DNA of 64,000 nt, taken from assembly GCF_029537735.1 (NCBI RefSeq), contig NZ_JARPUQ010000002.1:198608-262607 (forward strand), written 5' to 3'. Positions 1-64,000 of this stretch are shown piece after piece (position 1 is the stretch's first letter; each line of letters opens with the position of its first letter). The notes under the pieces are model-generated. The model was not told the DNA's origin, searched no databases, and saw only the letters and a program-made list of their open reading frames with translations. Source of the stretch: Robiginitalea aestuariiviva. Its GTDB lineage: Bacteria; Bacteroidota; Bacteroidia; Flavobacteriales; Flavobacteriaceae. Made by a program: the position numbers and the translations under genes.

Positions 1-2
1 CT

Positions 3-821
3 TTTGTCCTGAGTACAGTGAGTACGGCTTCCCTGGAAACCATTGCAACGCTTACGGAAGGCCAGGCCTGGTTCCAGTATTACCACCCGGCTTCGGATAC
101 GGTGCGCGACCACCTGCTGGAGCGCGCCCGTGCCGCCGGGTATTCCGTCCTGGTACTCCTTTGCGATACCCCCACTTTTGGCTACCGCCCCCGGGAAATC
201 CGCAGGGGGCTATCCATGCCGCCCCGTTGGAATGCCTCCAATATCCTGCAGGCGTTGGGCCGGCCGGCCTGGTTGGCGCAAACCCTGCGCACCGGCGTAC
301 CCCGGTTTGCCAACCTGGAGCCCTATATGCCAAAACAGATGGACCTGGCCGGGCTGGGCCGGTTTATGGACGGCTTTTTTGAAAAGCGCATGACCCGCGA
401 AAAGATCGCCTACATCCGTGATCGCTGGCCGGGTACCCTGGTGCTGAAAGGGGTAAGTACGGTGCAGGATGCCGAAACCGCCCGGAGCCTGGGCCTGGAT
501 GGCATTATCGTTTCCAACCACGGCGGGCGGCAGCTGGATGTGGGCCCGTCGGCCATTTCGGACCTGCAGCATATAGCCCCGGCGGTAGGGCAGGACCTCA
601 CTGTGATGATGGACAGCGGCCTGCGCAGCGGAACCGACCTGGCCCGTGCCCTGGCCTGTGGGGCCGAAGCCGGTTTTCTGGGCCGGGCGTTTATGTATGG
701 GGTAGCCGCCCTTGGCAGCAGAGGTGGCGCTCAGGTGGCCGGGCTGCTGGAAACCCAGTTGCGGCAGGTCATGGAACAACTCGGTTGCCCCGATCCCGCT
801 CAATTCACACATTTCCGCTAA
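3..821 (+). CDS. FMN-dependent alpha-hydroxy-acid oxidase/dehydrogenase, 5'-truncated by the window edge
   Basis: C-terminal part of an FMN-dependent alpha-hydroxy-acid dehydrogenase (L-lactate dehydrogenase/lactate oxidase/glycolate oxidase family), which oxidises a 2-hydroxy acid to the 2-keto acid. The frame is open from base 3, and its first residues (FVLSTVSTASLET) match the middle of the family fold, so the start and FMN-binding N-terminus lie outside the window; the GTG at 18 is not the real start. Visible motifs are the FMN-contacting lysine in VLKGV, the active-site histidine motif SNHGGRQLD, and the phosphate-binding DSGLRSGTD...GFLGRAFMYG stretch near the C-terminus. The substrate cannot be told from the sequence. 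No gene follows closely downstream. Confidence 0.9.
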   Translation, partial: FVLSTVSTASLETIATLTEGQAWFQYYHPASDTVRDHLLERARAAGYSVLVLLCDTPTFGYRPREIRRGLSMPPRWNASNILQALGRPAWLAQTLRTGVPRFANLEPYMPKQMDLAGLGRFMDGFFEKRMTREKIAYIRDRWPGTLVLKGVSTVQDAETARSLGLDGIIVSNHGGRQLDVGPSAISDLQHIAPAVGQDLTVMMDSGLRSGTDLARALACGAEAGFLGRAFMYGVAALGSRGGAQVAGLLETQLRQVMEQLGCPDPAQFTHFR

Positions 822-850
822 TCCGAAGCGCCCCTTCCATCTTTCTTTCT

Positions 851-918
851 CGTTCACGCGAATGGATAATCCGTACCGGACACGTTCGCGCAAATTGGTC
901 TAAGAACACGTTCACGCG
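851..918. repeat. Three CGTTCRCGC-type repeats upstream of the small-protein operon
   Basis: In the 255-base gap between the oxidase and the first small secreted protein, CGTTCACGCG occurs at 851-860 and 909-918, with a variant CGTTCGCGCA at 883-892. The spacing is 32 and 26 bases. The last two copies share a longer ACACGTTC start. They could be regulator half-sites or decayed repeats. Nothing else recognisable lies between 822 and 1076. Confidence 0.4.
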
Positions 919-1076
919 GATTTGTAATGCGTTCGAGACATACGCACCCTATCCTTTTTTTCACTCCTGATGGCAGGCTGCAGGCTGGCCGCGCATCTTT
1001 GGCGGGTCTGATCGCGATCCGGACAGGAGGCATCCGAAAATCCTTCAAAGAGTAGGAATCACTTCAAGCCTGAAAT

Positions 1077-1304
1077 ATGATACGATTTATTGCCAGTGCT
1101 ATGCTGTTGGGTTGTTTTGCCGGCAGCGGAAGCGCCAACCCCGTGCCGTATTCGGAAGGGTGTTCCGTAACCGCATCGGGTTGGGTCCATTCTGAAGAAC
1201 TTGGTTCCTTCCAGGCCACCATCACGGTTACCGGCCCCTGTGATGCCTCCCTGGCGGACAAGATGCGCCAGGCCATTGCCGATTTGCGGGCCGGATTCCA
1301 ATAA
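1077..1304 (+). CDS. Small secreted two-cysteine protein (75 aa), cassette 1 peptide A
   Basis: I do not recognise a named family. Residues 1-20 form a clear Sec signal peptide ending SGSA, leaving a mature protein of about 55 residues with two cysteines (C29 and C55) that could form a disulfide outside the cytoplasm. The C-terminal pattern VTGPCD...IADLRAGFQ matches the end of the next gene product (VSGIPCD...KAQLMAGIK), and the first-cysteine contexts EGCSV and EDCTI also correspond, so the two are diverged paralogues. It is the first gene of a run with an 18-base gap, a 4-base overlap and a 23-base overlap leading into a GLPGLI protein and a large outer-membrane protein. A role as the secreted ligand or substrate of those partners is inference. 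Confidence 0.7.
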   Translation: MIRFIASAMLLGCFAGSGSANPVPYSEGCSVTASGWVHSEELGSFQATITVTGPCDASLADKMRQAIADLRAGFQ

Positions 1305-1322
1305 ACCTTTAACACCACTGTT

Positions 1323-1697
1323 ATGAAACCATTCCTTACATCTATTTTGATTTTTGTCCTGACCCTCCCTGCCCTTGCCGTGGCGCCTGCCCCTTCAGCA
1401 ACTGGCCCGTACCAGCTATGGGTTGAAGGGAGCAGCGGGGCAGAGACCCATACGCAGTATGTGCATGCGGAAACGGCGGAAGCCCTGGACGCTGTAGATT
1501 TTTCCGCTATGGAAACCTGGGCTTTCTCCCGGGCCGACGGTCCCGAAGACTGTACCATTTCCATTACCGTAAAGGTTCGATTTGGCTTTGACTCCAATTT
1601 TGTGGAGGCCTCGGGTACCGTTTCGGGCATCCCCTGCGACGGGGTGGTGGAAGCCATCAAGGCCCTGAAGGCCCAACTCATGGCCGGGATCAAATGA
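1323..1697 (+). CDS. Small secreted two-cysteine protein (124 aa), cassette 1 peptide B
   Basis: Unrecognised family. A signal peptide spans about residues 1-21 (ends ALAVA). The mature part has two cysteines, C77 and C105, 28 residues apart (26 apart in the upstream paralogue). Its last ~50 residues align with the mature 75-residue protein: EDCTI with EGCSV, and VSGIPCD with VTGPCD, followed by an amphipathic helix-like tail. Residues 22-70 are an N-terminal extension missing from peptide A. The stop codon overlaps the ATG of the GLPGLI gene (ATGA), so translation may be coupled. A strong terminator-like hairpin starts only 15 bases after the stop, as expected for a gene expressed above its downstream partners. 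Confidence 0.75.
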   Translation: MKPFLTSILIFVLTLPALAVAPAPSATGPYQLWVEGSSGAETHTQYVHAETAEALDAVDFSAMETWAFSRADGPEDCTISITVKVRFGFDSNFVEASGTVSGIPCDGVVEAIKALKAQLMAGIK

Positions 1698-2458
1698 GCA
1701 GGATAATTCGCGCGGCGGCCTTTGTAGGCCGCCGCTTTTTTGTTTTGGCATGGCTCCTGCCCCATGGGGGGATCATGGCCCAGGAGGCCCTTTCAAGCTG
1801 GGAGGCCCGGTATGACCTGCGTCTGGATATGGGCATGGCCCGGCGCTATGAAGCGCGCCTTCAGGGTACGCCTCAGGGCGGCCTTTTTTCCTGGGGCCGG
1901 CTACTGGAATCGGAGGCTGCACAGAGCGACTATGAATTTAACCTGACATTGGGTGCCTCAGACTCCCTGGGGAGTTATACGTATACGGACCTGAAGGCAG
2001 GTACCATGCGTTCCCGTATCCCCTTCCAGGGAGGCAGGAGTTACGAGGTATGCGAACCTGTTCCGGAAATTGCCTGGCACCTGTCTGATAGTCTGCAAAC
2101 CATAGGGCCCTTTACCTGCCTGCGCGCTACGGGTGCCTTCCGGGGCCGGGAATACGAGGTGTGGTATACCCCGGAACTCCCGGTTCAGCTGGGGCCCTGG
2201 AAATTACATGGCCTGCCTGGCCTTGCGGTATGGATCCGGGATGCCGAAGGGGCGGTGGAAATAACCCTGAAATCCTGGATCCCCAGGGCCGCCCCGCTGG
2301 TAAAACCCAGGGAACCGGAAGACTGCATGACTCTGGAGGCATATACCGCCCTGCAAGCCTCGTGGGCGCAGGAACTAATGCGCCGCATGCAGGCGAAATT
2401 CCCCAGGGGCGCTCAAATTTCTATCGGGAAACAGGATGCCCTGGAGCGCTTTGAATAA
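1694..2458 (+). CDS. GLPGLI family protein, cassette 1
   Basis: Secreted protein of 254 aa in the GLPGLI family (TIGR01200), known almost only from Bacteroidota and of unknown function. The name-giving motif appears as GLPGL at residues 173-177, preceded by VWYTPELPVQLGP from residue 156. The N-terminus carries arginines and then a hydrophobic run ending IMA-QE, a plausible signal peptide. The ATG overlaps the stop of the upstream small protein, and the 3' end overlaps the start of the outer-membrane gene by 23 bases. A terminator-like hairpin is embedded in codons 7-16, so either the frame starts at 1694 and depends on readthrough, or the true start is downstream. The low-G+C island at 9.5-13.6 kb carries a second family member. 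Confidence 0.85.
   Translation: MSRIIRAAAFVGRRFFVLAWLLPHGGIMAQEALSSWEARYDLRLDMGMARRYEARLQGTPQGGLFSWGRLLESEAAQSDYEFNLTLGASDSLGSYTYTDLKAGTMRSRIPFQGGRSYEVCEPVPEIAWHLSDSLQTIGPFTCLRATGAFRGREYEVWYTPELPVQLGPWKLHGLPGLAVWIRDAEGAVEITLKSWIPRAAPLVKPREPEDCMTLEAYTALQASWAQELMRRMQAKFPRGAQISIGKQDALERFE
1712..1741 (+). terminator. Terminator-like hairpin inside the start of the GLPGLI gene
   Basis: GCGGCGGCCT (1712-1721), loop TTGT, AGGCCGCCGC (1726-1735), then TTTTTT and GTTTT. This is a perfect 10-bp stem with a U-tract, the layout of an intrinsic terminator. It lies 15 bases after the stop of peptide B and within codons 7-16 of the following GLPGLI frame. Partial termination here would give abundant peptide mRNA and low readthrough into the GLPGLI and outer-membrane genes; that effect is inferred from the structure. 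Confidence 0.75.
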
Positions 2459-5084
2459 ACGTTTAATCCTTGGGGTCCTGCTCTGGGGAGCTTATCTGCA
2501 GGGACAGGAATTAGAGGGCCGGCTCCGGGATTCCCTGGGGCAGCCCGTGGCCCAGGCCCGGGTCTGGCTCCATCCGGCTGAAGGCATGCCGGCAAGGGGC
2601 GCGGCCTTCAGCGATTCCCTGGGTCGGTTCCGGATCCCGGGCCTTAGGTCGGAACACCTCCGGATAGGGGTGGCCGCCATGGGGTTCCGGGCCCTGGATA
2701 CCCTGGTTACACGGGAAGCGGGTAAGCCCTGGCCCCTATTGCAATTCACCCTGCAGGCATCCCCCTTTTTGCTTCAGGAGGTAGTGGTTCGGGCCGAAAA
2801 AGCCATGCGCGTGGGGCGGGATACCGTTGAATTCCTGGTGGATCCCTATACGCGGGGTACGGAACAGGTAGCAGAAGATATCCTAAGGCGTTTGCCCGGG
2901 GTGGAGGTAAGCCCGGATGGGGAAATCCGGGTTCGGGGAAAACCTATTGGCCGGGTCCTGGTGGAAGGGGACGACCTCACTGCCCGCCGGTATCGCATCC
3001 TGACCCGCAACCTGGATGCCGGAGCCATCGAAAAGGTGCAGGTCCTGCAGGATTACCAGGAAAACCGTGCGCTCAGGGGGCTCAAATCCTCCCGGGAGGT
3101 GGCCCTGAACCTGGTATTGCGGGATGGCGTAAAGGGCCGGTGGGCCGGGCGGGGGACCCCCGGGCTGGGTAGCGGGTCCCGATACGACGTCCGCATCAAC
3201 CTCATGTACCTGAAACGAGCGGTGAAGCTTTATGCCCTGGGCCATACCAATACTGTAGGGGAAGACCCGGCTGGCGACCTTTTTGAGCTGCTGCACCCGG
3301 AAGTCCTGGAGCCCGAATTCCCGCCGGGGGAAGGGCAGGCTAGCGGTAGCGGTTTTACCCCCCGTCTGGATCTGTTACCCCTGGAGCGCCGGGCCTACGT
3401 CCAAAACCGCGCCGGGATGGGGTCGGTCAATACGGTCTGGCGCCCCGGTTCGGGTTTCCGGGTACAGGCCCAGGTACTGGGGCTGCGCGAAACCGAGCGG
3501 GTAAAATGGTCCCGGCAGGAAACCCTGCAGGGGGCAGATTCCCTTTTTCGAATTGCCGAAGTCCGACTGCAACAGTTGCGGGAACAATTCGTTTCCGGGG
3601 CCTGGGAGGTGGCCTGGGAGCCGGATACCACCCACAGGTTGCTTTGGAAAACACGCTGGAGCCTAGGGCGTTTCCGGCAGGCGGACTCCCTGGTTTTTAA
3701 CGGGCAGGGAAATATACAGGACCGACAGTTATCTGTTGGACGGTGGGAATCTTCCCTGGACTACACCCACCGTTGGGGTGCCGCCACGGCCCTGCGCCTG
3801 GCGGGGAGGTGGATAGCTGAAAAACGCCCGGAAACCCTGGATTTTGACGGGTACCTCCTTAGCGGTTTCTGGGGGCCCGGGCAGCCCGGGTGGGAAACCC
3901 GGCAGCGCTTTTTGGCCCGCCTGCAGTATACCGGGCTGCGGGCCGCCCTGATCCATAAACAGGGGGCGCATACCCTGGAGGCACAGGCCTACTGGAGTAT
4001 TTCACAAAGTGCGATGGAGAACCAGTGGGGGTTGGGTATTCCCGGGGGAGCCCCGGAGGGGCCTTTCGGGAAGGCGGCCGAACAGCGGCGACGGATGGGG
4101 TTACGGCTGGAGTGGACCCTGGATAAACCCGCCTTTCGCACCGCCCTTTCCCTGGAAGGCCTGGGCGCCTGGGCCAACTATTCGGAAAACGGGACCCGGA
4201 GATTCCGCGCCCTGGCCCTGGTGCCCGGGGCCAGCATCCGCTGGCAACCCGCCCCCCGGCATACCCTGCAGGCCCGGTATACTTTTGACTTCCGGGAAAG
4301 TCATTTTGCAGAACAATGGAGCACTCCGCTGCTGAGCGGGTACCGAAGCATACGTACGGGCCTGGGCCGCTATTTCCCCTTCCGGTCGCACCGGCTTACC
4401 GCGGGGTATACCTTCGGTGACTGGGGGGATCCCACCCGTTTGTTTGCCTTTGCCCTTTGGCGCCTTGAACCCGGGTTTCCGGGAATGGACTGGTTGCAGC
4501 GCCCAGGTTTTATTGCGTATTCCCTCCGGCCGATGTCGCAAAGGGAAATGATCACCCTGAACCTGAACCTGGACCATTACCTGGAGGCGCTTCAATGCAA
4601 CCTGAAATGGAAGGCTGCCTATACCCGGCAGGACTATACGGCCGGATTGGAAGGCACCCTGAATCCGGTGCAACACCAGAATCTGAGCCTGGGCCCGGAG
4701 CTGCGTTCGGCCTTTGGGAAAGGGCTGGAATTCCATGGCGGGTTAACCATTTCCAGGCTGTGGTCCGGGTTTGGCGGGCGCAACCGAACGAGCGCTTTGC
4801 GCGGGTTCCTGGACCTGGAGGCGGGGCGGGGCCCCGGGTGGTCTGCCCGAATCCGGAACGAATATTTCGACTATCCCGACGCGGCTTCCCACCCGCTATG
4901 GTTGTCTTCCGCAACCGTCCAACACACCCCTGAAAAAGGGCGGGTGCACTATCGGTTGCAGGTCCAGAACCTCTGGAATGCCTCCTTTTTTGGGCTGCGC
5001 ACCCTGCAGGATACCGGATACCAGGATTCGGGGTATGCGCTCTCCGGCCGCTGGGTTTTGCTGCAGGTTTCAGTGCGGTTGTAA
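2436..5084 (+). CDS. CarboxypepD_reg-like/TonB-dependent-receptor-like outer-membrane protein, cassette 1
   Basis: Large (882 aa) outer-membrane beta-barrel protein. After a signal peptide (LILGVLLWGAYLQGQ) comes a carboxypeptidase-regulatory-like beta-sandwich (about residues 25-110: DSLGQPVAQARVWL... SLGRFRIPGL), then a plug-like segment with DILRRLPGVEVSPDGEIRVRG and a VLVEGDDL stretch, then a long barrel rich in alternating aromatic and polar residues. It resembles the non-SusC TonB-receptor-like proteins found beside GLPGLI genes. No TonB box is evident. The ATG at 2436 overlaps the GLPGLI gene; a TTG at 2451 (LNKRLILGV) is an alternative start with a more conventional signal peptide. 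The product of 9675-12359 is homologous along the N-terminal third (LPGVEVSPDG versus LPGIEVDREG). Confidence 0.85.
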   Translation: MPWSALNKRLILGVLLWGAYLQGQELEGRLRDSLGQPVAQARVWLHPAEGMPARGAAFSDSLGRFRIPGLRSEHLRIGVAAMGFRALDTLVTREAGKPWPLLQFTLQASPFLLQEVVVRAEKAMRVGRDTVEFLVDPYTRGTEQVAEDILRRLPGVEVSPDGEIRVRGKPIGRVLVEGDDLTARRYRILTRNLDAGAIEKVQVLQDYQENRALRGLKSSREVALNLVLRDGVKGRWAGRGTPGLGSGSRYDVRINLMYLKRAVKLYALGHTNTVGEDPAGDLFELLHPEVLEPEFPPGEGQASGSGFTPRLDLLPLERRAYVQNRAGMGSVNTVWRPGSGFRVQAQVLGLRETERVKWSRQETLQGADSLFRIAEVRLQQLREQFVSGAWEVAWEPDTTHRLLWKTRWSLGRFRQADSLVFNGQGNIQDRQLSVGRWESSLDYTHRWGAATALRLAGRWIAEKRPETLDFDGYLLSGFWGPGQPGWETRQRFLARLQYTGLRAALIHKQGAHTLEAQAYWSISQSAMENQWGLGIPGGAPEGPFGKAAEQRRRMGLRLEWTLDKPAFRTALSLEGLGAWANYSENGTRRFRALALVPGASIRWQPAPRHTLQARYTFDFRESHFAEQWSTPLLSGYRSIRTGLGRYFPFRSHRLTAGYTFGDWGDPTRLFAFALWRLEPGFPGMDWLQRPGFIAYSLRPMSQREMITLNLNLDHYLEALQCNLKWKAAYTRQDYTAGLEGTLNPVQHQNLSLGPELRSAFGKGLEFHGGLTISRLWSGFGGRNRTSALRGFLDLEAGRGPGWSARIRNEYFDYPDAASHPLWLSSATVQHTPEKGRVHYRLQVQNLWNASFFGLRTLQDTGYQDSGYALSGRWVLLQVSVRL

Positions 5085-5088
5085 GAAC

Positions 5089-6240
5089 TCAGGGCCGCTC
5101 TACCTCCCGGATGTATACGGCATCCGGGACCAGCGGCAGGGAGACGATGTCTAGAACGGAACCTTCAAAATCCGTGATCACTACCCCTCCTTCGGGGGTG
5201 CCGTCCCCCTTCACGTAGGCAATGGCAATGAGTCCGGTTTCCAGGTCGGCGTCGAATTGCCCGAACAGGGGGCGGCTGCCGGTCTGTTGTTCCATACGCG
5301 CCTGTAAAAGGGGCAGGTAAGGTTCCCCGCCCGCGGCAAATGCCCCGGCCTTGAGGTTGTAGATGGCCGGCTGTGCAAAAAAGAGGCTGGGTTGCTGGTA
5401 GATATAAGACACCAGGAGGTCTTCCCCTGAAAATCGGGTCCGGAAAAGACCTTCAGCCTGTGCCGGAAAGTTGGGGATGGGGCCGGATTCCCCAAATTGG
5501 AGCAGGCCGGTGTGGAAGGCCAGGTAGGTGCCGTCTGTCCGGAACATGAGGAGCTCGCTATCCCTTAGGCAGGCGGAGGTCCATTCCGGGCCGGGGTTTA
5601 CCTGGGTAAGGACTGAGGCCGTGGGCAGGTCCACCAGGGCCAGTACAGGTTCGTCCGTGCCCGCCCGGCGGTAATACAGGATCAGTAGGTCCTGTTGGAT
5701 CAGGGCATCCAACACCCCTTGCGGCCCGGCCTCGGCAAGCAGCAGATCCGTACAGGACCCGGAAGCCGGGTGGTGAATCCGCAGGCGGGTTTCCGGGGTA
5801 CTGCCCTGTGGAAAAGCGGTGTAGGGCAGCACCAGGTATTCCAGGCCGCCGTACAGCCCCCGTATCTCCTTTGGCGTGTCCGTTTCCGATGCAAACCCGC
5901 AAAGGTCCTCAATGGCCGTAATGTTGCCGGAATTCAGGTCTTTCAGGTAGGCCCGGGATTTTTGTCCTTCCCAGGTATAATAGGCCAGGGTGTTTTCAAA
6001 AACCTCCCGCCGGGCAAACTGAAAAAAAGACAGGCCCATTTCTTCGCTCAGGTTTTGGATGAGCGGGGGGTCGCTAGAACGATTGCGGTCCATCTGGATT
6101 TGCGGCCCTGTGGCGCCGGCCAGGGCCGTAAACCGGACCATGGGCGGGGCAGCTTCGGACGGTATAGCTTCTTCCCGGGAACAGGTGAAGCAGGTGAGGG
6201 CCGCCAACACCAGGGGAAGGCAACGGTTAAAAAGTTTCAT
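5089..6240 (-). CDS. Putative lipoprotein, possible beta-propeller
   Basis: The 383-residue product starts with a lipoprotein signal peptide (lipobox region LTCFTC-S), so it is probably anchored in the envelope. I do not recognise the family. The body is a run of short strands with repeated 'value, unit, text' patterns (for example YYTWEGQKSRAYLKDL, LLMFRTDGTYLAFHTGLLQF, GLIAIAYVKGDG), compatible with a WD40-like or six-bladed propeller as in other Bacteroidota surface lipoproteins. It converges with the cassette 1 outer-membrane gene, with stops four bases apart, so it is transcribed independently. Confidence 0.7.
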   Translation of the reverse strand: MKLFNRCLPLVLAALTCFTCSREEAIPSEAAPPMVRFTALAGATGPQIQMDRNRSSDPPLIQNLSEEMGLSFFQFARREVFENTLAYYTWEGQKSRAYLKDLNSGNITAIEDLCGFASETDTPKEIRGLYGGLEYLVLPYTAFPQGSTPETRLRIHHPASGSCTDLLLAEAGPQGVLDALIQQDLLILYYRRAGTDEPVLALVDLPTASVLTQVNPGPEWTSACLRDSELLMFRTDGTYLAFHTGLLQFGESGPIPNFPAQAEGLFRTRFSGEDLLVSYIYQQPSLFFAQPAIYNLKAGAFAAGGEPYLPLLQARMEQQTGSRPLFGQFDADLETGLIAIAYVKGDGTPEGGVVITDFEGSVLDIVSLPLVPDAVYIREVERP

Positions 6241-6325
6241 AGCAGCTTTTTAGAGTACCTAAAATAGGGAAAAGAACAGAGATGCGAACCCGGGCGGCCT
6301 GGGCGGTGTTCCCTATCCCAAAATT

Positions 6326-6335
6326 TAGTACTTTG
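6326..6335 (+). promoter_or_regulatory. Probable promoter element TAGTACTTTG
   Basis: TAGTACTTTG resembles the Bacteroidota -7 box and recurs exactly before the OmpA-family gene (31957-31966). It lies about 130 bases before the ATG at 6465, so in-frame starts further upstream are unlikely. Confidence 0.45.
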
Positions 6336-6464
6336 AAAGACAAACCCTACAAAGCGCTTCGCAAAAATTCCCCTCATATGGGTATGGCCCGGCGCGCCAC
6401 GGGCCTGCATTTTGCGTACGGACCCCCGAAAGGCGGGGACTCCCTTGATTTTAAACGTGCCACA

Positions 6465-7145
6465 ATGAACAATGACTTACTTGTTTCCTACCTGTCCCTC
6501 CGGAAATCCATCGGGTTTATTGCCTTGGGAATGCCCGTATTCCTGGTGATTGGCTCCATTTGGATAGGGGACTGTTCCCAGATTCAGAGTTCCATTTCCG
6601 ATTACTACCACACCGTCATGCGGGATGGACTGGTAGGCACCATTTGCGCCATTTCCTTCTTTCTTTTCGCCTATCGGGGCTATGATGTTAAGGACTTTTG
6701 GGCTACCCGGGCGGCGGCTGTCCTGGCGCTTTTTGTCGCCTTCTTTCCCACCATTTATACCGATGAGATCTATCCCCCATGTAATGTGGTACGCCCCATA
6801 GAAAACCCCCTGGTCAATGCCATTCATTTCAGCAGTGCCCTGCTGTTTTTTCTGGTACTGGCCTACATCTCGTTGTTTTTATTTACCAAAACGGACCATC
6901 CGCAGGCTATGGGCCAACGTAAAAAGCATCGCAACCGCGTCTACAAGACCTGCGGGTGGGTTATGTTGGCATGCCTGGCCCTGCTGGCCCTGTATTTTGC
7001 CTGGTTGCGGCACCGCTTTCCGGGCCTGGCTGCCTATGATCCCGTATTCTGGCTGGAATCCCTGGCCCTGTGGGCCTTTGGGATCAGCTGGCTGATTAAG
7101 GGGGAGATCTTTATGAAGGACCTGCCGCAGCCTCCTGCACCCTGA
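6465..7145 (+). CDS. Integral membrane protein of unknown function (226 aa)
   Basis: Six or so hydrophobic segments are visible (for example IGFIALGMPVFLVIG, LVGTICAISFFLFAY, AAAVLALFVAFFP, FSSALLFFLVLAYISLFLF, GWVMLACLALLALYFAW, LESLALWAFGISWLI), so this is a polytopic inner-membrane protein. A loop contains ISDYYHTVMRDG and PPCNVV. It resembles DUF998-like membrane proteins, but the family is not certain. The start at 6465 (MNNDLLVSY) is chosen because the frame extending to 6282 would translate through a probable promoter and an uncharged leader. It lies eight bases before the dipeptidase-like gene, so the two may be co-transcribed. Confidence 0.75.
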   Translation: MNNDLLVSYLSLRKSIGFIALGMPVFLVIGSIWIGDCSQIQSSISDYYHTVMRDGLVGTICAISFFLFAYRGYDVKDFWATRAAAVLALFVAFFPTIYTDEIYPPCNVVRPIENPLVNAIHFSSALLFFLVLAYISLFLFTKTDHPQAMGQRKKHRNRVYKTCGWVMLACLALLALYFAWLRHRFPGLAAYDPVFWLESLALWAFGISWLIKGEIFMKDLPQPPAP

Positions 7146-7153
7146 TCCCCTGA

Positions 7154-8860
7154 ATGATGAAAAAGCCCATTGCCGACCTGCATTGCCACCCCAGTTTAAA
7201 GCCGCACCTGAATGCCGAAATCGGGAGTATCTGGGAATACCGGGAAAACCCGACGGTGGATGAGGTCTTTCGTTTGGTCAGCTTCCGCAAACTCGCAATC
7301 CGCGGCCTGGCAGCCAAAATGGCCCTGAAAACCCAGTCCAACCTGGACAGCTGCCTGCAGGGCGGAAACCGCCTGCTCTTTTGCAGTATTTATCCCTTCG
7401 AACGGGAATTTATGCGGCCGGACCGCCCCTTTAAACGGGCTTCCCTGGTGGTGAAATGGGCGCTGCAGGCCCTCTTGCGAAAACGGTATAAACGCCATAT
7501 AGACAGCAAGCTGATCCGTTTGATTACCGGGATTTCCCCATCGGCTGCCATCCGCTTCCTGGATCAGATCCACACCCCTGGCGGGCGGGTGGATTATATG
7601 CAGGGGTACCTGGATGAATACAACTACCTGCTTGCCGCCCAGGGAGAGCGCCCCGGAGCGCCACAGGACGGGACACGACCGGCCTTCCGCCTCCTCTCCG
7701 ATGCCAGCCAACTCCCTCAGGAATCCGATGAAAACACCCTGTCCGGGATTATTACCGCAGAAGGGGCGCACGCTTTCGGGGATTATGCCCTGGAATTCCT
7801 GCGAAAGGAGATGGCTTTCGGCGACCTGCCCGAAGCGGAGCAGGCGCGGTTGCGGGCTTCTTTCCGAAGAAACCTGGCTATTGTAAAAGATGCGGACCAA
7901 ACGGCTTTCCCGCCGTTCTTTGTGACCTTCTCCCACCATTTCCACAATTTCCTTTCCGGGCATTCCCAAAGTTTTGCAGGCCTCTTTTCGAAGGTGTTCA
8001 ACCAGGAGCCCGGGATGGACGCCGGCCTGTCCGCCCTGGGGCGGGAAGTCCTGGAACTCCTGCTGGAGCGCGGCCCCCGCAGTGCCCGTATCCTAATAGA
8101 TACCAAGCATATGTCTCCCCGGGTGCGCCAGGAATATTACGCCCTGGTGCGGCAGCGACGGCAACAGGGGGATGCCATCCCCATCGTGTCCAGCCACTCC
8201 GCCGTGAACGCCCTGGATACCCTGGAAACGGCTATGCGCAATAACAATGACAGCCGCACGGAGCGGCGATCCTACGTGAGCAAATTCGAGATTAACCTCA
8301 CCGATGAAGATATCCGGGAAACCTTTGACTCGGGCGGCATCATTGGTATTTGCATGCACGACGGGCGCATGCCGGGCAGACAGTTCAAAAAGAAACTGCG
8401 GGCGGTACGGGCCCATCCGGAAAAGGCCAAACGCCTGTACAGCCAAATGTTCCTGACTAATATTTTCCATATCGTCAAGGTGAACGCCAGGCACCTGCAG
8501 GCCCTCCACCCCGGGGGTGCGGGGGAGGCTGTAATGCAGACGGCTTGGGATACCGTATCCCTGGGCTCGGACAACGACGGGATCGTAGACCCCTTTAATA
8601 CGTATGAAACCGCGGCAACCCTGACCGATTTCCGCCTTAAAATCATCGAGGCCATGCAGACCCAGGACAGGCCTTATATGAAAGACTTCCGCATCCTTTC
8701 CCTGCCGGAGGAAAAACCCATGGAACCGGAAGAACTCCAGGCCCTGATGATGGGCCTGACCCCGGAAGCCATTGCCGACCGCGTCTTTTACGACAATGCC
8801 CGGATCTTTTTGGAGCGCTACTTTACGGAGGCGTATCGGTTTTCGGGGGCGGTGGTATAA
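7154..8860 (+). CDS. Peptidase M19 (renal dipeptidase)-like metal hydrolase
   Basis: A 568-residue amidohydrolase-fold protein with metal-ligand motifs typical of membrane-dipeptidase (M19) relatives: DLHCHP at residues 8-13, a bridging glutamate in TAEGAHAF near residue 200, SHHFHNFL in mid-protein, SHSAVN near 346 and GSDNDGIVDP near 471. It would hydrolyse a small amide or dipeptide, but the substrate is unknown. It is clearly longer than classical M19 enzymes (around 350-400 aa), with an inserted helical region at residues 60-190. No signal peptide is present, so a cytoplasmic location is likely. An alternative start is the second Met, one codon on. Confidence 0.8.
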   Translation: MMKKPIADLHCHPSLKPHLNAEIGSIWEYRENPTVDEVFRLVSFRKLAIRGLAAKMALKTQSNLDSCLQGGNRLLFCSIYPFEREFMRPDRPFKRASLVVKWALQALLRKRYKRHIDSKLIRLITGISPSAAIRFLDQIHTPGGRVDYMQGYLDEYNYLLAAQGERPGAPQDGTRPAFRLLSDASQLPQESDENTLSGIITAEGAHAFGDYALEFLRKEMAFGDLPEAEQARLRASFRRNLAIVKDADQTAFPPFFVTFSHHFHNFLSGHSQSFAGLFSKVFNQEPGMDAGLSALGREVLELLLERGPRSARILIDTKHMSPRVRQEYYALVRQRRQQGDAIPIVSSHSAVNALDTLETAMRNNNDSRTERRSYVSKFEINLTDEDIRETFDSGGIIGICMHDGRMPGRQFKKKLRAVRAHPEKAKRLYSQMFLTNIFHIVKVNARHLQALHPGGAGEAVMQTAWDTVSLGSDNDGIVDPFNTYETAATLTDFRLKIIEAMQTQDRPYMKDFRILSLPEEKPMEPEELQALMMGLTPEAIADRVFYDNARIFLERYFTEAYRFSGAVV

Positions 8861-8891
8861 TCCGCCTTGCCATGCGTATCTTGCAGACCCT

Positions 8892-9590
8892 ATGGAACCA
8901 CCTAAGAGTACCCTCGCCGACCACATTATCGCCTTTAACCGCAACCTGGAATTCACTGGGCGGTTACCCAGGGGGATTGGGGTGCTGAACCCTTTTCAGG
9001 ACAACCCGGAAATCCTGCCGATTTCGGAGGCTTTTTACCGGAAATACTATTCGGATAACCGGCCCCGCCGCCTGATCATGGGGATTAACCCGGGGCGGCT
9101 GGGGGCCGGGGCCACGGGCATCCCGTTTACAGATACCAAAAGGCTTACGGAAGTCTGCGGCCTGCCCGGGCCGGAATTTCAGACCCACGAGCCGTCCTCC
9201 GTCTTTGTCTACCGGCTTATTGAGGCCTATGGCGGCCCGGAGAAGTTTTTCGGGAAATACTATATCAACTCCGTTTCCCCCCTGGGCTTTGTTAAACAAA
9301 GTAAAAGTGGGAAATGGGTGAATTACAACTACTACGACAGCCCGGAACTCTTCCGGGCGATTACCCCCTTTGCCCATGCCAAACTCCGGGAACAGCTGGG
9401 CTGGGGCCTGGAAACCGGCACCTGTTTTTCCCTGGGAAAAAAGAATGCCAAATACCTGGAACTACTCAATGAAGAGGGGGACTACTTTGACCAGATTGTG
9501 CCCCTGGACCACCCCAGGTATATTGTGCAGTACAAAGCCCGGCAGATGGATGCCTATGTGGATACCTTCCTGGAGGCGCTGGGGGAGTAA
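8892..9590 (+). CDS. SMUG2-type uracil-DNA glycosylase family protein
   Basis: A 232-residue protein of the uracil-DNA glycosylase superfamily (SMUG2/DUF4918 type common in Bacteroidota), expected to excise damaged bases from DNA. The active-site loop is GINPGRLGAGATGIPFTD (from residue 64), and the C-terminal DNA-minor-groove loop is PLDHPRY (204-210). The start at 8892 (MEPPKSTLADH) is preferred over an upstream in-frame ATG that lies within the M19 gene. The last 96 bases, including the stop, belong to a 130-bp sequence repeated perfectly at 13459-13588. The gene is intact but sits exactly at the left edge of an AT-rich island, the arrangement expected when an element integrates into a gene's 3' end and supplies a replacement end. 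Confidence 0.85.
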   Translation: MEPPKSTLADHIIAFNRNLEFTGRLPRGIGVLNPFQDNPEILPISEAFYRKYYSDNRPRRLIMGINPGRLGAGATGIPFTDTKRLTEVCGLPGPEFQTHEPSSVFVYRLIEAYGGPEKFFGKYYINSVSPLGFVKQSKSGKWVNYNYYDSPELFRAITPFAHAKLREQLGWGLETGTCFSLGKKNAKYLELLNEEGDYFDQIVPLDHPRYIVQYKARQMDAYVDTFLEALGE

Positions 9591-9642
9591 GGGCACTGTT
9601 GCGCGGGCGTTCGACTCCCGGAGGTGGAGCCGACAATAGGAG
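9495..9642 (+). repeat. Left direct repeat flanking the AT-rich island
   Basis: 9495-9624 is identical to 13459-13588 (130 bases). The next 18 bases match at 14 positions, and all four differences are transitions. The copy covers the end of the glycosylase gene and 34 bases beyond its stop. To its right the sequence turns AT-rich at once. Confidence 0.95.
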
Positions 9643-9674
9643 TGTAAGTACCCCTTAAATTGATTTTATATATT

Positions 9675-12359
9675 TCAGAATTTATATGAAAATAACAACA
9701 TAACAATTCTTGGCATAATTGCCGTACTTTGATCTTTAATAAGAAAATCACTAAAGGTATTCTTATTAATTGACTGCGCATCAAACAGGTTGAATGCTTT
9801 TATTTCAATACCGAATGGACTATTCTCCTTTTTATAAAAAATAGAAGCATTTGCTAATTCAAATCTATTAGTTAAACCTGCTGTCTGATTTTGGTAGTTA
9901 TAACTTGATATTTCGAATTTGAGATCAAAGCTTGATAGAAAATGATATTCAGTAGAAAAGAAAAATTCATTATTGAGAAAGCTATTTTTATTAAAATTGC
10001 TCAAATATTGTGTTGGCGCATATTCGTATGCAAAAGTAAAATTTGGCCAGTTATCAAAAAGAGTTTCAATTTGTCCTCTCAGGGTAAGGGACCTCGAAAT
10101 ATTTTTTGTGGTTCGATTATTAATAATTTGAAAAAACTCTCTATGACTGCCCCTGGACCGAATTCCTAGCTTAATTGGCTTGATAGTCTTAGTTACACTC
10201 AATCGACCTGAGTATTGATCCTCAGGCATATCGAACATAACTAGAGTAGTGAACTGATCAATCCCTTCTAATTCAGTTGCAGTTTTGATTCCTTGGGTTT
10301 TTTTGTTGTAGCCCAAATTGGCATTAATAGTGTAACCTCTAAAGAGGCTAAACTTATTGTAGGCTATAGAAAATTCATGATAGCGAGCGTTTGTTAGTAT
10401 TTGGTTCCCTCGGAATACTGTATTGAAACCTTTGAGTAAAAAGTTGTTGGTTAAGTATTCATGTCGAGGAAATCTTACTCTAGTCGCATACTTAAATTGC
10501 AATTTTTCACTTTTATTTAACTCTGCCTCTATTCCCAACTGAGGCAGCAAATAAGAAGTGTCATTAGAATATCCATTTTCGGGCTGTTGATTTTTCCACC
10601 AGTACTTATGATGAAAAACACCTGATTTTATCGTGAAAATGTCAAGAAGGAGTTTATACTCAATTCCAACAATGAAATCGTTTAAGGCGTAATTGCTTTT
10701 ATTGCCAAACCCAAAATTAGAAAAGTTATTGATTTCCCCATTTGTGAGGACTTGCTCCTCTTGCGAGGAGAAATGCTCTGACATCAGACTGTAACCAACC
10801 GATGAATAAATGTGGTTGTAATTATTTAAAACCCAGTAATCTTTGATTAGCATATCGAATGCTAGATTCTGCGTTTCTAAAGTCTGTCTTACATCATAAA
10901 TCAGATCCTGTTCAAGGGGTATCAAATTATTCAGATAAGGTTCATCAGAAAGCCAAGAATTATTGGGTTCATTTTCCGCATATTCCAACGAAACTTCCGA
11001 ACTCAAGGTATGGTTTCTGTTGAATTTCCTGCTGTATTCCACATTATTTTTGATATTGATTGCCTCCAAATTGCCTTTCGTTCTGAAAACATTCGTACTA
11101 TCTGCTACTACACTATTCAATAGGCCAGTAATGTCATTTCGGGATAGTTTTGCAAAGGAATGGAAAGCGAAATCTTCGTTAAGGCTAGGTTGATATTCTA
11201 TCCCAAGCTTGCCGAGAATAAAGAAGTTGTTAAAAAATTCAGAACGAGTTCTATTTTCTATGAGTTGTGAGTCATTATTGAGATATTCATTTATGGTTAC
11301 ATGCCTTTTAGTAATATTTCTGTCATCAAAAAAAACATAAGTGTTTAGTTGAGCTTTCGAACCCATTGACTGACGTAAATTCACGGCTGCAAATCTATCT
11401 GTACTTGAGTTAAAGTCCTTGTTGGAAAGAAATCTTGAGAAATCATCGTTCAGGAGTGCTGAATAACTTTTAATGTCTCTCATTAGTTTTCCAAACCCTC
11501 CTTCAAATTCGATATAGTCTTTCAATTCAAAGGAGTTGTTCCCGGTGTTATTGAAATCTCCAATGAAGTTAATGTTTGTTCTTGGGCTATAATAAAAAGT
11601 GCTTGAATGAGCACTATACCGTTCCTTATATCCTGCGCCACTTTCTAAATCGCCAAAAATGAATTTCTTTTTATTTTCTTTTAGCTTAATGTTTAACACT
11701 ATTTCTTCACTATCAACAAGGTTTTTGAGAAAAGCTATTCTATTATAATTATCCAGTACTTCAACTTTGTCAACCACATCTGCTGGAATGTTATTCACAG
11801 CTAATTTGCTATTTCCTGTAAAAAACAATTCATTCTCAACTAATACAGAGGTTATCCTTTTACCATTGATGTCAACGTTACCCTCACGATCCACTTCAAT
11901 TCCCGGCAACTGCTTTAGAACCTCCCTTAGTTTACGTTCCTCACCTGTAGTAAAGGCATCAACATTGTAGATTATTGTATCTTCTTTAATTTCTATTGGG
12001 ATTTTGTAATCAAGAACTACTTCATCAAGTTGATTGATGAATGGATGGAGAATAATATCCTTGGTTTGTGAATTATTTGCTATGATGAGAAGAGACAATT
12101 TCTTGTAGCCGATATAGCTAATATCAATGGTATATTGAATTCCTTTTCTTAGTCTTAAGGAATATGATCCATCTTCGGCACTAATAGAGAATTTGGTTTC
12201 TTCGTCTTGGGAATTAGGAAAGGCAAGAATATTGGCGTTAGGCAAAGGTGTTCCCACACTATCAAGAACTTTACCTTCATACACAACATGTTGAGAAATA
12301 GATAAATTAATACCGCATAAAAACGATAGAAATAAAAATTTGGTTTTAATTGAAAACAC
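9675..12359 (-). CDS. CarboxypepD_reg-like/TonB-like outer-membrane protein, island copy
   Basis: The 894-residue product begins with a signal peptide (FLFLSFLCGINLSIS), followed by a carboxypeptidase-regulatory-like domain (VYEGKVLDSVGTPLPNAN..., about residues 25-110). A plug-like region follows with REVLKQLPGIEVDREGNVDING and a VLVENELFF stretch, and then a long barrel ending MLLFSYKF. It is homologous to the 882-residue protein at 2436-5084 but strongly diverged and encoded in AT-rich codons, so it was not produced by recent local duplication. It lies 13 bases after the GLPGLI gene, in the same operon order as cassette 1. A role as receptor or exporter for the neighbouring peptide is inference. 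Confidence 0.85.
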   Translation of the reverse strand: MFSIKTKFLFLSFLCGINLSISQHVVYEGKVLDSVGTPLPNANILAFPNSQDEETKFSISAEDGSYSLRLRKGIQYTIDISYIGYKKLSLLIIANNSQTKDIILHPFINQLDEVVLDYKIPIEIKEDTIIYNVDAFTTGEERKLREVLKQLPGIEVDREGNVDINGKRITSVLVENELFFTGNSKLAVNNIPADVVDKVEVLDNYNRIAFLKNLVDSEEIVLNIKLKENKKKFIFGDLESGAGYKERYSAHSSTFYYSPRTNINFIGDFNNTGNNSFELKDYIEFEGGFGKLMRDIKSYSALLNDDFSRFLSNKDFNSSTDRFAAVNLRQSMGSKAQLNTYVFFDDRNITKRHVTINEYLNNDSQLIENRTRSEFFNNFFILGKLGIEYQPSLNEDFAFHSFAKLSRNDITGLLNSVVADSTNVFRTKGNLEAINIKNNVEYSRKFNRNHTLSSEVSLEYAENEPNNSWLSDEPYLNNLIPLEQDLIYDVRQTLETQNLAFDMLIKDYWVLNNYNHIYSSVGYSLMSEHFSSQEEQVLTNGEINNFSNFGFGNKSNYALNDFIVGIEYKLLLDIFTIKSGVFHHKYWWKNQQPENGYSNDTSYLLPQLGIEAELNKSEKLQFKYATRVRFPRHEYLTNNFLLKGFNTVFRGNQILTNARYHEFSIAYNKFSLFRGYTINANLGYNKKTQGIKTATELEGIDQFTTLVMFDMPEDQYSGRLSVTKTIKPIKLGIRSRGSHREFFQIINNRTTKNISRSLTLRGQIETLFDNWPNFTFAYEYAPTQYLSNFNKNSFLNNEFFFSTEYHFLSSFDLKFEISSYNYQNQTAGLTNRFELANASIFYKKENSPFGIEIKAFNLFDAQSINKNTFSDFLIKDQSTAIMPRIVMLLFSYKF

Positions 12360-12372
12360 AAAAAAGTTAACA

Positions 12373-13110
12373 CTAATTGTTGCGCGAAGGTAGCTTAGAT
12401 AGATAGTCTTTCCCCGACTTTTTATATTCTTCGGTCGACATAATATTTTTAGGATTCGGCCAAATCAGTTCCATTTCCTTGGTTTGATTTAATTTAATCT
12501 TTTGTGCAGTATAACTAATAATTGGTCCATGAAATTCCAGTACTAAACCGGGTAGCTGGCACACATAGTCACGAGGGCCTAGTTTTAAGGGGATTTCAGG
12601 ACAATACCAAGCAATTACTTCAATATCGCCGACAGGAGCAGAGACTATGTGATATGCTTTATACACTTTAAATTTCCCAATAAACTTGCTCTCGTTGGTT
12701 AAATTCCAAACTACATCATTCTTTTCGATTTCCGTAAATAGCGTTCTATTCTCAACGCTTCGCTCCAAAAGTTGGTAGCAAGAATCCAATTTGGTGTAGT
12801 AGGTTCCATTGTTTGCCAATATGGACGCTGCTCCATATGCCATTTCCTCTCCATCAAGAGAAATAGTCTTGATTTCATTAAAAATGGCAATGTCCTTGTT
12901 AAAAGTCAGCTTCATACTAATACTGGACATTCCTTTGGCAGCCAGATCATAGAATCCAATAGATTTATTTGGATTTGCCTTGTTTTGATCTACAAGCCGC
13001 TTATAAAAATTATCCATGTCGAGATTATACAATATTTCGCCATTATTCACTTGACAATAGCCGATTTGGAGAACTAATGAACATCCTAATAATATCAATA
13101 ACTGCTTCAT
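12373..13110 (-). CDS. GLPGLI family protein, island copy
   Basis: A secreted 245-residue protein with signal peptide MKQLLILLGCSLVLQIGYC. The diagnostic block reads AWYCPEIPLKLGP, then QLPGL at residues 185-189, matching VWYTPELPVQLGP and GLPGL in the product of 1694-2458. A downstream tail, ELIWPNPKNIMSTEEY, also resembles the cassette 1 protein (MTLEAY). The gene sits between a 15-bp-stem hairpin and the outer-membrane gene. The motif deviates from the consensus (Q for the first G), but the context leaves little doubt about the family. The family's biochemical function is unknown. Confidence 0.85.
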   Translation of the reverse strand: MKQLLILLGCSLVLQIGYCQVNNGEILYNLDMDNFYKRLVDQNKANPNKSIGFYDLAAKGMSSISMKLTFNKDIAIFNEIKTISLDGEEMAYGAASILANNGTYYTKLDSCYQLLERSVENRTLFTEIEKNDVVWNLTNESKFIGKFKVYKAYHIVSAPVGDIEVIAWYCPEIPLKLGPRDYVCQLPGLVLEFHGPIISYTAQKIKLNQTKEMELIWPNPKNIMSTEEYKKSGKDYLSKLPSRNN

Positions 13111-13124
13111 ACGTCATTACATTT

Positions 13125-13166
13125 TTCAACAGGAGTGCTTGAAGGACTGACAGCACTCCTGTTGAA
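13125..13166 (-). promoter_or_regulatory. Intercistronic hairpin between island peptide ORF and GLPGLI gene
   Basis: TTCAACAGGAGTGCT (13125-13139) and its perfect complement AGCACTCCTGTTGAA (13152-13166) flank a 12-base loop. This 15-bp stem lies in the 85 bases between the peptide stop and the GLPGLI start. No long U-tract follows on the minus strand (GAAAAATG), so it looks more like an mRNA-stabilising or processing hairpin than a full terminator. Cassette 1 has a terminator-like hairpin at the same junction. Confidence 0.75.
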
Positions 13167-13195
13167 TTTAAATCCACACTTTACTGTTGGTTCAT

Positions 13196-13402
13196 TCAAG
13201 CACTGTAATTATACTCCCAAATTTTTGCTGCAGTAAATCCATCTGACCCTCCATTGTCCCAGTAGTATTCTACCGCATCCCAGGCGTAGTCCTCGCAAGC
13301 GTTAAAAAACACCTTAATGGTTGAAGAAGCAGTCAGATTAGGCACAAAAAATAGGCTTAACACTACAACGGCAATAAATTTTTTAAAATAAAATAATTTT
13401 AA
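13196..13402 (-). CDS. Small secreted peptide ORF without a canonical start codon (island peptide)
   Basis: A 68-codon open frame ends at 13196, upstream of the GLPGLI gene. It encodes a lysine-containing hydrophobic leader (KKFIAVVVLSLFFVP...TASS), which is a convincing signal peptide, and then about 42 acidic, aromatic-rich residues with three Trp, six Tyr and one Cys (VFFNACEDYAW... ending EYNYSA). No in-frame ATG or usable GTG/TTG precedes the leader: the frame opens after a TAA with TTA AAA TTA. Only ATT (Ile10) or an internal GTG (Val14) could start it. It is therefore either read from a rare start or is a relic that has lost its ATG. Its place, upstream of the hairpin and GLPGLI gene, matches the two small proteins of cassette 1. 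Confidence 0.5.
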   Translation of the reverse strand, partial: LKLFYFKKFIAVVVLSLFFVPNLTASSTIKVFFNACEDYAWDAVEYYWDNGGSDGFTAAKIWEYNYSA

Positions 13403-13458
13403 TTAAACATTAACAAATAAAAACCTACTAAAAAAAGAAAAAGATTACAAAATAAAAC

Positions 13459-13606
13459 ATTGTGCCCCTGGACCACCCCAGGTATATTGTGCAGTACAAA
13501 GCCCGGCAGATGGATGCCTATGTGGATACCTTCCTGGAGGCGCTGGGGGAGTAAGGGCACTGTTGCGCGGGCGTTCGACTCCCGGAGGCGAAACCGACGA
13601 TAGGAG
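13459..13606 (+). repeat. Right direct repeat: orphan 3' end of the DNA glycosylase gene
   Basis: 130 bases identical to 9495-9624, then a diverged 18-base tail (14 matches). It begins mid-codon in the glycosylase reading frame, directly after AT-rich island sequence, and has no gene upstream, so it is a non-coding fragment displaced by the insertion. What follows at 13607 is presumably the original downstream flank. Confidence 0.95.
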
Positions 13607-13655
13607 GTTCACGAATACCTTAAAAGAAAATAATTAAGCACATGAGTAAACGAAA

Positions 13656-13679
13656 AAAGCCACCCGAAGGTGGCTTTTG
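13656..13679. terminator. Bidirectional hairpin terminator
   Basis: AAAAGCCACC, loop CGAA, GGTGGCTTTT: a 10-bp perfect stem with A- and T-runs, able to stop transcription from either side. By position it may have been the original terminator of the DNA glycosylase gene before the island inserted. Confidence 0.7.
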
Positions 13680-13681
13680 AA

Positions 13682-13827
13682 GTGGAGCCGGAGAGGTTAC
13701 CTCGCTGCGCTCGGTGCTCCCTTCGGCTCCCATCCTGCAATTGGAAACCCTGCCCTGGCAAAGCCAGGGCGGTTTCGCGTTCCCGATCTCCGCGATCAAG
13801 CGAGCTTGACGCGTATCCCGGAAACAC
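13682..13827. other. Structured non-coding spacer beside the tmRNA gene
   Basis: No convincing gene. GTGGAGCCGGAG at 13682-13693 repeats the sequence at the tmRNA 3' end (13867-13878) exactly, and GGAGCCG is mirrored by CGGCTCC a few tens of bases on. A second hairpin, GCCCTGGC AAA GCCAGGGC, lies around 13758-13776. The stretch looks like decayed tmRNA-end or REP-like sequence, consistent with earlier insertions next to ssrA. Open frames here run antisense through hairpins and are not believable. Confidence 0.45.
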
Positions 13828-13857
13828 AAAACCCCGCCAGATGCCTGGCGGGGTTTT
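13828..13857 (-). terminator. tmRNA terminator
   Basis: CCCCGCCAG, loop ATGC, CTGGCGGGG flanked by AAAA and TTTT: a 9-bp GC-rich stem 10 bases beyond the tmRNA 3' end on the minus strand. Confidence 0.85.
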
Positions 13858-13867
13858 CGCTTGATTG

Positions 13868-14264
13868 TGGAGCCGGAGGGAGTCGAACCCTCGTCCAAAC
13901 AAGCAATAACCATGCTTTCTACATGCTTAGTTTTTGTTTGATTGTCGGCGCGTAACTGACCAAAAACCGCCTATTACGCGCTTAGCTTCTTTGTTTTGAT
14001 GCGGCTATCGAAGCCATAACCGCACGATGTTGACTTTTATGGTGCCCCCGGTAGGGTCGCCGTCAACAAGGGCTACCCGGGGACATTCAGCTTTCCCGCC
14101 TTGCGGGACTAGGCCAAGACTTACTGTAATTCAGTCTGTTAGGCAGCTAAAGCGTAGTTAGACTCGCCATTTAAAAAAGTTGAGTTATGAGATTAACGAG
14201 CTGTATCCCAGCGCTCGGCATGCTTACATAGCCATTGGTCTCGCTGTCAAAACCAGTCGGCCCC
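13868..14264 (-). ncRNA. ssrA: Transfer-messenger RNA (tmRNA)
   Basis: A 397-base tmRNA that rescues stalled ribosomes. The 5' end GGGGCCG pairs with CGGCTCC near the 3' end, including the G3-U70 wobble that marks an alanine acceptor, and the T-arm is GAGGG-TTCGACT-CCCTC. The mRNA-like part (14168 down to 14139) reads GGC GAG TCT AAC TAC GCT TTA GCT GCC TAA, giving the tag GESNYALAA after the tRNA-carried alanine. This is one substitution from the GENNYALAA tag I recall for flavobacteria. CCA is not fully encoded. It is transcribed divergently from the dehydrogenase-like gene at 14409. Confidence 0.95.
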
Positions 14265-14295
14265 ATATTTTCAAAGAACGCCCTTTCGGGGTGGG

Positions 14296-14303
14296 CAAAG
14301 GTA
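14296..14303 (-). promoter_or_regulatory. tmRNA -7 promoter box (TACCTTTG)
   Basis: The minus strand reads TACCTTTG, an exact TAnnTTTG box, 32 bases before the mature 5' end. This leaves a short leader for RNase P to remove. Confidence 0.7.
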
Positions 14304-14408
14304 CACATTTCCTTCTCACTTCCACTCAGAAGGGATTCCTCCGCCAACGTTTGCGTACCCTTGGGAATCCTTCTATTTTTGCCCAAATTCCATACCAAAC
14401 TCCCACAG

Positions 14409-15614
14409 ATGAAATTCGGACTGATCCAGGAACGCAAAACCCCGCCGGACCACCGTGTGGTGCTCTCTCCCAAGGCCTGCCAAAAAGTCCTGTCGGCATT
14501 TCCCGGGGCCCAAATCGCAGCGGAAACCTCCCCGGTTCGGGTCTTTTCGGATATGGAGTACTCCAGGGCAGGTATCCCCGTACAGGAAAATGTTTCGGAC
14601 TGCGAGGTGCTGCTGGGGGTAAAGGAAGTGCCGATTGCGGCCCTGATTCCGGAAAAAAAATACTTTTTCTTTTCCCATACCATCAAAAAGCAACCTTACA
14701 ACCGGGAGCTGCTGCGGGCCATCCTGGAGCGGAATATCGAATTATACGACCACGAGGTACTCACCAACCCCAAAGGCATTCGCCTGGTGGCCTTTGGCCG
14801 ATATGCCGGCATTGTGGGTGCCTATAACGGCTTTAGGGCCTATGGGTTAAAGACCGGCACCTATGCACTGCCCAAGGCGGAATCCCTGACGGACCAGCAG
14901 GCACTGATCCGGGAGCTGAAGACCCTGCAATTGCCCCCCATCAAGGTAGTGCTTACCGGGAGGGGGCGCGTGGGCAGCGGTGCCCGCGAAATGCTGGACG
15001 GCATGGGCATGCGGCAGGTAACGGTGGCAGACTTCCTGGAGGAGGACTTTAGCGAGCCGGTGTATTGCCAGATAGATGCCTCTTTTTATAACAAACGCAA
15101 AGACGGGGTACGGGGAAGCAAAGAGGATTTTATTGCCAATCCGGAGGAGTACCGCTCCAATTTCTTCCGTTTTGCCCGGGTGGCCGATATGTTCATTGCC
15201 GGTCATTTCCATGGGCAGGGAGCGCCCTACCTCTTTACGCGCGAGGATGCCCGCCACCCCGAATTCCGCATCCGGGTGGTGGCGGATATTTCCTGCGACA
15301 TAGACGGCCCTGTGGCCTGTACCATCCGCCCTTCTACCATTGCAGACCCCGTATACGGCTATGACCCGGTTACAGAGGCGGAGGCGGATTTTCGCCGCCC
15401 CGATGTAATTGCCGTTATGGCGGTAGACAACCTGCCCGCAGAGCTGCCCCGGGACGCGAGCGAGGGCTTTGGCGCCGCTTTTGTTAAGCATGTGATCCCG
15501 GCATTTTTTGACGGCGATGCCGAAGGGGTGCTGGAACGCGCCCGCATGACGCAGGGCGGGAGGCTTACCCCCCGCTACGCCTACCTGCAGGCCTATGTGG
15601 ACGGGAGGGAATGA
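14409..15614 (+). CDS. Saccharopine/alanine-dehydrogenase-like NAD(P)-dependent oxidoreductase
   Basis: A 401-residue cytoplasmic enzyme of the alanine dehydrogenase/pyridine nucleotide transhydrogenase N-terminal fold, closest in layout to the saccharopine dehydrogenase (lysine-forming) type. The N-terminus MKFGLIQERKTPPDHRV has the family's substrate-domain signature (KTPPD.R), KKYFFFSHTIKKQ carries the usual lysine/histidine segment, and KVVLTGRGRVGSGA is the Rossmann GxGxxG. The later D-ISCDIDGPVACTIRPST region is typical of the LYS1-like branch. The start at 14409 is preferred because an upstream in-frame start would run through the tmRNA promoter and coding region. Whether it makes lysine, opines or another amino acid derivative cannot be decided here. 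Confidence 0.8.
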   Translation: MKFGLIQERKTPPDHRVVLSPKACQKVLSAFPGAQIAAETSPVRVFSDMEYSRAGIPVQENVSDCEVLLGVKEVPIAALIPEKKYFFFSHTIKKQPYNRELLRAILERNIELYDHEVLTNPKGIRLVAFGRYAGIVGAYNGFRAYGLKTGTYALPKAESLTDQQALIRELKTLQLPPIKVVLTGRGRVGSGAREMLDGMGMRQVTVADFLEEDFSEPVYCQIDASFYNKRKDGVRGSKEDFIANPEEYRSNFFRFARVADMFIAGHFHGQGAPYLFTREDARHPEFRIRVVADISCDIDGPVACTIRPSTIADPVYGYDPVTEAEADFRRPDVIAVMAVDNLPAELPRDASEGFGAAFVKHVIPAFFDGDAEGVLERARMTQGGRLTPRYAYLQAYVDGRE

Positions 15615-15917
15615 CTACCATATCGGGAGTCCCAGAATAACCGCTACGGGCAAGGCTACGGCCCACCCCATTAACCCCAGCACCAGGACGCTTTCCAGCA
15701 GGGTATGGGGCTTATGCAACAGGGCAAGGGTAACGGCCAGTCCCATTCCCAGGCAAAAGACACCCAGCAACAGCCAGATTACCCATCCCATTATCCACAG
15801 AAAGTCCAGATCGGTATTCAGGGCCATCAGCCCAAGGAGCATCAAACTCCATAATCCGGATGCCAGGCCCAAATAAAGGGCCCTACGGTGCAGGCGGGTC
15901 GATAAAAGGATATCCAT
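15615..15917 (-). CDS. Small membrane protein (100 aa)
   Basis: Three hydrophobic segments (LGLASGLWSLMLLGLMAL, FLWIMGWVIWLLLGVFCLGMGLAVTLALL, VLVLGLMGWAVALPVAVILGL) indicate an inner-membrane protein; the family is not recognised. It starts three bases after the stop of the DUF4153-like gene on the same strand, so it is the last gene of that operon. Its own stop abuts the convergent dehydrogenase gene. Confidence 0.75.
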   Translation of the reverse strand: MDILLSTRLHRRALYLGLASGLWSLMLLGLMALNTDLDFLWIMGWVIWLLLGVFCLGMGLAVTLALLHKPHTLLESVLVLGLMGWAVALPVAVILGLPIW

Positions 15918-15920
15918 ATT

Positions 15921-17318
15921 TTAAGGGTTCTGCAGGTTGTCCAGGGTCCATTCCTGCCAGGTGCGCTCCTGCATTTCGGCCTGGAATTTTTGGTTGCGCT
16001 CCTGGAGTTCCTGTTTTACAGGTTCCGGCAAGTGCGGATTTTCCGCCGCATACCGAAGTAACCGTGGGGCATTTTGTAGGGGGAGTTCCTGCAGGTATTC
16101 CAGGTCCGGACTGGAGACATAGCTGAGGTTATACGTGGTAATCCAGGAAGTCCAGGGCAGGGTCCAGACGCCTACCAGGATAGCAAATAAAGAAAGGGCG
16201 TTTTTACGCAAGAGGTAAAACAAACTTCGGGTATCCCGCAACTTGAAAAAGGTGGTTGCCAGCCCTACCCCTACAAGGGCCAGAAAGACAAATACCCCCA
16301 GGCGTTTAAAAGTCAGGCCGGAATGGTAGATATACAAGGCATTTTTAATGGCGGTATTCATCAATAACAGGGTATTCAGGCCCAGCCAGAGATACGCCAG
16401 GCGTCGCAAAGGCCCGGCCTTGGTGTAAAAGTTGAGTCGGCCCCGAAAGAAAACCAGCAGTACCCCCATGGCCAGGAAAAGGGAAAATATCAGGGCATAC
16501 ACGCCCTGGTGCACGGCCTGGGATTGCAGGGCCGGGGTGCCCACGGAGCCCTGGGCCAGATAGATGTAATCCAGGACCAGATAGAGCAGCAGGAGGACAG
16601 ACAGGCTGCCCAGGGCCATGCGCCCCCAGAGGTTTTCCCGCTCCAAAGCGTCTTCCTGTTGGGGGGTGAAGGGCTGCGCAGGGCTGCGGAGGGTATCCGG
16701 AAAGTGGGCATCTGCCTGTAGGATGCGTTGCGGGTCGAAGGGGCGCAGCAGGTTCAGATACAGCAGGAAACCCACCACGGTTAGCCAGAACCACCCCAGG
16801 CTCAGGAAACTGAGGTCGATTCGCCCCAGCAGGTCCTCGAACACGGGGTTGGCCTCTGCATAAAGCCCTCCGAAAACCCAGAGCAGTACAAAGCTGATCA
16901 GGATGCCGCCAAAAATCCGCCCTATGGGGCCGGCAGGTTTGGCCGGGGTGTCCGACGGGTTCCTGAACCCCTCTGCCTGGCCCAGCAGCATGCCCAGGGG
17001 TAGGTTCAATGCCCCTGTCAGGCCCTGCGTGTAGAGGGAGGCGCGCCCGGTTGCGCTGCCGCCGGCCAGGACAACCAGGCTTAACACATGAACCAGTACC
17101 GCGGGAGGGCTGGGTTGGATAAAACACCCCAGCGCGCTATACAGATAGGCGCTGAGCAGGAATACCGGCAAGGGCCGCTCGCCTTTGAGCCACACCAGGG
17201 TGGCCGTAGTATACAGGGCCAATAGCAATACGTTCAGGCCGGGCTCCTTTTCATAGAAGAGGCTGGAAAAGAGGAATCCGCCGATTAGGGCCAGGATATA
17301 GGGGGTTGTCTTGTTCAT
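15921..17318 (-). CDS. DUF4153/DUF4173-like polytopic membrane protein
   Basis: A 465-residue protein with around ten transmembrane segments and a C-terminal soluble tail (residues 420-465, rich in Glu/Gln/Arg: EPVKQELQERNQKFQAEMQERTWQEW). The central NLLRPFDPQRIL loop and overall layout fit the DUF4153/DUF4173 family of unknown function. The start lies 16 bases downstream of a palindromic operator (17335-17353) identical in its arms to one upstream of the first gene of this cluster, so expression is probably controlled by the small winged-helix regulator encoded immediately upstream. Confidence 0.8.
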   Translation of the reverse strand: MNKTTPYILALIGGFLFSSLFYEKEPGLNVLLLALYTTATLVWLKGERPLPVFLLSAYLYSALGCFIQPSPPAVLVHVLSLVVLAGGSATGRASLYTQGLTGALNLPLGMLLGQAEGFRNPSDTPAKPAGPIGRIFGGILISFVLLWVFGGLYAEANPVFEDLLGRIDLSFLSLGWFWLTVVGFLLYLNLLRPFDPQRILQADAHFPDTLRSPAQPFTPQQEDALERENLWGRMALGSLSVLLLLYLVLDYIYLAQGSVGTPALQSQAVHQGVYALIFSLFLAMGVLLVFFRGRLNFYTKAGPLRRLAYLWLGLNTLLLMNTAIKNALYIYHSGLTFKRLGVFVFLALVGVGLATTFFKLRDTRSLFYLLRKNALSLFAILVGVWTLPWTSWITTYNLSYVSSPDLEYLQELPLQNAPRLLRYAAENPHLPEPVKQELQERNQKFQAEMQERTWQEWTLDNLQNP

Positions 17319-17334
17319 TTGAATTTGAGTAAAG

Positions 17335-17353
17335 TACTTTGAAAAACAAAGTA
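17335..17353. promoter_or_regulatory. Palindromic operator, copy 2 (TACTTTG-N5-CAAAGTA)
   Basis: TACTTTG AAAAA CAAAGTA is a perfect 7-bp inverted repeat with a 5-base spacer, between the regulator stop and the DUF4153-like start. The same arms and spacing occur at 18308-18326. The TACTTTG arm resembles a -7 box, so a bound dimer would occlude a promoter. Confidence 0.8.
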
Positions 17354-17368
17354 TAGATATAAAAAATT

Positions 17369-17659
17369 TTAGGTTCCAAGTAATCGTTCCAGGGCGTCCA
17401 GGTGTTTGCTGAAGGCTTCCTTCCCTTCGGGGGTGGCCTGATACCGGGTGTTGGGCCTGCGGTCCACAAAGCGTTTTTCCACCCGGATATAGCCTTCCTT
17501 TTCCAGGGCCTTCAGGTGGCTGGCCAGGTTGCCGTCCGTTACTTCCAGCAGGTCGCGCAGGCCGGTAAAGTCCATATGCGTATTCACCATCAATACGGAC
17601 ATGATGCCCAGGCGGATGCGATGGTCAAAGCGTTTGTCGATGCCGTCTATCAGTCCCAA
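17369..17659 (-). CDS. Winged-helix transcriptional regulator (HTH_34/ArsR-like)
   Basis: A 96-residue DNA-binding protein with one winged-helix domain. Helices include RIRLGIMSVLMVN; the recognition region is FTGLRDLLEVTDGNLASHLKALEKEGYI, and the wing is VEKRFVDRRPNTRYQATPEGKEAF. This matches the small 'winged helix DNA-binding domain' regulators common in Bacteroidota, which act as dimers with no separate ligand domain. It lies eight bases after the membrane protein gene at 17668-18300 and just before the DUF4153-like gene, each preceded by the same palindrome. Autoregulation of the cluster through these sites is the natural inference. Confidence 0.85.
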   Translation of the reverse strand: MGLIDGIDKRFDHRIRLGIMSVLMVNTHMDFTGLRDLLEVTDGNLASHLKALEKEGYIRVEKRFVDRRPNTRYQATPEGKEAFSKHLDALERLLGT

Positions 17660-17667
17660 GGATGGTA

Positions 17668-18300
17668 TTATTTATCGTACTTAAAATACATGATACTGCC
17701 ATAGATGATATGGAACACCCCAAAACCCAGGGCCCAGAACAACAGGCCATACCCGGCGAACTGTGTGGCGGCCAGCCCCAGCAGGATGTTGGCTACCCCA
17801 AGGCTGCGGATATCGCCCAGGGTATATTTGCTTGCATTCAGGCAGCTGAGGCCGTAAAAGATCAGCAGGGCCGGGGCAATTAGGGCCACATACCCGTATT
17901 GCAGCATGGCCAGGCAGAATAGCCCGCCAGCCCCCAGTGGGATCAGGAAGTTGCCCAGCAGGCGTTTGCTGGAGGGCGCCCAGAGCTTTTCCCCATTGCG
18001 CAGGGCTTTGCGGTAAGACAGTAGGATGGCTGTGGCCACAGCCAATACCAGCACGCCCCCGGCAATCCAAAAGAGGCGCAGCACCAGCGCATCGTCCGTG
18101 ATGCCCGGGTTATCGACGGCCGAATCAAACCCCTGGCTGGCGTTGAAGGCCTTTATTTCTCGGGAGGCCAGGAAGGCCCCTGCCAGGGCGTAGGCACCGG
18201 CCAGGATCCCGGAAACCCCGCTCAGCGACAGGAACCGGCTGGACCGAGACATCATTTCCCGGATCTCGCTCAGGTCTTCCTTGTATTGGTTTGTATCCAT
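17668..18300 (-). CDS. Membrane protein, first gene of the regulator/DUF4153 operon
   Basis: A 210-residue protein with a short acidic cytoplasmic N-terminus (MDTNQYKEDLSEIREMMSRS) and about six transmembrane segments. The family is not recognised. The start at 18300 is chosen because an operator/promoter palindrome sits directly upstream (18308-18326); the longer open frame to 18684 overlaps the neighbouring phosphodiesterase gene out of frame. The downstream regulator starts eight bases after its stop. Pairing of such a membrane protein with a small winged-helix regulator and a DUF4153 protein suggests one regulated envelope function. Confidence 0.75.
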   Translation of the reverse strand: MDTNQYKEDLSEIREMMSRSSRFLSLSGVSGILAGAYALAGAFLASREIKAFNASQGFDSAVDNPGITDDALVLRLFWIAGGVLVLAVATAILLSYRKALRNGEKLWAPSSKRLLGNFLIPLGAGGLFCLAMLQYGYVALIAPALLIFYGLSCLNASKYTLGDIRSLGVANILLGLAATQFAGYGLLFWALGFGVFHIIYGSIMYFKYDK

Positions 18301-18307
18301 TTTAAAG

Positions 18308-18326
18308 TACTTTGAAATACAAAGTA
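18308..18326. promoter_or_regulatory. Palindromic operator, copy 1 (TACTTTG-N5-CAAAGTA)
   Basis: TACTTTGAAATACAAAGTA lies seven bases upstream of the ATG at 18300. It has the same arms and 5-base spacer as 17335-17353; only one spacer base differs, and both are preceded by AAAG. Confidence 0.8.
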
Positions 18327-18362
18327 AATGTTTCTTCCGATTCCCTGCAAGGAAATTTGGGA

Positions 18363-19484
18363 TTATTCCGGGTGGATTTCCCAGGTGGCAATGGGATGCA
18401 CCCTGGGGGCCGTATAGGCGCCAAGGGCCCGCAGGCGCAGTTCCATTTGCTCCAGGGGGTCCAGCGTTTTGATCATGAGGGTATAGGTGCCCCCGGCCGG
18501 GATTTCGAAAACCGGGGCGCTGCTGTAGAAGGTAAAGCCCATGGCATTTTCCAGCAACAGGTCGCTGCTGCTGGTGTTTTCGAGCTCCACCTCCAGGATC
18601 TGGGTATTGGGGATGTATGCACTGCGGGTAACCCGTATACTGGATTCCAGCAAGGGTTTCAGGTAGGCTTCTTTCCCCACCCATAACCCATTGTATACCG
18701 CCACGGTACGCCCGGCAAATAAGGCCTCCTTCAGGCTTTCGGCCGTGCGGTCTTCGGCAAAGACCAGGGTAACCGGGCGGTGCTTGCCGGCCTCGATATA
18801 GTCCCAGGCAATAAGCCCGTGGATGTCGCTGGTCCCCATAATGGTCAGGTTGTGTTCCAGGGCCAGGGCCAGGGCTTCCTCCGAATAGTCGGTGGTGTTG
18901 ATCACCTCAATGCCATGAAGTTCGCCCGCGGCAATACGGGCTTGCTGGAATTCGCTCAGCACCGGGTTTCCCTGGGGTTGCTGGGCATACCAGGCCGGGT
19001 GGTTCCAGAATACAAAGGCGCCCTGTTTGCGCGCTTCGGCAAACGGGGTTTCCGGGTCTTCGGCCAGCAAGAGGTTGGCGTCCGAAATAAAAACGGCGTT
19101 GTTGTGGCCCATCGGGGCCTTGCGCGTGATTTCGGAGCCGTGAACCAGGAGCAGGTCGTGGTCTGCGGCTTCCTTTAAGGCCAGGTTATAGGAACGGTTG
19201 CGGTCCGGGTGTGGGATGTCTGCGGCATGGGGCTGGTATTCCAGGTGCTCGGTAAGTGAAATAACATCTACCCCCTCCCGCAGGGCCTCCATCACGCGGA
19301 TATCCGGCCAGACGCTGCCGTCGGAAAAAACGGTATGCTGGTGCAGGTCCGTCACCAGGGTATGGTACCCGGGGATGTCCGGGAAGGCAAAGGGGGTGCT
19401 GTTGCTGTGGGAGTGCGTCTGGCCCAGAAGGCCCTGGCTGCCCGCAATCAGGAGGCAGATAAGGATAAAGGAACGGGTTTTCAT
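18363..19484 (-). CDS. Secreted PHP-domain phosphodiesterase (Sb-PDE-like)
   Basis: A 373-residue PHP-superfamily metallohydrolase exported by a Sec signal peptide (FILICLLIAGSQGLLG-Q). Metal-ligand motifs are DLHQHTVFSDG (about residues 46-56), SLTEHLEY, HGSEITR, NHPAW and GTSDIHG. The layout agrees with the Sb-PDE organophosphate-diester phosphodiesterase type, so a secreted phosphodiesterase is likely, with unknown natural substrate. The last ~100 residues form a beta-rich domain (LEVELENTSSSDLLLENAMG) that is not catalytic. Confidence 0.85.
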   Translation of the reverse strand: MKTRSFILICLLIAGSQGLLGQTHSHSNSTPFAFPDIPGYHTLVTDLHQHTVFSDGSVWPDIRVMEALREGVDVISLTEHLEYQPHAADIPHPDRNRSYNLALKEAADHDLLLVHGSEITRKAPMGHNNAVFISDANLLLAEDPETPFAEARKQGAFVFWNHPAWYAQQPQGNPVLSEFQQARIAAGELHGIEVINTTDYSEEALALALEHNLTIMGTSDIHGLIAWDYIEAGKHRPVTLVFAEDRTAESLKEALFAGRTVAVYNGLWVGKEAYLKPLLESSIRVTRSAYIPNTQILEVELENTSSSDLLLENAMGFTFYSSAPVFEIPAGGTYTLMIKTLDPLEQMELRLRALGAYTAPRVHPIATWEIHPE

Positions 19485-19659
19485 GGTCGGGTGGTTTTCG
19501 TAAAAATAAGGCAGGGATGCCCTGCTACCAAGGCAGCCGCATCAAGAAATTCATTCCCCAACGTTAATTCGGGGTGAAAGATGTGATAAGGTGTTGATAA
19601 GATTGTGGAGTCCGTACCCTTTTAATCCCTATCTTCCAAAGCTTTGTCAAACCAACGGC

Positions 19660-19923
19660 GTGACGTTTAACTGGATTCTGGAGGGGCTGCCCAACCCGGC
19701 CCAACTCAAAACCTGCATAGAGCTGGAATACCAGCTGCGCCCGCGTATTACCCGGTTTTTGATGGACCGCCTGGGGCCGGAATACCTTGGGGATTTTTCG
19801 GACTTCCATTTTGATGTGGACCTGGTAAGTCGGGAAGTGCGCATCTCGGACAAAACCCCGGCAGCTTACATTGCGGGGCTTTCCATGGATTTTATGAACG
19901 AAATCGGGCGGGGTTGTTGTTAA
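19660..19923 (+). CDS. Small conserved-looking protein (87 aa)
   Basis: Unrecognised small cytoplasmic protein. The best start is the GTG at 19660 (translating as MTFNWILEGLPNPAQLK); an open frame extends in the same phase to an ATG at 19591, but that extension is proline-rich and looks untranslated. The sequence alternates helices and strands (CIELEYQLRPRITRFLMDRLG, FHFDVDLVSREVRISDK) and ends GRGCC. Codon use matches the neighbours, which supports it as real. Its stop overlaps the stop of the convergent DUF3857 gene by two bases. Confidence 0.6.
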   Translation: MTFNWILEGLPNPAQLKTCIELEYQLRPRITRFLMDRLGPEYLGDFSDFHFDVDLVSREVRISDKTPAAYIAGLSMDFMNEIGRGCC

Positions 19924-21884
19924 TTCCCCCGTGCCAGTACAATCAGGGACTGGGTCTGCGCCCGCACGGCCTCGTCAAAGAGGGATTTAAGCGCCGGGTA
20001 CAGTTCTGAGGTATAATGGGGCGTTTTCAGGTTAAAATTGAACGTAAGCAATACATTGCCGCCCCGCTCTTCCACCTTGTACATCAGGTGGCCCAGCCCA
20101 TCCGGCAGGGCAGTCATCAGGGGCTCTGGGAGGCTTTCTACGGTAAACCCTTCCGGGAGGGTAATACTCAGGCTGTACACATAGGCACGCGCGTATCCGA
20201 AATCTACGGGATAGGTTCGCTGGTTCAGGGTAAACGGGTTGCGGCTGAAAAAACGGATCAGGAACGGGTCCAGGTAAATGCGGTCCCCGCTTATCTCATT
20301 TTCCATCCGGAAGTCCAGGCGCTCGTACGTGCTGGTCTCTGTGCTTTTTTCGGCATCCAGCCCCAGGGAAGTTACTTCTATGTCTTCGCGGAAGCCTTCT
20401 TCCAGCTCTTCCTGATAGTCCTCTTCCTCGGCCATCTTGCGGCGTTTATCTACGGCGGGGTACCCGGTATTGAGCCAGTACATCACCCCGCTGCCTTCCA
20501 TGCCATCGGCTTCCAACAGCAGTTGTGCCCGTACGTTTACCTGGTTGCGGCTTTCGATGTTGAAGTCCTCCCAGTAGCTTTCATTTTCAAAATCCATGAC
20601 CCGCCCGTAGTAATTCAGGCACCGGAAGGGGAGCATCCCGAAAGGAATGTATTTATCCGTGGCGTCCATGTAATAGGTTTTTCCGTCAATTTCCGCGCGG
20701 GCCAGGACGTAATTAAAGTCGGACATTACCGGGTGCGACCGCTTGGGCAGCCCCATCCGGCGGGTGGCGCTCATCACCAGTTCGGCCGGGATGCCCCCTG
20801 CATTGAGGAGGTTGATCAGGGTCATGTTGATTTCGGCCACGCTCCCGCTGCCCTGGTCGAAGGCATCTTTTACCCGGCTGTTCAGGGAAACCCCGTAAGA
20901 CCCGGTCCAGTTAAAATGGGTGCGCACATACTCGTAAATGTTCCGGGCGCGCTCCAGGGGTTCCCCGGTGCTTAGCAGGGTAGGGGGCACCTGCTTTTCA
21001 AAATAGGTTTCCTTTTTCAGTTGCCGGCCCAGGTCCGAGTCGGTACGCATTTCCTTGTCTACGTCCTCCCAGGATTGCGTGAAACGCTCAATCTCCCCGT
21101 TAATCTTGCGCCATTCGGCCAGTTCAAAGACCATACGGGATTTGTAGTTGCGCGTACCCAGCATAAAGGGTTCTTCCACAAATGCCGGCACATCTTCCAT
21201 GGCGTAACGGAGTTTTTCGCAATCGGCCGGTTTGGAAATGCCGGGAACCCGCAGGCAACCCTTTTCCAGTTCCGCCTCATTCACAGCCAGGGTAAGGGTG
21301 CCGATCAGGGCCCGGTTGTAATAGTAATTCCCCGGGATGCTGGCATTGAATTCCGTGTAGACCTTCGGGATGGATTCCTGAAAATCCCACCCGTTAAAAT
21401 TGTAGATGTACGGGGAACGCAGCAGGTAGGTGTATTCCAGCACCGACCCCACCTGTATCTTCGGGAAACTGAAGGTGATTTCAGACCAGTTGGGCCCCAG
21501 GTCCTTGTTAAAGATCTGGTTTTGCTCCACCCCAATCCGCACCGTGCCGTTGTGGGTCATGGCGCGCACCTCCATCACCTTTTCCGAAGTGCTTTCCCCC
21601 CGGTAGTAGGGGATGCTGATGGTACCGTAGTCAAAGCCTTCCTCCTTCAGTACCTTGATCTTGGCATGGTACTTCTTGTATAACCAAATGCGGCTGCCGT
21701 CCACGTCAAAATAATTGTCGCCCCGTTCGTACAGGTAAACGGCCGCGGCGGTGGTGTCTGCCTCATATGCCCCGAAGGATTTTTCTTCCGGGTTCAGTTG
21801 GCCGTAGGTGTGGTTGGATTGTGCGGTGGCCGCCTTCCCGACAAGCACAAGCAGGAAGATCAGCAGGGCGGTAAAGTTTTTCAT
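19920..21884 (-). CDS. DUF3857 transglutaminase-like secreted protein
   Basis: A 654-residue envelope protein: signal peptide (residues 1-21, ending ATA-Q), DUF3857 N-terminal beta domain (about 45-220), transglutaminase-like core (about 300-420) and a C-terminal DUF3858-like beta domain. In active transglutaminases a Cys lies in a GDCDD-type motif; here the equivalent is GSVAEINMTL (from residue 347). The Cys is replaced by Ser or Val and the His position appears to be Asn391, though an Asp is kept at MDATD (407). It is therefore probably a non-catalytic scaffold or binding fold. It follows kdsA on the same strand after 41 bases filled by an octamer repeat. Confidence 0.85.
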   Translation of the reverse strand: MKNFTALLIFLLVLVGKAATAQSNHTYGQLNPEEKSFGAYEADTTAAAVYLYERGDNYFDVDGSRIWLYKKYHAKIKVLKEEGFDYGTISIPYYRGESTSEKVMEVRAMTHNGTVRIGVEQNQIFNKDLGPNWSEITFSFPKIQVGSVLEYTYLLRSPYIYNFNGWDFQESIPKVYTEFNASIPGNYYYNRALIGTLTLAVNEAELEKGCLRVPGISKPADCEKLRYAMEDVPAFVEEPFMLGTRNYKSRMVFELAEWRKINGEIERFTQSWEDVDKEMRTDSDLGRQLKKETYFEKQVPPTLLSTGEPLERARNIYEYVRTHFNWTGSYGVSLNSRVKDAFDQGSGSVAEINMTLINLLNAGGIPAELVMSATRRMGLPKRSHPVMSDFNYVLARAEIDGKTYYMDATDKYIPFGMLPFRCLNYYGRVMDFENESYWEDFNIESRNQVNVRAQLLLEADGMEGSGVMYWLNTGYPAVDKRRKMAEEEDYQEELEEGFREDIEVTSLGLDAEKSTETSTYERLDFRMENEISGDRIYLDPFLIRFFSRNPFTLNQRTYPVDFGYARAYVYSLSITLPEGFTVESLPEPLMTALPDGLGHLMYKVEERGGNVLLTFNFNLKTPHYTSELYPALKSLFDEAVRAQTQSLIVLARGN

Positions 21885-21924
21885 GGTGGGTTGGTGGGTT
21901 GGTGGGTTGGTGGGTTGGTGTGGG
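21885..21924. repeat. Octamer tandem repeat (GGTGGGTT)x4 in the kdsA-DUF3857 gap
   Basis: GGTGGGTT is repeated four times without error (21885-21916), then GGTGTGGG. It touches the ATG of the DUF3857 gene, so that gene's leader on the minus strand is pure ACC/AACCC with no ribosome-binding site. The plus strand has many G-tracts and could form a quadruplex. Slippage would change the leader length. Confidence 0.9.
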
Positions 21925-21925
21925 A

Positions 21926-22744
21926 TCAGAACTGGGTAATGACCTTGCGGATGGCGCAGAGGCGGGTCAGCAAGCCTTCCAGTTGATCCAGGGGCAACAT
22001 GTTGGCCCCGTCGCTTTTGGCGTTGGCCGGGTCAAAATGGGTTTCGATAAACAGGCCGTCTACTCCGGCGGCAATGCCCGCCCGGGCCATGGTCCCGATC
22101 AGCTCGGGGCGGCCGCCTGTAACCCCGGAGGCCTGGTTAGGCTGTTGCAGGCTGTGGGTCACGTCCAGTACCACGGGGGCAAACTGGCGCATCACCGGGA
22201 TGCCCCGGAAATCCACAATAAGGTCCTGATAGCCAAACATGGTGCCCCGGTCGGTGATCACCACTTGTTCGTTACCGCTGTCGGTGACTTTGGTTACGGC
22301 ATGTTTCATGCTCTCCGGGCTCATAAACTGCCCTTTCTTCAGGTTTACCACCCGCCCGGTTTCCGCGGCGGCTACGACCAGGTCCGTCTGGCGTACCAGG
22401 AAAGCAGGGATCTGGAGCACATCTACGTATTCGGCTGCCATGGCGGCATCGGAAACTTCGTGGATATCGGTTACGGTGGGCACGTGGAAGGTTTCGGAAA
22501 CCTTCCGCAGGATTTTCAGGGCCTTTTCATCGCCAATGCCCGTGAAGGAATCCACCCGGCTGCGATTGGCCTTTTTAAAACTCCCTTTGAAAATATAGGG
22601 GATTTGCAGTTTCTCGCTGATCCCGGTAATGGTCTCCGCAATGCGCATGGCCATCTCCTCGCCTTCAATGGCGCAGGGTCCTGCCAACAGAAAAAAATTG
22701 TCGCCGCCGCTAAAGCGGAGTTGCGGGATTTTCGAAAGCTCCAT
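21926..22744 (-). CDS. kdsA: 3-deoxy-8-phosphooctulonate synthase (KDO-8-phosphate synthase)
   Basis: A 272-residue enzyme joining phosphoenolpyruvate and arabinose-5-phosphate to make KDO-8-phosphate for the lipopolysaccharide inner core. The sequence shows the family signatures FFLLAGPCAIEG (substrate phosphate region), FKGSFKKANRSR, PTVTDIHE, MSPESMKHAV, TDRGTMFGY, VLDVTHSLQQPN and IETHFDPANAKSDGANMLPL. Its length is normal. An exact TATCTTTG promoter box sits 16 bases upstream. Divergent to the outer-membrane-like gene at 22803. Confidence 0.97.
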   Translation of the reverse strand: MELSKIPQLRFSGGDNFFLLAGPCAIEGEEMAMRIAETITGISEKLQIPYIFKGSFKKANRSRVDSFTGIGDEKALKILRKVSETFHVPTVTDIHEVSDAAMAAEYVDVLQIPAFLVRQTDLVVAAAETGRVVNLKKGQFMSPESMKHAVTKVTDSGNEQVVITDRGTMFGYQDLIVDFRGIPVMRQFAPVVLDVTHSLQQPNQASGVTGGRPELIGTMARAGIAAGVDGLFIETHFDPANAKSDGANMLPLDQLEGLLTRLCAIRKVITQF

Positions 22745-22759
22745 ATGCTAAAGTTTTGA

Positions 22760-22767
22760 CAAAGATA
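22760..22767 (-). promoter_or_regulatory. kdsA -7 promoter box (TATCTTTG)
   Basis: The minus strand reads TATCTTTG, an exact Bacteroidota TAnnTTTG box, 16 bases from the kdsA ATG. Confidence 0.75.
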
Positions 22768-22802
22768 GCACGAATCCCGGGCACTGCGGTTACTTTAGGC
22801 GT

Positions 22803-23399
22803 ATGCCAAGAGGGTATCCTTTTCTGATGGCTTGCGCCCTGCTGCTGTGCGGCCTCCACCTTCACGCCCAGCGGGCAGAGCGGGGCTGGGGTACAGTAAT
22901 TCTGGAACCGGGGAAGTTGCAGCTGAACCTGCTGATGCCGGGCTTGCAGTACGAGCTGGGCCTGCTGCCCAACCTCACCGTTGGGGCCGAAATAGGCCTG
23001 GGGCTGGCTACCCCCCGGGAGGGGTATTCCCTGGCGCCCGCATACCGGGCATTCTCCCGCTACTATCACAACCTTAAGGCCCGGCAGGCCGGGGGCAAAA
23101 CGGTTTCGGGCAATTCCGGCAACTACTTTGCCATCACCTTCAACCATTACTTCACAAAGCTGGAACTGGCCGGGAATATGGACAATGAAGGGCGGGACCT
23201 GATCTTCCTGGGCCCGGTGTACGGGCTGCAGCGATCCTATGGCAACGGATTCAGCTTCTCGGTCGACGCCGGGGCCGGCTTTTACTTTCGCAACCGCATC
23301 TCGTCCGGGATTGGGCCCTCGGTGCACCTGCGCCTGGGTTGGAACCCGTTTGCGCGCCGCAAACAGCAGAAAAAACCTGTGATTGTCCCAATGGACTGA
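22803..23399 (+). CDS. Putative outer-membrane protein (198 aa)
   Basis: A signal peptide (residues 1-22, ending LHA-Q) is followed by alternating amphipathic strands (LQLNLLMPGLQYELGLLPNLTVGAEIGLGL, YFAITFNHYFTKLELAG, SFSVDAGAGFYF, VHLRLGWNPF), the pattern of a small 8-stranded beta-barrel of the DUF3575 or similar type. A basic tail (FARRKQQKKP) ends the protein. Function unknown. The ATG is close behind a TTACTTTAG element shared with the divergent kdsA promoter region. Confidence 0.65.
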   Translation: MPRGYPFLMACALLLCGLHLHAQRAERGWGTVILEPGKLQLNLLMPGLQYELGLLPNLTVGAEIGLGLATPREGYSLAPAYRAFSRYYHNLKARQAGGKTVSGNSGNYFAITFNHYFTKLELAGNMDNEGRDLIFLGPVYGLQRSYGNGFSFSVDAGAGFYFRNRISSGIGPSVHLRLGWNPFARRKQQKKPVIVPMD

Positions 23400-23624
23400 A
23401 TTCCATTATGGGTTCGGAAATGCGACATTTCGCTGGTCGGCAAACCGGAATCGGACACCCGGGTATTCCGCGCCCCCTCCCCCGGGGGCAAATCTAGCCG
23501 ATCAACCTGTACTTGGATTGCAGTCCTGTCCGTCGCAACCCTTTTTTTATCAGCATTTTAGCGCGCTCCGTGACCGCTAGGGCAATCCGATGCAGATTTC
23601 ATGCGGTTATCCGGAATTCCTGCC

Positions 23625-23632
23625 TATCTTTG
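23625..23632 (+). promoter_or_regulatory. typA -7 promoter box (TATCTTTG)
   Basis: TATCTTTG lies 19 bases before the ATG at 23652. It falls inside the longer open frame, which argues for the downstream start. Confidence 0.7.
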
Positions 23633-23651
23633 CGCCCATTTTCAGAACGTT

Positions 23652-25451
23652 ATGAAAGACATCCGAAACATTGCCATTATTGCCCACGTAGACCACGGGA
23701 AAACCACCCTGGTGGACAAAATCCTCCATTTCTGCCAGCTCTTCCGGGAGAACGAACAGACCGGGGAACTGATCCTGGACAATATCGACCTGGAGCGGGA
23801 ACGGGGCATTACCATCGTTTCCAAAAACGTTTCGGTTACCTATAAGGACACCAAGATCAATATAATCGACACCCCGGGCCACGCCGATTTTGGGGGAGAA
23901 GTAGAGCGGGTGCTCAATATGGCCGACGGAGTTTTGCTCCTGGTCGATGCCTTTGAGGGGCCCATGCCCCAGACCCGTTTTGTTCTTCAAAAGGCGATCA
24001 ATATGGGCCTGAAACCCTGTGTGGTGATCAACAAGGTGGACAAGGAAAATTGTACCCCGGAGGAGGTGCACGAAAAAGTATTCGACCTTATGTTCGAGCT
24101 CGGGGCCGAAGAATGGCAGCTGGACTTTCCGGTGGTCTATGGCTCGGCCAAACACAACTGGATGAGCCCGGACTGGAAAAAGCAAACCGAGAGCATCGAG
24201 CCTTTGCTGGAAATGGTGATCGACCACATCCCGACCTTCCAACCGAAGAGCGGCAGCACCCAGATGCTGATCACCTCCCTGGATTATTCTTCCTATACCG
24301 GACGGATTGCCATCGGGCGTCTGCAACGGGGCAGCCTGAAGGAAAACCAGCCTGTAACCCTGGTAAAGCGGGACGGACGGCAGGTGAAAACGCGCATCAA
24401 GGAACTCTATACCTTCGAAGGCCTTGGGCGCAGCCGGGTAAGTGAATTGCAGACCGGGGACATCGGCGCCCTGGTAGGCCTGGAAGGTTTTGACATAGGC
24501 GATACGGTTGCCGATGCAGAGGTGCCCGAGGCCCTGGCAAGCATCGCCATCGACGAGCCGACCATGAGCATGCTCTTTACCATAAACGACAGCCCGTTCT
24601 TTGGGAAGGATGGGAAATACGTGACCTCCCGCCACATTAAGGAACGCCTGGAAAAGGAATTGGAGCGCAACCTGGCCCTGCGGGTGCAGCCCACGGACAG
24701 TGCCGATAAGTTTATGGTCTTTGGCCGGGGGGTGTTGCACCTTTCCGTGCTGATCGAAACCATGCGGCGCGAGGGGTACGAGTTGCAGATTGGCCAGCCC
24801 CAGGTAATCATCAAAGAGATTGACGGGGTGAAGTGCGAACCCGTGGAACACCTCACCATCGACCTGCCGGAGGAAGTTTCCGGACGGGCGGTTGAAATGG
24901 TCTCCGTCCGCAAAGGCGAGATGATCCACATGGAAGCTCGGGGCGAGCGCATGTATTGTGAATTCCACATCCCTTCCCGGGGCATTATCGGCCTGCGGAA
25001 CCAGTTGCTGACTGCCACGGCCGGGGAGGCTGTCATGGCCCACCGCTTCCTGGAATACCAACCCATGAAAGGGGATATCCCCATGCGGCAGAATGGCTCC
25101 ATGATCTCCATGGAAAACGGCACGGCCATTCCCTATTCCATCGACAAGCTGCAGGAACGGGGTAAGTTCTTTGTGGATCCGGGCGAGGACATCTACGAAG
25201 GGCAGGTAATCGGGGAGAATTCCCGTGGTGACGACATGGTGGTGAACGTGACCAAGACCAAAAAGCTGACCAACGTACGGGCTGCCGGTTCGGACGACAA
25301 AGCGCGGATAACCCCGGCCATTAAGTTTTCACTCGAGGAGGCCCTGGAATACATCCAGAAGGACGAATACGTGGAGGTGACTCCCAAGAGTCTGCGCCTG
25401 CGCAAAATCCTGTTGAAGGAAACAGACCGCAAGCGCGGCAAGGCCCTGTAG
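23652..25451 (+). CDS. typA: Translational GTPase TypA/BipA
   Basis: A 599-residue ribosome-associated GTPase of the EF-G/LepA superfamily involved in ribosome assembly and stress adaptation. The G1 motif is AHVDHGKT (residues 11-18), switch II is [21 protein letters not shown], and G4 is NKVDKE. The C-terminal part has the BipA-specific [47 protein letters not shown] region and [10 protein letters not shown]. Its length is typical. The start at 23652 ([12 protein letters not shown]) matches the family; 17 further in-frame codons upstream include the promoter. Confidence 0.97.
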
Positions 25452-25453
25452 GG

Positions 25454-26206
25454 TTACTGCAATTCCGGGTGGGAAACCAGGCAGGCAGTAGCTGCGCCGA
25501 TAATACCGGCGTGGTTTTGCAGCCCTGCGGGGATCACGGGGGTGCTGATGGTAATGCAGTCCTTGAATTCGTCCCAGTCCTTGGAGGTGCCTCCGCCCAG
25601 GATAATGGTATCCGGGGAAACAATCAGCTCGACCAGTTTCAGGAATTTGTTGAAGCGTTTGCCCCATTTTTTGTAGGTGAGGTCTTCCCGTTCCTTTGCC
25701 GATGCCGCTGCCCAGGATTCGATCTTCTTATGTTCCTTGTAGGGAATTTGCCCCAATTCAAAGTTCGGGATCAGCCGGCCGTCCAGAAAGGCGCCGCTGC
25801 CCAGGCCTGTTCCGATGGTAATCATCACCACAAAGCCTTTCATATCTTTTCCGATCCCGTAATTCATGGCGGCATACCCGGCGGCGTCCGCATCGTTGAT
25901 CACGGTGAAGTCATTGCCCGTAGCGGCGGAAAATAATTCTTCCACATTCTGGCCCACCCAGGACTTGTGCAGGTTGCCCTTGGAGTGGCATACCCCGTTT
26001 TTGATTACCGAAGGGAAGCCGCAGCCCACAGGGCCTTTGTAGTCAAAATGCCTTACGATTTCCGCAACCACCTGGGCCATGGCATCGGGTTTGCGGGATT
26101 TGGGGGTGGGGATTCGAAAGCGGGGGGAACGCATCTCGCCGGTTTCCATATGGATCATGGCTCCTTTGATGCCCGAACCGCCCACATCAATGCCGAGTAC
26201 TTCCAT
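25454..26206 (-). CDS. ppgK: Polyphosphate glucokinase (ROK family)
   Basis: A 250-residue ROK-fold sugar kinase of the polyphosphate-dependent glucokinase type, which phosphorylates glucose using inorganic polyphosphate and/or ATP. The phosphate-1 motif is GIDVGGSGIKGA (residues 5-16), the glucose/catalytic segment is INDADAAGYAA, and the phosphate-2 motif is TIGTGLGSGAF. GNLHKSWVGQN and LGGGTSKDWDEF are also typical of PpgK. It lacks the zinc-binding CxC motif of other ROK kinases, as PpgK enzymes do. It converges with typA, with stops two bases apart. Confidence 0.88.
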   Translation of the reverse strand: MEVLGIDVGGSGIKGAMIHMETGEMRSPRFRIPTPKSRKPDAMAQVVAEIVRHFDYKGPVGCGFPSVIKNGVCHSKGNLHKSWVGQNVEELFSAATGNDFTVINDADAAGYAAMNYGIGKDMKGFVVMITIGTGLGSGAFLDGRLIPNFELGQIPYKEHKKIESWAAASAKEREDLTYKKWGKRFNKFLKLVELIVSPDTIILGGGTSKDWDEFKDCITISTPVIPAGLQNHAGIIGAATACLVSHPELQ

Positions 26207-26285
26207 TCAAAGGGTTCGTTGATTCGGCCGCAAGGTAACAAAAAAACCGTTCCATGGGGTTAACCGGGGGAGTGGGAGGAAACCG

Positions 26286-26969
26286 CTACCCGGCCTTCTG
26301 GATCACCTCAAAAACCTTGCTGCCGTCGCATTTCAGGGTTTTGGAGGGGTACTTCAGGATCAGGGCATAGTCGTGGGTGGCCATCAGGATGGTGCGCCCC
26401 GTTTTGTTGATCTCCTGCAGCACCTTCATCACTTCCACACTGGTCTGGGGGTCCAGGTTTCCGGTGGGTTCGTCTGCCAGGATCAGCTCCGGGTCGTTCA
26501 AAAGGGCCCGTGCAATGGCTATGCGTTGCTGCTCCCCCCCGGAGAGTTCGTGCGGGAATTTAAAGCCCTTGGTTTTCATCCCCACCTTGTCCAGCACTTC
26601 CCCGATGCGCTTGTCCATGGCCTCGGCCTCTTTCCAGCCCGTGGCGCGCAGTACAAAGCGCAGATTGTTGTGTACATTGCGGTCCGGCAGGAGCTTGAAG
26701 TCCTGGAATACAATGCCCAACTTGCGCCTTAAAAAGGGGATGTCCTTTTCCTGCAGCGTCTTCAGGTTAAAACCTACAATGCGCCCATGGCCTTCCCTCA
26801 GGGGCAGGTCTGCATAAAGCGTTTTCATAAAGCTGCTTTTACCGCTGCCGGTCTTGCCGATCAGGTAAACGAATTCCCCGGGGCGGATGCTCAGGGTGAT
26901 CTCATTGAGGATCATGCTTTCCTGCTGGTAAACGGCAACATCTTTCAGGTTAAGGACCGGTTCTTCCAT
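26286..26969 (-). CDS. ftsE: Cell-division ABC ATPase FtsE
   Basis: A 227-residue ABC ATPase that with FtsX activates peptidoglycan hydrolases at the septum. Walker A is GKTGSGKS (38-45), the Q-loop is VFQDFKLL, the signature is LSGGEQQR, Walker B is LILADEP and the H-loop is ATHDY. The spacing and the FKLLPDRNV segment are characteristic of FtsE rather than of lipoprotein exporters. FtsX is not adjacent, as in many Bacteroidota. It is divergent to the TPR gene at 27124. Confidence 0.92.
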
Positions 26970-27123
26970 AGTGGGTTTTGTTGATATAAAAGTAATAAGT
27001 TCCGGGGTTCCCGGCCCTTAAAAAAGGGATAAATTCCCGTTCTTCGTGAAGCCTGGCATACGCAACCGGCGGATTCTGCGTTATACAAGATAATCCGGTC
27101 ATTACCTAACCCGAGAGATCACT

Positions 27124-30100
27124 ATGCGAAAGAAATGCACCGTGCTGCTGGCCCTTGCGGGGTTCCTCGCGGCGGGCTACGGGCAGCAGTCCATCGTCTA
27201 CACCCACCCGGGGAAGACTTACCAGGAAGCCCTGGACCTTTACCACAACAAACAATACCAGGCCTCACAGACGCTATTCCAGCGCGTGAAGGCCCAGACG
27301 CAGGATCCGGAAACGGAAGCCAACAGCGCCTATTACATTGCGAATGCCGCCGTGCGCCTGAATCAGGTGGGGGCAGACCAGCTTATGGAGGATTTTGTAG
27401 AGCAATATCCCACCTCGGTGCGCCGCAATTCCGCCTTTATGGATGTGGCGGATTATTATTTTGAAAACGGCCGCTACCCCTATGCCCTGAAATGGTACAA
27501 ACGGGTAGAGGTTTCCTCCCTTTCCCGTCCGGAGCGGGAACGCTACGATTTCAATATGGGATACGCCCTGTTTTCCTCCAAAAAACCCAAGGAGGCCGAG
27601 CGATACCTGCAACGGGTGTCCAATTCTGCGGAATACGGGTCCCAGGCCAAGTATTATCTGGGGTATATCGCCTACCAGCAGGACGATTACGAAGCGGCCA
27701 ACCAGCGTTTTGACCAGATCACGGACCAGGAGGTGCTGCAGGAAAAACTGGCCTATTACCAGGCGGATATGAATTTTAAGCTGGGCAACTTTGAGGAGGC
27801 CATTGCCCAGGGCAAGAAACAGCTCCCCAAGTCCGACCGGCGGGAAACCTCCGAGCTCAATAAGATCATAGGGGAGAGTTATTTCAACCTGGGGCAGTAT
27901 GATAATGCCGTACCCTACCTGCAGGAATACAAGGGCAAGCGCGGCCGCTGGAGCAATACGGATTATTACCTGCTGGGGTACTCCTTTTACAAACAGGGGG
28001 CCTTTGAGGAAGCCGTACAGCAGTTCAACAAGATTATTGGAGGTGATGATGCCGTAGCCCAGAACGCTTATTACCACCTGGCGGAGTGCTACCTGGAGCT
28101 GGACAAGAAACAGGAGGCCCTGAATGCCTTCCGCAATGCCTGGAGCATGCCCTACAACGAGGAGATCCGCCGGGACGCCCTGTTGAATTACGCCCGGCTG
28201 GGGTATGAGATCGGCAACCCTTATGAGCCCGTGCCCAAGGTGCTCGGCACCTTCCTGGAAGAATACCCGGAGAGTGAATACCGGGCCGAGATCCAGGAGT
28301 TGCTGGTCGATTCCTATATCACATCCCGGAATTTTGAAGGGGCTATGTCCCTGCTGGAGGCAAACCCCCGCTTTGCCACCCCGGCCACTTATCAGAAGGT
28401 GGCGTTTTACCGGGGCTCCGAATTGTTCCTGGCGGAAGATTACGCCGGTGCTCTGGAAGCCTTCCAAAAGGCCGTGCGATCCGGGGCAGATCCGGTCTTT
28501 ACCGGCCGTTCCCAATTCTGGCTGGGGGAGTCCGCCTATGCCCTGGGGCAATACCAGCAGGCCCTGGCCGCGTACCAGGCCTTACGGGCCTCCCCGGTAG
28601 CTGGCAGCCTGGAAGAAACCGCTTCCCTGGATTACCAGGCCGGCTACGCCCATTTTAAATTGAAGCAATACCAGCAGGCGGCCGAGCGCCTCCGCGCCTA
28701 TGCCCGCCGCGGGCAACCGGGTGCCCAAACCACAGATGCCTGGATGCGCCTGGGCGACAGCTATTTTGTGAGCAGCCGGTACGCCAATGCCATTGAGGCC
28801 TACGATCAGGCCCTGGCCTCGGGCAGCCCGGAACGGGATTATGCGGCCTACCAGAAGGCGATGAGCCTGGGCTTTTTGGGGCGGGAAAGCGCCAAGCGGG
28901 AAAGTCTGGTCACCTTTATTGGCCGCTTCCCGAATTCCAGCCTGAAGGACGATGCCCTTTTTGAGCTGGGCGGGTCCCATGCCAATGCCGGGGACGATGC
29001 CCAGGCCATTGCCTTCCTGGACCGGTTGATAGCCGAACACCCCCGGAGCGCTCTGATGCCCGGGGCGCTGATGCGCAAAGGCCTGATTTACTATAACGGG
29101 GGTCGCAACCAGGAGGCCCTGGAGGCCTTTCAGGAAGTGGTCTCGCGCTACCCCAGGCGGCCCGAAGCCGTTCAGGCCGTACAAACCGCCAAGCTGATTT
29201 ATGTAGACATGGGGCAGGTGGACGCCTATGCCCGGTGGGTGCGCGGCCTGGATTTTGTGGAGGTGACCGACAGCGAACTGGAAGCGGCTTCTTATGAAGC
29301 TGCGGACAAACCCTGGGTGGAGGGCAATACCGATGCCGCCCGGCGGGCCCTGGAGAAATACCTGGAGCAGTTTCCCTCTGGGGCCAACCAGTTGGAGGCG
29401 CGCTTCCGCCTGGCGCAGCTGTATTACGCGGACGGGCGTAAGGCAGATGCCCTGGAACTCTATCGTACGGTGGCCGAAGCCGGCGGGGGAGAAACCGGGG
29501 AACAGGCTCTGACCCGGGTCTGTGAAATCCTGGTCTCGGGCGGGGATACCCGGGGCGCCCTGCCATACTTGCAACGCCTGGAAGCCACGGCGGATATTCC
29601 CCAGAACCGGACTTTTGCCCAGTCCAACCTGATGAAGGGCTATTATGAAAGCAAGGATTATGTACGCACCCTGGAGTATGCGGAGAAAGTCCTGGCCAGT
29701 CCCAGCCTGGACGACCGGATCCGCAGCGATGCCCAGGTGATGATTGCGCGTTCGGCCCGGGAGACCGGGAATATGCAAAAGGCCCGGGAGGCCTATGCCC
29801 GGGTGCTGGAAATCGGGTCCGGTGCCACGGCTGCTGAAGCTCTGTACTTCCAGGCCTTCTTTAAACGGGAGGACGGCGACTATGAGGGCTCCAATACCGC
29901 TGTTCAACGCCTGGCCAAGGACTTTGCCGCCTACCGGGAGTGGGGGGGCAAAGGGCTGGTGCTTATGGCCAAAAATTTCGATGCCCTGGAAGACGCCTTT
30001 CAGGCCACTTATATCCTGGAAAATGTAGTGGCCAATTTTGGCGCTTATCCCGATTTGGTGGAAGAAGCCCAAACCGAACTGACCCGTATTAAAAACCGTG

Positions 30101-30144
30101 AAGCAGAGCGCAATGCTTCGGTAAACCCGGAAGAAAACAACTAG
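27124..30144 (+). CDS. Large periplasmic tetratricopeptide-repeat protein
   Basis: A 1006-residue exported protein: signal peptide (residues 1-20, AGYG-Q) followed almost entirely by TPR-like helical pairs (recurring patterns such as YYLGYIAYQQDDYEAANQ, YHLAECYLELDKKQEALNAF, WLGESAYALGQYQQALAAYQ). It probably forms a long superhelical protein-binding scaffold in the periplasm. Four bases separate it from the beta-barrel gene downstream; this pairing is, to my knowledge, common in flavobacteria, suggesting a periplasm-outer-membrane complex. I cannot assign a precise role. Confidence 0.85.
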   Translation: MRKKCTVLLALAGFLAAGYGQQSIVYTHPGKTYQEALDLYHNKQYQASQTLFQRVKAQTQDPETEANSAYYIANAAVRLNQVGADQLMEDFVEQYPTSVRRNSAFMDVADYYFENGRYPYALKWYKRVEVSSLSRPERERYDFNMGYALFSSKKPKEAERYLQRVSNSAEYGSQAKYYLGYIAYQQDDYEAANQRFDQITDQEVLQEKLAYYQADMNFKLGNFEEAIAQGKKQLPKSDRRETSELNKIIGESYFNLGQYDNAVPYLQEYKGKRGRWSNTDYYLLGYSFYKQGAFEEAVQQFNKIIGGDDAVAQNAYYHLAECYLELDKKQEALNAFRNAWSMPYNEEIRRDALLNYARLGYEIGNPYEPVPKVLGTFLEEYPESEYRAEIQELLVDSYITSRNFEGAMSLLEANPRFATPATYQKVAFYRGSELFLAEDYAGALEAFQKAVRSGADPVFTGRSQFWLGESAYALGQYQQALAAYQALRASPVAGSLEETASLDYQAGYAHFKLKQYQQAAERLRAYARRGQPGAQTTDAWMRLGDSYFVSSRYANAIEAYDQALASGSPERDYAAYQKAMSLGFLGRESAKRESLVTFIGRFPNSSLKDDALFELGGSHANAGDDAQAIAFLDRLIAEHPRSALMPGALMRKGLIYYNGGRNQEALEAFQEVVSRYPRRPEAVQAVQTAKLIYVDMGQVDAYARWVRGLDFVEVTDSELEAASYEAADKPWVEGNTDAARRALEKYLEQFPSGANQLEARFRLAQLYYADGRKADALELYRTVAEAGGGETGEQALTRVCEILVSGGDTRGALPYLQRLEATADIPQNRTFAQSNLMKGYYESKDYVRTLEYAEKVLASPSLDDRIRSDAQVMIARSARETGNMQKAREAYARVLEIGSGATAAEALYFQAFFKREDGDYEGSNTAVQRLAKDFAAYREWGGKGLVLMAKNFDALEDAFQATYILENVVANFGAYPDLVEEAQTELTRIKNREAERNASVNPEENN

Positions 30145-30148
30145 GATT

Positions 30149-31906
30149 ATGAAAAGGATACACGCCTTCCGTACCGCTGCCACCCTGTTACTGTCGCTGG
30201 CCCTGGCCACCGTTCAGGCACAGGAAGACGAACTGGGTACCGAAACCGTAACCGTGGTGCGCTCCTACAGCCCCACGGTATCGGACGCCTATAAGATCAA
30301 ATCCCTTCCCAACCTGAACGATTCCATCGTGACGCGCAAAAAGGAGGTGCGCTATAGCATCTTTTCCGTACCTGTGGCTTCCACCTTTACCCCGGCCAAG
30401 GGGCGCGCTGCCGATGTGGAACGGACTGCCCCGGAAAAACTTTTCAACAGTTATGCGGCCATTGGCCTGGGCAATTATAACAATGCGCTGGCCGACTTTT
30501 ACCTAAGCCGGGATTTTGACCGGGGAGGTAAGCGTTTTGATGTGGGCCTGAACCACTTTTCCTCCCGGGGCGCCCTGGACGGAACGGTGGTGGATACGGA
30601 TTTTTACGACACGGACCTGGACCTGACCTTTACCCGCAGGGACCGGGACTGGAACTGGAACGTATCTGCCGGGGCAGAACACCGGAAGTACCACTGGTAC
30701 GGGTTGCCCGAAGGGACGGTGGACCCCGTTACGGCCGAGGGTCTGGACGCCGCCCAGAACTACCTGGCCGGGCAGGTGAGCGGCGAGCTGAAAATGGAGG
30801 ATGGGTATTTCCGCAAGGCCAATTTCCTGGCGCGTCATTTCCGGGACGGGCTCGCCTCTGCGGAGAATCGCCTGCGCCTGAGCGGGGCCCTGCAGTTCCC
30901 GGTTACCGAGGAATCCCTGGACCTGGGGGTAGAGCTGGATTACCTGGGCGGGCGTTTTGACAATGCGGACCAGAGCCAGTATACCAATACCGGCGGGATA
31001 GACTACCAGTATCTCATAGGGGGCATACGCCCCGGGCTGCTGCTGTTGCGGGATAACCTGAAACTCTACCTTGGGACCCGCCTGGTGGCCGGCCTGGATA
31101 TGGAAAATAGCGAGAACAACTTCTATGTGTACCCGGATGTGCGGGCTTCCTACCGCTTGCTGGAAGAGGCTGTGGTGGCCTTTGGGGGGGTAGAAGGCAG
31201 CCTGGTGCAGCAGTCGTATTACGATTATAGCCAGAACAACCCCTTTGTATCGCCTACCCTGCAGGTGCGCCCTACGGACCGGCAATACGAGGCCTACCTG
31301 GGCATTAAAGGCCAGCTGGCTTCCCAGTTGAGTTATACCCTTAAAGGGAGCTACACGGCCGAGAATTACCGGCCCCTGTTTATCCTGAACCCCCAAAACC
31401 CGGGTCGTGGGGATGAGAAGGCTTATAATTACGGCAATTCCTTCCGCGTTTTTTACGACGATATGAAGACCCTTGGGGTGTTCGGGGAATTGCAGCTCAC
31501 TGTGAAACGCAATTTTACCCTGGGGGTGAATGCGGCTTTCTATGACTACGACACCGAAACCGATAACCCCGCCTGGAACCTGCCCTCTGTAGAAGCCGGA
31601 CTTTCCCTGGATTACCGGGATGCTAAGGGGTGGTACCTGGGGGCCAACCTGTTTTACTTGGGTGAGCGGGAAGATTTTGCTTCTGTGGCCCAACCCAATA
31701 CGGCCCCGGAGGACTACCCGGCCTCCATTATTACCCTGGATGGGTTTTTCGATGCCAATGCCCATGCCGGGTACCACATCAACCCCCAGCTTTCGCTCTT
31801 CGTCAAGGCCAGTAACCTGGCGGACAACGCCTACCAGCGGTGGGCCAATTTTCCGGTACAGGGCCTGCAGGTGCTGGCAGGGGTGAGCTACAAATTCGAT
31901 TTATAG
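30149..31906 (+). CDS. Outer-membrane beta-barrel protein, partner of the TPR protein
   Basis: A 585-residue protein with a signal peptide (ATVQA-Q) and a conserved periplasmic N-terminal segment (ETVTVVRSYSPTVSDAYKIKSLPNLNDS, then YSIFSVPVASTFTPAKG). A barrel of alternating strands follows (for example GKRFDVGLNHFSSRG, NWNVSAGAEHRKYHW, LSLFVKASNLADNAYQRW, VLAGVSYKFDL). It is often annotated as a TonB-dependent receptor, but no plug domain is present. The four-base gap to the TPR gene implies one transcript and probably one complex. Confidence 0.85.
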   Translation: MKRIHAFRTAATLLLSLALATVQAQEDELGTETVTVVRSYSPTVSDAYKIKSLPNLNDSIVTRKKEVRYSIFSVPVASTFTPAKGRAADVERTAPEKLFNSYAAIGLGNYNNALADFYLSRDFDRGGKRFDVGLNHFSSRGALDGTVVDTDFYDTDLDLTFTRRDRDWNWNVSAGAEHRKYHWYGLPEGTVDPVTAEGLDAAQNYLAGQVSGELKMEDGYFRKANFLARHFRDGLASAENRLRLSGALQFPVTEESLDLGVELDYLGGRFDNADQSQYTNTGGIDYQYLIGGIRPGLLLLRDNLKLYLGTRLVAGLDMENSENNFYVYPDVRASYRLLEEAVVAFGGVEGSLVQQSYYDYSQNNPFVSPTLQVRPTDRQYEAYLGIKGQLASQLSYTLKGSYTAENYRPLFILNPQNPGRGDEKAYNYGNSFRVFYDDMKTLGVFGELQLTVKRNFTLGVNAAFYDYDTETDNPAWNLPSVEAGLSLDYRDAKGWYLGANLFYLGEREDFASVAQPNTAPEDYPASIITLDGFFDANAHAGYHINPQLSLFVKASNLADNAYQRWANFPVQGLQVLAGVSYKFDL

Positions 31907-31970
31907 CGGTTTTCCGGCCTGTGGCCGGAGTGCTGGTGGATAGAAACTCCGGATTTAGTACTTTGTGGGG

Positions 31971-33098
31971 ATGCGTCCTGCCGCGAATACCATCCGCATG
32001 TTGTGGGCCCTGGTACTCTCAGGGAGTTCCCTGTTGGCCCCGGCCCAAACCAACCTGATCCCCAACCCCGGGCTGGAGGCAGCCCTGCGCTGCCCGGGCC
32101 ATATGGGGAATTTGGGGGCCGATCTCGCCCCGTGGCAGGCGCCAACCAACGGGACCACAGATTATTTCCATGCCTGCAGCAAGCGCATGCCTGTGCCCGC
32201 TAACTTTAACGGCTACCAGCAACCTGCCGAGGGTAAGGCCTATGCCGGGCTCTACCTATATGCCCCTCTGGATTACCGGGAATACCTGCAGGTGCCCTTG
32301 AGGGAACCCCTTGCCATGGGGCTGGAATACGAACTTTCCTTCCAGATCAGCCTGGCCGAGGGATCGGATTACGCCCTGCGGGAGGTAGGGGTTTTGTTGA
32401 GTGATCATCCGGTACACGCCCGGACCAAAAAAGTGCTGGGACGCCGGCACTGGTTTTCCCGAAAGGATGCAGTGGCCTACCTGCTTACAGCCGAAACCCC
32501 TGAATATTATGTGGATACCCTGGGATGGATGCCGGTCCGGATCCGTTTTACGGCCCGGGGTTCGGAACGCTTCCTTACCCTGGGGAATTTTGAGGGGAAC
32601 CGCGCCACCCGTACCCGAACTACCGGCCATGGGAAGAACAAAGGGGCCTATTACTACATGGACGATTTCCGGCTGCAACCCCTGGACCAGGCCCGTCATA
32701 AACAGGCCGTGGCCGCTGCCGGTGTGCACTTTGCAGTCGATAGCGTACAGGCCATTCCCGGGGTCCTTTTCGATTTTGACAAGGCTTCCCTTACCCCGGC
32801 AGGAGAAGGCCTGCTGGACCGCCTGTACCGCCGCCTGCAAACGGACACCGCCCTGCAGGTGGAGTTGGTGGGGCATACGGACAGCCTGGGTAGTGAGGCC
32901 TATAACCAGAGCTTGTCCGAGGCGCGTTGCGCCGCAGTGGCAACCTTCCTGCAGGAGTTAGGGCTGGAGGCGCACCGTATTCGCTGGTTAGGGGTAGGGG
33001 CCGGCCGGCCGGCTGCGGACAATGCTACTCCGGAAGGCCGGAGCCGCAACCGGAGGGTGGAATTCCGGTTATACTACCCGGGGGCACCCCCGGAATAA
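31971..33098 (+). CDS. OmpA-family outer-membrane protein
   Basis: A 375-residue protein: signal peptide (MLWALVLSGSSLLAPA-Q), an N-terminal beta-sandwich of about 200 residues beginning NLIPNPGLEAALRCPG, then a C-terminal OmpA peptidoglycan-binding domain. The latter has LFDFDKASLTPAG, VELVGHTDSLGSEAYNQSLSE and RNRRVEFRLYY. The N-terminal domain, which resembles carbohydrate-binding or 'NLVPNPSFE' modules of Bacteroidota, may face the periplasm or surface. The start is uncertain: ATG 31971 supplies arginines for the signal peptide, while ATG 31998 fits better with the TAGTACTTTG element at 31957-31966. Confidence 0.85.
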   Translation: MRPAANTIRMLWALVLSGSSLLAPAQTNLIPNPGLEAALRCPGHMGNLGADLAPWQAPTNGTTDYFHACSKRMPVPANFNGYQQPAEGKAYAGLYLYAPLDYREYLQVPLREPLAMGLEYELSFQISLAEGSDYALREVGVLLSDHPVHARTKKVLGRRHWFSRKDAVAYLLTAETPEYYVDTLGWMPVRIRFTARGSERFLTLGNFEGNRATRTRTTGHGKNKGAYYYMDDFRLQPLDQARHKQAVAAAGVHFAVDSVQAIPGVLFDFDKASLTPAGEGLLDRLYRRLQTDTALQVELVGHTDSLGSEAYNQSLSEARCAAVATFLQELGLEAHRIRWLGVGAGRPAADNATPEGRSRNRRVEFRLYYPGAPPE

Positions 33099-33162
33099 TC
33101 CGGTATATCCCTATCTTTAAGCCGGAACTTTGGGGCGCGTAGCCCCGGATAAACCCCTTAAT

Positions 33163-34788
33163 ATGAAATGGACTCTTACGGGCGTTACTGCCCTGATACT
33201 AATGTCGGCCTGTTCGGAACCCCGGCAGGAAGCCGACCTGATTGTGCACCATGCACGCGTGTATACCGTGGGCCCGGAGGGGGCCACGGCTGAAGCGTTT
33301 GCGGTAAAGGATGGCCGTTTTGTAGCCGTAGGTACTTCAGAAGAAATACTGGAGGCTTATTCTGCCCCGGATACGCGGGACGCTGCCGGGCAGGTCATTG
33401 TACCGGGCCTGATAGACGCACACTGCCATTTTTACGGCCTGGGCCTGAACCAGGAAGCGGCAGACCTGGTGGGCACCCGGAGTTTCGAGGAGGTGCTGGA
33501 ACGCGTACAGGCCTTTCACGAGGCCCATCCTGCCGATTATCTCTACGGACGGGGCTGGGACCAGAACGACTGGGAAGTTAAGGCCTTCCCGGATAAGGCG
33601 GCCCTGGACCGGCTGTTTCCGGATATCCCGGTGGCCCTGGAACGGGTAGACGGGCATGCGCTGCTGGTGAACCAGAAAGCCCTGGACCTGGGGGGTATTA
33701 CTGCCAGTACCCGTGTACCTGGCGGGGAAGTAATTCTGAAGGACGGGCAGCCCACGGGCATCCTGGTAGACAGCCCTATGGACCTGGTGATGAACCGCTG
33801 GCCCGCCCCTGACCGGGCGGCTCAAATACGGGCCTTGCAGCAGGCGGAACAAATCTGTTTTGCAAATGGCCTGACCACAGTGAATGACGCTGGCCTGAGC
33901 GCCGACGTGATCGGACTCATCGACAGCCTGCAACAAGCCGGGGAACTGAAAATACGGGTCTATGCCATGGTGAGCAACAGTCCTGCGAACCTGGACGCCT
34001 TCCTGGGGAACCCCCCGGTGAAAACTGACCGCCTGAACGTTCGCTCCGTAAAGGTGTATGCGGATGGTGCCCTGGGTTCCCGCGGGGCCGCCCTGAAAGC
34101 ACCGTATACGGATCAGCCCGGACATTTCGGGGCCATGATTACCCCGGCTGAAGACCTGGATGCCCTGGCCCGCCGCATTGCCGCCGCCGGGTTCCAGATG
34201 AATACCCACGCCATTGGCGACTCGGCTAATGTGGCCGTACTCCGGGCTTACCGGGCAGCCCTGGCCGGCCTGGACGATCCCCGCTGGAAGGTGGAGCACG
34301 CCCAGATTCTGGATACGGCAGACCTGAAGGGATTCGGCCCGAAAATTCTGCCTTCCATTCAGCCTACCCATGCCACCAGCGATATGTACTGGGCCGAGGA
34401 CCGGCTGGGCGCAGACCGCATGCCCGGGGCATATGCCTTTGCCAAACTATTGAAAGCCTCCGGTCGCGTGGCCCTGGGGACGGATTTCCCGGTAGAGCAG
34501 GTGAACCCCATGCTCACTTTTTACGCCGCGGTGGCCCGGCAGGACCAGGAGGGGTATCCCGAAGGCGGGTTCCAGATGGAGGATGCCCTGAGCCGGGAGG
34601 AGGCCCTGAAGGGGATGACCCTGTGGGCCGCGTATTCCAATTTCGAAGAAGGGGAGAAGGGCAGCATCGAACCGGGAAAGTGGGCCGATTTTACCTTCCT
34701 GGATGCCGATCTGATGACGGTGCCCGCCTCAGCACTTAAAGACATCGGGGTGCAGGCCACCTTTGTGGCCGGGAAGCAGGTGTATTAA
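33163..34788 (+). CDS. Amidohydrolase-3/YtcJ-like lipoprotein
   Basis: A 541-residue metal-dependent hydrolase of the amidohydrolase-3 (YtcJ) family with a lipoprotein signal peptide (ALILMSAC-S), so it is probably tethered in the envelope. Metal-binding motifs are DAHCHFYG (HxH near residue 85), KVYADGALGSRGAAL (metal-lysine region), NTHAIGD, VEHAQI and a late LGTDFPVE (Asp). Substrates of the family are various amides and cyclic amides; none can be assigned. The start at 33163 gives the signal peptide; the earlier in-frame start does not. Confidence 0.85.
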   Translation: MKWTLTGVTALILMSACSEPRQEADLIVHHARVYTVGPEGATAEAFAVKDGRFVAVGTSEEILEAYSAPDTRDAAGQVIVPGLIDAHCHFYGLGLNQEAADLVGTRSFEEVLERVQAFHEAHPADYLYGRGWDQNDWEVKAFPDKAALDRLFPDIPVALERVDGHALLVNQKALDLGGITASTRVPGGEVILKDGQPTGILVDSPMDLVMNRWPAPDRAAQIRALQQAEQICFANGLTTVNDAGLSADVIGLIDSLQQAGELKIRVYAMVSNSPANLDAFLGNPPVKTDRLNVRSVKVYADGALGSRGAALKAPYTDQPGHFGAMITPAEDLDALARRIAAAGFQMNTHAIGDSANVAVLRAYRAALAGLDDPRWKVEHAQILDTADLKGFGPKILPSIQPTHATSDMYWAEDRLGADRMPGAYAFAKLLKASGRVALGTDFPVEQVNPMLTFYAAVARQDQEGYPEGGFQMEDALSREEALKGMTLWAAYSNFEEGEKGSIEPGKWADFTFLDADLMTVPASALKDIGVQATFVAGKQVY

Positions 34789-34791
34789 CAA

Positions 34792-34818
34792 AAAAAGGCC
34801 GGGAACCCCGGCCTTTTT
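34792..34818. terminator. Bidirectional terminator
   Basis: AAAAAGGCCGGG and CCCGGCCTTTTT around a three-base loop, directly after the amidohydrolase stop and before the convergent DUF2911 gene. Confidence 0.85.
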
Positions 34819-34839
34819 CTATGCATTGAATTTGGTGAA

Positions 34840-35373
34840 CTACATGGTAATGGGAACCGCAACGCGGGTTTTGTCCCACCCCATAACCAGGTGTACCCCG
34901 CCATCCACTTCCTGGAAGGTAATGGAAAACGGCTCCAGGGATTCGTCCGAAGCTCCTGCCGGTACGGAAACCCGGGCCAGGTCTGCGCCTTCGTCGTAGC
35001 TGTATGCGCCCCACTGGTTCAGGGATTTGTTTAAAATAACCGTCCACTCCTGGTCTCCCGGAATACTGAACAGGGAATAGGTACCTGCCGGCACGTCCAC
35101 GCCCCCGAAATTGACATCCTGATAGAAGGTGATCTCGGTGTTTTCATTGGCGCCTGTCCGCCAAACCTTGCCGTTGGGGGCCAGGGTAGCCAGGGTCCGG
35201 CCTTTCAGTTGGGGCCGGCTGTAAATGACCCGGACTACTTTCTGAGGCTCGCGCCCCGGGTAGAGGGCCATATCCATCGGGCTCTTGTCCAGGCCACTGA
35301 ATTTCTGGGCCTGAAGCTGGGAAGGGGCGGCCATGGCCAGAAGGATGGCAGCCAGTACAATCGTGTTTTTCAT
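34840..35373 (-). CDS. DUF2911 domain secreted protein
   Basis: A 177-residue exported protein (signal peptide ending LQA-Q) with the DUF2911 pattern: SPMDMALYP, YSRPQLKGR, GKVWRTGANENTEITFYQDV and VPAGTYSLFSIPGDQEWTVILNK. The family is common in Bacteroidota and of unknown function. The ~150-residue domain fills the mature protein. It is monocistronic, with a bidirectional terminator on its 3' side and a long AT-rich region (about 35400-35606) between its start and asnB. Confidence 0.88.
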   Translation of the reverse strand: MKNTIVLAAILLAMAAPSQLQAQKFSGLDKSPMDMALYPGREPQKVVRVIYSRPQLKGRTLATLAPNGKVWRTGANENTEITFYQDVNFGGVDVPAGTYSLFSIPGDQEWTVILNKSLNQWGAYSYDEGADLARVSVPAGASDESLEPFSITFQEVDGGVHLVMGWDKTRVAVPITM

Positions 35374-35606
35374 GGAAATGGTTTTTTTAGGTGCGTAAAA
35401 CTACCTTCTTTTCCGGAAGGCCTTTTTTAAAAGGTCGTTAAAATTTGCGAGGCTTACAAATTCCTCAATTCGGAGCAGGAATGCTGCTTTACACTTTACT
35501 TTTAACTTTAAAACACATAAATAAGTTATAAATCAAAAGTGCTTATAAGATAAGTGTTTTATTTGTGTAATCTGTAATCGATTTTTGACTTCAAAATAGA
35601 ACTGAA

Positions 35607-37277
35607 ATGTGCGGAATAGTATGTGCTTTTGAATTGAAACAGCCTGCGGAGACCCTCAGGCCGCAGTTGTTGGAAATGTCGCGCAAGGTGCGTCACCGGG
35701 GCCCGGACTGGAGCGGGGTGCACGCCACCGATAAGGCCATCCTGGCCCATGAACGGCTGGCTATTGTGGATCCCAGCTCCGGGAAGCAGCCCCTGCTAAG
35801 CCCGGACGGGCAGCTGGTGCTGGCGGCCAATGGCGAAATCTATAACCACCGGGAACTGCGCAAACGCTTTGAAGGCCAATATGCCTTTAAAACGGAATCG
35901 GACTGCGAGGTTATCCTCCCGCTCTACCAGGAAAAGGGCCCGGGCTTCCTGGATGAGCTCAATGGCATTTTCGCCTTTGCCATTTACGACAGTACTGCCG
36001 ACAGCTACCTGGTGGCCCGGGATCATATGGGGATTATTCCCCTGTATATCGGCTGGGATGCCTACGGCACCTTTTATGTGGCTTCTGAGCTGAAGGCACT
36101 GGAGGGCACCTGTACGAAGATCGAACTCTTCCCCCCCGGGCACTACCTTTCCAGCGAAGTGGAAGGTTTCCAGCCCTGGTACCAGCGGGAATGGAAGTCT
36201 TACGACGCCGTGAAGAAAAACCCCACCAGCATTGCAGACCTGCGCAAGGCCCTGGAAGATGCCGTACACCGGCAATTGATGTCCGACGTGCCTTACGGTG
36301 TATTGCTTTCCGGGGGGTTGGATTCTTCCGTGACCTCGGCCATTGCCAAAAAATACGCAGCCAAGCGGGTGGAGACGGACGACACTTCAGACGCCTGGTG
36401 GCCGCAGCTGCACTCCTTTTCGGTGGGCCTGGAAGGTTCTCCGGACCTGGCAGCTGCCCGGAAGGTGGCCGATCACATCGGGACGGTACACCATGAGATT
36501 AAATTTACCATTCAGGAAGGCCTGGATGCCATCCGGGATGTGATCTACCACCTGGAAACCTACGACATTACTACCATCAGGGCTTCCACGCCCATGTACC
36601 TCATGGCCCGGGTTATCAAATCCATGGGTATCAAAATGGTGCTTTCCGGAGAAGGTGCGGACGAGCTCTTTGGTGGCTACCTCTACTTTCACAAGGCACC
36701 GAGCCCCAAGGACTTTCACGAGGAAACCGTGCGCAAGCTGGAAAAGCTGCATATGTACGATTGTTTGCGGGCCAATAAATCCCTGGCGGCCTGGGGTATT
36801 GAAGGACGCGTTCCCTTCCTGGACAAGGAGTTTATGGATGTGGCCATGCGCCTGAACCCCAAAGACAAAATGATTACCCCTGAGCGTATGGAGAAGTGGG
36901 TGGTGCGTAAGGCTTTTGAAGACTACCTGCCCGAATCCGTGGCCTGGCGGCAGAAGGAACAGTTTTCCGACGGGGTGGGGTACAGTTGGATCGATACGCT
37001 GAAGGAGGTAGTGGCCCGGGAAGTCTCGGACGAGCAACTGGCCAATGCCCGTTTCCGCTTCCCCCTGCAGACTCCGACCTCCAAAGAGGAGTATTACTAC
37101 CGCAGCATCTTTGAATCCCATTTTCCCAGTGATGCCGCGGCCCTGAGCGTACCCCAGGAGCCCTCCGTGGCCTGCAGTACCAAGATTGCCCTGGAATGGG
37201 ACGAGGCCTTCCGGAACATGAATGATCCTTCCGGTCGCGCCGTGGCCAAAGTACATACGGACGCCTATGTGAAGTAA
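35607..37277 (+). CDS. asnB: Asparagine synthase (glutamine-hydrolysing)
   Basis: A 556-residue AsnB that converts aspartate to asparagine with ATP and glutamine. Cys2 after the initiator Met is the glutaminase nucleophile (MCGIVC); RHRGPDWSG, ANGEIYNH and the SDCEV motif complete the class II glutaminase domain (1-200). The synthetase domain has the PP-loop SGGLDSSVTSA and the SGEGADELFGGYLYFH motif. Length is typical. The AT-rich leader upstream shows no conserved leader peptide. Confidence 0.96.
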   Translation: MCGIVCAFELKQPAETLRPQLLEMSRKVRHRGPDWSGVHATDKAILAHERLAIVDPSSGKQPLLSPDGQLVLAANGEIYNHRELRKRFEGQYAFKTESDCEVILPLYQEKGPGFLDELNGIFAFAIYDSTADSYLVARDHMGIIPLYIGWDAYGTFYVASELKALEGTCTKIELFPPGHYLSSEVEGFQPWYQREWKSYDAVKKNPTSIADLRKALEDAVHRQLMSDVPYGVLLSGGLDSSVTSAIAKKYAAKRVETDDTSDAWWPQLHSFSVGLEGSPDLAAARKVADHIGTVHHEIKFTIQEGLDAIRDVIYHLETYDITTIRASTPMYLMARVIKSMGIKMVLSGEGADELFGGYLYFHKAPSPKDFHEETVRKLEKLHMYDCLRANKSLAAWGIEGRVPFLDKEFMDVAMRLNPKDKMITPERMEKWVVRKAFEDYLPESVAWRQKEQFSDGVGYSWIDTLKEVVAREVSDEQLANARFRFPLQTPTSKEEYYYRSIFESHFPSDAAALSVPQEPSVACSTKIALEWDEAFRNMNDPSGRAVAKVHTDAYVK

Positions 37278-37338
37278 AGCAAAGCCCGTCCGGCCTGCCT
37301 TATGGATGGTCGGTTGGGCCTACTCTGGATTAGTCCTT

Positions 37339-37364
37339 GAAAAGCACCGGCAACGGTGCTTTTC
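37339..37364 (+). terminator. asnB terminator
   Basis: GAAAAGCACCG, loop GCAA, CGGTGCTTTTC: an 11-bp stem, about 60 bases after the asnB stop. Confidence 0.75.
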
Positions 37365-37471
37365 CTGTTTGTCCCGGACGGGGTTTGGGAACCCTGTTTT
37401 TTCCACAACAATTGTTGATAACTTGGAGTCCTCCAAAATGGCGAAAAGCGCCTATTTGCAAGGGTAATGCC

Positions 37472-37479
37472 TATATTTG
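37472..37479 (+). promoter_or_regulatory. gyrB -7 promoter box (TATATTTG)
   Basis: An exact TAnnTTTG box, 39 bases before the gyrB ATG. Confidence 0.7.
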
Positions 37480-37482
37480 TGA

Positions 37483-39462
<1,980 letters not shown>

Positions 39463-39480
39463 GAATTCCCTTTTCACAAC

Positions 39481-39510
39481 AAAAACCCCTGTCTCCGGCA
39501 GGGGTTTTTT
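39481..39510 (+). terminator. gyrB terminator
   Basis: AAAAACCCCTG, loop TCTCCGG, CAGGGGTTTTT then T: an 11-bp stem with U-tract, 18 bases after the gyrB stop. Confidence 0.85.
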
Positions 39511-39535
39511 AGTTTAGAGGTAAAATTCTTACACC

Positions 39536-40543
39536 ATGAAAAGATTTGCTATGCTGTTGGGGGTTTTGGGGAGCACTGCCCTGGGAACTGCCCAATCGAA
39601 TGTAAACGACCTGCTGGCTGCCGGCCTTGCCGATGCCCAGCGCTTCACCACGGATTACCTCTCTCCGGCCCAGACGGGTATTGTATACAGCCTGGGTAGC
39701 TCCTGGCTGAATACGGCCAAGGCCAAACCCCTGGCCGGTTTCGAAATCGGATTCATCGGTTCCATGGCCGGGTTTAAAAACAAGGAAGACAAGAAAAGTT
39801 TTGTCCTGAATACGGCCGAGTACGAAAACCTCCGGTTTGAAGACGGCAGCACCTCCAAGAGCGTAAGTACGGCCCTGGGAGAGCTCTCGGGCATTAATGT
39901 GGTGGTGGAAGACGAGAATGGTTTCTTTTCCCAGAGCTTTGAGCTGCCTACGGGCCTGGCTTCCGAAAATATCAACTTCTTGCCTGCCGGCTTTTTGCAG
40001 GTTGGGGTAGGGTTGATCAAAGGGACTGAGATCAAAGCCCGTTTCCTGCCCAAGATCGATACGGACGAGGTAGAGGTAGGCCTGTATGGCTTTGGTATCC
40101 TGCACGATTTCACCGAACACCTCCCGGCGGACAAGCTCCTGCCCATTGCCATTTCCGGCTTTATCGGCTACACCCACCTGGACGGGTCCTATGACTTTAC
40201 CAATACCAATTTCATCGACGGGGAGAACCAGCGTATCGAGGCCCGCTACAATACCTGGACGTTCCAGGCAGCGGTGTCTACCCGCCTGCCCGTCATCAAC
40301 TTCTACGGCACCCTGGGGTATATCAGCGGGAAATCCGAGACCGATATCCTGGGAACCTACCGGGTAACCTCCGGCCCCTTCCAGACTACCTATACCGATC
40401 CGTTTTCCATCAGCCAGAAAGATGGCGGGGTCACTGCAGGGGTTGGTACCCGGCTTAAACTGGGCTTTTTCCGCCTGCATGCAGACTACACCCTGGCCGA
40501 GTTCAATATCTTTTCTGCGGGGGTAAGCTTCGGTTTTCGCTAG
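39536..40543 (+). CDS. DUF6588-like outer-membrane protein
   Basis: A 335-residue secreted protein (signal peptide MKRFAMLLGVLGSTALGTA-Q) with a beta-barrel-like body: IGFIGSMAGFKNKED, LQVGVGLIKGTEIKARFLPKI, EVGLYGFGILHDFTEHL, PIAISGFIGYTHLDGSYDF and a terminal aromatic strand FSAGVSFGFR. It fits the DUF6588 group of Bacteroidota, whose function is unknown. It is monocistronic between two terminators. Confidence 0.8.
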   Translation: MKRFAMLLGVLGSTALGTAQSNVNDLLAAGLADAQRFTTDYLSPAQTGIVYSLGSSWLNTAKAKPLAGFEIGFIGSMAGFKNKEDKKSFVLNTAEYENLRFEDGSTSKSVSTALGELSGINVVVEDENGFFSQSFELPTGLASENINFLPAGFLQVGVGLIKGTEIKARFLPKIDTDEVEVGLYGFGILHDFTEHLPADKLLPIAISGFIGYTHLDGSYDFTNTNFIDGENQRIEARYNTWTFQAAVSTRLPVINFYGTLGYISGKSETDILGTYRVTSGPFQTTYTDPFSISQKDGGVTAGVGTRLKLGFFRLHADYTLAEFNIFSAGVSFGFR

Positions 40544-40569
40544 GCCAGAGGCCAACCCTTTAAAAGGCA

Positions 40570-40597
40570 ACAGCCCGCTGCACAGCGGGCTGTTTTT
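40570..40597 (+). terminator. Terminator after the DUF6588-like gene
   Basis: ACAGCCCGCT, loop GCAC, AGCGGGCTGT then TTTTG. The same stem sequence (ACAGCCCGC/GCGGGCTGT) recurs 137 bases downstream. Confidence 0.85.
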
Positions 40598-40696
40598 GTT
40601 TTGGCCTTCTCTTTAATTGCCGCCGGGCCTGCATGGGCTGGTAAAACGGGAAGGCATTGTTTCCTTGGCAGCCCGGGTTGCCGGGTTTGGAGGGGG

Positions 40697-40730
40697 TAAA
40701 AAAATAACAGCCCGCCAAATAGCGGGCTGT
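40697..40730 (-). terminator. Terminator of the 125-aa lipoprotein gene
   Basis: On the minus strand ACAGCCCGC, a six-base loop, GCGGGCTGT, then TTATTTTTTT: a 9-bp stem and U-tract after the lipoprotein stop at 40766. Confidence 0.8.
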
Positions 40731-40765
40731 CTCCGTCGATCTCTATGGAATTTAAGACTCGGGAA

Positions 40766-41143
40766 TTATTCGCGCGTCGCCAGGATTTCGCCCTGGTGAT
40801 CTTCGAGCAGTTCGCTGCCTTCGCGAAGCACAATCTTCACAACATCGGACGGCAGGTCTGTGCCCGGGTATTCAATATGGTAAAAGCCCTGGCTGAATTC
40901 CCAGCTGAAATCACTCTTAAAGGTGATCTGGGAACCTTCGTACCGCTGGTAGCGGCCCAGGTAAACATCGTTAAAGATCCATTCTTCCCGGAGGGTCACC
41001 TTCTGGGCAGGCTCCTGGGCAATTTCGGTACGGCTCCAGATGCCGATTACGGGATCGTCGTTTTCGGGGATTTCGGAACAGCTGCTTACGGCCATCAAAA
41101 GGCACAAAAACAGCGGGACAAGCGGGGGTAACTTTCGCTGCAT
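40766..41143 (-). CDS. Small lipoprotein (125 aa)
   Basis: The signal peptide has a clear lipobox (LLMAVSSC-S), so this is a membrane-anchored lipoprotein. The mature 100 residues contain beta-strand patterns (GIWSRTEIAQEPAQ, EEWIFNDVYLGRYQRYEGSQITFKSDFSWEF) reminiscent of lipocalin-like domains that open with a G-x-W motif. The family is not certain. It is monocistronic. Confidence 0.7.
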   Translation of the reverse strand: MQRKLPPLVPLFLCLLMAVSSCSEIPENDDPVIGIWSRTEIAQEPAQKVTLREEWIFNDVYLGRYQRYEGSQITFKSDFSWEFSQGFYHIEYPGTDLPSDVVKIVLREGSELLEDHQGEILATRE

Positions 41144-41340
41144 GACGTAGGTAGGTTTAGGATTTGGGTATTATGCCAACGGGGGTAAAACCGCGGTATT
41201 GCCTTTTTTTCGACGTCCGACACCCCGCCTGCCCGTTTTTCGACCAACGGCTGATTTTGTTAACATTTTTTTAGCCTGCCACCCCGGCTGAAACCGGTGG
41301 GATTCCCCTGAATTCGGACGGTTTTTCCGCATATTTTCGT

Positions 41341-41348
41341 TAATTTTG
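41341..41348 (+). promoter_or_regulatory. mdh -7 promoter box (TAATTTTG)
   Basis: An exact TAnnTTTG box, 35 bases before the mdh ATG. Confidence 0.7.
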
Positions 41349-41383
41349 TGGCCGCTTCTAACCTCTGTTAAAAACACATCGAT

Positions 41384-42310
41384 ATGAAAGTTACCATTGT
41401 AGGTGCCGGGGCCGTCGGGGCCAGCTGTGCCGAGTATATTGCCATCAAGAATTTTGCGGCCGAGGTGGTGCTGCTGGACATCAAGGAAGGCGTTGCCGAA
41501 GGCAAGGCTATGGACCTGATGCAGTGCGCTTCCCTGAACGGGTTTGATACCCGTATTGTAGGGTCTACCAACGACTACAGCAAAACTGCCGGCAGTGACA
41601 TTGTGGTGATCACCTCCGGGATTCCGCGCAAACCGGGGATGACCCGGGAGGAACTGATCGGCATCAATGCCGGCATTGTAAAATCCGTGGCAGGCAGCCT
41701 GCTGGAGCACTCCCCCGAGGCCATCATGATTGTGGTGAGTAACCCCATGGATACCATGACCTACCTGGTACATAAGACCACCGGCCTGCCCAAGAACCGC
41801 ATCATCGGGATGGGCGGGGCCCTGGACAGCGCGCGGTTCAAATACCGCCTGGCCGAAGCCCTCGAAGCCCCTATTTCCGACATTGACGGCATGGTAATTG
41901 GCGGGCACAGCGATACCGGGATGGTGCCCCTTACCAGCCAGGCCACCCGCAACAGTATCAAGGTTAGTGAATTTATCTCCGAAGACCGACTGCAGGAGGT
42001 TGCCGAAGCCACCAAGGTAGGCGGCGCCACCCTGACCAAACTCCTGGGCACCAGCGCCTGGTATGCCCCCGGAGCTGCGGTTTCTGCCCTGGTGCAGGCC
42101 ATTGCCTGCGACCAGAAAAAAATGTTTCCCTGTTCCGCCCTGCTGGAAGGGGAGTATGGCCTGGAAGACCTCTGTATAGGGGTGCCGGTAATCCTGGGGC
42201 GCAATGGGATTGAGCGCATTGTGGAACTGGAACTGAGCCAGGCGGAAGCCGACAAGATGAAGGAAAGCGCCGCCGGCGTTTCCAAAACCAACGGCCTGCT
42301 GGAGGTTTAA
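41384..42310 (+). CDS. mdh: Malate dehydrogenase
   Basis: A 308-residue NAD-dependent malate dehydrogenase of the lactate-dehydrogenase-like type, interconverting malate and oxaloacetate in the citric acid cycle. The Rossmann motif is GAGAVGA (residues 7-13), Asp34-type specificity is shown by LLDIKEG, substrate arginines lie in SGIPRKPGMTREEL, and the catalytic His is in VIGGHSDTGMVPL. VSNPMDTMTYL and the R-Y-R-L positions also fit MDH. Length is normal. Confidence 0.96.
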   Translation: MKVTIVGAGAVGASCAEYIAIKNFAAEVVLLDIKEGVAEGKAMDLMQCASLNGFDTRIVGSTNDYSKTAGSDIVVITSGIPRKPGMTREELIGINAGIVKSVAGSLLEHSPEAIMIVVSNPMDTMTYLVHKTTGLPKNRIIGMGGALDSARFKYRLAEALEAPISDIDGMVIGGHSDTGMVPLTSQATRNSIKVSEFISEDRLQEVAEATKVGGATLTKLLGTSAWYAPGAAVSALVQAIACDQKKMFPCSALLEGEYGLEDLCIGVPVILGRNGIERIVELELSQAEADKMKESAAGVSKTNGLLEV

Positions 42311-42333
42311 CCAGCGATTCCCTGCCAAAAGCC

Positions 42334-42363
42334 AGCATCCTCCCCCGGGAGGATGCTTTTTTT
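42334..42363 (+). terminator. mdh terminator
   Basis: AGCATCCTCC, loop CCCG, GGAGGATGCT then TTTTTTT: a strong intrinsic terminator 23 bases after the stop. Confidence 0.9.
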
Positions 42364-42456
42364 ATGGGGTGCTGCAGGCTTCCCAACCCGGCGGGACGGG
42401 CTTCTGCGGGCTTTTACAAAAGCTGTGATTTTATTGGCAGTTCCTAGGGGAAATAA

Positions 42457-42464
42457 TATATTTG
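42457..42464 (+). promoter_or_regulatory. secDF -7 promoter box (TATATTTG)
   Basis: An exact TAnnTTTG box, 46 bases before the secDF ATG, followed by the usual GC. Confidence 0.7.
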
Positions 42465-42510
42465 CACGCTGTTCGCAGCATGTATCCATTATTCAGACAA
42501 GCACTTACAC

Positions 42511-45465
42511 ATGAATAACAAAGGACTTATCCGGCTGTTTGCCTGGCTCTTTGGCCTGGTAAGCGTTTACCAGCTTTCCTTCACTTTTATTACCTCCAAG
42601 ATTGAATCCGATGCAGAGGCCTATGCCGTGGCTTCCATCCCCTCAGATGAGGAGGATTATGTAGCCAAAAGGGAGCAGGTGGAAGCCCGTTACCTGGATT
42701 CCGTAGCCAAGAACCCCATTCTCGGGTTCACTTCCTACGAGGATGCCAAGAAGAAAGAATTAAACAAAGGTCTTGACCTTAAGGGCGGGATCAATGTAAC
42801 CCTGCAAATCTCCGTTCGGGATATCCTGTCCGGCCTGGCCAACAACACCAAGAACCCGGTGTTTAACAAGGCCCTGGCCGATGCGGACGAAGCTTCCAAA
42901 AACAGCGATGCCACGTACCTGGAGCTGTTCTTTGACTCCTTTGACGCCATCAAGGGGGACACCAAACTGGCATCTCCGGATATCTTTGCGAACAAAGGTC
43001 TCAGCGATGAGATTAATTTTGAGATGACCGACGACCAGGTCAAGCCCATCATCCGCCGGAAGGTGGACGAGGCTGTGATCTCGGCTTTCGAGGTGTTGCG
43101 GGAACGTATTGACGGTTTTGGGGTGACCCAACCCAACATCCAGCGGGAAGGTAATTCCGGACGTATTCTGGTAGAGCTCCCCGGGGCCCGTGATATTGCC
43201 CGCGCCCAGGACCTGCTCTCCAGCACCGCCCAGCTGGAATTCTGGGAAACCTATGAGCCCGGCAACCAGGCCCTGCTGAACTTTCTGATCCAGGCCAATG
43301 AGGCCCTGAAATCTATCGTGGAGGCCGAGGCCCCCCAGGCCAAGGAAGCCAGCGAGATCGATTCCCTCCTTTCCGATGTGTCCCAGGATTCTCTGGACCT
43401 GGCCCAGCAGAGCAACCCCCTCTTTGAAAAGATGCAACCCAACCCGGGCGGGGTAGCCATTGGGGTAGCAGCCATCCAGGATACGGCCCAGGTGGGCGCC
43501 TGGCTGCGCCTGCCACAGATCCGCAGATTGCTGCCGGCTGAGGTACAGTTTACCAAATTTATGTGGGAACGCCCCACCCAGGGCTCCGAAGTGGCAGCCC
43601 TCTACGCCCTGAAATCCAACCGGGCAAACACCCCGCGTATGAGCGGAGACGTCGTGAGTGACGCCCGCGATCAGTTTGACCAGTACAACCGCCCCTCCGT
43701 AGGGATGGATATGAACGTACGCGGCGCCCGCGACTGGAAACAGCTCACGGCCGAGGTATACGAAAACCAGACGGCCATTGCCATTGCCCTGGACAACCGG
43801 GTATACACGGCTCCGGGCGTTAACGAACCCGGCGGGATTTCCGGCGGGGCTACGGAAATTTCAGGGACCTTTACCGTAAACGAAACCAAGGATATCGCCA
43901 ACGTACTGCGTGCCGGGAAACTGCCCGCCAAGGCGGAGATTATCGACTCTTTTGTAGTTGGACCTTCCCTGGGTCAAGAAGCCATCAGTAGTGGTTTTAT
44001 GTCCTTTATTATTGCCATGGTCTTTGTGCTGCTGTGGATGGTATTCTACTACGGCAAGGCCGGGGTATTTTCGGATATTGCCCTGATCTTTAACATTGTC
44101 CTGATCTTTGGCGTGCTGGCCAGCCTGGGGGCGGTACTGACCCTGCCGGGTATTGCCGGTATTGTACTTACTATCGGGATGTCTGTAGATGCGAACGTTC
44201 TGATCTTTGAACGGATCAAGGAAGAGGTGCAGAAAGGCAAAGGTATGTCCCAGGCCGTTTCGGACGGTTTTGACAATGCCCTTTCCTCCATCCTGGACGC
44301 CAACATCACCACCGGCCTTACCGCCATTATCCTGCTGGTATTCGGATCCGGGCCGATCAAAGGTTTTGCCACCACCCTGATTATCGGTATCCTGACCTCG
44401 CTCTTCACGGCGATCTTTATTACCCGCCTGCTGGTTGACGGATACCTGGCTAAGCGCGGGCGCAGGCTGGATTTTGCTACCGGCATGACCAGGAACCTGT
44501 TCCGCAATATGAATATCGACTTTTTGAGCAAGCGGAAAATTGCCTACGTCATTTCGGCTATTCTGGTTATCGGAGGGCTTTCTTCCCTGTTCACCAAAGG
44601 CCTGGACCAGGGTGTGGATTTTGTCGGGGGGAGGAACTACCAGATCCGGTTTGTGAACCCGGTAAACCCAACCGAGATCACCTCTGAACTCACCGATGCC
44701 CTGGGTAGTGCCTCGGCCAAGACCTTTGGGGATGCCAATCAGATCATGGTGACCACCAAATACAAGGTGGACGTGCAGGGTACTGAGGTAGATGACGAAA
44801 TCCTGGGAATCCTTTTCAACGATCTGCAGAAGTACCTGCCGGACGGGACCACGTACGAGGACTTTATCCCCGGCGGGACCAACGATGAGATTGGGGTTAT
44901 GAAATACCGCAAGGTGGGCCCGACTATCGCGGACGACATCAAGAAAAATGCCGTCTGGGCGGTATTAGGTTCCCTGGCAGTGGTGTTCCTGTACATCCTG
45001 TTGCGTTTCCGCAGGTGGCAGTTCTCCCTGGGTGCGGTGGTTGCCGTCTTCCACGACGTAATGATCGTGCTAGGGGTCTTTTCGGCTACCAGTGCGCTGA
45101 TGCCGTTCAGCATGGAGATTGACCAGGCTTTTATTGCGGCCATCCTGACGGTGATCGGGTATTCCCTGAACGATACCGTGGTGGTGTTTGACCGTATCCG
45201 CGAGATTATAAACGAACGGGGCTGGCGTTCGGGCGAAAATGTGAACCTGGCGCTCAACAGCACCCTGAGCCGGACGCTGAACACCTCCCTGACCACGTTG
45301 GTGGTACTGCTGTCTATCTTCATCTTTGGAGGTGAAACCCTGCGCGGGTTTATGTTTGCTATGATTGTAGGGGTTATAGTGGGGACCTACTCCTCCCTGT
45401 TCATCGCCACCCCGGTGATGTTCGATACCCTGGAGCGCAAACTTTCCCGCGGGAAGAAGCAATAA
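42511..45465 (+). CDS. secDF: Fused protein translocase subunit SecDF
   Basis: A 984-residue proton-driven accessory subunit of the Sec translocon, with SecD and SecF fused as is usual in Bacteroidota. SecD features are an N-terminal membrane helix, DLKGGINVTLQ, a large periplasmic domain, GKLPAKAEIIDSFVVGPSLGQE and the membrane motif GMSVDANVLIFERIKEE. The SecF half starts near residue 680 (NIDFLSKRKIAY) with DFVGGRNYQIRF and ends with GYSLNDTVVVFDRIREI. An unusually long periplasmic segment (about residues 250-330) is rich in Ala, Glu and Ser. Confidence 0.96.
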   Translation: MNNKGLIRLFAWLFGLVSVYQLSFTFITSKIESDAEAYAVASIPSDEEDYVAKREQVEARYLDSVAKNPILGFTSYEDAKKKELNKGLDLKGGINVTLQISVRDILSGLANNTKNPVFNKALADADEASKNSDATYLELFFDSFDAIKGDTKLASPDIFANKGLSDEINFEMTDDQVKPIIRRKVDEAVISAFEVLRERIDGFGVTQPNIQREGNSGRILVELPGARDIARAQDLLSSTAQLEFWETYEPGNQALLNFLIQANEALKSIVEAEAPQAKEASEIDSLLSDVSQDSLDLAQQSNPLFEKMQPNPGGVAIGVAAIQDTAQVGAWLRLPQIRRLLPAEVQFTKFMWERPTQGSEVAALYALKSNRANTPRMSGDVVSDARDQFDQYNRPSVGMDMNVRGARDWKQLTAEVYENQTAIAIALDNRVYTAPGVNEPGGISGGATEISGTFTVNETKDIANVLRAGKLPAKAEIIDSFVVGPSLGQEAISSGFMSFIIAMVFVLLWMVFYYGKAGVFSDIALIFNIVLIFGVLASLGAVLTLPGIAGIVLTIGMSVDANVLIFERIKEEVQKGKGMSQAVSDGFDNALSSILDANITTGLTAIILLVFGSGPIKGFATTLIIGILTSLFTAIFITRLLVDGYLAKRGRRLDFATGMTRNLFRNMNIDFLSKRKIAYVISAILVIGGLSSLFTKGLDQGVDFVGGRNYQIRFVNPVNPTEITSELTDALGSASAKTFGDANQIMVTTKYKVDVQGTEVDDEILGILFNDLQKYLPDGTTYEDFIPGGTNDEIGVMKYRKVGPTIADDIKKNAVWAVLGSLAVVFLYILLRFRRWQFSLGAVVAVFHDVMIVLGVFSATSALMPFSMEIDQAFIAAILTVIGYSLNDTVVVFDRIREIINERGWRSGENVNLALNSTLSRTLNTSLTTLVVLLSIFIFGGETLRGFMFAMIVGVIVGTYSSLFIATPVMFDTLERKLSRGKKQ

Positions 45466-45482
45466 AATTCCTATCGGAAATG

Positions 45483-45518
45483 AAAAAAGCTGCATCCCCC
45501 GGGGGTGCAGCTTTTTTT
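45483..45518. terminator. secDF terminator
   Basis: AAAAAAGCTGCATCCCCC and GGGGGTGCAGCTTTTTTT form a stem with one bulged T, just after the secDF stop and 10 bases before the convergent gene's stop. It works in both directions. Confidence 0.85.
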
Positions 45519-45528
45519 TATGCTGTAC

Positions 45529-45909
45529 TCAGTCCTGCTCCTGCAGCCATTTACGCGCTGTGCGCCTGCTGCTAAAAACAGCAACTTCATAACCCAGGTG
45601 TACCATAAACGAGCGGACCAGTTGCAAGGTCATCTGGTTGTCCGAAGCGGTCACAAAGGCCAGTTTATAATTCGGACTCCACCCGGCCTTTTGGGCGTTG
45701 CGGGCAATATCCATACTGTATCGGATGGGGAGGGGATGCTGCAGCTGCATGCGGGCAAGCACCCGGTGCTGTTTTTCCTGCCGGCAGATGTGGTCCATCT
45801 GACCCCATAACTTCCGGCTTTCACTTACGACATATTCTGCCGTGCCTTTGCCGGAAATTTCCAGGTCCACATAGTTTTTAACAACCTTATACTTTACCTG
45901 TGTAGGCAT
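45529..45909 (-). CDS. STAS/SpoIIAA-like small protein (126 aa)
   Basis: A 126-residue soluble protein with the alternating strand-helix layout of SpoIIAA/STAS-like proteins: YKVVKNYVDLEISGKG, a helix RKLWGQMDHICRQEK, YKLAFVTASDNQMTLQLVRSFMVHLGYEVAVFSSRRTARKWLQ. The last segment closely follows the 'value strand, helix, FxxxxxAxxWL' end of this fold. No phosphorylatable serine motif is obvious. A regulatory role is possible but unsupported. An AT-rich stretch of ~130 bases lies upstream. Confidence 0.55.
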   Translation of the reverse strand: MPTQVKYKVVKNYVDLEISGKGTAEYVVSESRKLWGQMDHICRQEKQHRVLARMQLQHPLPIRYSMDIARNAQKAGWSPNYKLAFVTASDNQMTLQLVRSFMVHLGYEVAVFSSRRTARKWLQEQD

Positions 45910-45954
45910 ATACCAAGAATAATACCGGCCAGCGGTGCATTTTGGTTAGAAGGT

Positions 45955-46081
45955 TGTTTGGCGCCTTATTAAGGCTATTAGAAATATACTAAATATTACG
46001 AATAAAAACCATAAAAAATTAAAGGTTAATTCATTATGATTAACATAAAAATATTTAATATGTTAAAATGATGAAAAAAAC
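45955..46081. other. AT-rich intergenic stretch with inverted repeat
   Basis: Almost entirely A and T, unlike the surrounding DNA. It contains TTAACATA (46040-46047) and its complement TATGTTAA (46059-46066) 11 bases apart. It separates the ABC ATPase stop from the upstream side of the STAS-like gene, so it may hold that gene's promoter or a regulator or nucleoid-protein site. No open frame. Confidence 0.5.
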
Positions 46082-47314
46082 TTAAACGACAATGGCTTTA
46101 GATCCCAGGGGTCCGGGTTGAAGTTCCAGTACTTGCTCGGGCAATAGTCCAGGTTCCTTTCGGTGGGAGACAAAAACAATAGCTGTTTCACTCTGCGAAG
46201 CCATCTTGGCGATCAGGGCCGCCACGCCGCGTGCTGCCCGGGTATCCAGGCCGGCAGTAGGTTCATCCAGGATCAGCAAGGGGGGATGCTTGATCATGGC
46301 CCGAGCACAGAAGATCAGGCGCTTATCCCCTTCGGTAAGGTCGCTAAAGCGTTCCTGTCCGCGCGTTTCCATTCCCAGGAACTTCAGCCACTGCTGAGCC
46401 AGCAATTGCTGGGCATCGGTGGGTTGAACGTACAGACCTATGGAGTCCGTAAGGCCTGAAATCAGCATATTTTCCAGCGTATGATACCCCCGGAACCGAT
46501 CTGACATGGCCGGCGTAAAATAACCCAACAGGGATTTGATGTCCCATACGCTCTCTCCGCTGCCTTTTCGTTTTCCGAAAAGGTACATGTTCTGCCCAAA
46601 GGCCTTGGGATTGTCGCCGCTGATCATGGTAATCAGGGAAGACTTCCCGCTGCCGTTTGGCCCGCGCAGTTCCCAGAAATCTCCCTTGCGGATTTCCCAG
46701 GTTATCTGATCCAGCACGGGGGTTTGGCCATACGTCAGGGTTACCTCCTGTAAGGATACCAGGGGATCCGGCAACTCTGGCCAGGACCTGGGCGGGGGAG
46801 GTACGGTGCCTGTAAACCGTTGCTTTCCATGAACTTCGGGCTCATAACCGGGAAACCCAACCAAGGCTAAGCCGTCCAGAAATGCACCCTGTCTGATGCA
46901 AGGCAATCGGTCTTCCGCCCGGCTGATCAGTTGTATAAAACAAACGGAATTTTCCTGCTCTGCCAGGAGGTTGTACAGGGCTTGCTGATATCCCTGGTCC
47001 AGGTTGTCGAATGGGTCGTCCAGGATCAGGTACTCCGGTTTCCCGGAAAGGAGATAGGCCAAAAGCGCCTTTTTGCGTTCGCCACTGGAAAGGGTGCGAA
47101 GGGGCCTTCCGGCGTATGGTGTTAAGGCAGAGGTTTCGTGCCGGGCCTCCTCCTCAAGGAATTCGGCTATTCGCGCATTGGAAAACCATCTGCCCTGCCG
47201 CCCTTTCAGGAAATTAAGTTCCTGGGGCGGGTCATCCGAAAGCAGGCGTTGAGCCAGGGCCGTCTTTCGGGAGGCATTGTCCGTGTAAATAGCGGTATGC
47301 AAACAAGGTGACAT
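46082..47314 (-). CDS. ModF-like tandem ABC ATPase, N-terminal half degenerate
   Basis: A 410-residue protein with two ABC ATPase units and no membrane part, like the ModF/PhrA group of soluble ABC proteins of unclear function. The C-terminal unit has a full Walker A (GPNGSGKSS), Walker B (LLILDEPTAGLD) and H-loop (VSHRKE), but its signature is DLTEGDKR instead of LSGGQ. The N-terminal unit keeps LSSGERKK and LILDDPFDNLD but has no GxxGxGKS Walker A, only DNASRKTALAQRL in its place. A composite active site made of the first half's signature and the second half's Walker A is therefore the only canonical one. Monocistronic. Confidence 0.8.
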   Translation of the reverse strand: MSPCLHTAIYTDNASRKTALAQRLLSDDPPQELNFLKGRQGRWFSNARIAEFLEEEARHETSALTPYAGRPLRTLSSGERKKALLAYLLSGKPEYLILDDPFDNLDQGYQQALYNLLAEQENSVCFIQLISRAEDRLPCIRQGAFLDGLALVGFPGYEPEVHGKQRFTGTVPPPPRSWPELPDPLVSLQEVTLTYGQTPVLDQITWEIRKGDFWELRGPNGSGKSSLITMISGDNPKAFGQNMYLFGKRKGSGESVWDIKSLLGYFTPAMSDRFRGYHTLENMLISGLTDSIGLYVQPTDAQQLLAQQWLKFLGMETRGQERFSDLTEGDKRLIFCARAMIKHPPLLILDEPTAGLDTRAARGVAALIAKMASQSETAIVFVSHRKEPGLLPEQVLELQPGPLGSKAIVV

Positions 47315-47430
47315 CGGCTTTTCTTTGCGAATTAGAGGTTTAAAATTATGGGAATCACGGCTTCGCGCCCCTGAAATATGACTTTTGTTACATTGGAATT
47401 AAATTCGAATTGGTACCTTGAAAGGCAATA

Positions 47431-47529
47431 ATGCGCCACAAGATATTGAAATTCATCCTGGTTTGCCTGCTCTGCATAGGGCTGGTTTCCGGGTTGGTGT
47501 GGCTGATTATCGAATTAACAAAACACTAG
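47431..47529 (+). CDS. 32-residue single-span membrane micropeptide
   Basis: A very short open frame, ATG at 47431: MRHKILKF, then a continuous hydrophobic helix (ILVCLLCIGLVSGLVWLIIEL) and TKH. Positive N-terminus, one membrane span. It ends four bases before the DUF2892 gene, and a TACCTTG element lies 14 bases upstream, so both look like one small operon. The tight spacing and clean transmembrane helix argue that it is translated; no family is known to me. Confidence 0.5.
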   Translation: MRHKILKFILVCLLCIGLVSGLVWLIIELTKH

Positions 47530-47533
47530 ACCA

Positions 47534-47743
47534 ATGAAAAAAAACATGGGAATGGCGGACCGCGTGATCCGCTTTATTGTAGCGGCCATTTTTGCGGTCC
47601 TTTATTTTACAGGAACGGTAACCGGCACCCCTGGCATTATCCTGCTGGTACTGGCCGGCGTTTTTTTGCTAACCAGTTTTGTGAGCTTTTGCCCCTTGTA
47701 TGCCCCCTTTGGCATCAATACCTGCCCAACAAAACACGAATAA
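47534..47743 (+). CDS. DUF2892 (YgaP-like) membrane protein
   Basis: A 69-residue protein with the DUF2892 pattern: MGMADRVIRFIVAAIFAVLYF, two membrane helices and a conserved end CPLYAPFGINTC. The family is that of the membrane part of YgaP-type rhodanese proteins; standalone copies are common and of unknown role. The two cysteines near the end (CPLYAPFGINTC) are typical. Confidence 0.88.
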   Translation: MKKNMGMADRVIRFIVAAIFAVLYFTGTVTGTPGIILLVLAGVFLLTSFVSFCPLYAPFGINTCPTKHE

Positions 47744-47793
47744 CCCGTATTTTGGATAAATGCGTTCAGGCGCCCCGGCAATACGTCCGGGGC

Positions 47794-48342
47794 TTATGCT
47801 TTCGCGTGATAGCAAAACACGCCCACAGGGTTGCCTTTGAAGATTGTCTGTGTTTCCAATTGCATACCCAGCCGGCGGGCTACCTGGATTGAAGGGGTGT
47901 TCTCAACGGCAATAATTGAGATCAGCCGGGTGGCCCATCCCTGCTGCAGGGCGGTGTCTCGGCAATGCAGGGCCGCCTCCGTGGCCAGACCCTTGCCACG
48001 GGCCTCCGGGAATAGCGCATATCCCAATTCCCATTCCATCCGGCCATCTACTTCCTGGCGGGTGATCCCGCACATCCCTTGGAGTTGTCCGGTTTTCAGG
48101 CATATCAGGGCATTCATGCCGCCCAACCCCGAGCGGTACCGTTCCAGATTTCGACCGTACAGGGCTTGCCAGGACGCCTCCGGCGTGGCCGGAGCCCCCT
48201 GCCAGTACTTACGACTTTCCGGGTCGTTAAAGAAAGCACGCCAGGCCATGGAGTCTTCGGCCTGCAACCGACGGTAAGCAAGTCTGGGGCTGCGCGTGCC
48301 TGCCAGCAATCCAAAACCAGGAGTACCCGGAGTCAGGTTCAT
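47794..48342 (-). CDS. GNAT N-acetyltransferase (RimJ/RimL-like)
   Basis: A 182-residue acetyl-CoA-dependent acetyltransferase. RLAYRRLQAEDSMAWRAFFNDPESRKYW is the typical RimJ-like N-terminus; LQGMCGITR and WELGYALFPEARGKGLATEAA carry the acetyl-CoA-binding motif (R/Q-x-x-G-x-G/A as ARGKGLA), and VENTPSIQVARRLGMQ is the C-terminal motif. The target is unknown. Its start overlaps the stop of the DUF192 gene by four bases, giving an lgt-DUF192-GNAT transcript. Confidence 0.88.
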   Translation of the reverse strand: MNLTPGTPGFGLLAGTRSPRLAYRRLQAEDSMAWRAFFNDPESRKYWQGAPATPEASWQALYGRNLERYRSGLGGMNALICLKTGQLQGMCGITRQEVDGRMEWELGYALFPEARGKGLATEAALHCRDTALQQGWATRLISIIAVENTPSIQVARRLGMQLETQTIFKGNPVGVFCYHAKA

Positions 48343-48842
48343 GGCAGGCGTTCAAAACGGATGGCATCGCCTACGGCTATCCCCCAGCGGTCGGATAAAC
48401 CACCTTTAATTTCCAACACGTATTGTACCGGCGCCCCGGAAGGGATACCGGATTCGTCCAGGGGTGCGGCGTTTTTTCGGATGGTTACGATTTTCAGGCT
48501 ATCGTCTATAAAGAGGAGATCCAGTGGGATCAGCGTGTTTTTCATGTAGAAGGAATGCACGGCCGGGGCCTCGAAGATAAAGAGCATGCCCTGTCGGTCT
48601 TCCATGGTTTTCCGATACATGAGCCCGGTTTGGGTTTCGTATGCCGTTTCGGCAATTTCGATATCCAGGTTTACACGAATGGAATCCGTGCCGGCCTTCA
48701 GGATTTCCAGTGCCCCTTCGTGGGTAAAACCTACTTCCCGGGTTTGCAGCGGGATTTTGTCCCCGTCCTTACAGGCCCAACCCAGTAAGAGAAGCCCCAG
48801 GGCAAGGGCCGGGAGCCATGTTTTAGATTGTACCTTAAGCAT
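48339..48842 (-). CDS. DUF192 lipoprotein
   Basis: A 167-residue protein with a lipoprotein signal (LLLLGWAC-K) and a full DUF192 domain: GLMYRKTMEDRQGMLFIF, HSFYMKNTLIPLDLLFID, YVLEIKGGLSDRWGI. The DUF192 function is unknown. The start at 48842 (MLKVQSKTW) places the signal peptide correctly and overlaps the end of lgt by eight bases. The next gene is the prolipoprotein diacylglyceryl transferase, which would itself modify this lipoprotein. Confidence 0.88.
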   Translation of the reverse strand: MLKVQSKTWLPALALGLLLLGWACKDGDKIPLQTREVGFTHEGALEILKAGTDSIRVNLDIEIAETAYETQTGLMYRKTMEDRQGMLFIFEAPAVHSFYMKNTLIPLDLLFIDDSLKIVTIRKNAAPLDESGIPSGAPVQYVLEIKGGLSDRWGIAVGDAIRFERLP

Positions 48843-49797
48843 GGCCCCTGGGTTTACGGAACATAAAGTACAAGCCCAGGAGAATGAACGGGATACTGAG
48901 CCACTGGCCTGTAGAGAGGTAGCCCAGGGCCTCTTCGAAGCCCCCCTGGCTTTTCTTGACAAACTCGACAAAGAAGCGGATGCCCCATAAAGCAATCAGG
49001 AACAGCCCGAAGAAATACCCGGGGCGGTCCTTTTTATCGGTCTTCTGATACAGCCAGAACAGGAGTAAAAAGAGCAGCAGGTACAGGGCCCCTTCGTAAA
49101 GTTGGGCGGGATGCCGGTAGGGGATGCCCTGGAGGTATTCCGAGAACTGGGGGTCTTGCGCCAGGGCCTTGTAAGCGGCATCCGGGTTGTTGATCCCGGT
49201 AATCTGCATGGCCCGGCCCGCTGGCATATCGTCTGAATCCCGGACAAAGCGTGTAGCCAGGAAAAAGGAAGACTCGGTTACTTTCCCGTTGATCTCGGAG
49301 TTGAAGAAATTCCCGAGGCGGACCATAAAAGCGCCCAGGGAAATGGGTATGACCAGCCGGTCCAGCACCCACAGCATTTTAAATTCTTTGTATTTCCGGG
49401 TGTAGAGATAGATCCCGATCAGGATGCCAATGGCCGCCCCGTGCGAGGCCAGGCCCAGGAAGCCGGTAAATTCGTATCCGTTGATCAGCCCGAAAAGACT
49501 GCTCCCGGCAGATTCCCGGATAGGCATCAAAATTTCCACCAGGTGTTCCCGGTAGTAGTCCCAATCGTAAAAGAATACATGCCCCAGACGGGCCCCGAGC
49601 ATGGTGGAAAGCACCACATAGATGAACAGGGAATCCAGGTGCTCCCGCGTTTTGCCCTCCCTGGTGAAAAAGCCTTTCATCAGGTACCAACCAGCGGCAA
49701 AGGCGATGATCCAAAGCAGGTTGTAATACTTAATCTGCAGTACGCCCAGGCTAAAAAGGGTGTCGTCCGGATTCCAGGTAAATCCCAAAATAAACAT
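48835..49797 (-). CDS. lgt: Prolipoprotein diacylglyceryl transferase
   Basis: A 320-residue polytopic membrane enzyme that attaches diacylglycerol to the lipobox cysteine of prolipoproteins. Family motifs are NLLWIIAFAAGWYL, GARLGHVFFYDWDYY, the FLGLASHGAAIGI segment with the catalytic His, MVRLGNFFNSEINGKVT and HPAQLYEG, ending with a long last helix. The length is slightly above the enterobacterial form because of a loop around residues 180-215. First gene of a three-gene unit with DUF192 and GNAT. Confidence 0.95.
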   Translation of the reverse strand: MFILGFTWNPDDTLFSLGVLQIKYYNLLWIIAFAAGWYLMKGFFTREGKTREHLDSLFIYVVLSTMLGARLGHVFFYDWDYYREHLVEILMPIRESAGSSLFGLINGYEFTGFLGLASHGAAIGILIGIYLYTRKYKEFKMLWVLDRLVIPISLGAFMVRLGNFFNSEINGKVTESSFFLATRFVRDSDDMPAGRAMQITGINNPDAAYKALAQDPQFSEYLQGIPYRHPAQLYEGALYLLLFLLLFWLYQKTDKKDRPGYFFGLFLIALWGIRFFVEFVKKSQGGFEEALGYLSTGQWLSIPFILLGLYFMFRKPRGHA

Positions 49798-50085
49798 AGG
49801 GTGAGTTTTGAGGCTAAGATACTAAATCCAGAGGCCAGGGCAGGCCCCGATGGTGGTAAAATGTCCGTGTGGAAATGTTGCCGCCAGGCGAAAGTGGGCG
49901 TTTGGTCTGGGGGTCACCCCCTTCCCCCGGTTAAAAGTTAAGGGGTAGTTCTTAAATCTTCTTTCAGCTTAAAAATTCTCGTGGATACCATCCTCAAACC
50001 CCGTCCGTAAAGCACGCCTTGCCTGGGGAAAGCAGCTTGCAGGGGCAATTCAATTCCCAGGCGCGAAAAGCCCGTACGCCAAAAA

Positions 50086-50319
50086 TCAGGGTACCGGGTC
50101 ATAGCCGGAACCGCCCCAGGGGTTGCAGCTCAGGATGCGTTTCAACGCCAGCCACCCGCCCTTAAAAACCCCGTGTTTGCGAAGGGCCGTAACGGTATAT
50201 TCCGAACAGGTAGGGGTGTAGCGGCAGGTAGGCGGGGTAAGGGGCGAAATATAGCGTTGGTAGAACCGGACCAGGCCGATGAGGACACGCGACGGGAAGG
50301 CAGGTTTGGGAGGAGTCAT
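50086..50319 (-). CDS. yidD: Membrane protein insertion efficiency factor YidD
   Basis: A 77-residue protein with the YidD signature [24 protein letters not shown]...[33 protein letters not shown], including the conserved cysteines and an N-terminal amphipathic helix. It assists the YidC insertase. The start at 50319 ([12 protein letters not shown]) was preferred to a longer frame whose extra N-terminal 33 residues are atypical. It stands apart from rnpA and yidC, which are not in this window. Confidence 0.9.
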
Positions 50320-50711
50320 GGCGAATAAAATCCCTCTAAGGTACGCCATTTGGAAAGGTTTTCCGAACCATACTGAGAGAGGAAAGCCGCCACGGCCGCT
50401 GGTACTAACGGAATCCAAGGGACGCAGATTCCCAAAACAACCAAACTAAGTAACGAAATTGCGGATGGCGTGACGGCTTTAATTTCCTCTTTCCAGTAGT
50501 TAATGGTATCGAATAAGTCTCGTGTTTATGTGTGCTTTCAGGTATGTGAAAACCGATTGACACCGGACACACACCACATCCCTAAATTAGGCGAAGAGGT
50601 TTCAAAGGGGTTGCAATATGCTGCCATAAGTGTGACCGATCCTATCACGAATCAGAATTTTCTGTATCTTGGAGTCATATACACTTGCGTTTCTTTTACC
50701 AAATCCTTGCT
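50320..50711. other. Gene-free interval upstream of the AraC regulator
   Basis: 392 bases between yidD and the AraC gene without a believable coding frame; the one long frame (50503 onward) overlaps the AraC gene and lacks family features. It contains a probable promoter (TATCTTGG, 50665-50672) and no clear hairpin or repeat. The length suggests regulatory sequence for the AraC gene. Confidence 0.5.
50665..50672 (+). promoter_or_regulatory. Probable -7 box of the AraC gene (TATCTTGG)
   Basis: One mismatch from TAnnTTTG, 40 bases before the ATG at 50712. Confidence 0.5.
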
Positions 50712-51626
50712 ATGCAATTGCCACCCGAATTCCTGGAAACCCGTAAACTCCAAACCCTGGTCGAGAATCAGACCAGTTATACCTTTAAGGATGCCATCCT
50801 CCATATCTTCGAAACCTATGAGCGCGCCAGCCAGGTACAGGTGTCTTTTGAGCTGCCTGCCCTGCTCAGTATGATTGAAGGCCGAAAAACCGTCTTTTTA
50901 AGGGATTACGAACGCTTTCCCTTCCTGCCCGGGGAGACCCTGATCATTCCCAAAGGGGAACCGCTTACCATCGACTTCCCGGATGCCAGTATGACGCGCC
51001 CGGCCCGGTGCATGACCATAGAGATCGAACAGGCGAAGATTGGGGAGGTGCTCCTCTGGATGGACCGGAAGATGCCCCGGCCGGATGGGGAAGCCTGGGC
51101 CTTCCCCGGGGGCAACTTCCACTTCGTAAACGACCGGGCCTTCCATCAGATCCTGCAGCGGTTTTTATTCTTGCTCACCGAAGAGCACCCCAATCGGGAG
51201 TTATTCCTGGATAATATGCTGCAGGAGCTCATTGTGCGCATTGCACAGGCTCAGGAACAGCCCCACTATCGTCTGGGGTTTGTGCGTCTGCAGGAAGGGA
51301 GCCGGCTCACCGGCACAGTGCGCTATATCCAGCGCAATCTGGGGGAAAACCTGGACGTTCCGGCCCTGAGTGAAATGGCGTGTATGAGTGCTTCCCATTT
51401 TCACCGGGTCTTCCGGCAGGAGCTTGGGGTTTCGCCGGTGGAGTTTATCCGGAATGAGCGGTTGCGACTGGCCATGAGTTTATTGCAAAATCCCAAGGTG
51501 AGTATCAAGGAGGTCTACCTGAGAAGCGGCTTTGAAAGCCGGTCCTATTTTAACCGGGCATTCAAGAAGAAATACCACCTCACCCCGGGGGCCTACCGGA
51601 AGAAATACGTAACGCGGAGTTTGTGA
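50712..51626 (+). CDS. AraC-family transcriptional regulator
   Basis: A 304-residue regulator. Residues ~1-190 form an AraC-type N-terminal sensory domain (strands such as FLRDYERFPFLPGETLIIPKGEPL); residues ~205-304 carry two helix-turn-helices, SEMACMSASHFHRVFRQELGVSPVEFIRN and VSIKEVYLRSGFESRSYFNRAFKKKYHLTPGAYRKKY. The ligand and target are unknown; no obvious partner operon is adjacent, so it probably acts in trans. The start at 50712 (MQLPPEFLE) is preferred over a TTG at 50685. Confidence 0.9.
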   Translation: MQLPPEFLETRKLQTLVENQTSYTFKDAILHIFETYERASQVQVSFELPALLSMIEGRKTVFLRDYERFPFLPGETLIIPKGEPLTIDFPDASMTRPARCMTIEIEQAKIGEVLLWMDRKMPRPDGEAWAFPGGNFHFVNDRAFHQILQRFLFLLTEEHPNRELFLDNMLQELIVRIAQAQEQPHYRLGFVRLQEGSRLTGTVRYIQRNLGENLDVPALSEMACMSASHFHRVFRQELGVSPVEFIRNERLRLAMSLLQNPKVSIKEVYLRSGFESRSYFNRAFKKKYHLTPGAYRKKYVTRSL

Positions 51627-53105
51627 CTAATAGGTAAAGGAGGTGCCGTCCTTGCCGTCCTTCAATTGAATGCCCAGGTCTGTAAGGGCATCCCGGATCT
51701 GGTCGGCGGTGCCGTAATCCTTGTTGGCGCGGGCCTGGTTGCGCAGGTCCACCAGCAGTTCCAGGGTGCCGTCCAGTTTTCCCGTATCCCCGGATGCACC
51801 ACGGGCTTTTTCCAGCCCCAGTACCTCATATACAAAGGCATCCAGGGTTTCCCCCAGGAGTTGCAGGTCGGCTGCATTAAGGTGCTGGCGTCCTTCCCGG
51901 ATTTGGTGGATCCATTTTACGGCCTCAAACAGCTGTGCAATGAGTACCGGGCTGTTGAAATCGTCATTCATGGCATCATAGCACCGCTGCCTCCAGGCAG
52001 CCACGTCCAGGTCGCTGGCCTTGGCGGTGGGCAGGGTGGGCAGCAATTCCAGGGCGTCCATCAGGCGGTGATATCCCTTTTCGGCGGCCAGCAGGGCATC
52101 ATCGCTAAGGTCCAGGATGCTGGTGTAATGGGCCTGCATCATAAAGAAGCGTACCACGGTTGGGGCAAAGGCCTTGCTCAGGATGGGGTTGTCCCCGCTG
52201 AAGATCTCATGCGGCAGGAGGTTGTTGCCGGTAGACTTGGCCATCTTGCGCCCATTCAGGGTCAGCATATTGGCGTGCAGCCAGTACCGTACCGGGGGCT
52301 TGTCATTGCTGGCTTCGGCCTGGGCAATTTCGCACTCGTGGTGGGGGAATTTCAGGTCCATCCCGCCCCCGTGTATATCGAAAGTTTCCCCCAGGTATTT
52401 GGTGCTCATTACCGTACACTCCAGGTGCCAGCCCGGAAAACCTTCACCCCAGGGGGAAGGCCAGCGCATGATGTGCTGGGGCTCCGCTTTTTTCCAAAGG
52501 GCAAAATCCTGCGGGTTGTTTTTTTCGTCCTGGGCGGTAAGCTCCCGGGTATTGGCAATCATGTCTTCCAGCTTGCGGCCGCTTAGCTTGCCGTACTCGT
52601 AATCCTCATTGAATTTCAGGACGTCAAAATACACCGAGCCGTTTTTCTCGTAGGCGTACCCCTTGTCCATGATCACCTTGATGATCTCGATCTGCTCCAC
52701 AATGTGGCCTGTGGCCGTGGGTTCAATGCTGGGGGGGAGCAGGTTGAATTTCTGAAGGGTGTTGTGGAAATCCACGGTATAGCGCTGTACTACCTCCATG
52801 GGTTCAATCTTCTCCAGGCGCGCTTTCTTGGAAATCTTGTCTTCCCCCTGGTCGGCGTCGTCTTCCAGGTGGCCGGCATCGGTGATGTTGCGCACATAGC
52901 GCACTTTATAGCCCAGATGCTGCAGGTAACGGAAAATCAGGTCGAAGGACATAAAGGTCCGGCAATTTCCGAGGTGGACGTTGCTGTACACGGTAGGGCC
53001 GCAGACGTACATGCCCACATGGCCTTCGTGAAGGGGGGTAAAAACTTCTTTTTCCCCGCTCAGGGAATTTTGTAACCTCAGGGTTTGCTCCGTATACAAT
53101 GCCAT
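51627..53105 (-). CDS. cysS: Cysteinyl-tRNA synthetase
   Basis: A 492-residue class I synthetase that charges tRNA-Cys. It has the HIGH-type motif NVHLGN within [17 protein letters not shown], the Zn-ligand cysteine in that motif and HHECE, and a KMSKS-type loop KMAKSTGN with Ala in place of the first Ser. [17 protein letters not shown] and [13 protein letters not shown] are characteristic. The start at 53105 ([12 protein letters not shown]) fits the family; the longer open frame overlaps folE. It lies 10 bases after folE on the same strand. Small difference from the usual KMSKS is common in CysRS. Confidence 0.95.
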
Positions 53106-53115
53106 GGGCCTGTGC

Positions 53116-53799
53116 TTAGAATTCAGTCTCCAGGTTGATGTAATCCAGGAATTCGCGGCGGACGGCTTCTTCCTTGAAGCGCCCCCCATATTCGGCTGTT
53201 ACCGTGCTGCTGTCTACATCGCGGATGCCGCGGGAATTCACGCAAAGGTGCTTTGCGTCAATCACGCAGGCCACGTCCTGCGTGCCCAGCACCTTTTGCA
53301 ATTCCCGTACGATCTGGATGTTCATCCGTTCCTGTACCTGGGGCCTTTTGGCGTAGTAATCGACAATCCGGTTCATTTTGGACAACCCCACTACTGAGCC
53401 GTTCGAAATATAGGCGATATGGGCCCGGCCCACGATGGGCAGCAGGTGGTGTTCGCAGGTGCTGTATACCGTGATGTTTTTTTCCACCAGCATTTCGCCG
53501 TATTTGTACTTGTTGCTAAAGGTGGAAGACTTGGGCCTGCGGTCCGGGTGGAGCCCGCCGAAAATCTCACGGACAAACATCTTGGCAACCCGGTTGGGGG
53601 TGCCTTTCAGGCTGTCGTCGTCCAGGTCCATCCCCAGGGTCAGGAGGATGTCGCGCACATTGCTGCTGATGCGTTCGATTTTTTCTTCGTCGCTCAGCAC
53701 GAAGGCATCGGGCCGGAGCGGTGTTTGCTCCGAGCTCGAAATGTGGTCGTCCCCGTAGAGGTCCTGAGAGGATTCCAGGGCAGAATCGGTATGAGCCAT
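53116..53799 (-). CDS. folE: GTP cyclohydrolase I
   Basis: A 227-residue enzyme converting GTP to dihydroneopterin triphosphate, the first step of folate and tetrahydropterin synthesis. Zn ligands and active-site residues appear in [17 protein letters not shown] and [38 protein letters not shown] and [10 protein letters not shown] follow the family. The first ~40 residues ([21 protein letters not shown]) are a disordered extension. Start at 53799 chosen because a TATCTTTG box lies 20 bases upstream. Upstream of cysS, probably co-transcribed. Confidence 0.95.
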
Positions 53800-53818
53800 T
53801 TCGCTACTTTTCAAGTGG

Positions 53819-53826
53819 CAAAGATA
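53819..53826 (-). promoter_or_regulatory. folE -7 promoter box (TATCTTTG)
   Basis: The minus strand reads TATCTTTG, 20 bases before the folE ATG at 53799. Confidence 0.7.
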
Positions 53827-53917
53827 TACATAAAATAGCACTTAATGGCCCGAAGCCCGGGGTACACAACATAAATTCGTGTTAAGGCAAAGGCGCGTTT
53901 TACCTTTAGGGGAACCC

Positions 53918-55741
53918 ATGGTTAACATGCGTATACCTAAGCCGATTGACCTCTTGCTAGCCGGCAGCCTATGGCTGTGCGGGGCGGTGCTTTGTGCCCA
54001 GGTGGCCCCGGACTGCGGGCAGGCGGTGCCTATATGCAGCAATACCCCGGTAAACGGGGGGACTACCGGTTATGGGATAGACGATTTCGGGGGCGCAGCA
54101 GCCTCCGGGTGCCTGGAACGAACCACCAGCGGGTACATCGAATCCAATTCGGCCTGGTACCGCTTCCGTACCGGGGCTTCGGGCCAGTTGGGCTTTAACA
54201 TCGCCTTTGACGCCTCGGAAGACTGGGATTTTGCCCTGTATCGGGCATCGGATTGCAATACCCTGGGGGATCCGGTGCGATGCAACTTTTACGACAACCA
54301 GGAGGGAGCCAGCTATATGGGGGTAGGGGAAGACCCTACCGGCAATACGGAGAGTTATCAATACGAACCCTGGCTGGACGTGCAGGCCGGGGAGGACTAC
54401 TACCTGCTGATCAACAACTTCAGTAATACCAATTCCGGGTTTTCCATTCAGTTTTCCGGCCAGATCTTTACGGATGCCCCGAATACGGCCCTGGATTGCT
54501 CCATAGTAAGCAACCTGCTGGGCCCGCCCGTGGCTGCTTGCCAGGGGGATACGGTGCCCCTGGATGCTTTTACGCCCACAGCTACGGCCTATGCCTGGTT
54601 CCTGGATGCCGGTTCCGGATTTTTGCCGTTGTCCGGGGAAACCAACCCGACACTTAACGCCACCCAGGCAGGGATGTATCGCGTACAGGTGTTTATGCCG
54701 GACGGATCCCAAATCATCAGCGATGTACAGGTGGGCTTCAGCCCCGTGCCCTATACCAACCCCCTTGCGGATCTTTTCTATTGTGACCAGGGGCAGGGTC
54801 TTAACCTGCACCAGTTGGATGCGGCTGCCCTGGGGGTGCAGGCGCCTTCCGAATTCCGCGTCAGTTATTACACCGATCCGTCAGATGCCGGGGCAGACCG
54901 CAACCCGCTGCCGGGGCTATGGGAGCCTGCGGCAGGGATGTATACCGTCTACGTCCGCACCACCTCGCTGGCCAATCCTATTTGCTATGATGTTTCCGTG
55001 TCCTTTCAGGTAACCAGCGCAGCCCAACCCTTGCTGGATTTTCCGGAAGAAGCTTTTATCTGCGGCGATGGCACCGCTGTGACCATAGGCCAGGCCACGG
55101 CCGAACCCGGGGTGGAATACCTCTGGGACCACGGGCCTACAGGCCCGGAAGTGCAGGTCAATGCCCCCGGCACCTATACCCTGACCGCCAGGGCGGGCGG
55201 CAGCGGGTCAGGATGCGAAACGGTGCGCAGCGTTCAGGTACAGGTCTCCACGCCCCCGGGGATAGGTTCCATCCTCCTGGAAGATGTGCAGGCCAACAAC
55301 CGCATTACGGTGGTGCCGGTGGCGGAAGGAGATTTTCGCTATGCCCTGGATAACGGTCCGTTTCAGGAATCCCCCGTCTTTGAAGGGGTGACCCCGGGTA
55401 CCCATCAGCTTACTATGCGCGACGCCCTGGGTTGCGGACAGGTCACAGAAACGATTACCGTGGTGGGTTTCCTTCCCTTTTTTACCCCCAATGGGGATGG
55501 CATCAACGACCTGTGGCATGTGCAGGGGCTGGAGCAGCTGGAAGCCCCTGTGGTTTTTATTTTCGACCGTTTCGGGAAGCTCCTCAAACAGTTGGACCAA
55601 TCGAGCCCCGGCTGGGACGGTACCTTTAACGGGGTTAACCTGCCCGACAGTGATTACTGGTTCCGCCTGGAGTATACGGACCCCCGGGGGCAACGGATAC
55701 AAGACCAGTTCCTGCAGGCCCATTTTGCCCTGAAACGCTGA
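53918..55741 (+). CDS. T9SS type B cargo protein (gliding-motility-associated C-terminal domain)
   Basis: A 607-residue exported protein: signal peptide (LCGAVLC-AQ), a conserved cysteine-containing N-terminal domain (APDCGQAVPICSN... GCLERTTSGYIESNSAWYRF... WDFALYR... NTALDC, about 25-210), an Ig-like/PKD-like middle, and a C-terminal type B sorting domain. The latter has FFTPNGDGINDLWHVQGL, VFIFDRFGKLLKQLD and WDGTFNGVNLPDSDYWFRLEY, ending HFALKR. Such domains direct secretion through type IX secretion. It is paralogous to the next gene. An ATG at 53927 is an alternative start. Confidence 0.9.
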   Translation: MVNMRIPKPIDLLLAGSLWLCGAVLCAQVAPDCGQAVPICSNTPVNGGTTGYGIDDFGGAAASGCLERTTSGYIESNSAWYRFRTGASGQLGFNIAFDASEDWDFALYRASDCNTLGDPVRCNFYDNQEGASYMGVGEDPTGNTESYQYEPWLDVQAGEDYYLLINNFSNTNSGFSIQFSGQIFTDAPNTALDCSIVSNLLGPPVAACQGDTVPLDAFTPTATAYAWFLDAGSGFLPLSGETNPTLNATQAGMYRVQVFMPDGSQIISDVQVGFSPVPYTNPLADLFYCDQGQGLNLHQLDAAALGVQAPSEFRVSYYTDPSDAGADRNPLPGLWEPAAGMYTVYVRTTSLANPICYDVSVSFQVTSAAQPLLDFPEEAFICGDGTAVTIGQATAEPGVEYLWDHGPTGPEVQVNAPGTYTLTARAGGSGSGCETVRSVQVQVSTPPGIGSILLEDVQANNRITVVPVAEGDFRYALDNGPFQESPVFEGVTPGTHQLTMRDALGCGQVTETITVVGFLPFFTPNGDGINDLWHVQGLEQLEAPVVFIFDRFGKLLKQLDQSSPGWDGTFNGVNLPDSDYWFRLEYTDPRGQRIQDQFLQAHFALKR

Positions 55742-55850
55742 TTCCGGCAGGGTTTGCGGTTGGTCGAAATCCCTTCCGAAATTCCGGATAGAACATACTA
55801 AACCCAGGGGCTTCGAGTTATAGTAAGAGTAAAAAAGCACCCTGCTTTCC

Positions 55851-57248
55851 ATGAAGTACGCCGTTTTGTTCTTTTTGGGCTGGTTGTTGCCCTTGCAACT
55901 GCTCCAAGCTCAGAATGCCCCGGATTGCCGTTCGGCTATCCCGGTTTGTGCGGATACCGTCATTACCACTTTTGCTGACGGGGGTGGGGATATAGACGAC
56001 TTTGACCCGGATGTGATCCGGCAATCGGGCTGTCTGGAGAAGGGGTCTATTTCTTCGGCCAATATTGAACACAATACCTCCTGGTTTGTCTTTCGCGCGG
56101 GTACCGGGGGGCAGATCGGTTTCGATATTGAAGCCCTGAGCGATACGGCTGAGTGGGACTTTGCCCTGTATGGCCCGGATGTGGACTGTGGCTCCATTAG
56201 CAATGGAACCGCCCAACCCATTCGCTGCAATTATGAGGTAAATGATACCCGTTATACGGGGATAGGGGTAAACCCGGAGAACGGGCAGGTAGGCCAGCCC
56301 TTCGTGAAGGGGAGCCAGAATACTTACGACGAGTTCCTGGAGGTGCAGCCCGGGGAACTGTATTACCTGCTGATCAATAATTACAACACCAATTTTGACG
56401 GGGACCCGGAGCCCTTTTCCCTCACCTTTACCGGGAATTCGGTTAACCAGGACCAGAATACGGCCCTGGACTGTTCCCTGAGGGATGAATTTCTGGGGTT
56501 GGACATTGTGGCCTGCGAAGGGGACCCGGACATTACCCTGTCTGCCCTGAATTCCCCGGCCGGCCCGGATATTGCCAACGTGACCTGGATTGTGGATTAC
56601 GAGGACGACGGGGTGGTGGACGCCATCCTGGCCAGTGGCCCGGCCCAAACTGAATGGGTGGTTTCCAGCCCGGATTCCGGCCGGTACTTTGTGGAGATTG
56701 AAACCAACCAGGCTACGATCATCACAGATGATGTCCTGATTACCTTTTACGGCCCCCCTGTGCTGGATCGGATTGACGTGCTGGAGGACCTTTCCGACAG
56801 CAATACCATAGAAATCTTTATGCAGGGGGACGGGGATTACGAATACGCCATTAACGGAGGCCCATTCCAGGATTCCCCCATTTTTACAGATGTTCCCCCG
56901 GGCCAGAATACGCTGGTCGTAAATGATACCAATGGCTGCGGCACCACAGAGCCCATTCCCTTCCTGATGGTGGGCTACCCCAAATTCTTTACTCCCAATG
57001 CCGACGGCATTCACGATACCTGGCATATCCTGGGGATCGAAACCCTGACCGACCCGGTGGTTTTTATCTTTGACCGGTATGGGAAACTCCTCAAACAAAT
57101 CGACGAGACCAGCCTGGGGTGGGACGGCACCTTTAATGGCCGCCCCATGCCATCTTCGGATTACTGGTTCCGCCTGGAATACGAGCGGGACGAAGACGGG
57201 ATTCTGGTGGCAAATCTGGTGCGTACGCACTTTACGCTGAAGCGGTAA
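55851..57248 (+). CDS. T9SS type B cargo protein, paralogue of the preceding gene
   Basis: A 465-residue exported protein (signal peptide LLPLQLLQA-Q) sharing the domain order of 53918-55741 but shorter. N-terminal domain: APDCRSAIPVCAD... QSGCLEKGSISSANIEHNTSWFVFRAG... WDFALYGPD... NTALDC; one Ig-like repeat; then a type B C-terminal domain FFTPNADGIHDTWHILGI, VFIFDRYGKLLKQID, WDGTFNGRPMPSSDYWFRLEY, ending HFTLKR. The loss is in the middle repeats. Tandem duplication followed by loss or gain of repeats explains the pair. Genes for the T9SS machinery are not in the window. Confidence 0.9.
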   Translation: MKYAVLFFLGWLLPLQLLQAQNAPDCRSAIPVCADTVITTFADGGGDIDDFDPDVIRQSGCLEKGSISSANIEHNTSWFVFRAGTGGQIGFDIEALSDTAEWDFALYGPDVDCGSISNGTAQPIRCNYEVNDTRYTGIGVNPENGQVGQPFVKGSQNTYDEFLEVQPGELYYLLINNYNTNFDGDPEPFSLTFTGNSVNQDQNTALDCSLRDEFLGLDIVACEGDPDITLSALNSPAGPDIANVTWIVDYEDDGVVDAILASGPAQTEWVVSSPDSGRYFVEIETNQATIITDDVLITFYGPPVLDRIDVLEDLSDSNTIEIFMQGDGDYEYAINGGPFQDSPIFTDVPPGQNTLVVNDTNGCGTTEPIPFLMVGYPKFFTPNADGIHDTWHILGIETLTDPVVFIFDRYGKLLKQIDETSLGWDGTFNGRPMPSSDYWFRLEYERDEDGILVANLVRTHFTLKR

Positions 57249-57330
57249 GATGTTCCTTAAGGGACCCACCCGCCCGCCCGGCAACAATTTCGCTCATAGC
57301 CCTGCAATCCCATTGCGGCAGGGCATAAAA

Positions 57331-57356
57331 AAAGCCCCTGCAAAAGGGGCTTTTCT
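57331..57356. terminator. Bidirectional terminator between convergent genes
   Basis: AAAGCCCCT, loop GCAAA, AGGGGCTTT with A- and T-runs on both sides, between the T9SS cargo gene and the FadL-family gene. Confidence 0.85.
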
Positions 57357-57373
57357 TCTTGTATAGGGGAAGC

Positions 57374-58882
57374 CTAAAAGTTCAGCGAATAACTCAGGGT
57401 CAGGTAATTCCGGATTCGATTAATCAGGGCGTCGTTCAGCCCCCCGTCGTAAAGCGCCTCGCTCACGTCCTGCTCGGTACGGGTGTAGGCCAGGTCCAGG
57501 CGGTTGGGTCCCCAGCTATACCCGATACCACCGGAATAACCCTGCAGGTCCCCCCAGGCACTGTTATTCTGGTAGGGGCTCTGGCGGAAGCGGTACCCGC
57601 CCCTCAGGCTCACCTGCTCAATGCGGTATTCCCCGCCCAGCCGAAAGCCGGAGGCCCCGCCCAGTTCCTGGGAAATAAACTCGTTTTCGGAGCTAAAGGA
57701 CGGGTCGGATGTAGGCCTGAGCTGCGCCTTGGAGAAATCCTGATAGTCGTAATCAAAACTCACCAGGCCCTGTTTTCCAAAGACCAGGGCAACTGAACCG
57801 GTCCACTTGCCCGGGGTTTTTACAGTGTAGTCCTCAAAGAGGTTGACCACCCCAAAATCGATGTTGGTGATATTTGGGTTTTTGTCCGCAAAGTCGGTAT
57901 TGGCCCGCTGGGCAAAATCATCCGCCAGGTTATACCAGGTGGGGGATTGGTAGCTGCCGCCCACCCGTACATTGTCATTGACACGGGCAATAGCCCCCAG
58001 GCTGAAGGATACTCCGGAGCCTTCTGTATGCAAGAAACTGTCGAAGGTGGAGGATTGTATGGCCGAACCGGCATCGTACCCGGTCTCATCCATGAAGGTT
58101 ACACGTTCGTACAACACGGAATGCAGGTTCACAGAGGCGCCCAGGAAGAGGTTGTCTTCGTACTGGCCCGAAAAATTCACCGTAAAGCGGCTGTCATATC
58201 CGTTAGTCTGCTGCAGGTAATCCTGATTTACCGTAGCATAGGAAGCGTTCGAGAAATATTGGGTATTGCCATCGTCGTCCGGGTTTACCGGGTCAATAAA
58301 CCCGGCCTGGAAGCCCAGGAAGGCCTGCTGATCTGCAAACCCCAGGCTGGACCCGATATCGAAATAGGCGTCTACAATGCTCTCGCCCTGTTGGACGCGC
58401 AGGGGCCCCAGGGGCACCCCCTGAGCAAAATTCAGGAAATAATTGTCTAATCCAACGCCCGTGGTCCCCACCACGCGGAATTCGTCATCAAAATTCTGGA
58501 CCAGGTCGTAGTTCAGGGCCAGGGCCAGTTTTTTCCATCCGGACCCACCCAGGCTATTGAAGACAAAAACGCCCCCCACCTGGTTGAGTTCCACTCCACT
58601 AAAATTGGTGGCTGTTCCGTAACCGGAGAAACCGGCCCGGTTATCCCGGTTGTAGTGCCCCCCCGTTACGCTAAGGAAGCCGTTTTTGAAAACCGCAGAG
58701 CCGGCTGGGTTAATATTCAGGGCAGACAGGTCTCCGCCCAGGGCGCCAAAAGCGCCACCCATGGCCTGGAAACGGGCTGTGCCCATGGTTTCGTCCAGGC
58801 TGTAGCGAAGGGCATCCCCAATGGTTTGGGCACTGGCCCCTGCGCATAACCCGAGCAGGATGAAAGTGAAAATACGTTTCAT
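57374..58882 (-). CDS. OmpP1/FadL-family outer-membrane transporter
   Basis: A 502-residue outer-membrane protein related to the long-chain fatty acid and hydrophobic-compound channels OmpP1/FadL. After the signal peptide (GLCAGASA-Q) the N-terminus reads IGDALRYSLDETMGTARFQAMGGAFGALGGDLSALNINPAGSAVF, the hallmark of Bacteroidota members (NPAG motif). Barrel strands follow, ending YLTLSYSLNF. The substrate is unknown. It shares a transcript direction with the neighbouring Trp-rich lipoprotein gene, 37 bases away. Confidence 0.9.
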   Translation of the reverse strand: MKRIFTFILLGLCAGASAQTIGDALRYSLDETMGTARFQAMGGAFGALGGDLSALNINPAGSAVFKNGFLSVTGGHYNRDNRAGFSGYGTATNFSGVELNQVGGVFVFNSLGGSGWKKLALALNYDLVQNFDDEFRVVGTTGVGLDNYFLNFAQGVPLGPLRVQQGESIVDAYFDIGSSLGFADQQAFLGFQAGFIDPVNPDDDGNTQYFSNASYATVNQDYLQQTNGYDSRFTVNFSGQYEDNLFLGASVNLHSVLYERVTFMDETGYDAGSAIQSSTFDSFLHTEGSGVSFSLGAIARVNDNVRVGGSYQSPTWYNLADDFAQRANTDFADKNPNITNIDFGVVNLFEDYTVKTPGKWTGSVALVFGKQGLVSFDYDYQDFSKAQLRPTSDPSFSSENEFISQELGGASGFRLGGEYRIEQVSLRGGYRFRQSPYQNNSAWGDLQGYSGGIGYSWGPNRLDLAYTRTEQDVSEALYDGGLNDALINRIRNYLTLSYSLNF

Positions 58883-58919
58883 AGAATAGGGTTTAAGTCC
58901 GAAAAGATTTTAGGCTGGA

Positions 58920-60323
58920 TTAGCCGTTGGAACGCCCGCTGCGACCGCCGGAAGACCGTCCGCCACTACTGCGGCTGCCGCCCCCGCTGCTGCGCATACT
59001 GCCGCCTGAAGACCTGCCGCCGCCCCCGCTGCTGCGGAAGGAACCGGAAGACCTGCTGCTGCCGCCGCTGCTGCGGAAGGAGCCTGAAGACCTGCTGCTG
59101 CCGCCGCTGCTGCGATAGGAACCTGAGGAGCCTGAACTGCCCCGGTAACTGCCTGCAGACCGGGAGTTGCCGCGGTATACGCCACTACTTCTGCTGCCGC
59201 TGTATGAGCGGGAACTGCCGCTATAGGATCTGGTGGCGCGGCTGTTGCCGGAATAGGTGCGGTTTGAACTGCTCCGGTTCGGGGTTCCGTAGTTGCCGTA
59301 AGTGCGGTTACTGCTGCGGGAGGCCGAATTGTTGTAGCCCCGGTAGCTCCGGTTACTATACGACGGGCTGGTCCTGGAGCTCCTGCTGGAGCGATAGGCC
59401 TGGTTCCGGGCTACGGCATCGGAGTTGATCCGGCTACGGCTGTAACGGGAGGTAGCGTTGCGGTTGCTCCGAATACCTGTGTTAGACCGTCCGCTGTTGG
59501 TGCGGTATCTGGAATTGGTAATGTTGCTCCGGGCTGCCGTATACCGAATGCCCTGAGGGTTCAGGTTGCTGCGGGTATAATACCCGCGACGGCCAATGTT
59601 ATATCCGGTGGCATACCCACGGTATCCGACATAGGGAGAATTCCAGCCCCAGCCGTAGTAGGGGTTATTCCAGCCCCATCCGTAGTTCCATGCCCAGCTG
59701 TTCCAACCCCAGTTGTTCCAACCCCAGCTGTTCCAACCCCAGTTACCCCAGCCCCAAAAGCCGGTTCTCCATGGGCGATACCATCCCCAACTGTTATACG
59801 GGTAATTCCATCCCCAGGGGTCGTACCATCCCCAGGTACCCCAGCCCCAGCCAGGATTGTTGTAAAAATTAATGGAGACGTTCTGCCCGCTGTCTCCCCA
59901 TCCGGGGTAGCCGGCATAGTCGTTGTTGTAGTTGTTGAAGTAATCATCCGGGTTGCCGATCAGGCTGTCCCGCGCCATGGCCAGACTATCCTGGTACATC
60001 CGAATACTATCTTGTGCCGTACTGGAATATCCTTCGATGTCCGTAAAAACGTCGTCTTCCATGATCCGGTCCAGTTCCTGAGCGCGCTGGGCGAAATAAT
60101 CCTGGTAAAAGGCATTGTCCTGGTTACGGGCCGGACGTTGCGCAGGCGCCTGGTAAGGACGTGCCGCTACCCGTTCGGTTCGGGGGGTATCGTCGGTGGC
60201 GTAAATGCCGTCGCGGTCGTAGTAGGAAGCCTGCTGGTAGGATCCACAGGAGGCGGTCAGGACCGCAAGCAGCCCGATCAACGGGGTAAACCGGAATTTC
60301 GGGAGGGGTGTGCTTGGATTCAT
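58920..60323 (-). CDS. Trp/Gly-rich and Ser/Arg/Gly-rich repetitive lipoprotein
   Basis: A 467-residue lipoprotein (lipobox LTASC-G at C26; start at 60323 gives it, with an alternative ATG at 60347). Three regions are visible: residues 30-140, helical and Asp/Gln-rich; residues 157-240, a block with about two dozen tryptophans in GWGW, WGWNxW and similar steps; and residues 250-467, low-complexity Ser/Arg/Gly/Tyr with RSSGGSSRSSGSFRSSGG-type repeats. No catalytic motif is seen. The aromatic repeats suggest a surface or polymer-binding role, but this is speculation. Confidence 0.75.
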   Translation of the reverse strand: MNPSTPLPKFRFTPLIGLLAVLTASCGSYQQASYYDRDGIYATDDTPRTERVAARPYQAPAQRPARNQDNAFYQDYFAQRAQELDRIMEDDVFTDIEGYSSTAQDSIRMYQDSLAMARDSLIGNPDDYFNNYNNDYAGYPGWGDSGQNVSINFYNNPGWGWGTWGWYDPWGWNYPYNSWGWYRPWRTGFWGWGNWGWNSWGWNNWGWNSWAWNYGWGWNNPYYGWGWNSPYVGYRGYATGYNIGRRGYYTRSNLNPQGIRYTAARSNITNSRYRTNSGRSNTGIRSNRNATSRYSRSRINSDAVARNQAYRSSRSSRTSPSYSNRSYRGYNNSASRSSNRTYGNYGTPNRSSSNRTYSGNSRATRSYSGSSRSYSGSRSSGVYRGNSRSAGSYRGSSGSSGSYRSSGGSSRSSGSFRSSGGSSRSSGSFRSSGGGGRSSGGSMRSSGGGSRSSGGRSSGGRSGRSNG

Positions 60324-60418
60324 GGCTGCAATTTTATTGTTGAACATACTAAAAATAGTTAGCTTTGGCGAATGATTTCCGTTAATATTTGCACAAGATT
60401 TGTGCCAAACTAGGGTGA

Positions 60419-61894
60419 ATGGGAAAAAATCTAACGAAGCGCAGCGAAGACTATTCGAAATGGTATAACGAACTGGTCGTGAAAGCCGACCTGGCCGAAA
60501 ACTCCGGTGTCCGCGGATGCATGGTGATCAAGCCCTATGGTTTTGCCATATGGGAAAAGATGCAGGCAGGCCTGGATAAGATGTTCAAGGATACGGGGCA
60601 CCAGAATGCCTATTTTCCCTTGTTTATCCCGAAATCTTACCTGAGTAAGGAAGCCAGCCACGTAGAGGGTTTTGCCAAGGAATGTGCCGTTGTAACCCAT
60701 TACCGCCTTAAGAATGCCGAGGACGGCAGTGGGATTGTGGTGGATGAAGACGCCAAGCTGGAAGAGGAGCTCATTGTGCGGCCTACCTCCGAAACCATTA
60801 TCTGGGATACCTACCGCAAATGGATACAGTCCTACCGGGATCTGCCCCTGCTGATTAACCAGTGGGCCAATGTGGTGCGCTGGGAGATGCGGACGCGCCT
60901 GTTCCTCCGGACAGCCGAATTCCTCTGGCAGGAAGGGCATACCGCCCACGCCACCGAGGCAGAGGCCATTGCGGAGGCCGAAACCATCCTGGACATTTAC
61001 GCCACCTTTGCTGAAGAACACATGGGCGTTCCGGTGATCCGCGGAACCAAGACCCCGGGCGAACGGTTTGCCGGGGCTGTGGAAACCTATTGTATCGAAG
61101 CGCTAATGCAGGACGGCAAAGCCTTACAAGCCGGGACATCCCACTTCCTGGGCCAGAATTTTGCCAAGGCTTTTGACGTGATGTTCGACAACAAGGAAGG
61201 CAAGCAGGATTATGTTTGGGCCACCTCCTGGGGCGTATCTACCCGCCTGATGGGCGCGCTGATCATGACCCACAGCGACGATAACGGCCTGGTGCTGCCC
61301 CCCATGCTGGCCCCTATACAGGTGGTGATTGTACCTATCTACCGCGGGGAGGAGCAACTGGAAACCCTGCGTGAAAAAATCAATCCCATTGCCAAAAGCC
61401 TCCGGGCCCGTGGCATTTCCGTGAAATTCGACGACCGGGACACCCACAAACCCGGGTTTAAGTTTAACGAATATGAGCTAAAGGGCGTTCCCGTACGCCT
61501 TGCGGTAGGGCCCAGGGACCTGGAAAACGGTACCCTTGAAGTGGCCCGCCGCGATACCCTGACCAAGGAAGTGGTGCCAATGGAGGGGATCGAAGCCCAT
61601 GTAGAGGGCTTGCTGAAAGAGATCCAGGAGAATATATTTGAAAAAGCCCGCGCCTTCCGCGATGCCAACATCACCGAGGTGGATACCTATGAAGAGTTCA
61701 AGGCGGTGATTAAAGGGAAGGGTGGTTTTGTGAGCGCCCACTGGGACGGCACCCCCGAAACCGAAGAACGGATCAAGGAGGAGACCAAGGCCACCATCCG
61801 CTGCATTCCCCTGGACCCACAACCCGATCCGGGATCCTGCGTGCGCACGGGTAAACCCTCTCCTTACCGGGTACTTTTTGCGAAGGCTTATTAA
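60419..61894 (+). CDS. proS: Prolyl-tRNA synthetase (archaeal/eukaryal-like type)
   Basis: A 491-residue class II synthetase charging tRNA-Pro. It is the short form (ProS type 3) without the bacterial editing insertion: motif 2 is [24 protein letters not shown] and motif 3 is [16 protein letters not shown] with the class II arginine replaced in the usual prolyl fashion. [14 protein letters not shown] and the C-terminal RCIPLD... AKAY end, with a terminal Tyr, mark the archaeal-like branch. A TATTTG-type promoter element precedes the ATG. Confidence 0.95.
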
Positions 61895-61939
61895 GTGCGA
61901 AAAAATCGTTTGTACCTGTTGTTAGGGAAAAAAATAATT

Positions 61940-61947
61940 GTATTTTT
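61940..61947 (+). promoter_or_regulatory. -7 box of the tRNA-Glu pair (TATTTTTG)
   Basis: An exact TAnnTTTG box, 43 bases before the first tRNA and in the 96-base gap after proS. Confidence 0.65.
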
Positions 61948-61990
61948 GCAGGCGCCTAAATGGGAGGTGGGGTAACCCCTTCTCAGGTAT

Positions 61991-62062
61991 GGCCCGTTCG
62001 TCTAGGGGTTAGGACGCCAGGTTTTCATCCTGGTAGCAGGGGTTCGAATCCCCTACGGGCTA
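61991..62062 (+). tRNA. tRNA-Glu (TTC)
   Basis: A 72-base cloverleaf: acceptor GGCCCGT/ACGGGCT (first pair G-U), anticodon stem CCAGG/CCTGG around TTTTCAT with anticodon TTC, and T-arm AGGGG-TTCGAAT-CCCCT. CCA is not encoded. Identical to the second copy at 62109-62180. Confidence 0.95.
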
Positions 62063-62108
62063 CAAGAATAACGGAGGATGCCAAACGGGCATCCGGAATT
62101 GAAATAAC

Positions 62109-62180
62109 GGCCCGTTCGTCTAGGGGTTAGGACGCCAGGTTTTCATCCTGGTAGCAGGGGTTCGAATCCCCTACGGGCTA
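62109..62180 (+). tRNA. tRNA-Glu (TTC), second identical copy
   Basis: The same 72 bases as 61991-62062, 46 bases downstream; the spacer is unrelated. Tandem duplication of the gene for a heavily used tRNA is likely. Confidence 0.95.
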
Positions 62181-62246
62181 CTAAGAATTGATTATACAGG
62201 AATCCGGGATTAATTGAGGAATCACCCGGTCTTTAAGTAAACAAAT

Positions 62247-62498
62247 ATGGCAAATCACAAGTCCGCACTGAAGAGAATCCGCAGAAACGAAGCCGTACGC
62301 CTGCGCAACCGTTACCAGCATAAAACCACGCGTAATGCTATCAAAAAGCTGCGTAATGAGACCGACAAGAAAAAGGCCGAAGCACTGCTGCCTTCCGTTG
62401 TGGGAATGATCGATAAGCTGGCCAAGCGCAATATCATCCACAGCAACAAGGCTTCCAACCTGAAGAGCAAGTTGATGAAACAGGTGGCCCACCTGTAA
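62247..62498 (+). CDS. rpsT: 30S ribosomal protein S20
   Basis: An 83-residue S20: [36 protein letters not shown], then helical C-terminus [28 protein letters not shown]. It binds 16S rRNA in early 30S assembly. Normal length. It lies 66 bases after the second tRNA-Glu and before a terminator, and may be on the tRNA transcript. Confidence 0.97.
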
Positions 62499-62518
62499 GC
62501 GCATTATTTGATATATAG

Positions 62519-62548
62519 AAAACCCGGCAGGTCATGCCGGGTTTTTTT
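62519..62548 (+). terminator. rpsT terminator
   Basis: AAAACCCGGC, loop AGGTCAT, GCCGGGTTTT then TTTT, 20 bases after the rpsT stop. Confidence 0.9.
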
Positions 62549-62564
62549 ATGTCCGATTCCCGGG

Positions 62565-63269
62565 TTACAGCCCGGGATTTTTCATGCGGTGTAACCTTAA
62601 CAGTCCGATCAGGAAACAGCCGTACATAAAAAGGATCAATCCCAGATGCAGGGGCCGGATCAGTTCCGGCATACTAAACATCTCCAGATTGGCTACCGAA
62701 GCGCGAATGTATTTGATCGGGAGGTACCCTATATAAAAGACCAGGATCCCCAGGCTAATCCACACCAGCAGGTTGCCATGCAGCGGGATGCGTTGCCGCA
62801 ACCGGAATTGCTGACGCAGGTAGGCCCAGGCCAAAACGATCATCAGAATTCCCCCTACGGTATAGGCATACAACTGGCTAAAGACCCGGAAATCTTCCAG
62901 AAAGGCATTCACCACGCTGCTTGCCAGAAAGAGCACCAGCCCTGCGCGGGCTGCTTTCTTCCACCCCGGAGCCGAGAGATACAGGCTGTAGACGTATCCG
63001 AAATACACGAAAAAGATCAGGTTATAGATGTTGAAAATCAACCAGTTGTTGTTGTAATAGAATTCGGAGAGGTTGATGCTGAAATTATTATCGTCCCGGA
63101 TAATGGTCCCCATAACTTCAGTGAGCAGGGTATACATGAGCAGGATGGGCAGGTACCTCAAGGGGGTGTCGTAATACCTGGGATACTTCCACAGGGACGC
63201 TACCACCACCAGGAGGTACAGGAGCAGGAAAGGCTCCTGCCAGATGACTGCTAGGGACCCGCTTGGCAT
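62565..63269 (-). CDS. Polytopic membrane protein (234 aa)
   Basis: Six to seven hydrophobic segments (for example EPFLLLYLLVVVASLWKY, YLPILLMYTLLTEVMG, IFNIYNLIFFVYFGYVYSLYLS, AGLVLFLASSVVNAF, GGILMIVLAWAYL, LLVWISLGILVFYIGYLP, HLGLILFMYGCFLIGLLRL). The family is not identified; its layout resembles the 7TM membrane modules seen beside sensor kinases in Bacteroidota, but none is adjacent. It starts six bases after the stop of the 216-aa lipoprotein gene, so the two are probably co-transcribed. Confidence 0.7.
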   Translation of the reverse strand: MPSGSLAVIWQEPFLLLYLLVVVASLWKYPRYYDTPLRYLPILLMYTLLTEVMGTIIRDDNNFSINLSEFYYNNNWLIFNIYNLIFFVYFGYVYSLYLSAPGWKKAARAGLVLFLASSVVNAFLEDFRVFSQLYAYTVGGILMIVLAWAYLRQQFRLRQRIPLHGNLLVWISLGILVFYIGYLPIKYIRASVANLEMFSMPELIRPLHLGLILFMYGCFLIGLLRLHRMKNPGL

Positions 63270-63275
63270 GAGCGC

Positions 63276-63926
63276 TTAATTATAAGGAGGTGGGGCGGAA
63301 GAGCCTTCGTTCAGGATCAGGCTGCCATCACCCTGCATCAGGAGGTTGAAGGCCGGGAGAAAACCGGCTTCTTCCCGTTGCTGGGTTTGTTGTTCTTTAG
63401 GATTGGTAGGTCTGAGATCCATACTCAGGTATCCCACCTGCCCGTTGTTGATATACAGGCCCCATTGTTCATTGCTCTGGGGGTCTGCCTTCACTGCGGG
63501 TACCAGCATCACGGTATTCTGGCGGGGGTGCATAGGCCCGGGGTTGGCTGCATTGTTGCCAAAATAGACCCGCAGGCTGGTGATATCTGCATTCACCTTG
63601 CCGGCTTCCTGTTCAATGTAGGCGATATAGTCCTTCAGGGTCTTATAGTCGAAGGCCACATAGCGGGCTGCGGTAAAGGGTTTTTCGGCTTCCATGGCCA
63701 GGTTTACGGAATCTTCGTATTTCCGGATGATGGGAACCCGGCGGGCGCTGTAGCGCCGGTAGGACTGCTGTGCCTGGTTCAGGGGAATAATGGTAGAAGG
63801 ACGGGTTGCTTCCGTTTGTGCGGTTTGGGATTCCTGCTCCCCGTTTTTTCCGCCTTGTTGCCCGCAGCCGGACAACAAAAGGCTGCCGCTAAGCAGGGCA
63901 GCGCTAAGGATTACACTACGTTTCAT
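63276..63926 (-). CDS. Putative lipoprotein (216 aa)
   Basis: A clear lipobox (LLSGC-G after MKRSVILSAALLSGSLL) makes this a membrane lipoprotein. The mature part has a Gln/Glu/Ser-rich linker (residues 22-50), then a compact domain with RKYEDSVNLAMEAEKPFTAARYVAFDYKTLKDYIAYIEQEA, TSLRVYFGNNAANPGPMHPRQNTVMLVPAV and QWGLYINNGQVGYLSMDLRP. Not recognised. The start at 63926 supplies the signal peptide; the open frame continues upstream without one. Confidence 0.75.
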   Translation of the reverse strand: MKRSVILSAALLSGSLLLSGCGQQGGKNGEQESQTAQTEATRPSTIIPLNQAQQSYRRYSARRVPIIRKYEDSVNLAMEAEKPFTAARYVAFDYKTLKDYIAYIEQEAGKVNADITSLRVYFGNNAANPGPMHPRQNTVMLVPAVKADPQSNEQWGLYINNGQVGYLSMDLRPTNPKEQQTQQREEAGFLPAFNLLMQGDGSLILNEGSSAPPPYN

Positions 63927-64000
63927 AGGTGTAGATTTAAGGTTTAGAAGGTTATTGAACCGGGGAACGTACGTTAAAAGTAACATATTAATCCGTTTCC

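Follow-up and report, generated by a model that had tools for sequence, protein, structure and literature searches.

Two gene clusters in the 64,000-nt stretch of Robiginitalea aestuariiviva DNA analysed here (the window) follow one layout: one or two small secreted peptides, an RNA hairpin, a GLPGLI protein and a TonB-dependent-transporter-like barrel, all in a single orientation. Comparison with related loci indicates that in many marine bacteria the peptide and its GLPGLI partner are swapped as a unit before a constant barrel, a pattern suggestive of a peptide weapon or a system for kin recognition that has not been described before. We interpret the clusters as modular secreted-peptide cassettes with a putative role as competition peptides, a role that we infer, and put the probability of this interpretation at about 0.45.

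Cassette 1, on the forward strand, begins with pepA (positions 1077 to 1304, 75 aa) and pepB (1323 to 1697, 124 aa), two type-1 peptides recognised as open reading frames with alignable homologues, both showing a start like that of a signal peptide and a pair of cysteines in the mature part. They are followed by a GLPGLI gene (1694 to 2458; Porph_ging match) and by the gene of an 882-aa barrel with an N-terminal CarboxypepD_reg domain (2436 to 5084). Cassette 2, on the reverse strand, comprises a peptide remnant (13196 to 13402), a GLPGLI gene (12373 to 13110) and the gene of an 894-aa barrel (9675 to 12359), the latter recognised from its reading frame, Pfam and a predicted model. The initial annotation had placed these reading frames correctly according to the ORF list, and the translations bear out the secreted-type starts and the two cysteines that it described for each small protein of cassette 1. 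Its claim of homology between the two loci was likewise confirmed: the GLPGLI proteins match at a BLASTP E-value of 1e-7 over 60 aa and both pass the curated cut-offs of Porph_ging (PF09697) and of TIGR01200, the latter being 50 bits (93.4 bits in cassette 1 and 99.6 bits in cassette 2), and the barrels match at 3e-29 over the N-terminal 281 aa. The peptides had been described as not obviously alike, but the two cassette-1 peptides do resemble each other in a common C-terminal core.

In the type-1 peptides, including pepA, pepB and their relatives, this core consists of a cysteine, a beta-like stretch, a second cysteine and a helix-like end. Profile comparison relates type 1 to a longer protein of the canonical TIGR01200 loci, called type 0 (probability 93, E 3e-7), whereas the profiles of type 1 and type 2, the peptides found with relatives of the cassette-2 barrel, align in the signal only. 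Signal peptides were called by a hydropathy and charge rule, not by SignalP, and starts were chosen with a bonus for ATG. Type-2 peptides are acidic, with a median net charge of -7 and 97% of them negative; they are unlike common cationic antimicrobials, which counts against a role as competition peptides. None of the peptides tested passed a Pfam family cut-off, the nearest being Ribosomal_S30AE (22.4 versus 23.7 bits, L176 peptide) and DUF6520 (23.9 versus 25.4 bits, type-1 peptide of L158); no NCBIfam cut-off was reached, and PDB matches had E-values of 0.07 or worse.

The association of secreted peptides with GLPGLI genes was examined in the best 80 of 323 relatives of the cassette-2 barrel. 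These loci contain 158 GLPGLI frames, of which 137 were kept after dropping those less than 950 nt from the locus start. A secreted cysteine-containing ORF precedes 84 of the 137 type-2 GLPGLI genes, compared with 14 of the 347 remaining genes of these loci. By locus, peptides occur in 55/80 cases for type 2 and, counted by eye, in 21/30 for type 1, including the window's own. Enrichment of secreted ORFs upstream of GLPGLI-barrel pairs, as initially proposed, therefore stands for these two barrel subfamilies but not for the canonical pairs: in only 9 of the 30 best-scoring TIGR01200 loci did a profile find a secreted protein conserved upstream, and this is the different and longer type 0. Of the 59 GLPGLI frames in these loci the caller flagged 10, in seven cases through the type-0 protein. 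A general rule that most GLPGLI-barrel pairs possess a peptide is thereby ruled out for canonical pairs. The 53 of 137 type-2 GLPGLI genes with no recognised peptide count against the cassette interpretation and, together with the 21 of 30 top TIGR01200 loci without a type-0 protein, would fit the view that the upstream ORFs are functionless and occur by chance. Given the enrichment of 84/137 versus 14/347, the conserved cysteine pattern and dN/dS values of 0.22-0.30, that view is hardly credible, and the association itself, one of the initial claims, is not a chance one. GLPGLI matches were found in 123/149 family genomes, and a class-wide search with barrels alone gave a match of some kind in 271/295 genomes.

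The principal new result concerns type-2 loci with similar barrels. In 65 locus pairs, which are not independent since several come from one genus, alignable DNA was found for the barrel in 63, the signal codons in 37, the leader in 20, the mature peptide in 5 and GLPGLI in 5; background pairs were alignable in 0/150 cases in each part except the signal codons (3/150). This comparison took 52 of the 80 loci, and example breakpoints could be located in the alignments. Here and in the peptide-GLPGLI matching, the sister-genome comparison of cassette 1 and the comparison of individual locus pairs below, similarities were normalised local scores with chosen thresholds of 0.35, 0.45 and 0.80. The two module parts change together: wherever a peptide had a best match of at least 0.45 at another locus (37 of 94 peptides, reciprocal pairs included), the neighbouring GLPGLI protein ranked first or second of 90-93 (37/37). 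Partial Mantel tests gave 0.26 for peptide and GLPGLI given the barrel (0/2000 permutations) and -0.08 for peptide and barrel given GLPGLI. Barrel stubs occur in 11 of 37 arrays. These alignments show the mature peptide plus GLPGLI as the unit of turnover in type 2, set between a constant signal, often with a constant leader, and a constant barrel, and they show that old modules with barrel stubs persist in some arrays. Peptide and GLPGLI genes are neighbours, and linkage alone could move both, which counts against reading them as cognate pairs. A peptide diversifying before a conserved machine, the pattern suggested at the outset, is borne out by the constancy of the type-2 barrel but not by GLPGLI, which changes with the peptide, nor by cassette 1, where identity to the sister genome is somewhat higher for the peptides (62% and 56%) than for GLPGLI (52%) and the barrel (42%); an alanine-dehydrogenase row (48%) in that comparison was read in a wrong frame and discarded.

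The same data bear on the idea that the peptide serves the barrel as a small subunit for structure or assembly, for instance as a plug, lid or folding partner, with GLPGLI as its chaperone and with antigenic or phage-driven variation. Conservation of the cassette-1 peptide beside a fast-evolving barrel (42% between sister species) would agree with this, but near-identical type-2 barrels carry unrelated modules, as in the two Mesonia loci L257 and L266 with a barrel similarity of 0.97 and a GLPGLI similarity of 0.12, so fit to the barrel cannot fix the peptide sequence, and we consider a subunit role quite unlikely. A further possibility is pherotype-like signalling, in which the peptide would act as signal and GLPGLI as its periplasmic receptor, the two diversifying together and marking kin, for which the agr and comX loci provide a precedent. 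The variable pair flanked by constant parts matches this expectation, as does the conservation of the signal relative to the mature part (47% versus 24% identity in 36 pairs of within-locus paralogues). Against it, the cassettes contain no sensor kinase or anti-sigma factor (there is one response regulator among 10 scanned neighbours), and the GLPGLI proteins have no signalling domain in Pfam; we give signalling little credence.

Cassette 1 is old and conserved across its genus, where all seven type-1 GLPGLI-barrel pairs found (7/7) have peptides. Compared with the sister genome G005, dN/dS is 0.22 for pepA, 0.30 for pepB, 0.19 for GLPGLI and 0.35 for the barrel, values that are rough because dS exceeds 1; pepA is kept in both G005 and G004. 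As judged from these alignments, purifying selection acts on the cassette-1 peptides, and their conservation does not fall below that of GLPGLI and the barrel, which counts against the competition-peptide interpretation.

Cassette 2 has a different history. It is a horizontally acquired 3.8-kb insert of 34% GC within DNA of 56% GC, located between two direct repeats of 148 nt with 97% identity (9495 to 9642 and 13459 to 13606). The repeated sequence combines the 3'-terminal part of a uracil-DNA-glycosylase-like gene with 52 nt, and the insertion site lies next to a tmRNA gene on the reverse strand (13865 to 14264; RF00023, 156 bits); in G005 the site is single-copy and lacks the insert. A first search of genome contigs with the cassette-2 GLPGLI protein as query gave no match. 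Between the repeats (9643-13458) the frames taken to be genes are those of the barrel, GLPGLI and the peptide remnant, with no integrase among them; a circular molecule and a single crossover would give the observed repeat arrangement. Long direct repeats occur at many loci. Where letters were inspected, at seven loci with L137 and L143 among them, only the window and L147 were recognised as having a single cassette flanked by a duplicated 3' end of a host gene. On these loci an integron or transposon explanation of the flanking repeats was rejected; the repeats of L128, L132 and L162 are leader copies whose ends fall within the opening codons of a peptide gene. The small secreted peptide ORF initially reported for cassette 2 is present as an open frame at 13402-13196 with a relative in L204, but apparently not as an intact gene. 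It has no ATG start and a single cysteine, and therefore looks decayed: in the alignment with L204 a serine codon stands opposite the second cysteine codon. One-cysteine peptides make up 3 of 94 called type-2 peptides, and all 97 called type-2 peptides start with ATG, although the caller favoured ATG over GTG and TTG.

Both cassettes contain the hairpin that had been placed between the last peptide gene and the GLPGLI gene, but in cassette 1 it sits inside the start of the latter. There, a G+C-rich terminator-like hairpin (1712 to 1741, forward strand; stem 1712-1735, followed by T6; z -1.9) overlaps the first GLPGLI codons, and in cassette 2 a long, perfectly paired hairpin separates the peptide frame from the GLPGLI gene (13125 to 13166, reverse strand; z -3.1). 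These z values derive from random stretches that include coding DNA, and a count of gaps is the better control: hairpins were found at 55/67 peptide-GLPGLI junctions compared with 31/91 control gaps, indicating a general feature. The 5' leader of cassette 1 additionally contains a DUF805b RNA element (RF02914; 1024 to 1058, forward strand; 44 bits, gathering threshold 35.6). It is the only copy in its genome at E<=0.01 and has the same position in 5/6 genus relatives searched. As a cassette-specific marker DUF805b was ruled out, since it occurs in 147/249 family genomes (E<=0.001) with up to 25 copies per genome, was absent from 7/7 type-2 loci searched and exceeded the threshold in 2/20 type-1 loci with 1.5 kb upstream covered. 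In one of these two, L168, it is located behind the barrel and ahead of another type-1 peptide.

The predicted model of the cassette-2 GLPGLI protein (pLDDT 93.2) is closest to N-terminal domains of PNGases (7zgn, Z 14.8; PNGF-II 4r4z, Z 14.7), followed at Z of about 8-9 by VioE, LolA (8.5) and RseB (8.7); values of about 8, seen for many LolA chains, are close to those that unrelated folds commonly reach. The accessible parts of the literature searched give no function for GLPGLI, TIGR01200 or PF09697 and mention neither a peptide link nor cassette exchange; one paper, in its accessible part, lists GLPGLI genes in a PhoP regulon. The barrels have CarboxypepD_reg domains only, with no Pfam match to Plug (PF07715) or TonB_dep_Rec (PF00593) at E<=0.1; the cassette-2 barrel is predicted to have a TonB-dependent-transporter-like fold. 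Its model resembles FhuA, BtuB and Cir (Z 14-20; BtuB 3rgm 17.9, FhuA 1qjq 17.4, modelled FhuA entry 9a31 19.9 over residues 130-883), with a Foldseek E-value of 7e-17 and a TM-score by query of only 0.3-0.4. In the barrel consensus an 'LDEV' stretch, a putative TonB box, precedes the plug-like region.

One alternative is an uptake system, in which a secreted bait or binder captures metal, haem or a nutrient, the barrel imports the loaded complex via TonB and the periplasmic GLPGLI protein takes it over. In its favour, the best predicted barrel matches are importers, hydrophobic ligands are bound by LolA-like folds, and acidic two-cysteine peptides could bind cations. Ten of the 90 listed first neighbours were scanned; they include a CoA transferase, peptidyl-tRNA hydrolase, Dus and similar genes and one CNNM/CBS protein, a class that is often cation-related. 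However, the other nine include no siderophore or haem genes, and the specificity of a receptor should follow its ligand, yet here the barrel is constant while peptide and GLPGLI change. Uptake thus appears unlikely.

For a competition-peptide cassette we propose the following sequence of events. The peptide would be made in excess, with the hairpin protecting or terminating the peptide part of the mRNA. It would cross the inner membrane by Sec and form its disulfide in the periplasm, where the cognate GLPGLI protein, perhaps LolA-like in fold, may hold it as a dedicated carrier and/or for self-protection. The barrel would then pass the peptide out, as Oar does for PopC, and the exported peptide would act against neighbours or mark them. 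Exchange of whole modules would follow because peptide and partner must change together. More tentatively, this may represent a family-wide, undescribed class of interbacterial competition or kin-discrimination systems. In it, a secreted acidic peptide stapled by a disulfide and the LolA-like GLPGLI protein matched to it would make up a swappable pair plugged into a constant TonB-transporter-like barrel that works as exporter; the hairpin would set the stoichiometry, and an array would preserve displaced modules.

GLPGLI proteins are common family unknowns, and viewing type 1 and type 2 as peptide cassettes gives them a directly testable role. Recognition of the two types also makes many variable pairs of peptide and partner available, and natural swaps such as that between the Mesonia loci are ready-made experiments.

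Several known systems are similar in part. Double-glycine-leader bacteriocin or RiPP peptides of Bacteroidota have, in our reading, the DUF805b leader in common with cassette 1 (short double-glycine-leader-like peptides in L314, L318, L320 and L326), which favours the competition-peptide interpretation, but the cassette peptides begin like signal peptides and lack a Gly-Gly leader, and the window's cassettes lack an ORF for a modifying enzyme or ABC exporter. The predicted GLPGLI fold recalls the LolA/LolB/RseB superfamily, although the model is nearer to the PNGase F-II-type N-terminal domain. As in CDI/Rhs polymorphic toxin-immunity systems, a variable module and its partner are exchanged at constant flanks and displaced modules retain remnants of the constant part; the cassettes differ in that no large delivery protein with a variable C-terminal toxin was read in them and that the variable portion is encoded as a peptide in its own right, ~56 aa long. 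The Myxococcus TonB-dependent transporter Oar is, according to the accessible part of PMC6434023, required for export of PopC and likewise combines a CarboxypepD_reg N-terminal extension with a transporter-like barrel. The cassettes differ in that Pfam Plug was not detected and that the putative cargo is a signal-bearing peptide encoded beside the barrel, together with a GLPGLI partner; if their barrel works as an exporter, it would join Oar as another TonB-transporter-like barrel through which protein leaves the cell.

Both cassettes lie where the initial annotation had placed them, and the open reading frames confirm their gene order. Cassette 1 (1077–5084, plus strand) encodes two two-cysteine peptides with a signal peptide, a GLPGLI protein and an 882-aa barrel resembling TonB-dependent transporters; peptide B and the GLPGLI gene overlap at 1694–1697, the GLPGLI and barrel genes at 2436–2458. 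Cassette 2 (13402–9675, minus strand) consists of a peptide-like frame, a GLPGLI gene and the gene of an 894-aa barrel. The two GLPGLI proteins score 93.4 and 99.6 bits against TIGR01200, the GLPGLI family model (cut-off 50), and are its only matches in the 3.2-Mb genome at E ≤ 0.001. The Pfam matches of both barrels are restricted to CarboxypepD_reg domains, and their mutual homology lies in the N-terminal third. Cassettes with type-1-like and type-2 peptides, i.e. those resembling the peptides of cassettes 1 and 2, occur 8 kb apart in the window and side by side in four loci fetched from family genomes (L233, L237, L249, L158).

Cassette 1 is old. Cassettes of its type are present in the genomes G002, G003, G004, G005, G007 and G008, each with a small secreted cysteine peptide before GLPGLI, while the canonical GLPGLI-barrel pairs of G001, G004 and G008 have no such peptide in front. 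The upstream gene at 18–821, labelled dehydrogenase-like, is common to G004, G005 and G008. The initial annotation had regarded the peptide as the diversifying part, which does not hold for cassette 1: identity to the sister genome G005 is 62% and 56% for the peptides, 52% for GLPGLI and 42% for the barrel. Four of five neighbouring proteins reach 72–89%, the fifth (5089–6240) 51%. Against G005, the peptides have dN/dS values of 0.22 and 0.30, GLPGLI 0.19 and the barrel 0.35, at dS > 1.

The RNA element DUF805b (RF02914), single-copy in its own genome (E ≤ 0.01), directly precedes the first peptide gene in the window and in five of the six relatives searched, the exception being the low-GC cassette of G003. 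That cassette (L081, 9005–12751) has 33% GC, whereas the DNA 9–23 kb upstream has 60%; a transposase-like frame, IS110-like by eye, lies upstream, and the cassette is probably another horizontal arrival. DUF805b is mostly located 15–31 nt 5′ of genes for secreted proteins, type-1 peptides or double-glycine-leader-like peptides (window 1024–1058; L308, L310–L312, L314, L318, L320, L326, L333). Its sharing between cassette 1 and the short double-glycine-leader-like peptides is a weak hint at regulation. By eye, the base preceding CCG often pairs with the final base of GTAGGN (T/A, G/C, A/T; exceptions L312, L316, L317, L322), as if there were a second helix or a pseudoknot.

Cassette 2 is an insert whose peptide gene looks decayed. 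Its GC content is 34% compared to 56% for the remaining window, and it is flanked by 148-bp direct repeats of 97% identity (9495–9642 and 13459–13606) that correspond to the 3′ end of a uracil-DNA-glycosylase-like gene (8856–9590, Pfam UDG), adjoined by the tmRNA. At the same site, G005 has this sequence in single copy and lacks the insert, and, by barrel profile score and peptide, none of the nine further GLPGLI loci detected in the genus belongs to the cassette-2 type. The peptide frame lacks an ATG, which is present in all 97 called type-2 peptides, and has a serine codon at the position of the second cysteine in its relative in L204. The same architecture recurs in L147 (genome G066), where peptide, GLPGLI and barrel genes lie at the 3′ terminus of a convergently oriented gene (949 aa) and 233 bp of the host gene's 3′ end are repeated on the far side at 98% identity (6226–6458 and 10376–10608). 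No integrase was found inside either insert. The two cases, from different genera, look like single-crossover integrations of a circular molecule. In L143 (G304:C16, 3458–14346), six copies of a 130–150-bp element, consisting of a terminator-like hairpin and leader, surround one GLPGLI-barrel module, and one copy extends to the contig end.

In 299 family genomes, 28 relatives of the cassette-2 barrel were found at 38–52% identity. A profile scan yielded 323 barrel relatives, the best 80 of which were taken as the type-2 sample, spanning Croceitalea, Allomuricauda, Winogradskyella, Lacinutrix, Mesonia, Leeuwenhoekiella, Tenacibaculum and others. At 55 of these 80 loci, a signal-bearing, cysteine-containing ORF precedes a GLPGLI gene close upstream of the barrel. 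Such ORFs precede 84/137 GLPGLI genes versus 14/347 other genes of the same loci (81/137 versus 9/347 with at least two cysteines). Cassette-1-type barrels are far more divergent (21–32% identity among the fetched loci, with a single value of 44% along a short stretch), and 21 of 30 type-1 loci, the window included and counted by eye, have a four-cysteine or "Cys-beta-Cys-helix" peptide. The proposed association with an upstream secreted ORF stands for types 1 and 2 but does not extend to the best 30 TIGR01200 loci: there, a different secreted protein of ~118 aa (type 0) is encoded in nine and its gene is missing in 21. The type-0 protein is alignable to the type-1 profile with a probability of 93. 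No peptide was recognised before arrays of three to seven GLPGLI genes with one barrel in L157 (41–2373), L161 (5062–8943) and L272 (356–5936).

The type-2 peptides (n = 94) have a mature part of 56 aa and a net charge of −7 (medians; 97% are negative); 65 contain two cysteines, and the median spacing from first to last cysteine is 32. They have neither a Pfam match nor a convincing PDB match. In 36 pairs of same-locus paralogues the signal is 47% identical versus 24% for the mature part, a contrast not seen in their GLPGLI proteins (22% and 29%). The type-1 cassette peptide of L158 (378–638) resembles DUF6520 (PF20130) at 23.9 bits, just under the cut-off of 25.4, which may connect it with a further family of small secreted proteins.

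The hairpin noted between peptide and GLPGLI genes proved to be general. The junction folds beat their shuffles (mean z −2.03 at 94 junctions versus −0.26 for 160 random stretches), and where the gap measures 25 nt or more, 55 of 67 junctions carry a local hairpin at or below −12 kcal/mol, compared to 31 of 91 co-directional control gaps (Fisher 1.3e-9). A T-run follows in 18/55 and 8/31 cases, respectively, and the printed stems vary in sequence between loci. The hairpin may act as an mRNA 3′-end stabiliser or partial terminator, raising the peptide over the machine.

Sequence comparison among the loci shows peptide and GLPGLI as one unit and the barrel as another. Thirty-seven of 94 peptides had a best hit from a different locus with a score of 0.45 or more; in these cases the GLPGLI next to the hit was first or second in rank out of 90–93, while the rank of the barrel varied up to 43. 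In partial Mantel tests, peptide and GLPGLI similarity correlated given the barrel (0.26; 0/2000 permutations as high), while peptide and barrel given GLPGLI gave −0.08; the values were 0.18 and −0.11 for the 53 barrel-adjacent pairs alone. Where two loci had barrels with a similarity of 0.80 or higher (130 pairs), their barrel-adjacent GLPGLI proteins had a median similarity of 0.21, reaching at least 0.5 in nine, and the best GLPGLI between the two arrays did so in 23. Linkage alone would also hold a neighbouring peptide and GLPGLI together, but it does not predict a sharp loss of homology over exactly these two genes with both flanks still alignable. For the 65 pairs at this barrel similarity that also have an adjacent peptide, and that are not independent of one another, DNA was alignable over the barrel in 63, the signal codons in 37, the leader in 20, and the mature peptide and GLPGLI in five each; unrelated locus pairs gave 0/150 for all parts except the signal (3/150). 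In four pairs (Mesonia L257/L266, Winogradskyella L224/L226 and L217/L218, Gelidibacter L246/L253), the 5′ alignable DNA ends 24–53 nt into the peptide gene and homology resumes at points from the GLPGLI stop to ~120 nt inside the barrel gene. L236 has a type-2 leader that shares 89.5% identity with its counterpart in L237, where the cassette encodes a type-1-like peptide, and stubs of the barrel N-terminus occur upstream of the barrel in 11 of 37 arrays, mostly directly behind an upstream GLPGLI.

No PDB sequence relatives of the cassette-2 proteins were found with phmmer. The GLPGLI model (72-sequence alignment, pLDDT 93.2) best matched PNGase F-II-type N-terminal domains (7zgn, Z 14.8; 4r4z, Z 14.7), followed by the VioE/LolA/RseB group (Z 8–9). 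The barrel model (39 sequences, pLDDT 85.8) resembles TonB-dependent transporters, namely FhuA entry 9a31 (modelled, Z 19.9) and the solved BtuB (17.9), FhuA (17.4) and Cir (14.3). LolA-type proteins are periplasmic lipoprotein carriers, several of which occur in Bacteroidota (PMC11885536); "GLPGLI" does not occur in that article. PopC secretion needs Oar, which has an N-terminal domain of the same kind as the cassette barrels (PMC6434023).

We rate the peptide-GLPGLI-barrel system as categorically new as an arrangement. The literature searched, outside subscription journals, names GLPGLI in three papers but neither TIGR01200, PF09697 or Porph_ging nor DUF805b. Among the matches listed there, "DUF805 motif" did not occur with RNA terms and no DUF805 title concerned the RNA; by title, no peptide/TonB/LolA publication dealt with such a system.

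The gene arrangement, the enrichment, the hairpin and the exchange of modules are demonstrated here, and the folds are predicted. The peptide would be exported, bound and exert an effect, and we favour a peptide of competition or kin marking. The acidic peptide charge and the conserved cassette-1 peptides count against such a role. It is favoured because, in CDI/Rhs toxin-immunity modules, a variable molecule and a co-varying private partner stand beside a constant translocator; the evolutionary logic of the peptide-GLPGLI-barrel system is similar to that of polymorphic toxin-immunity exchange.
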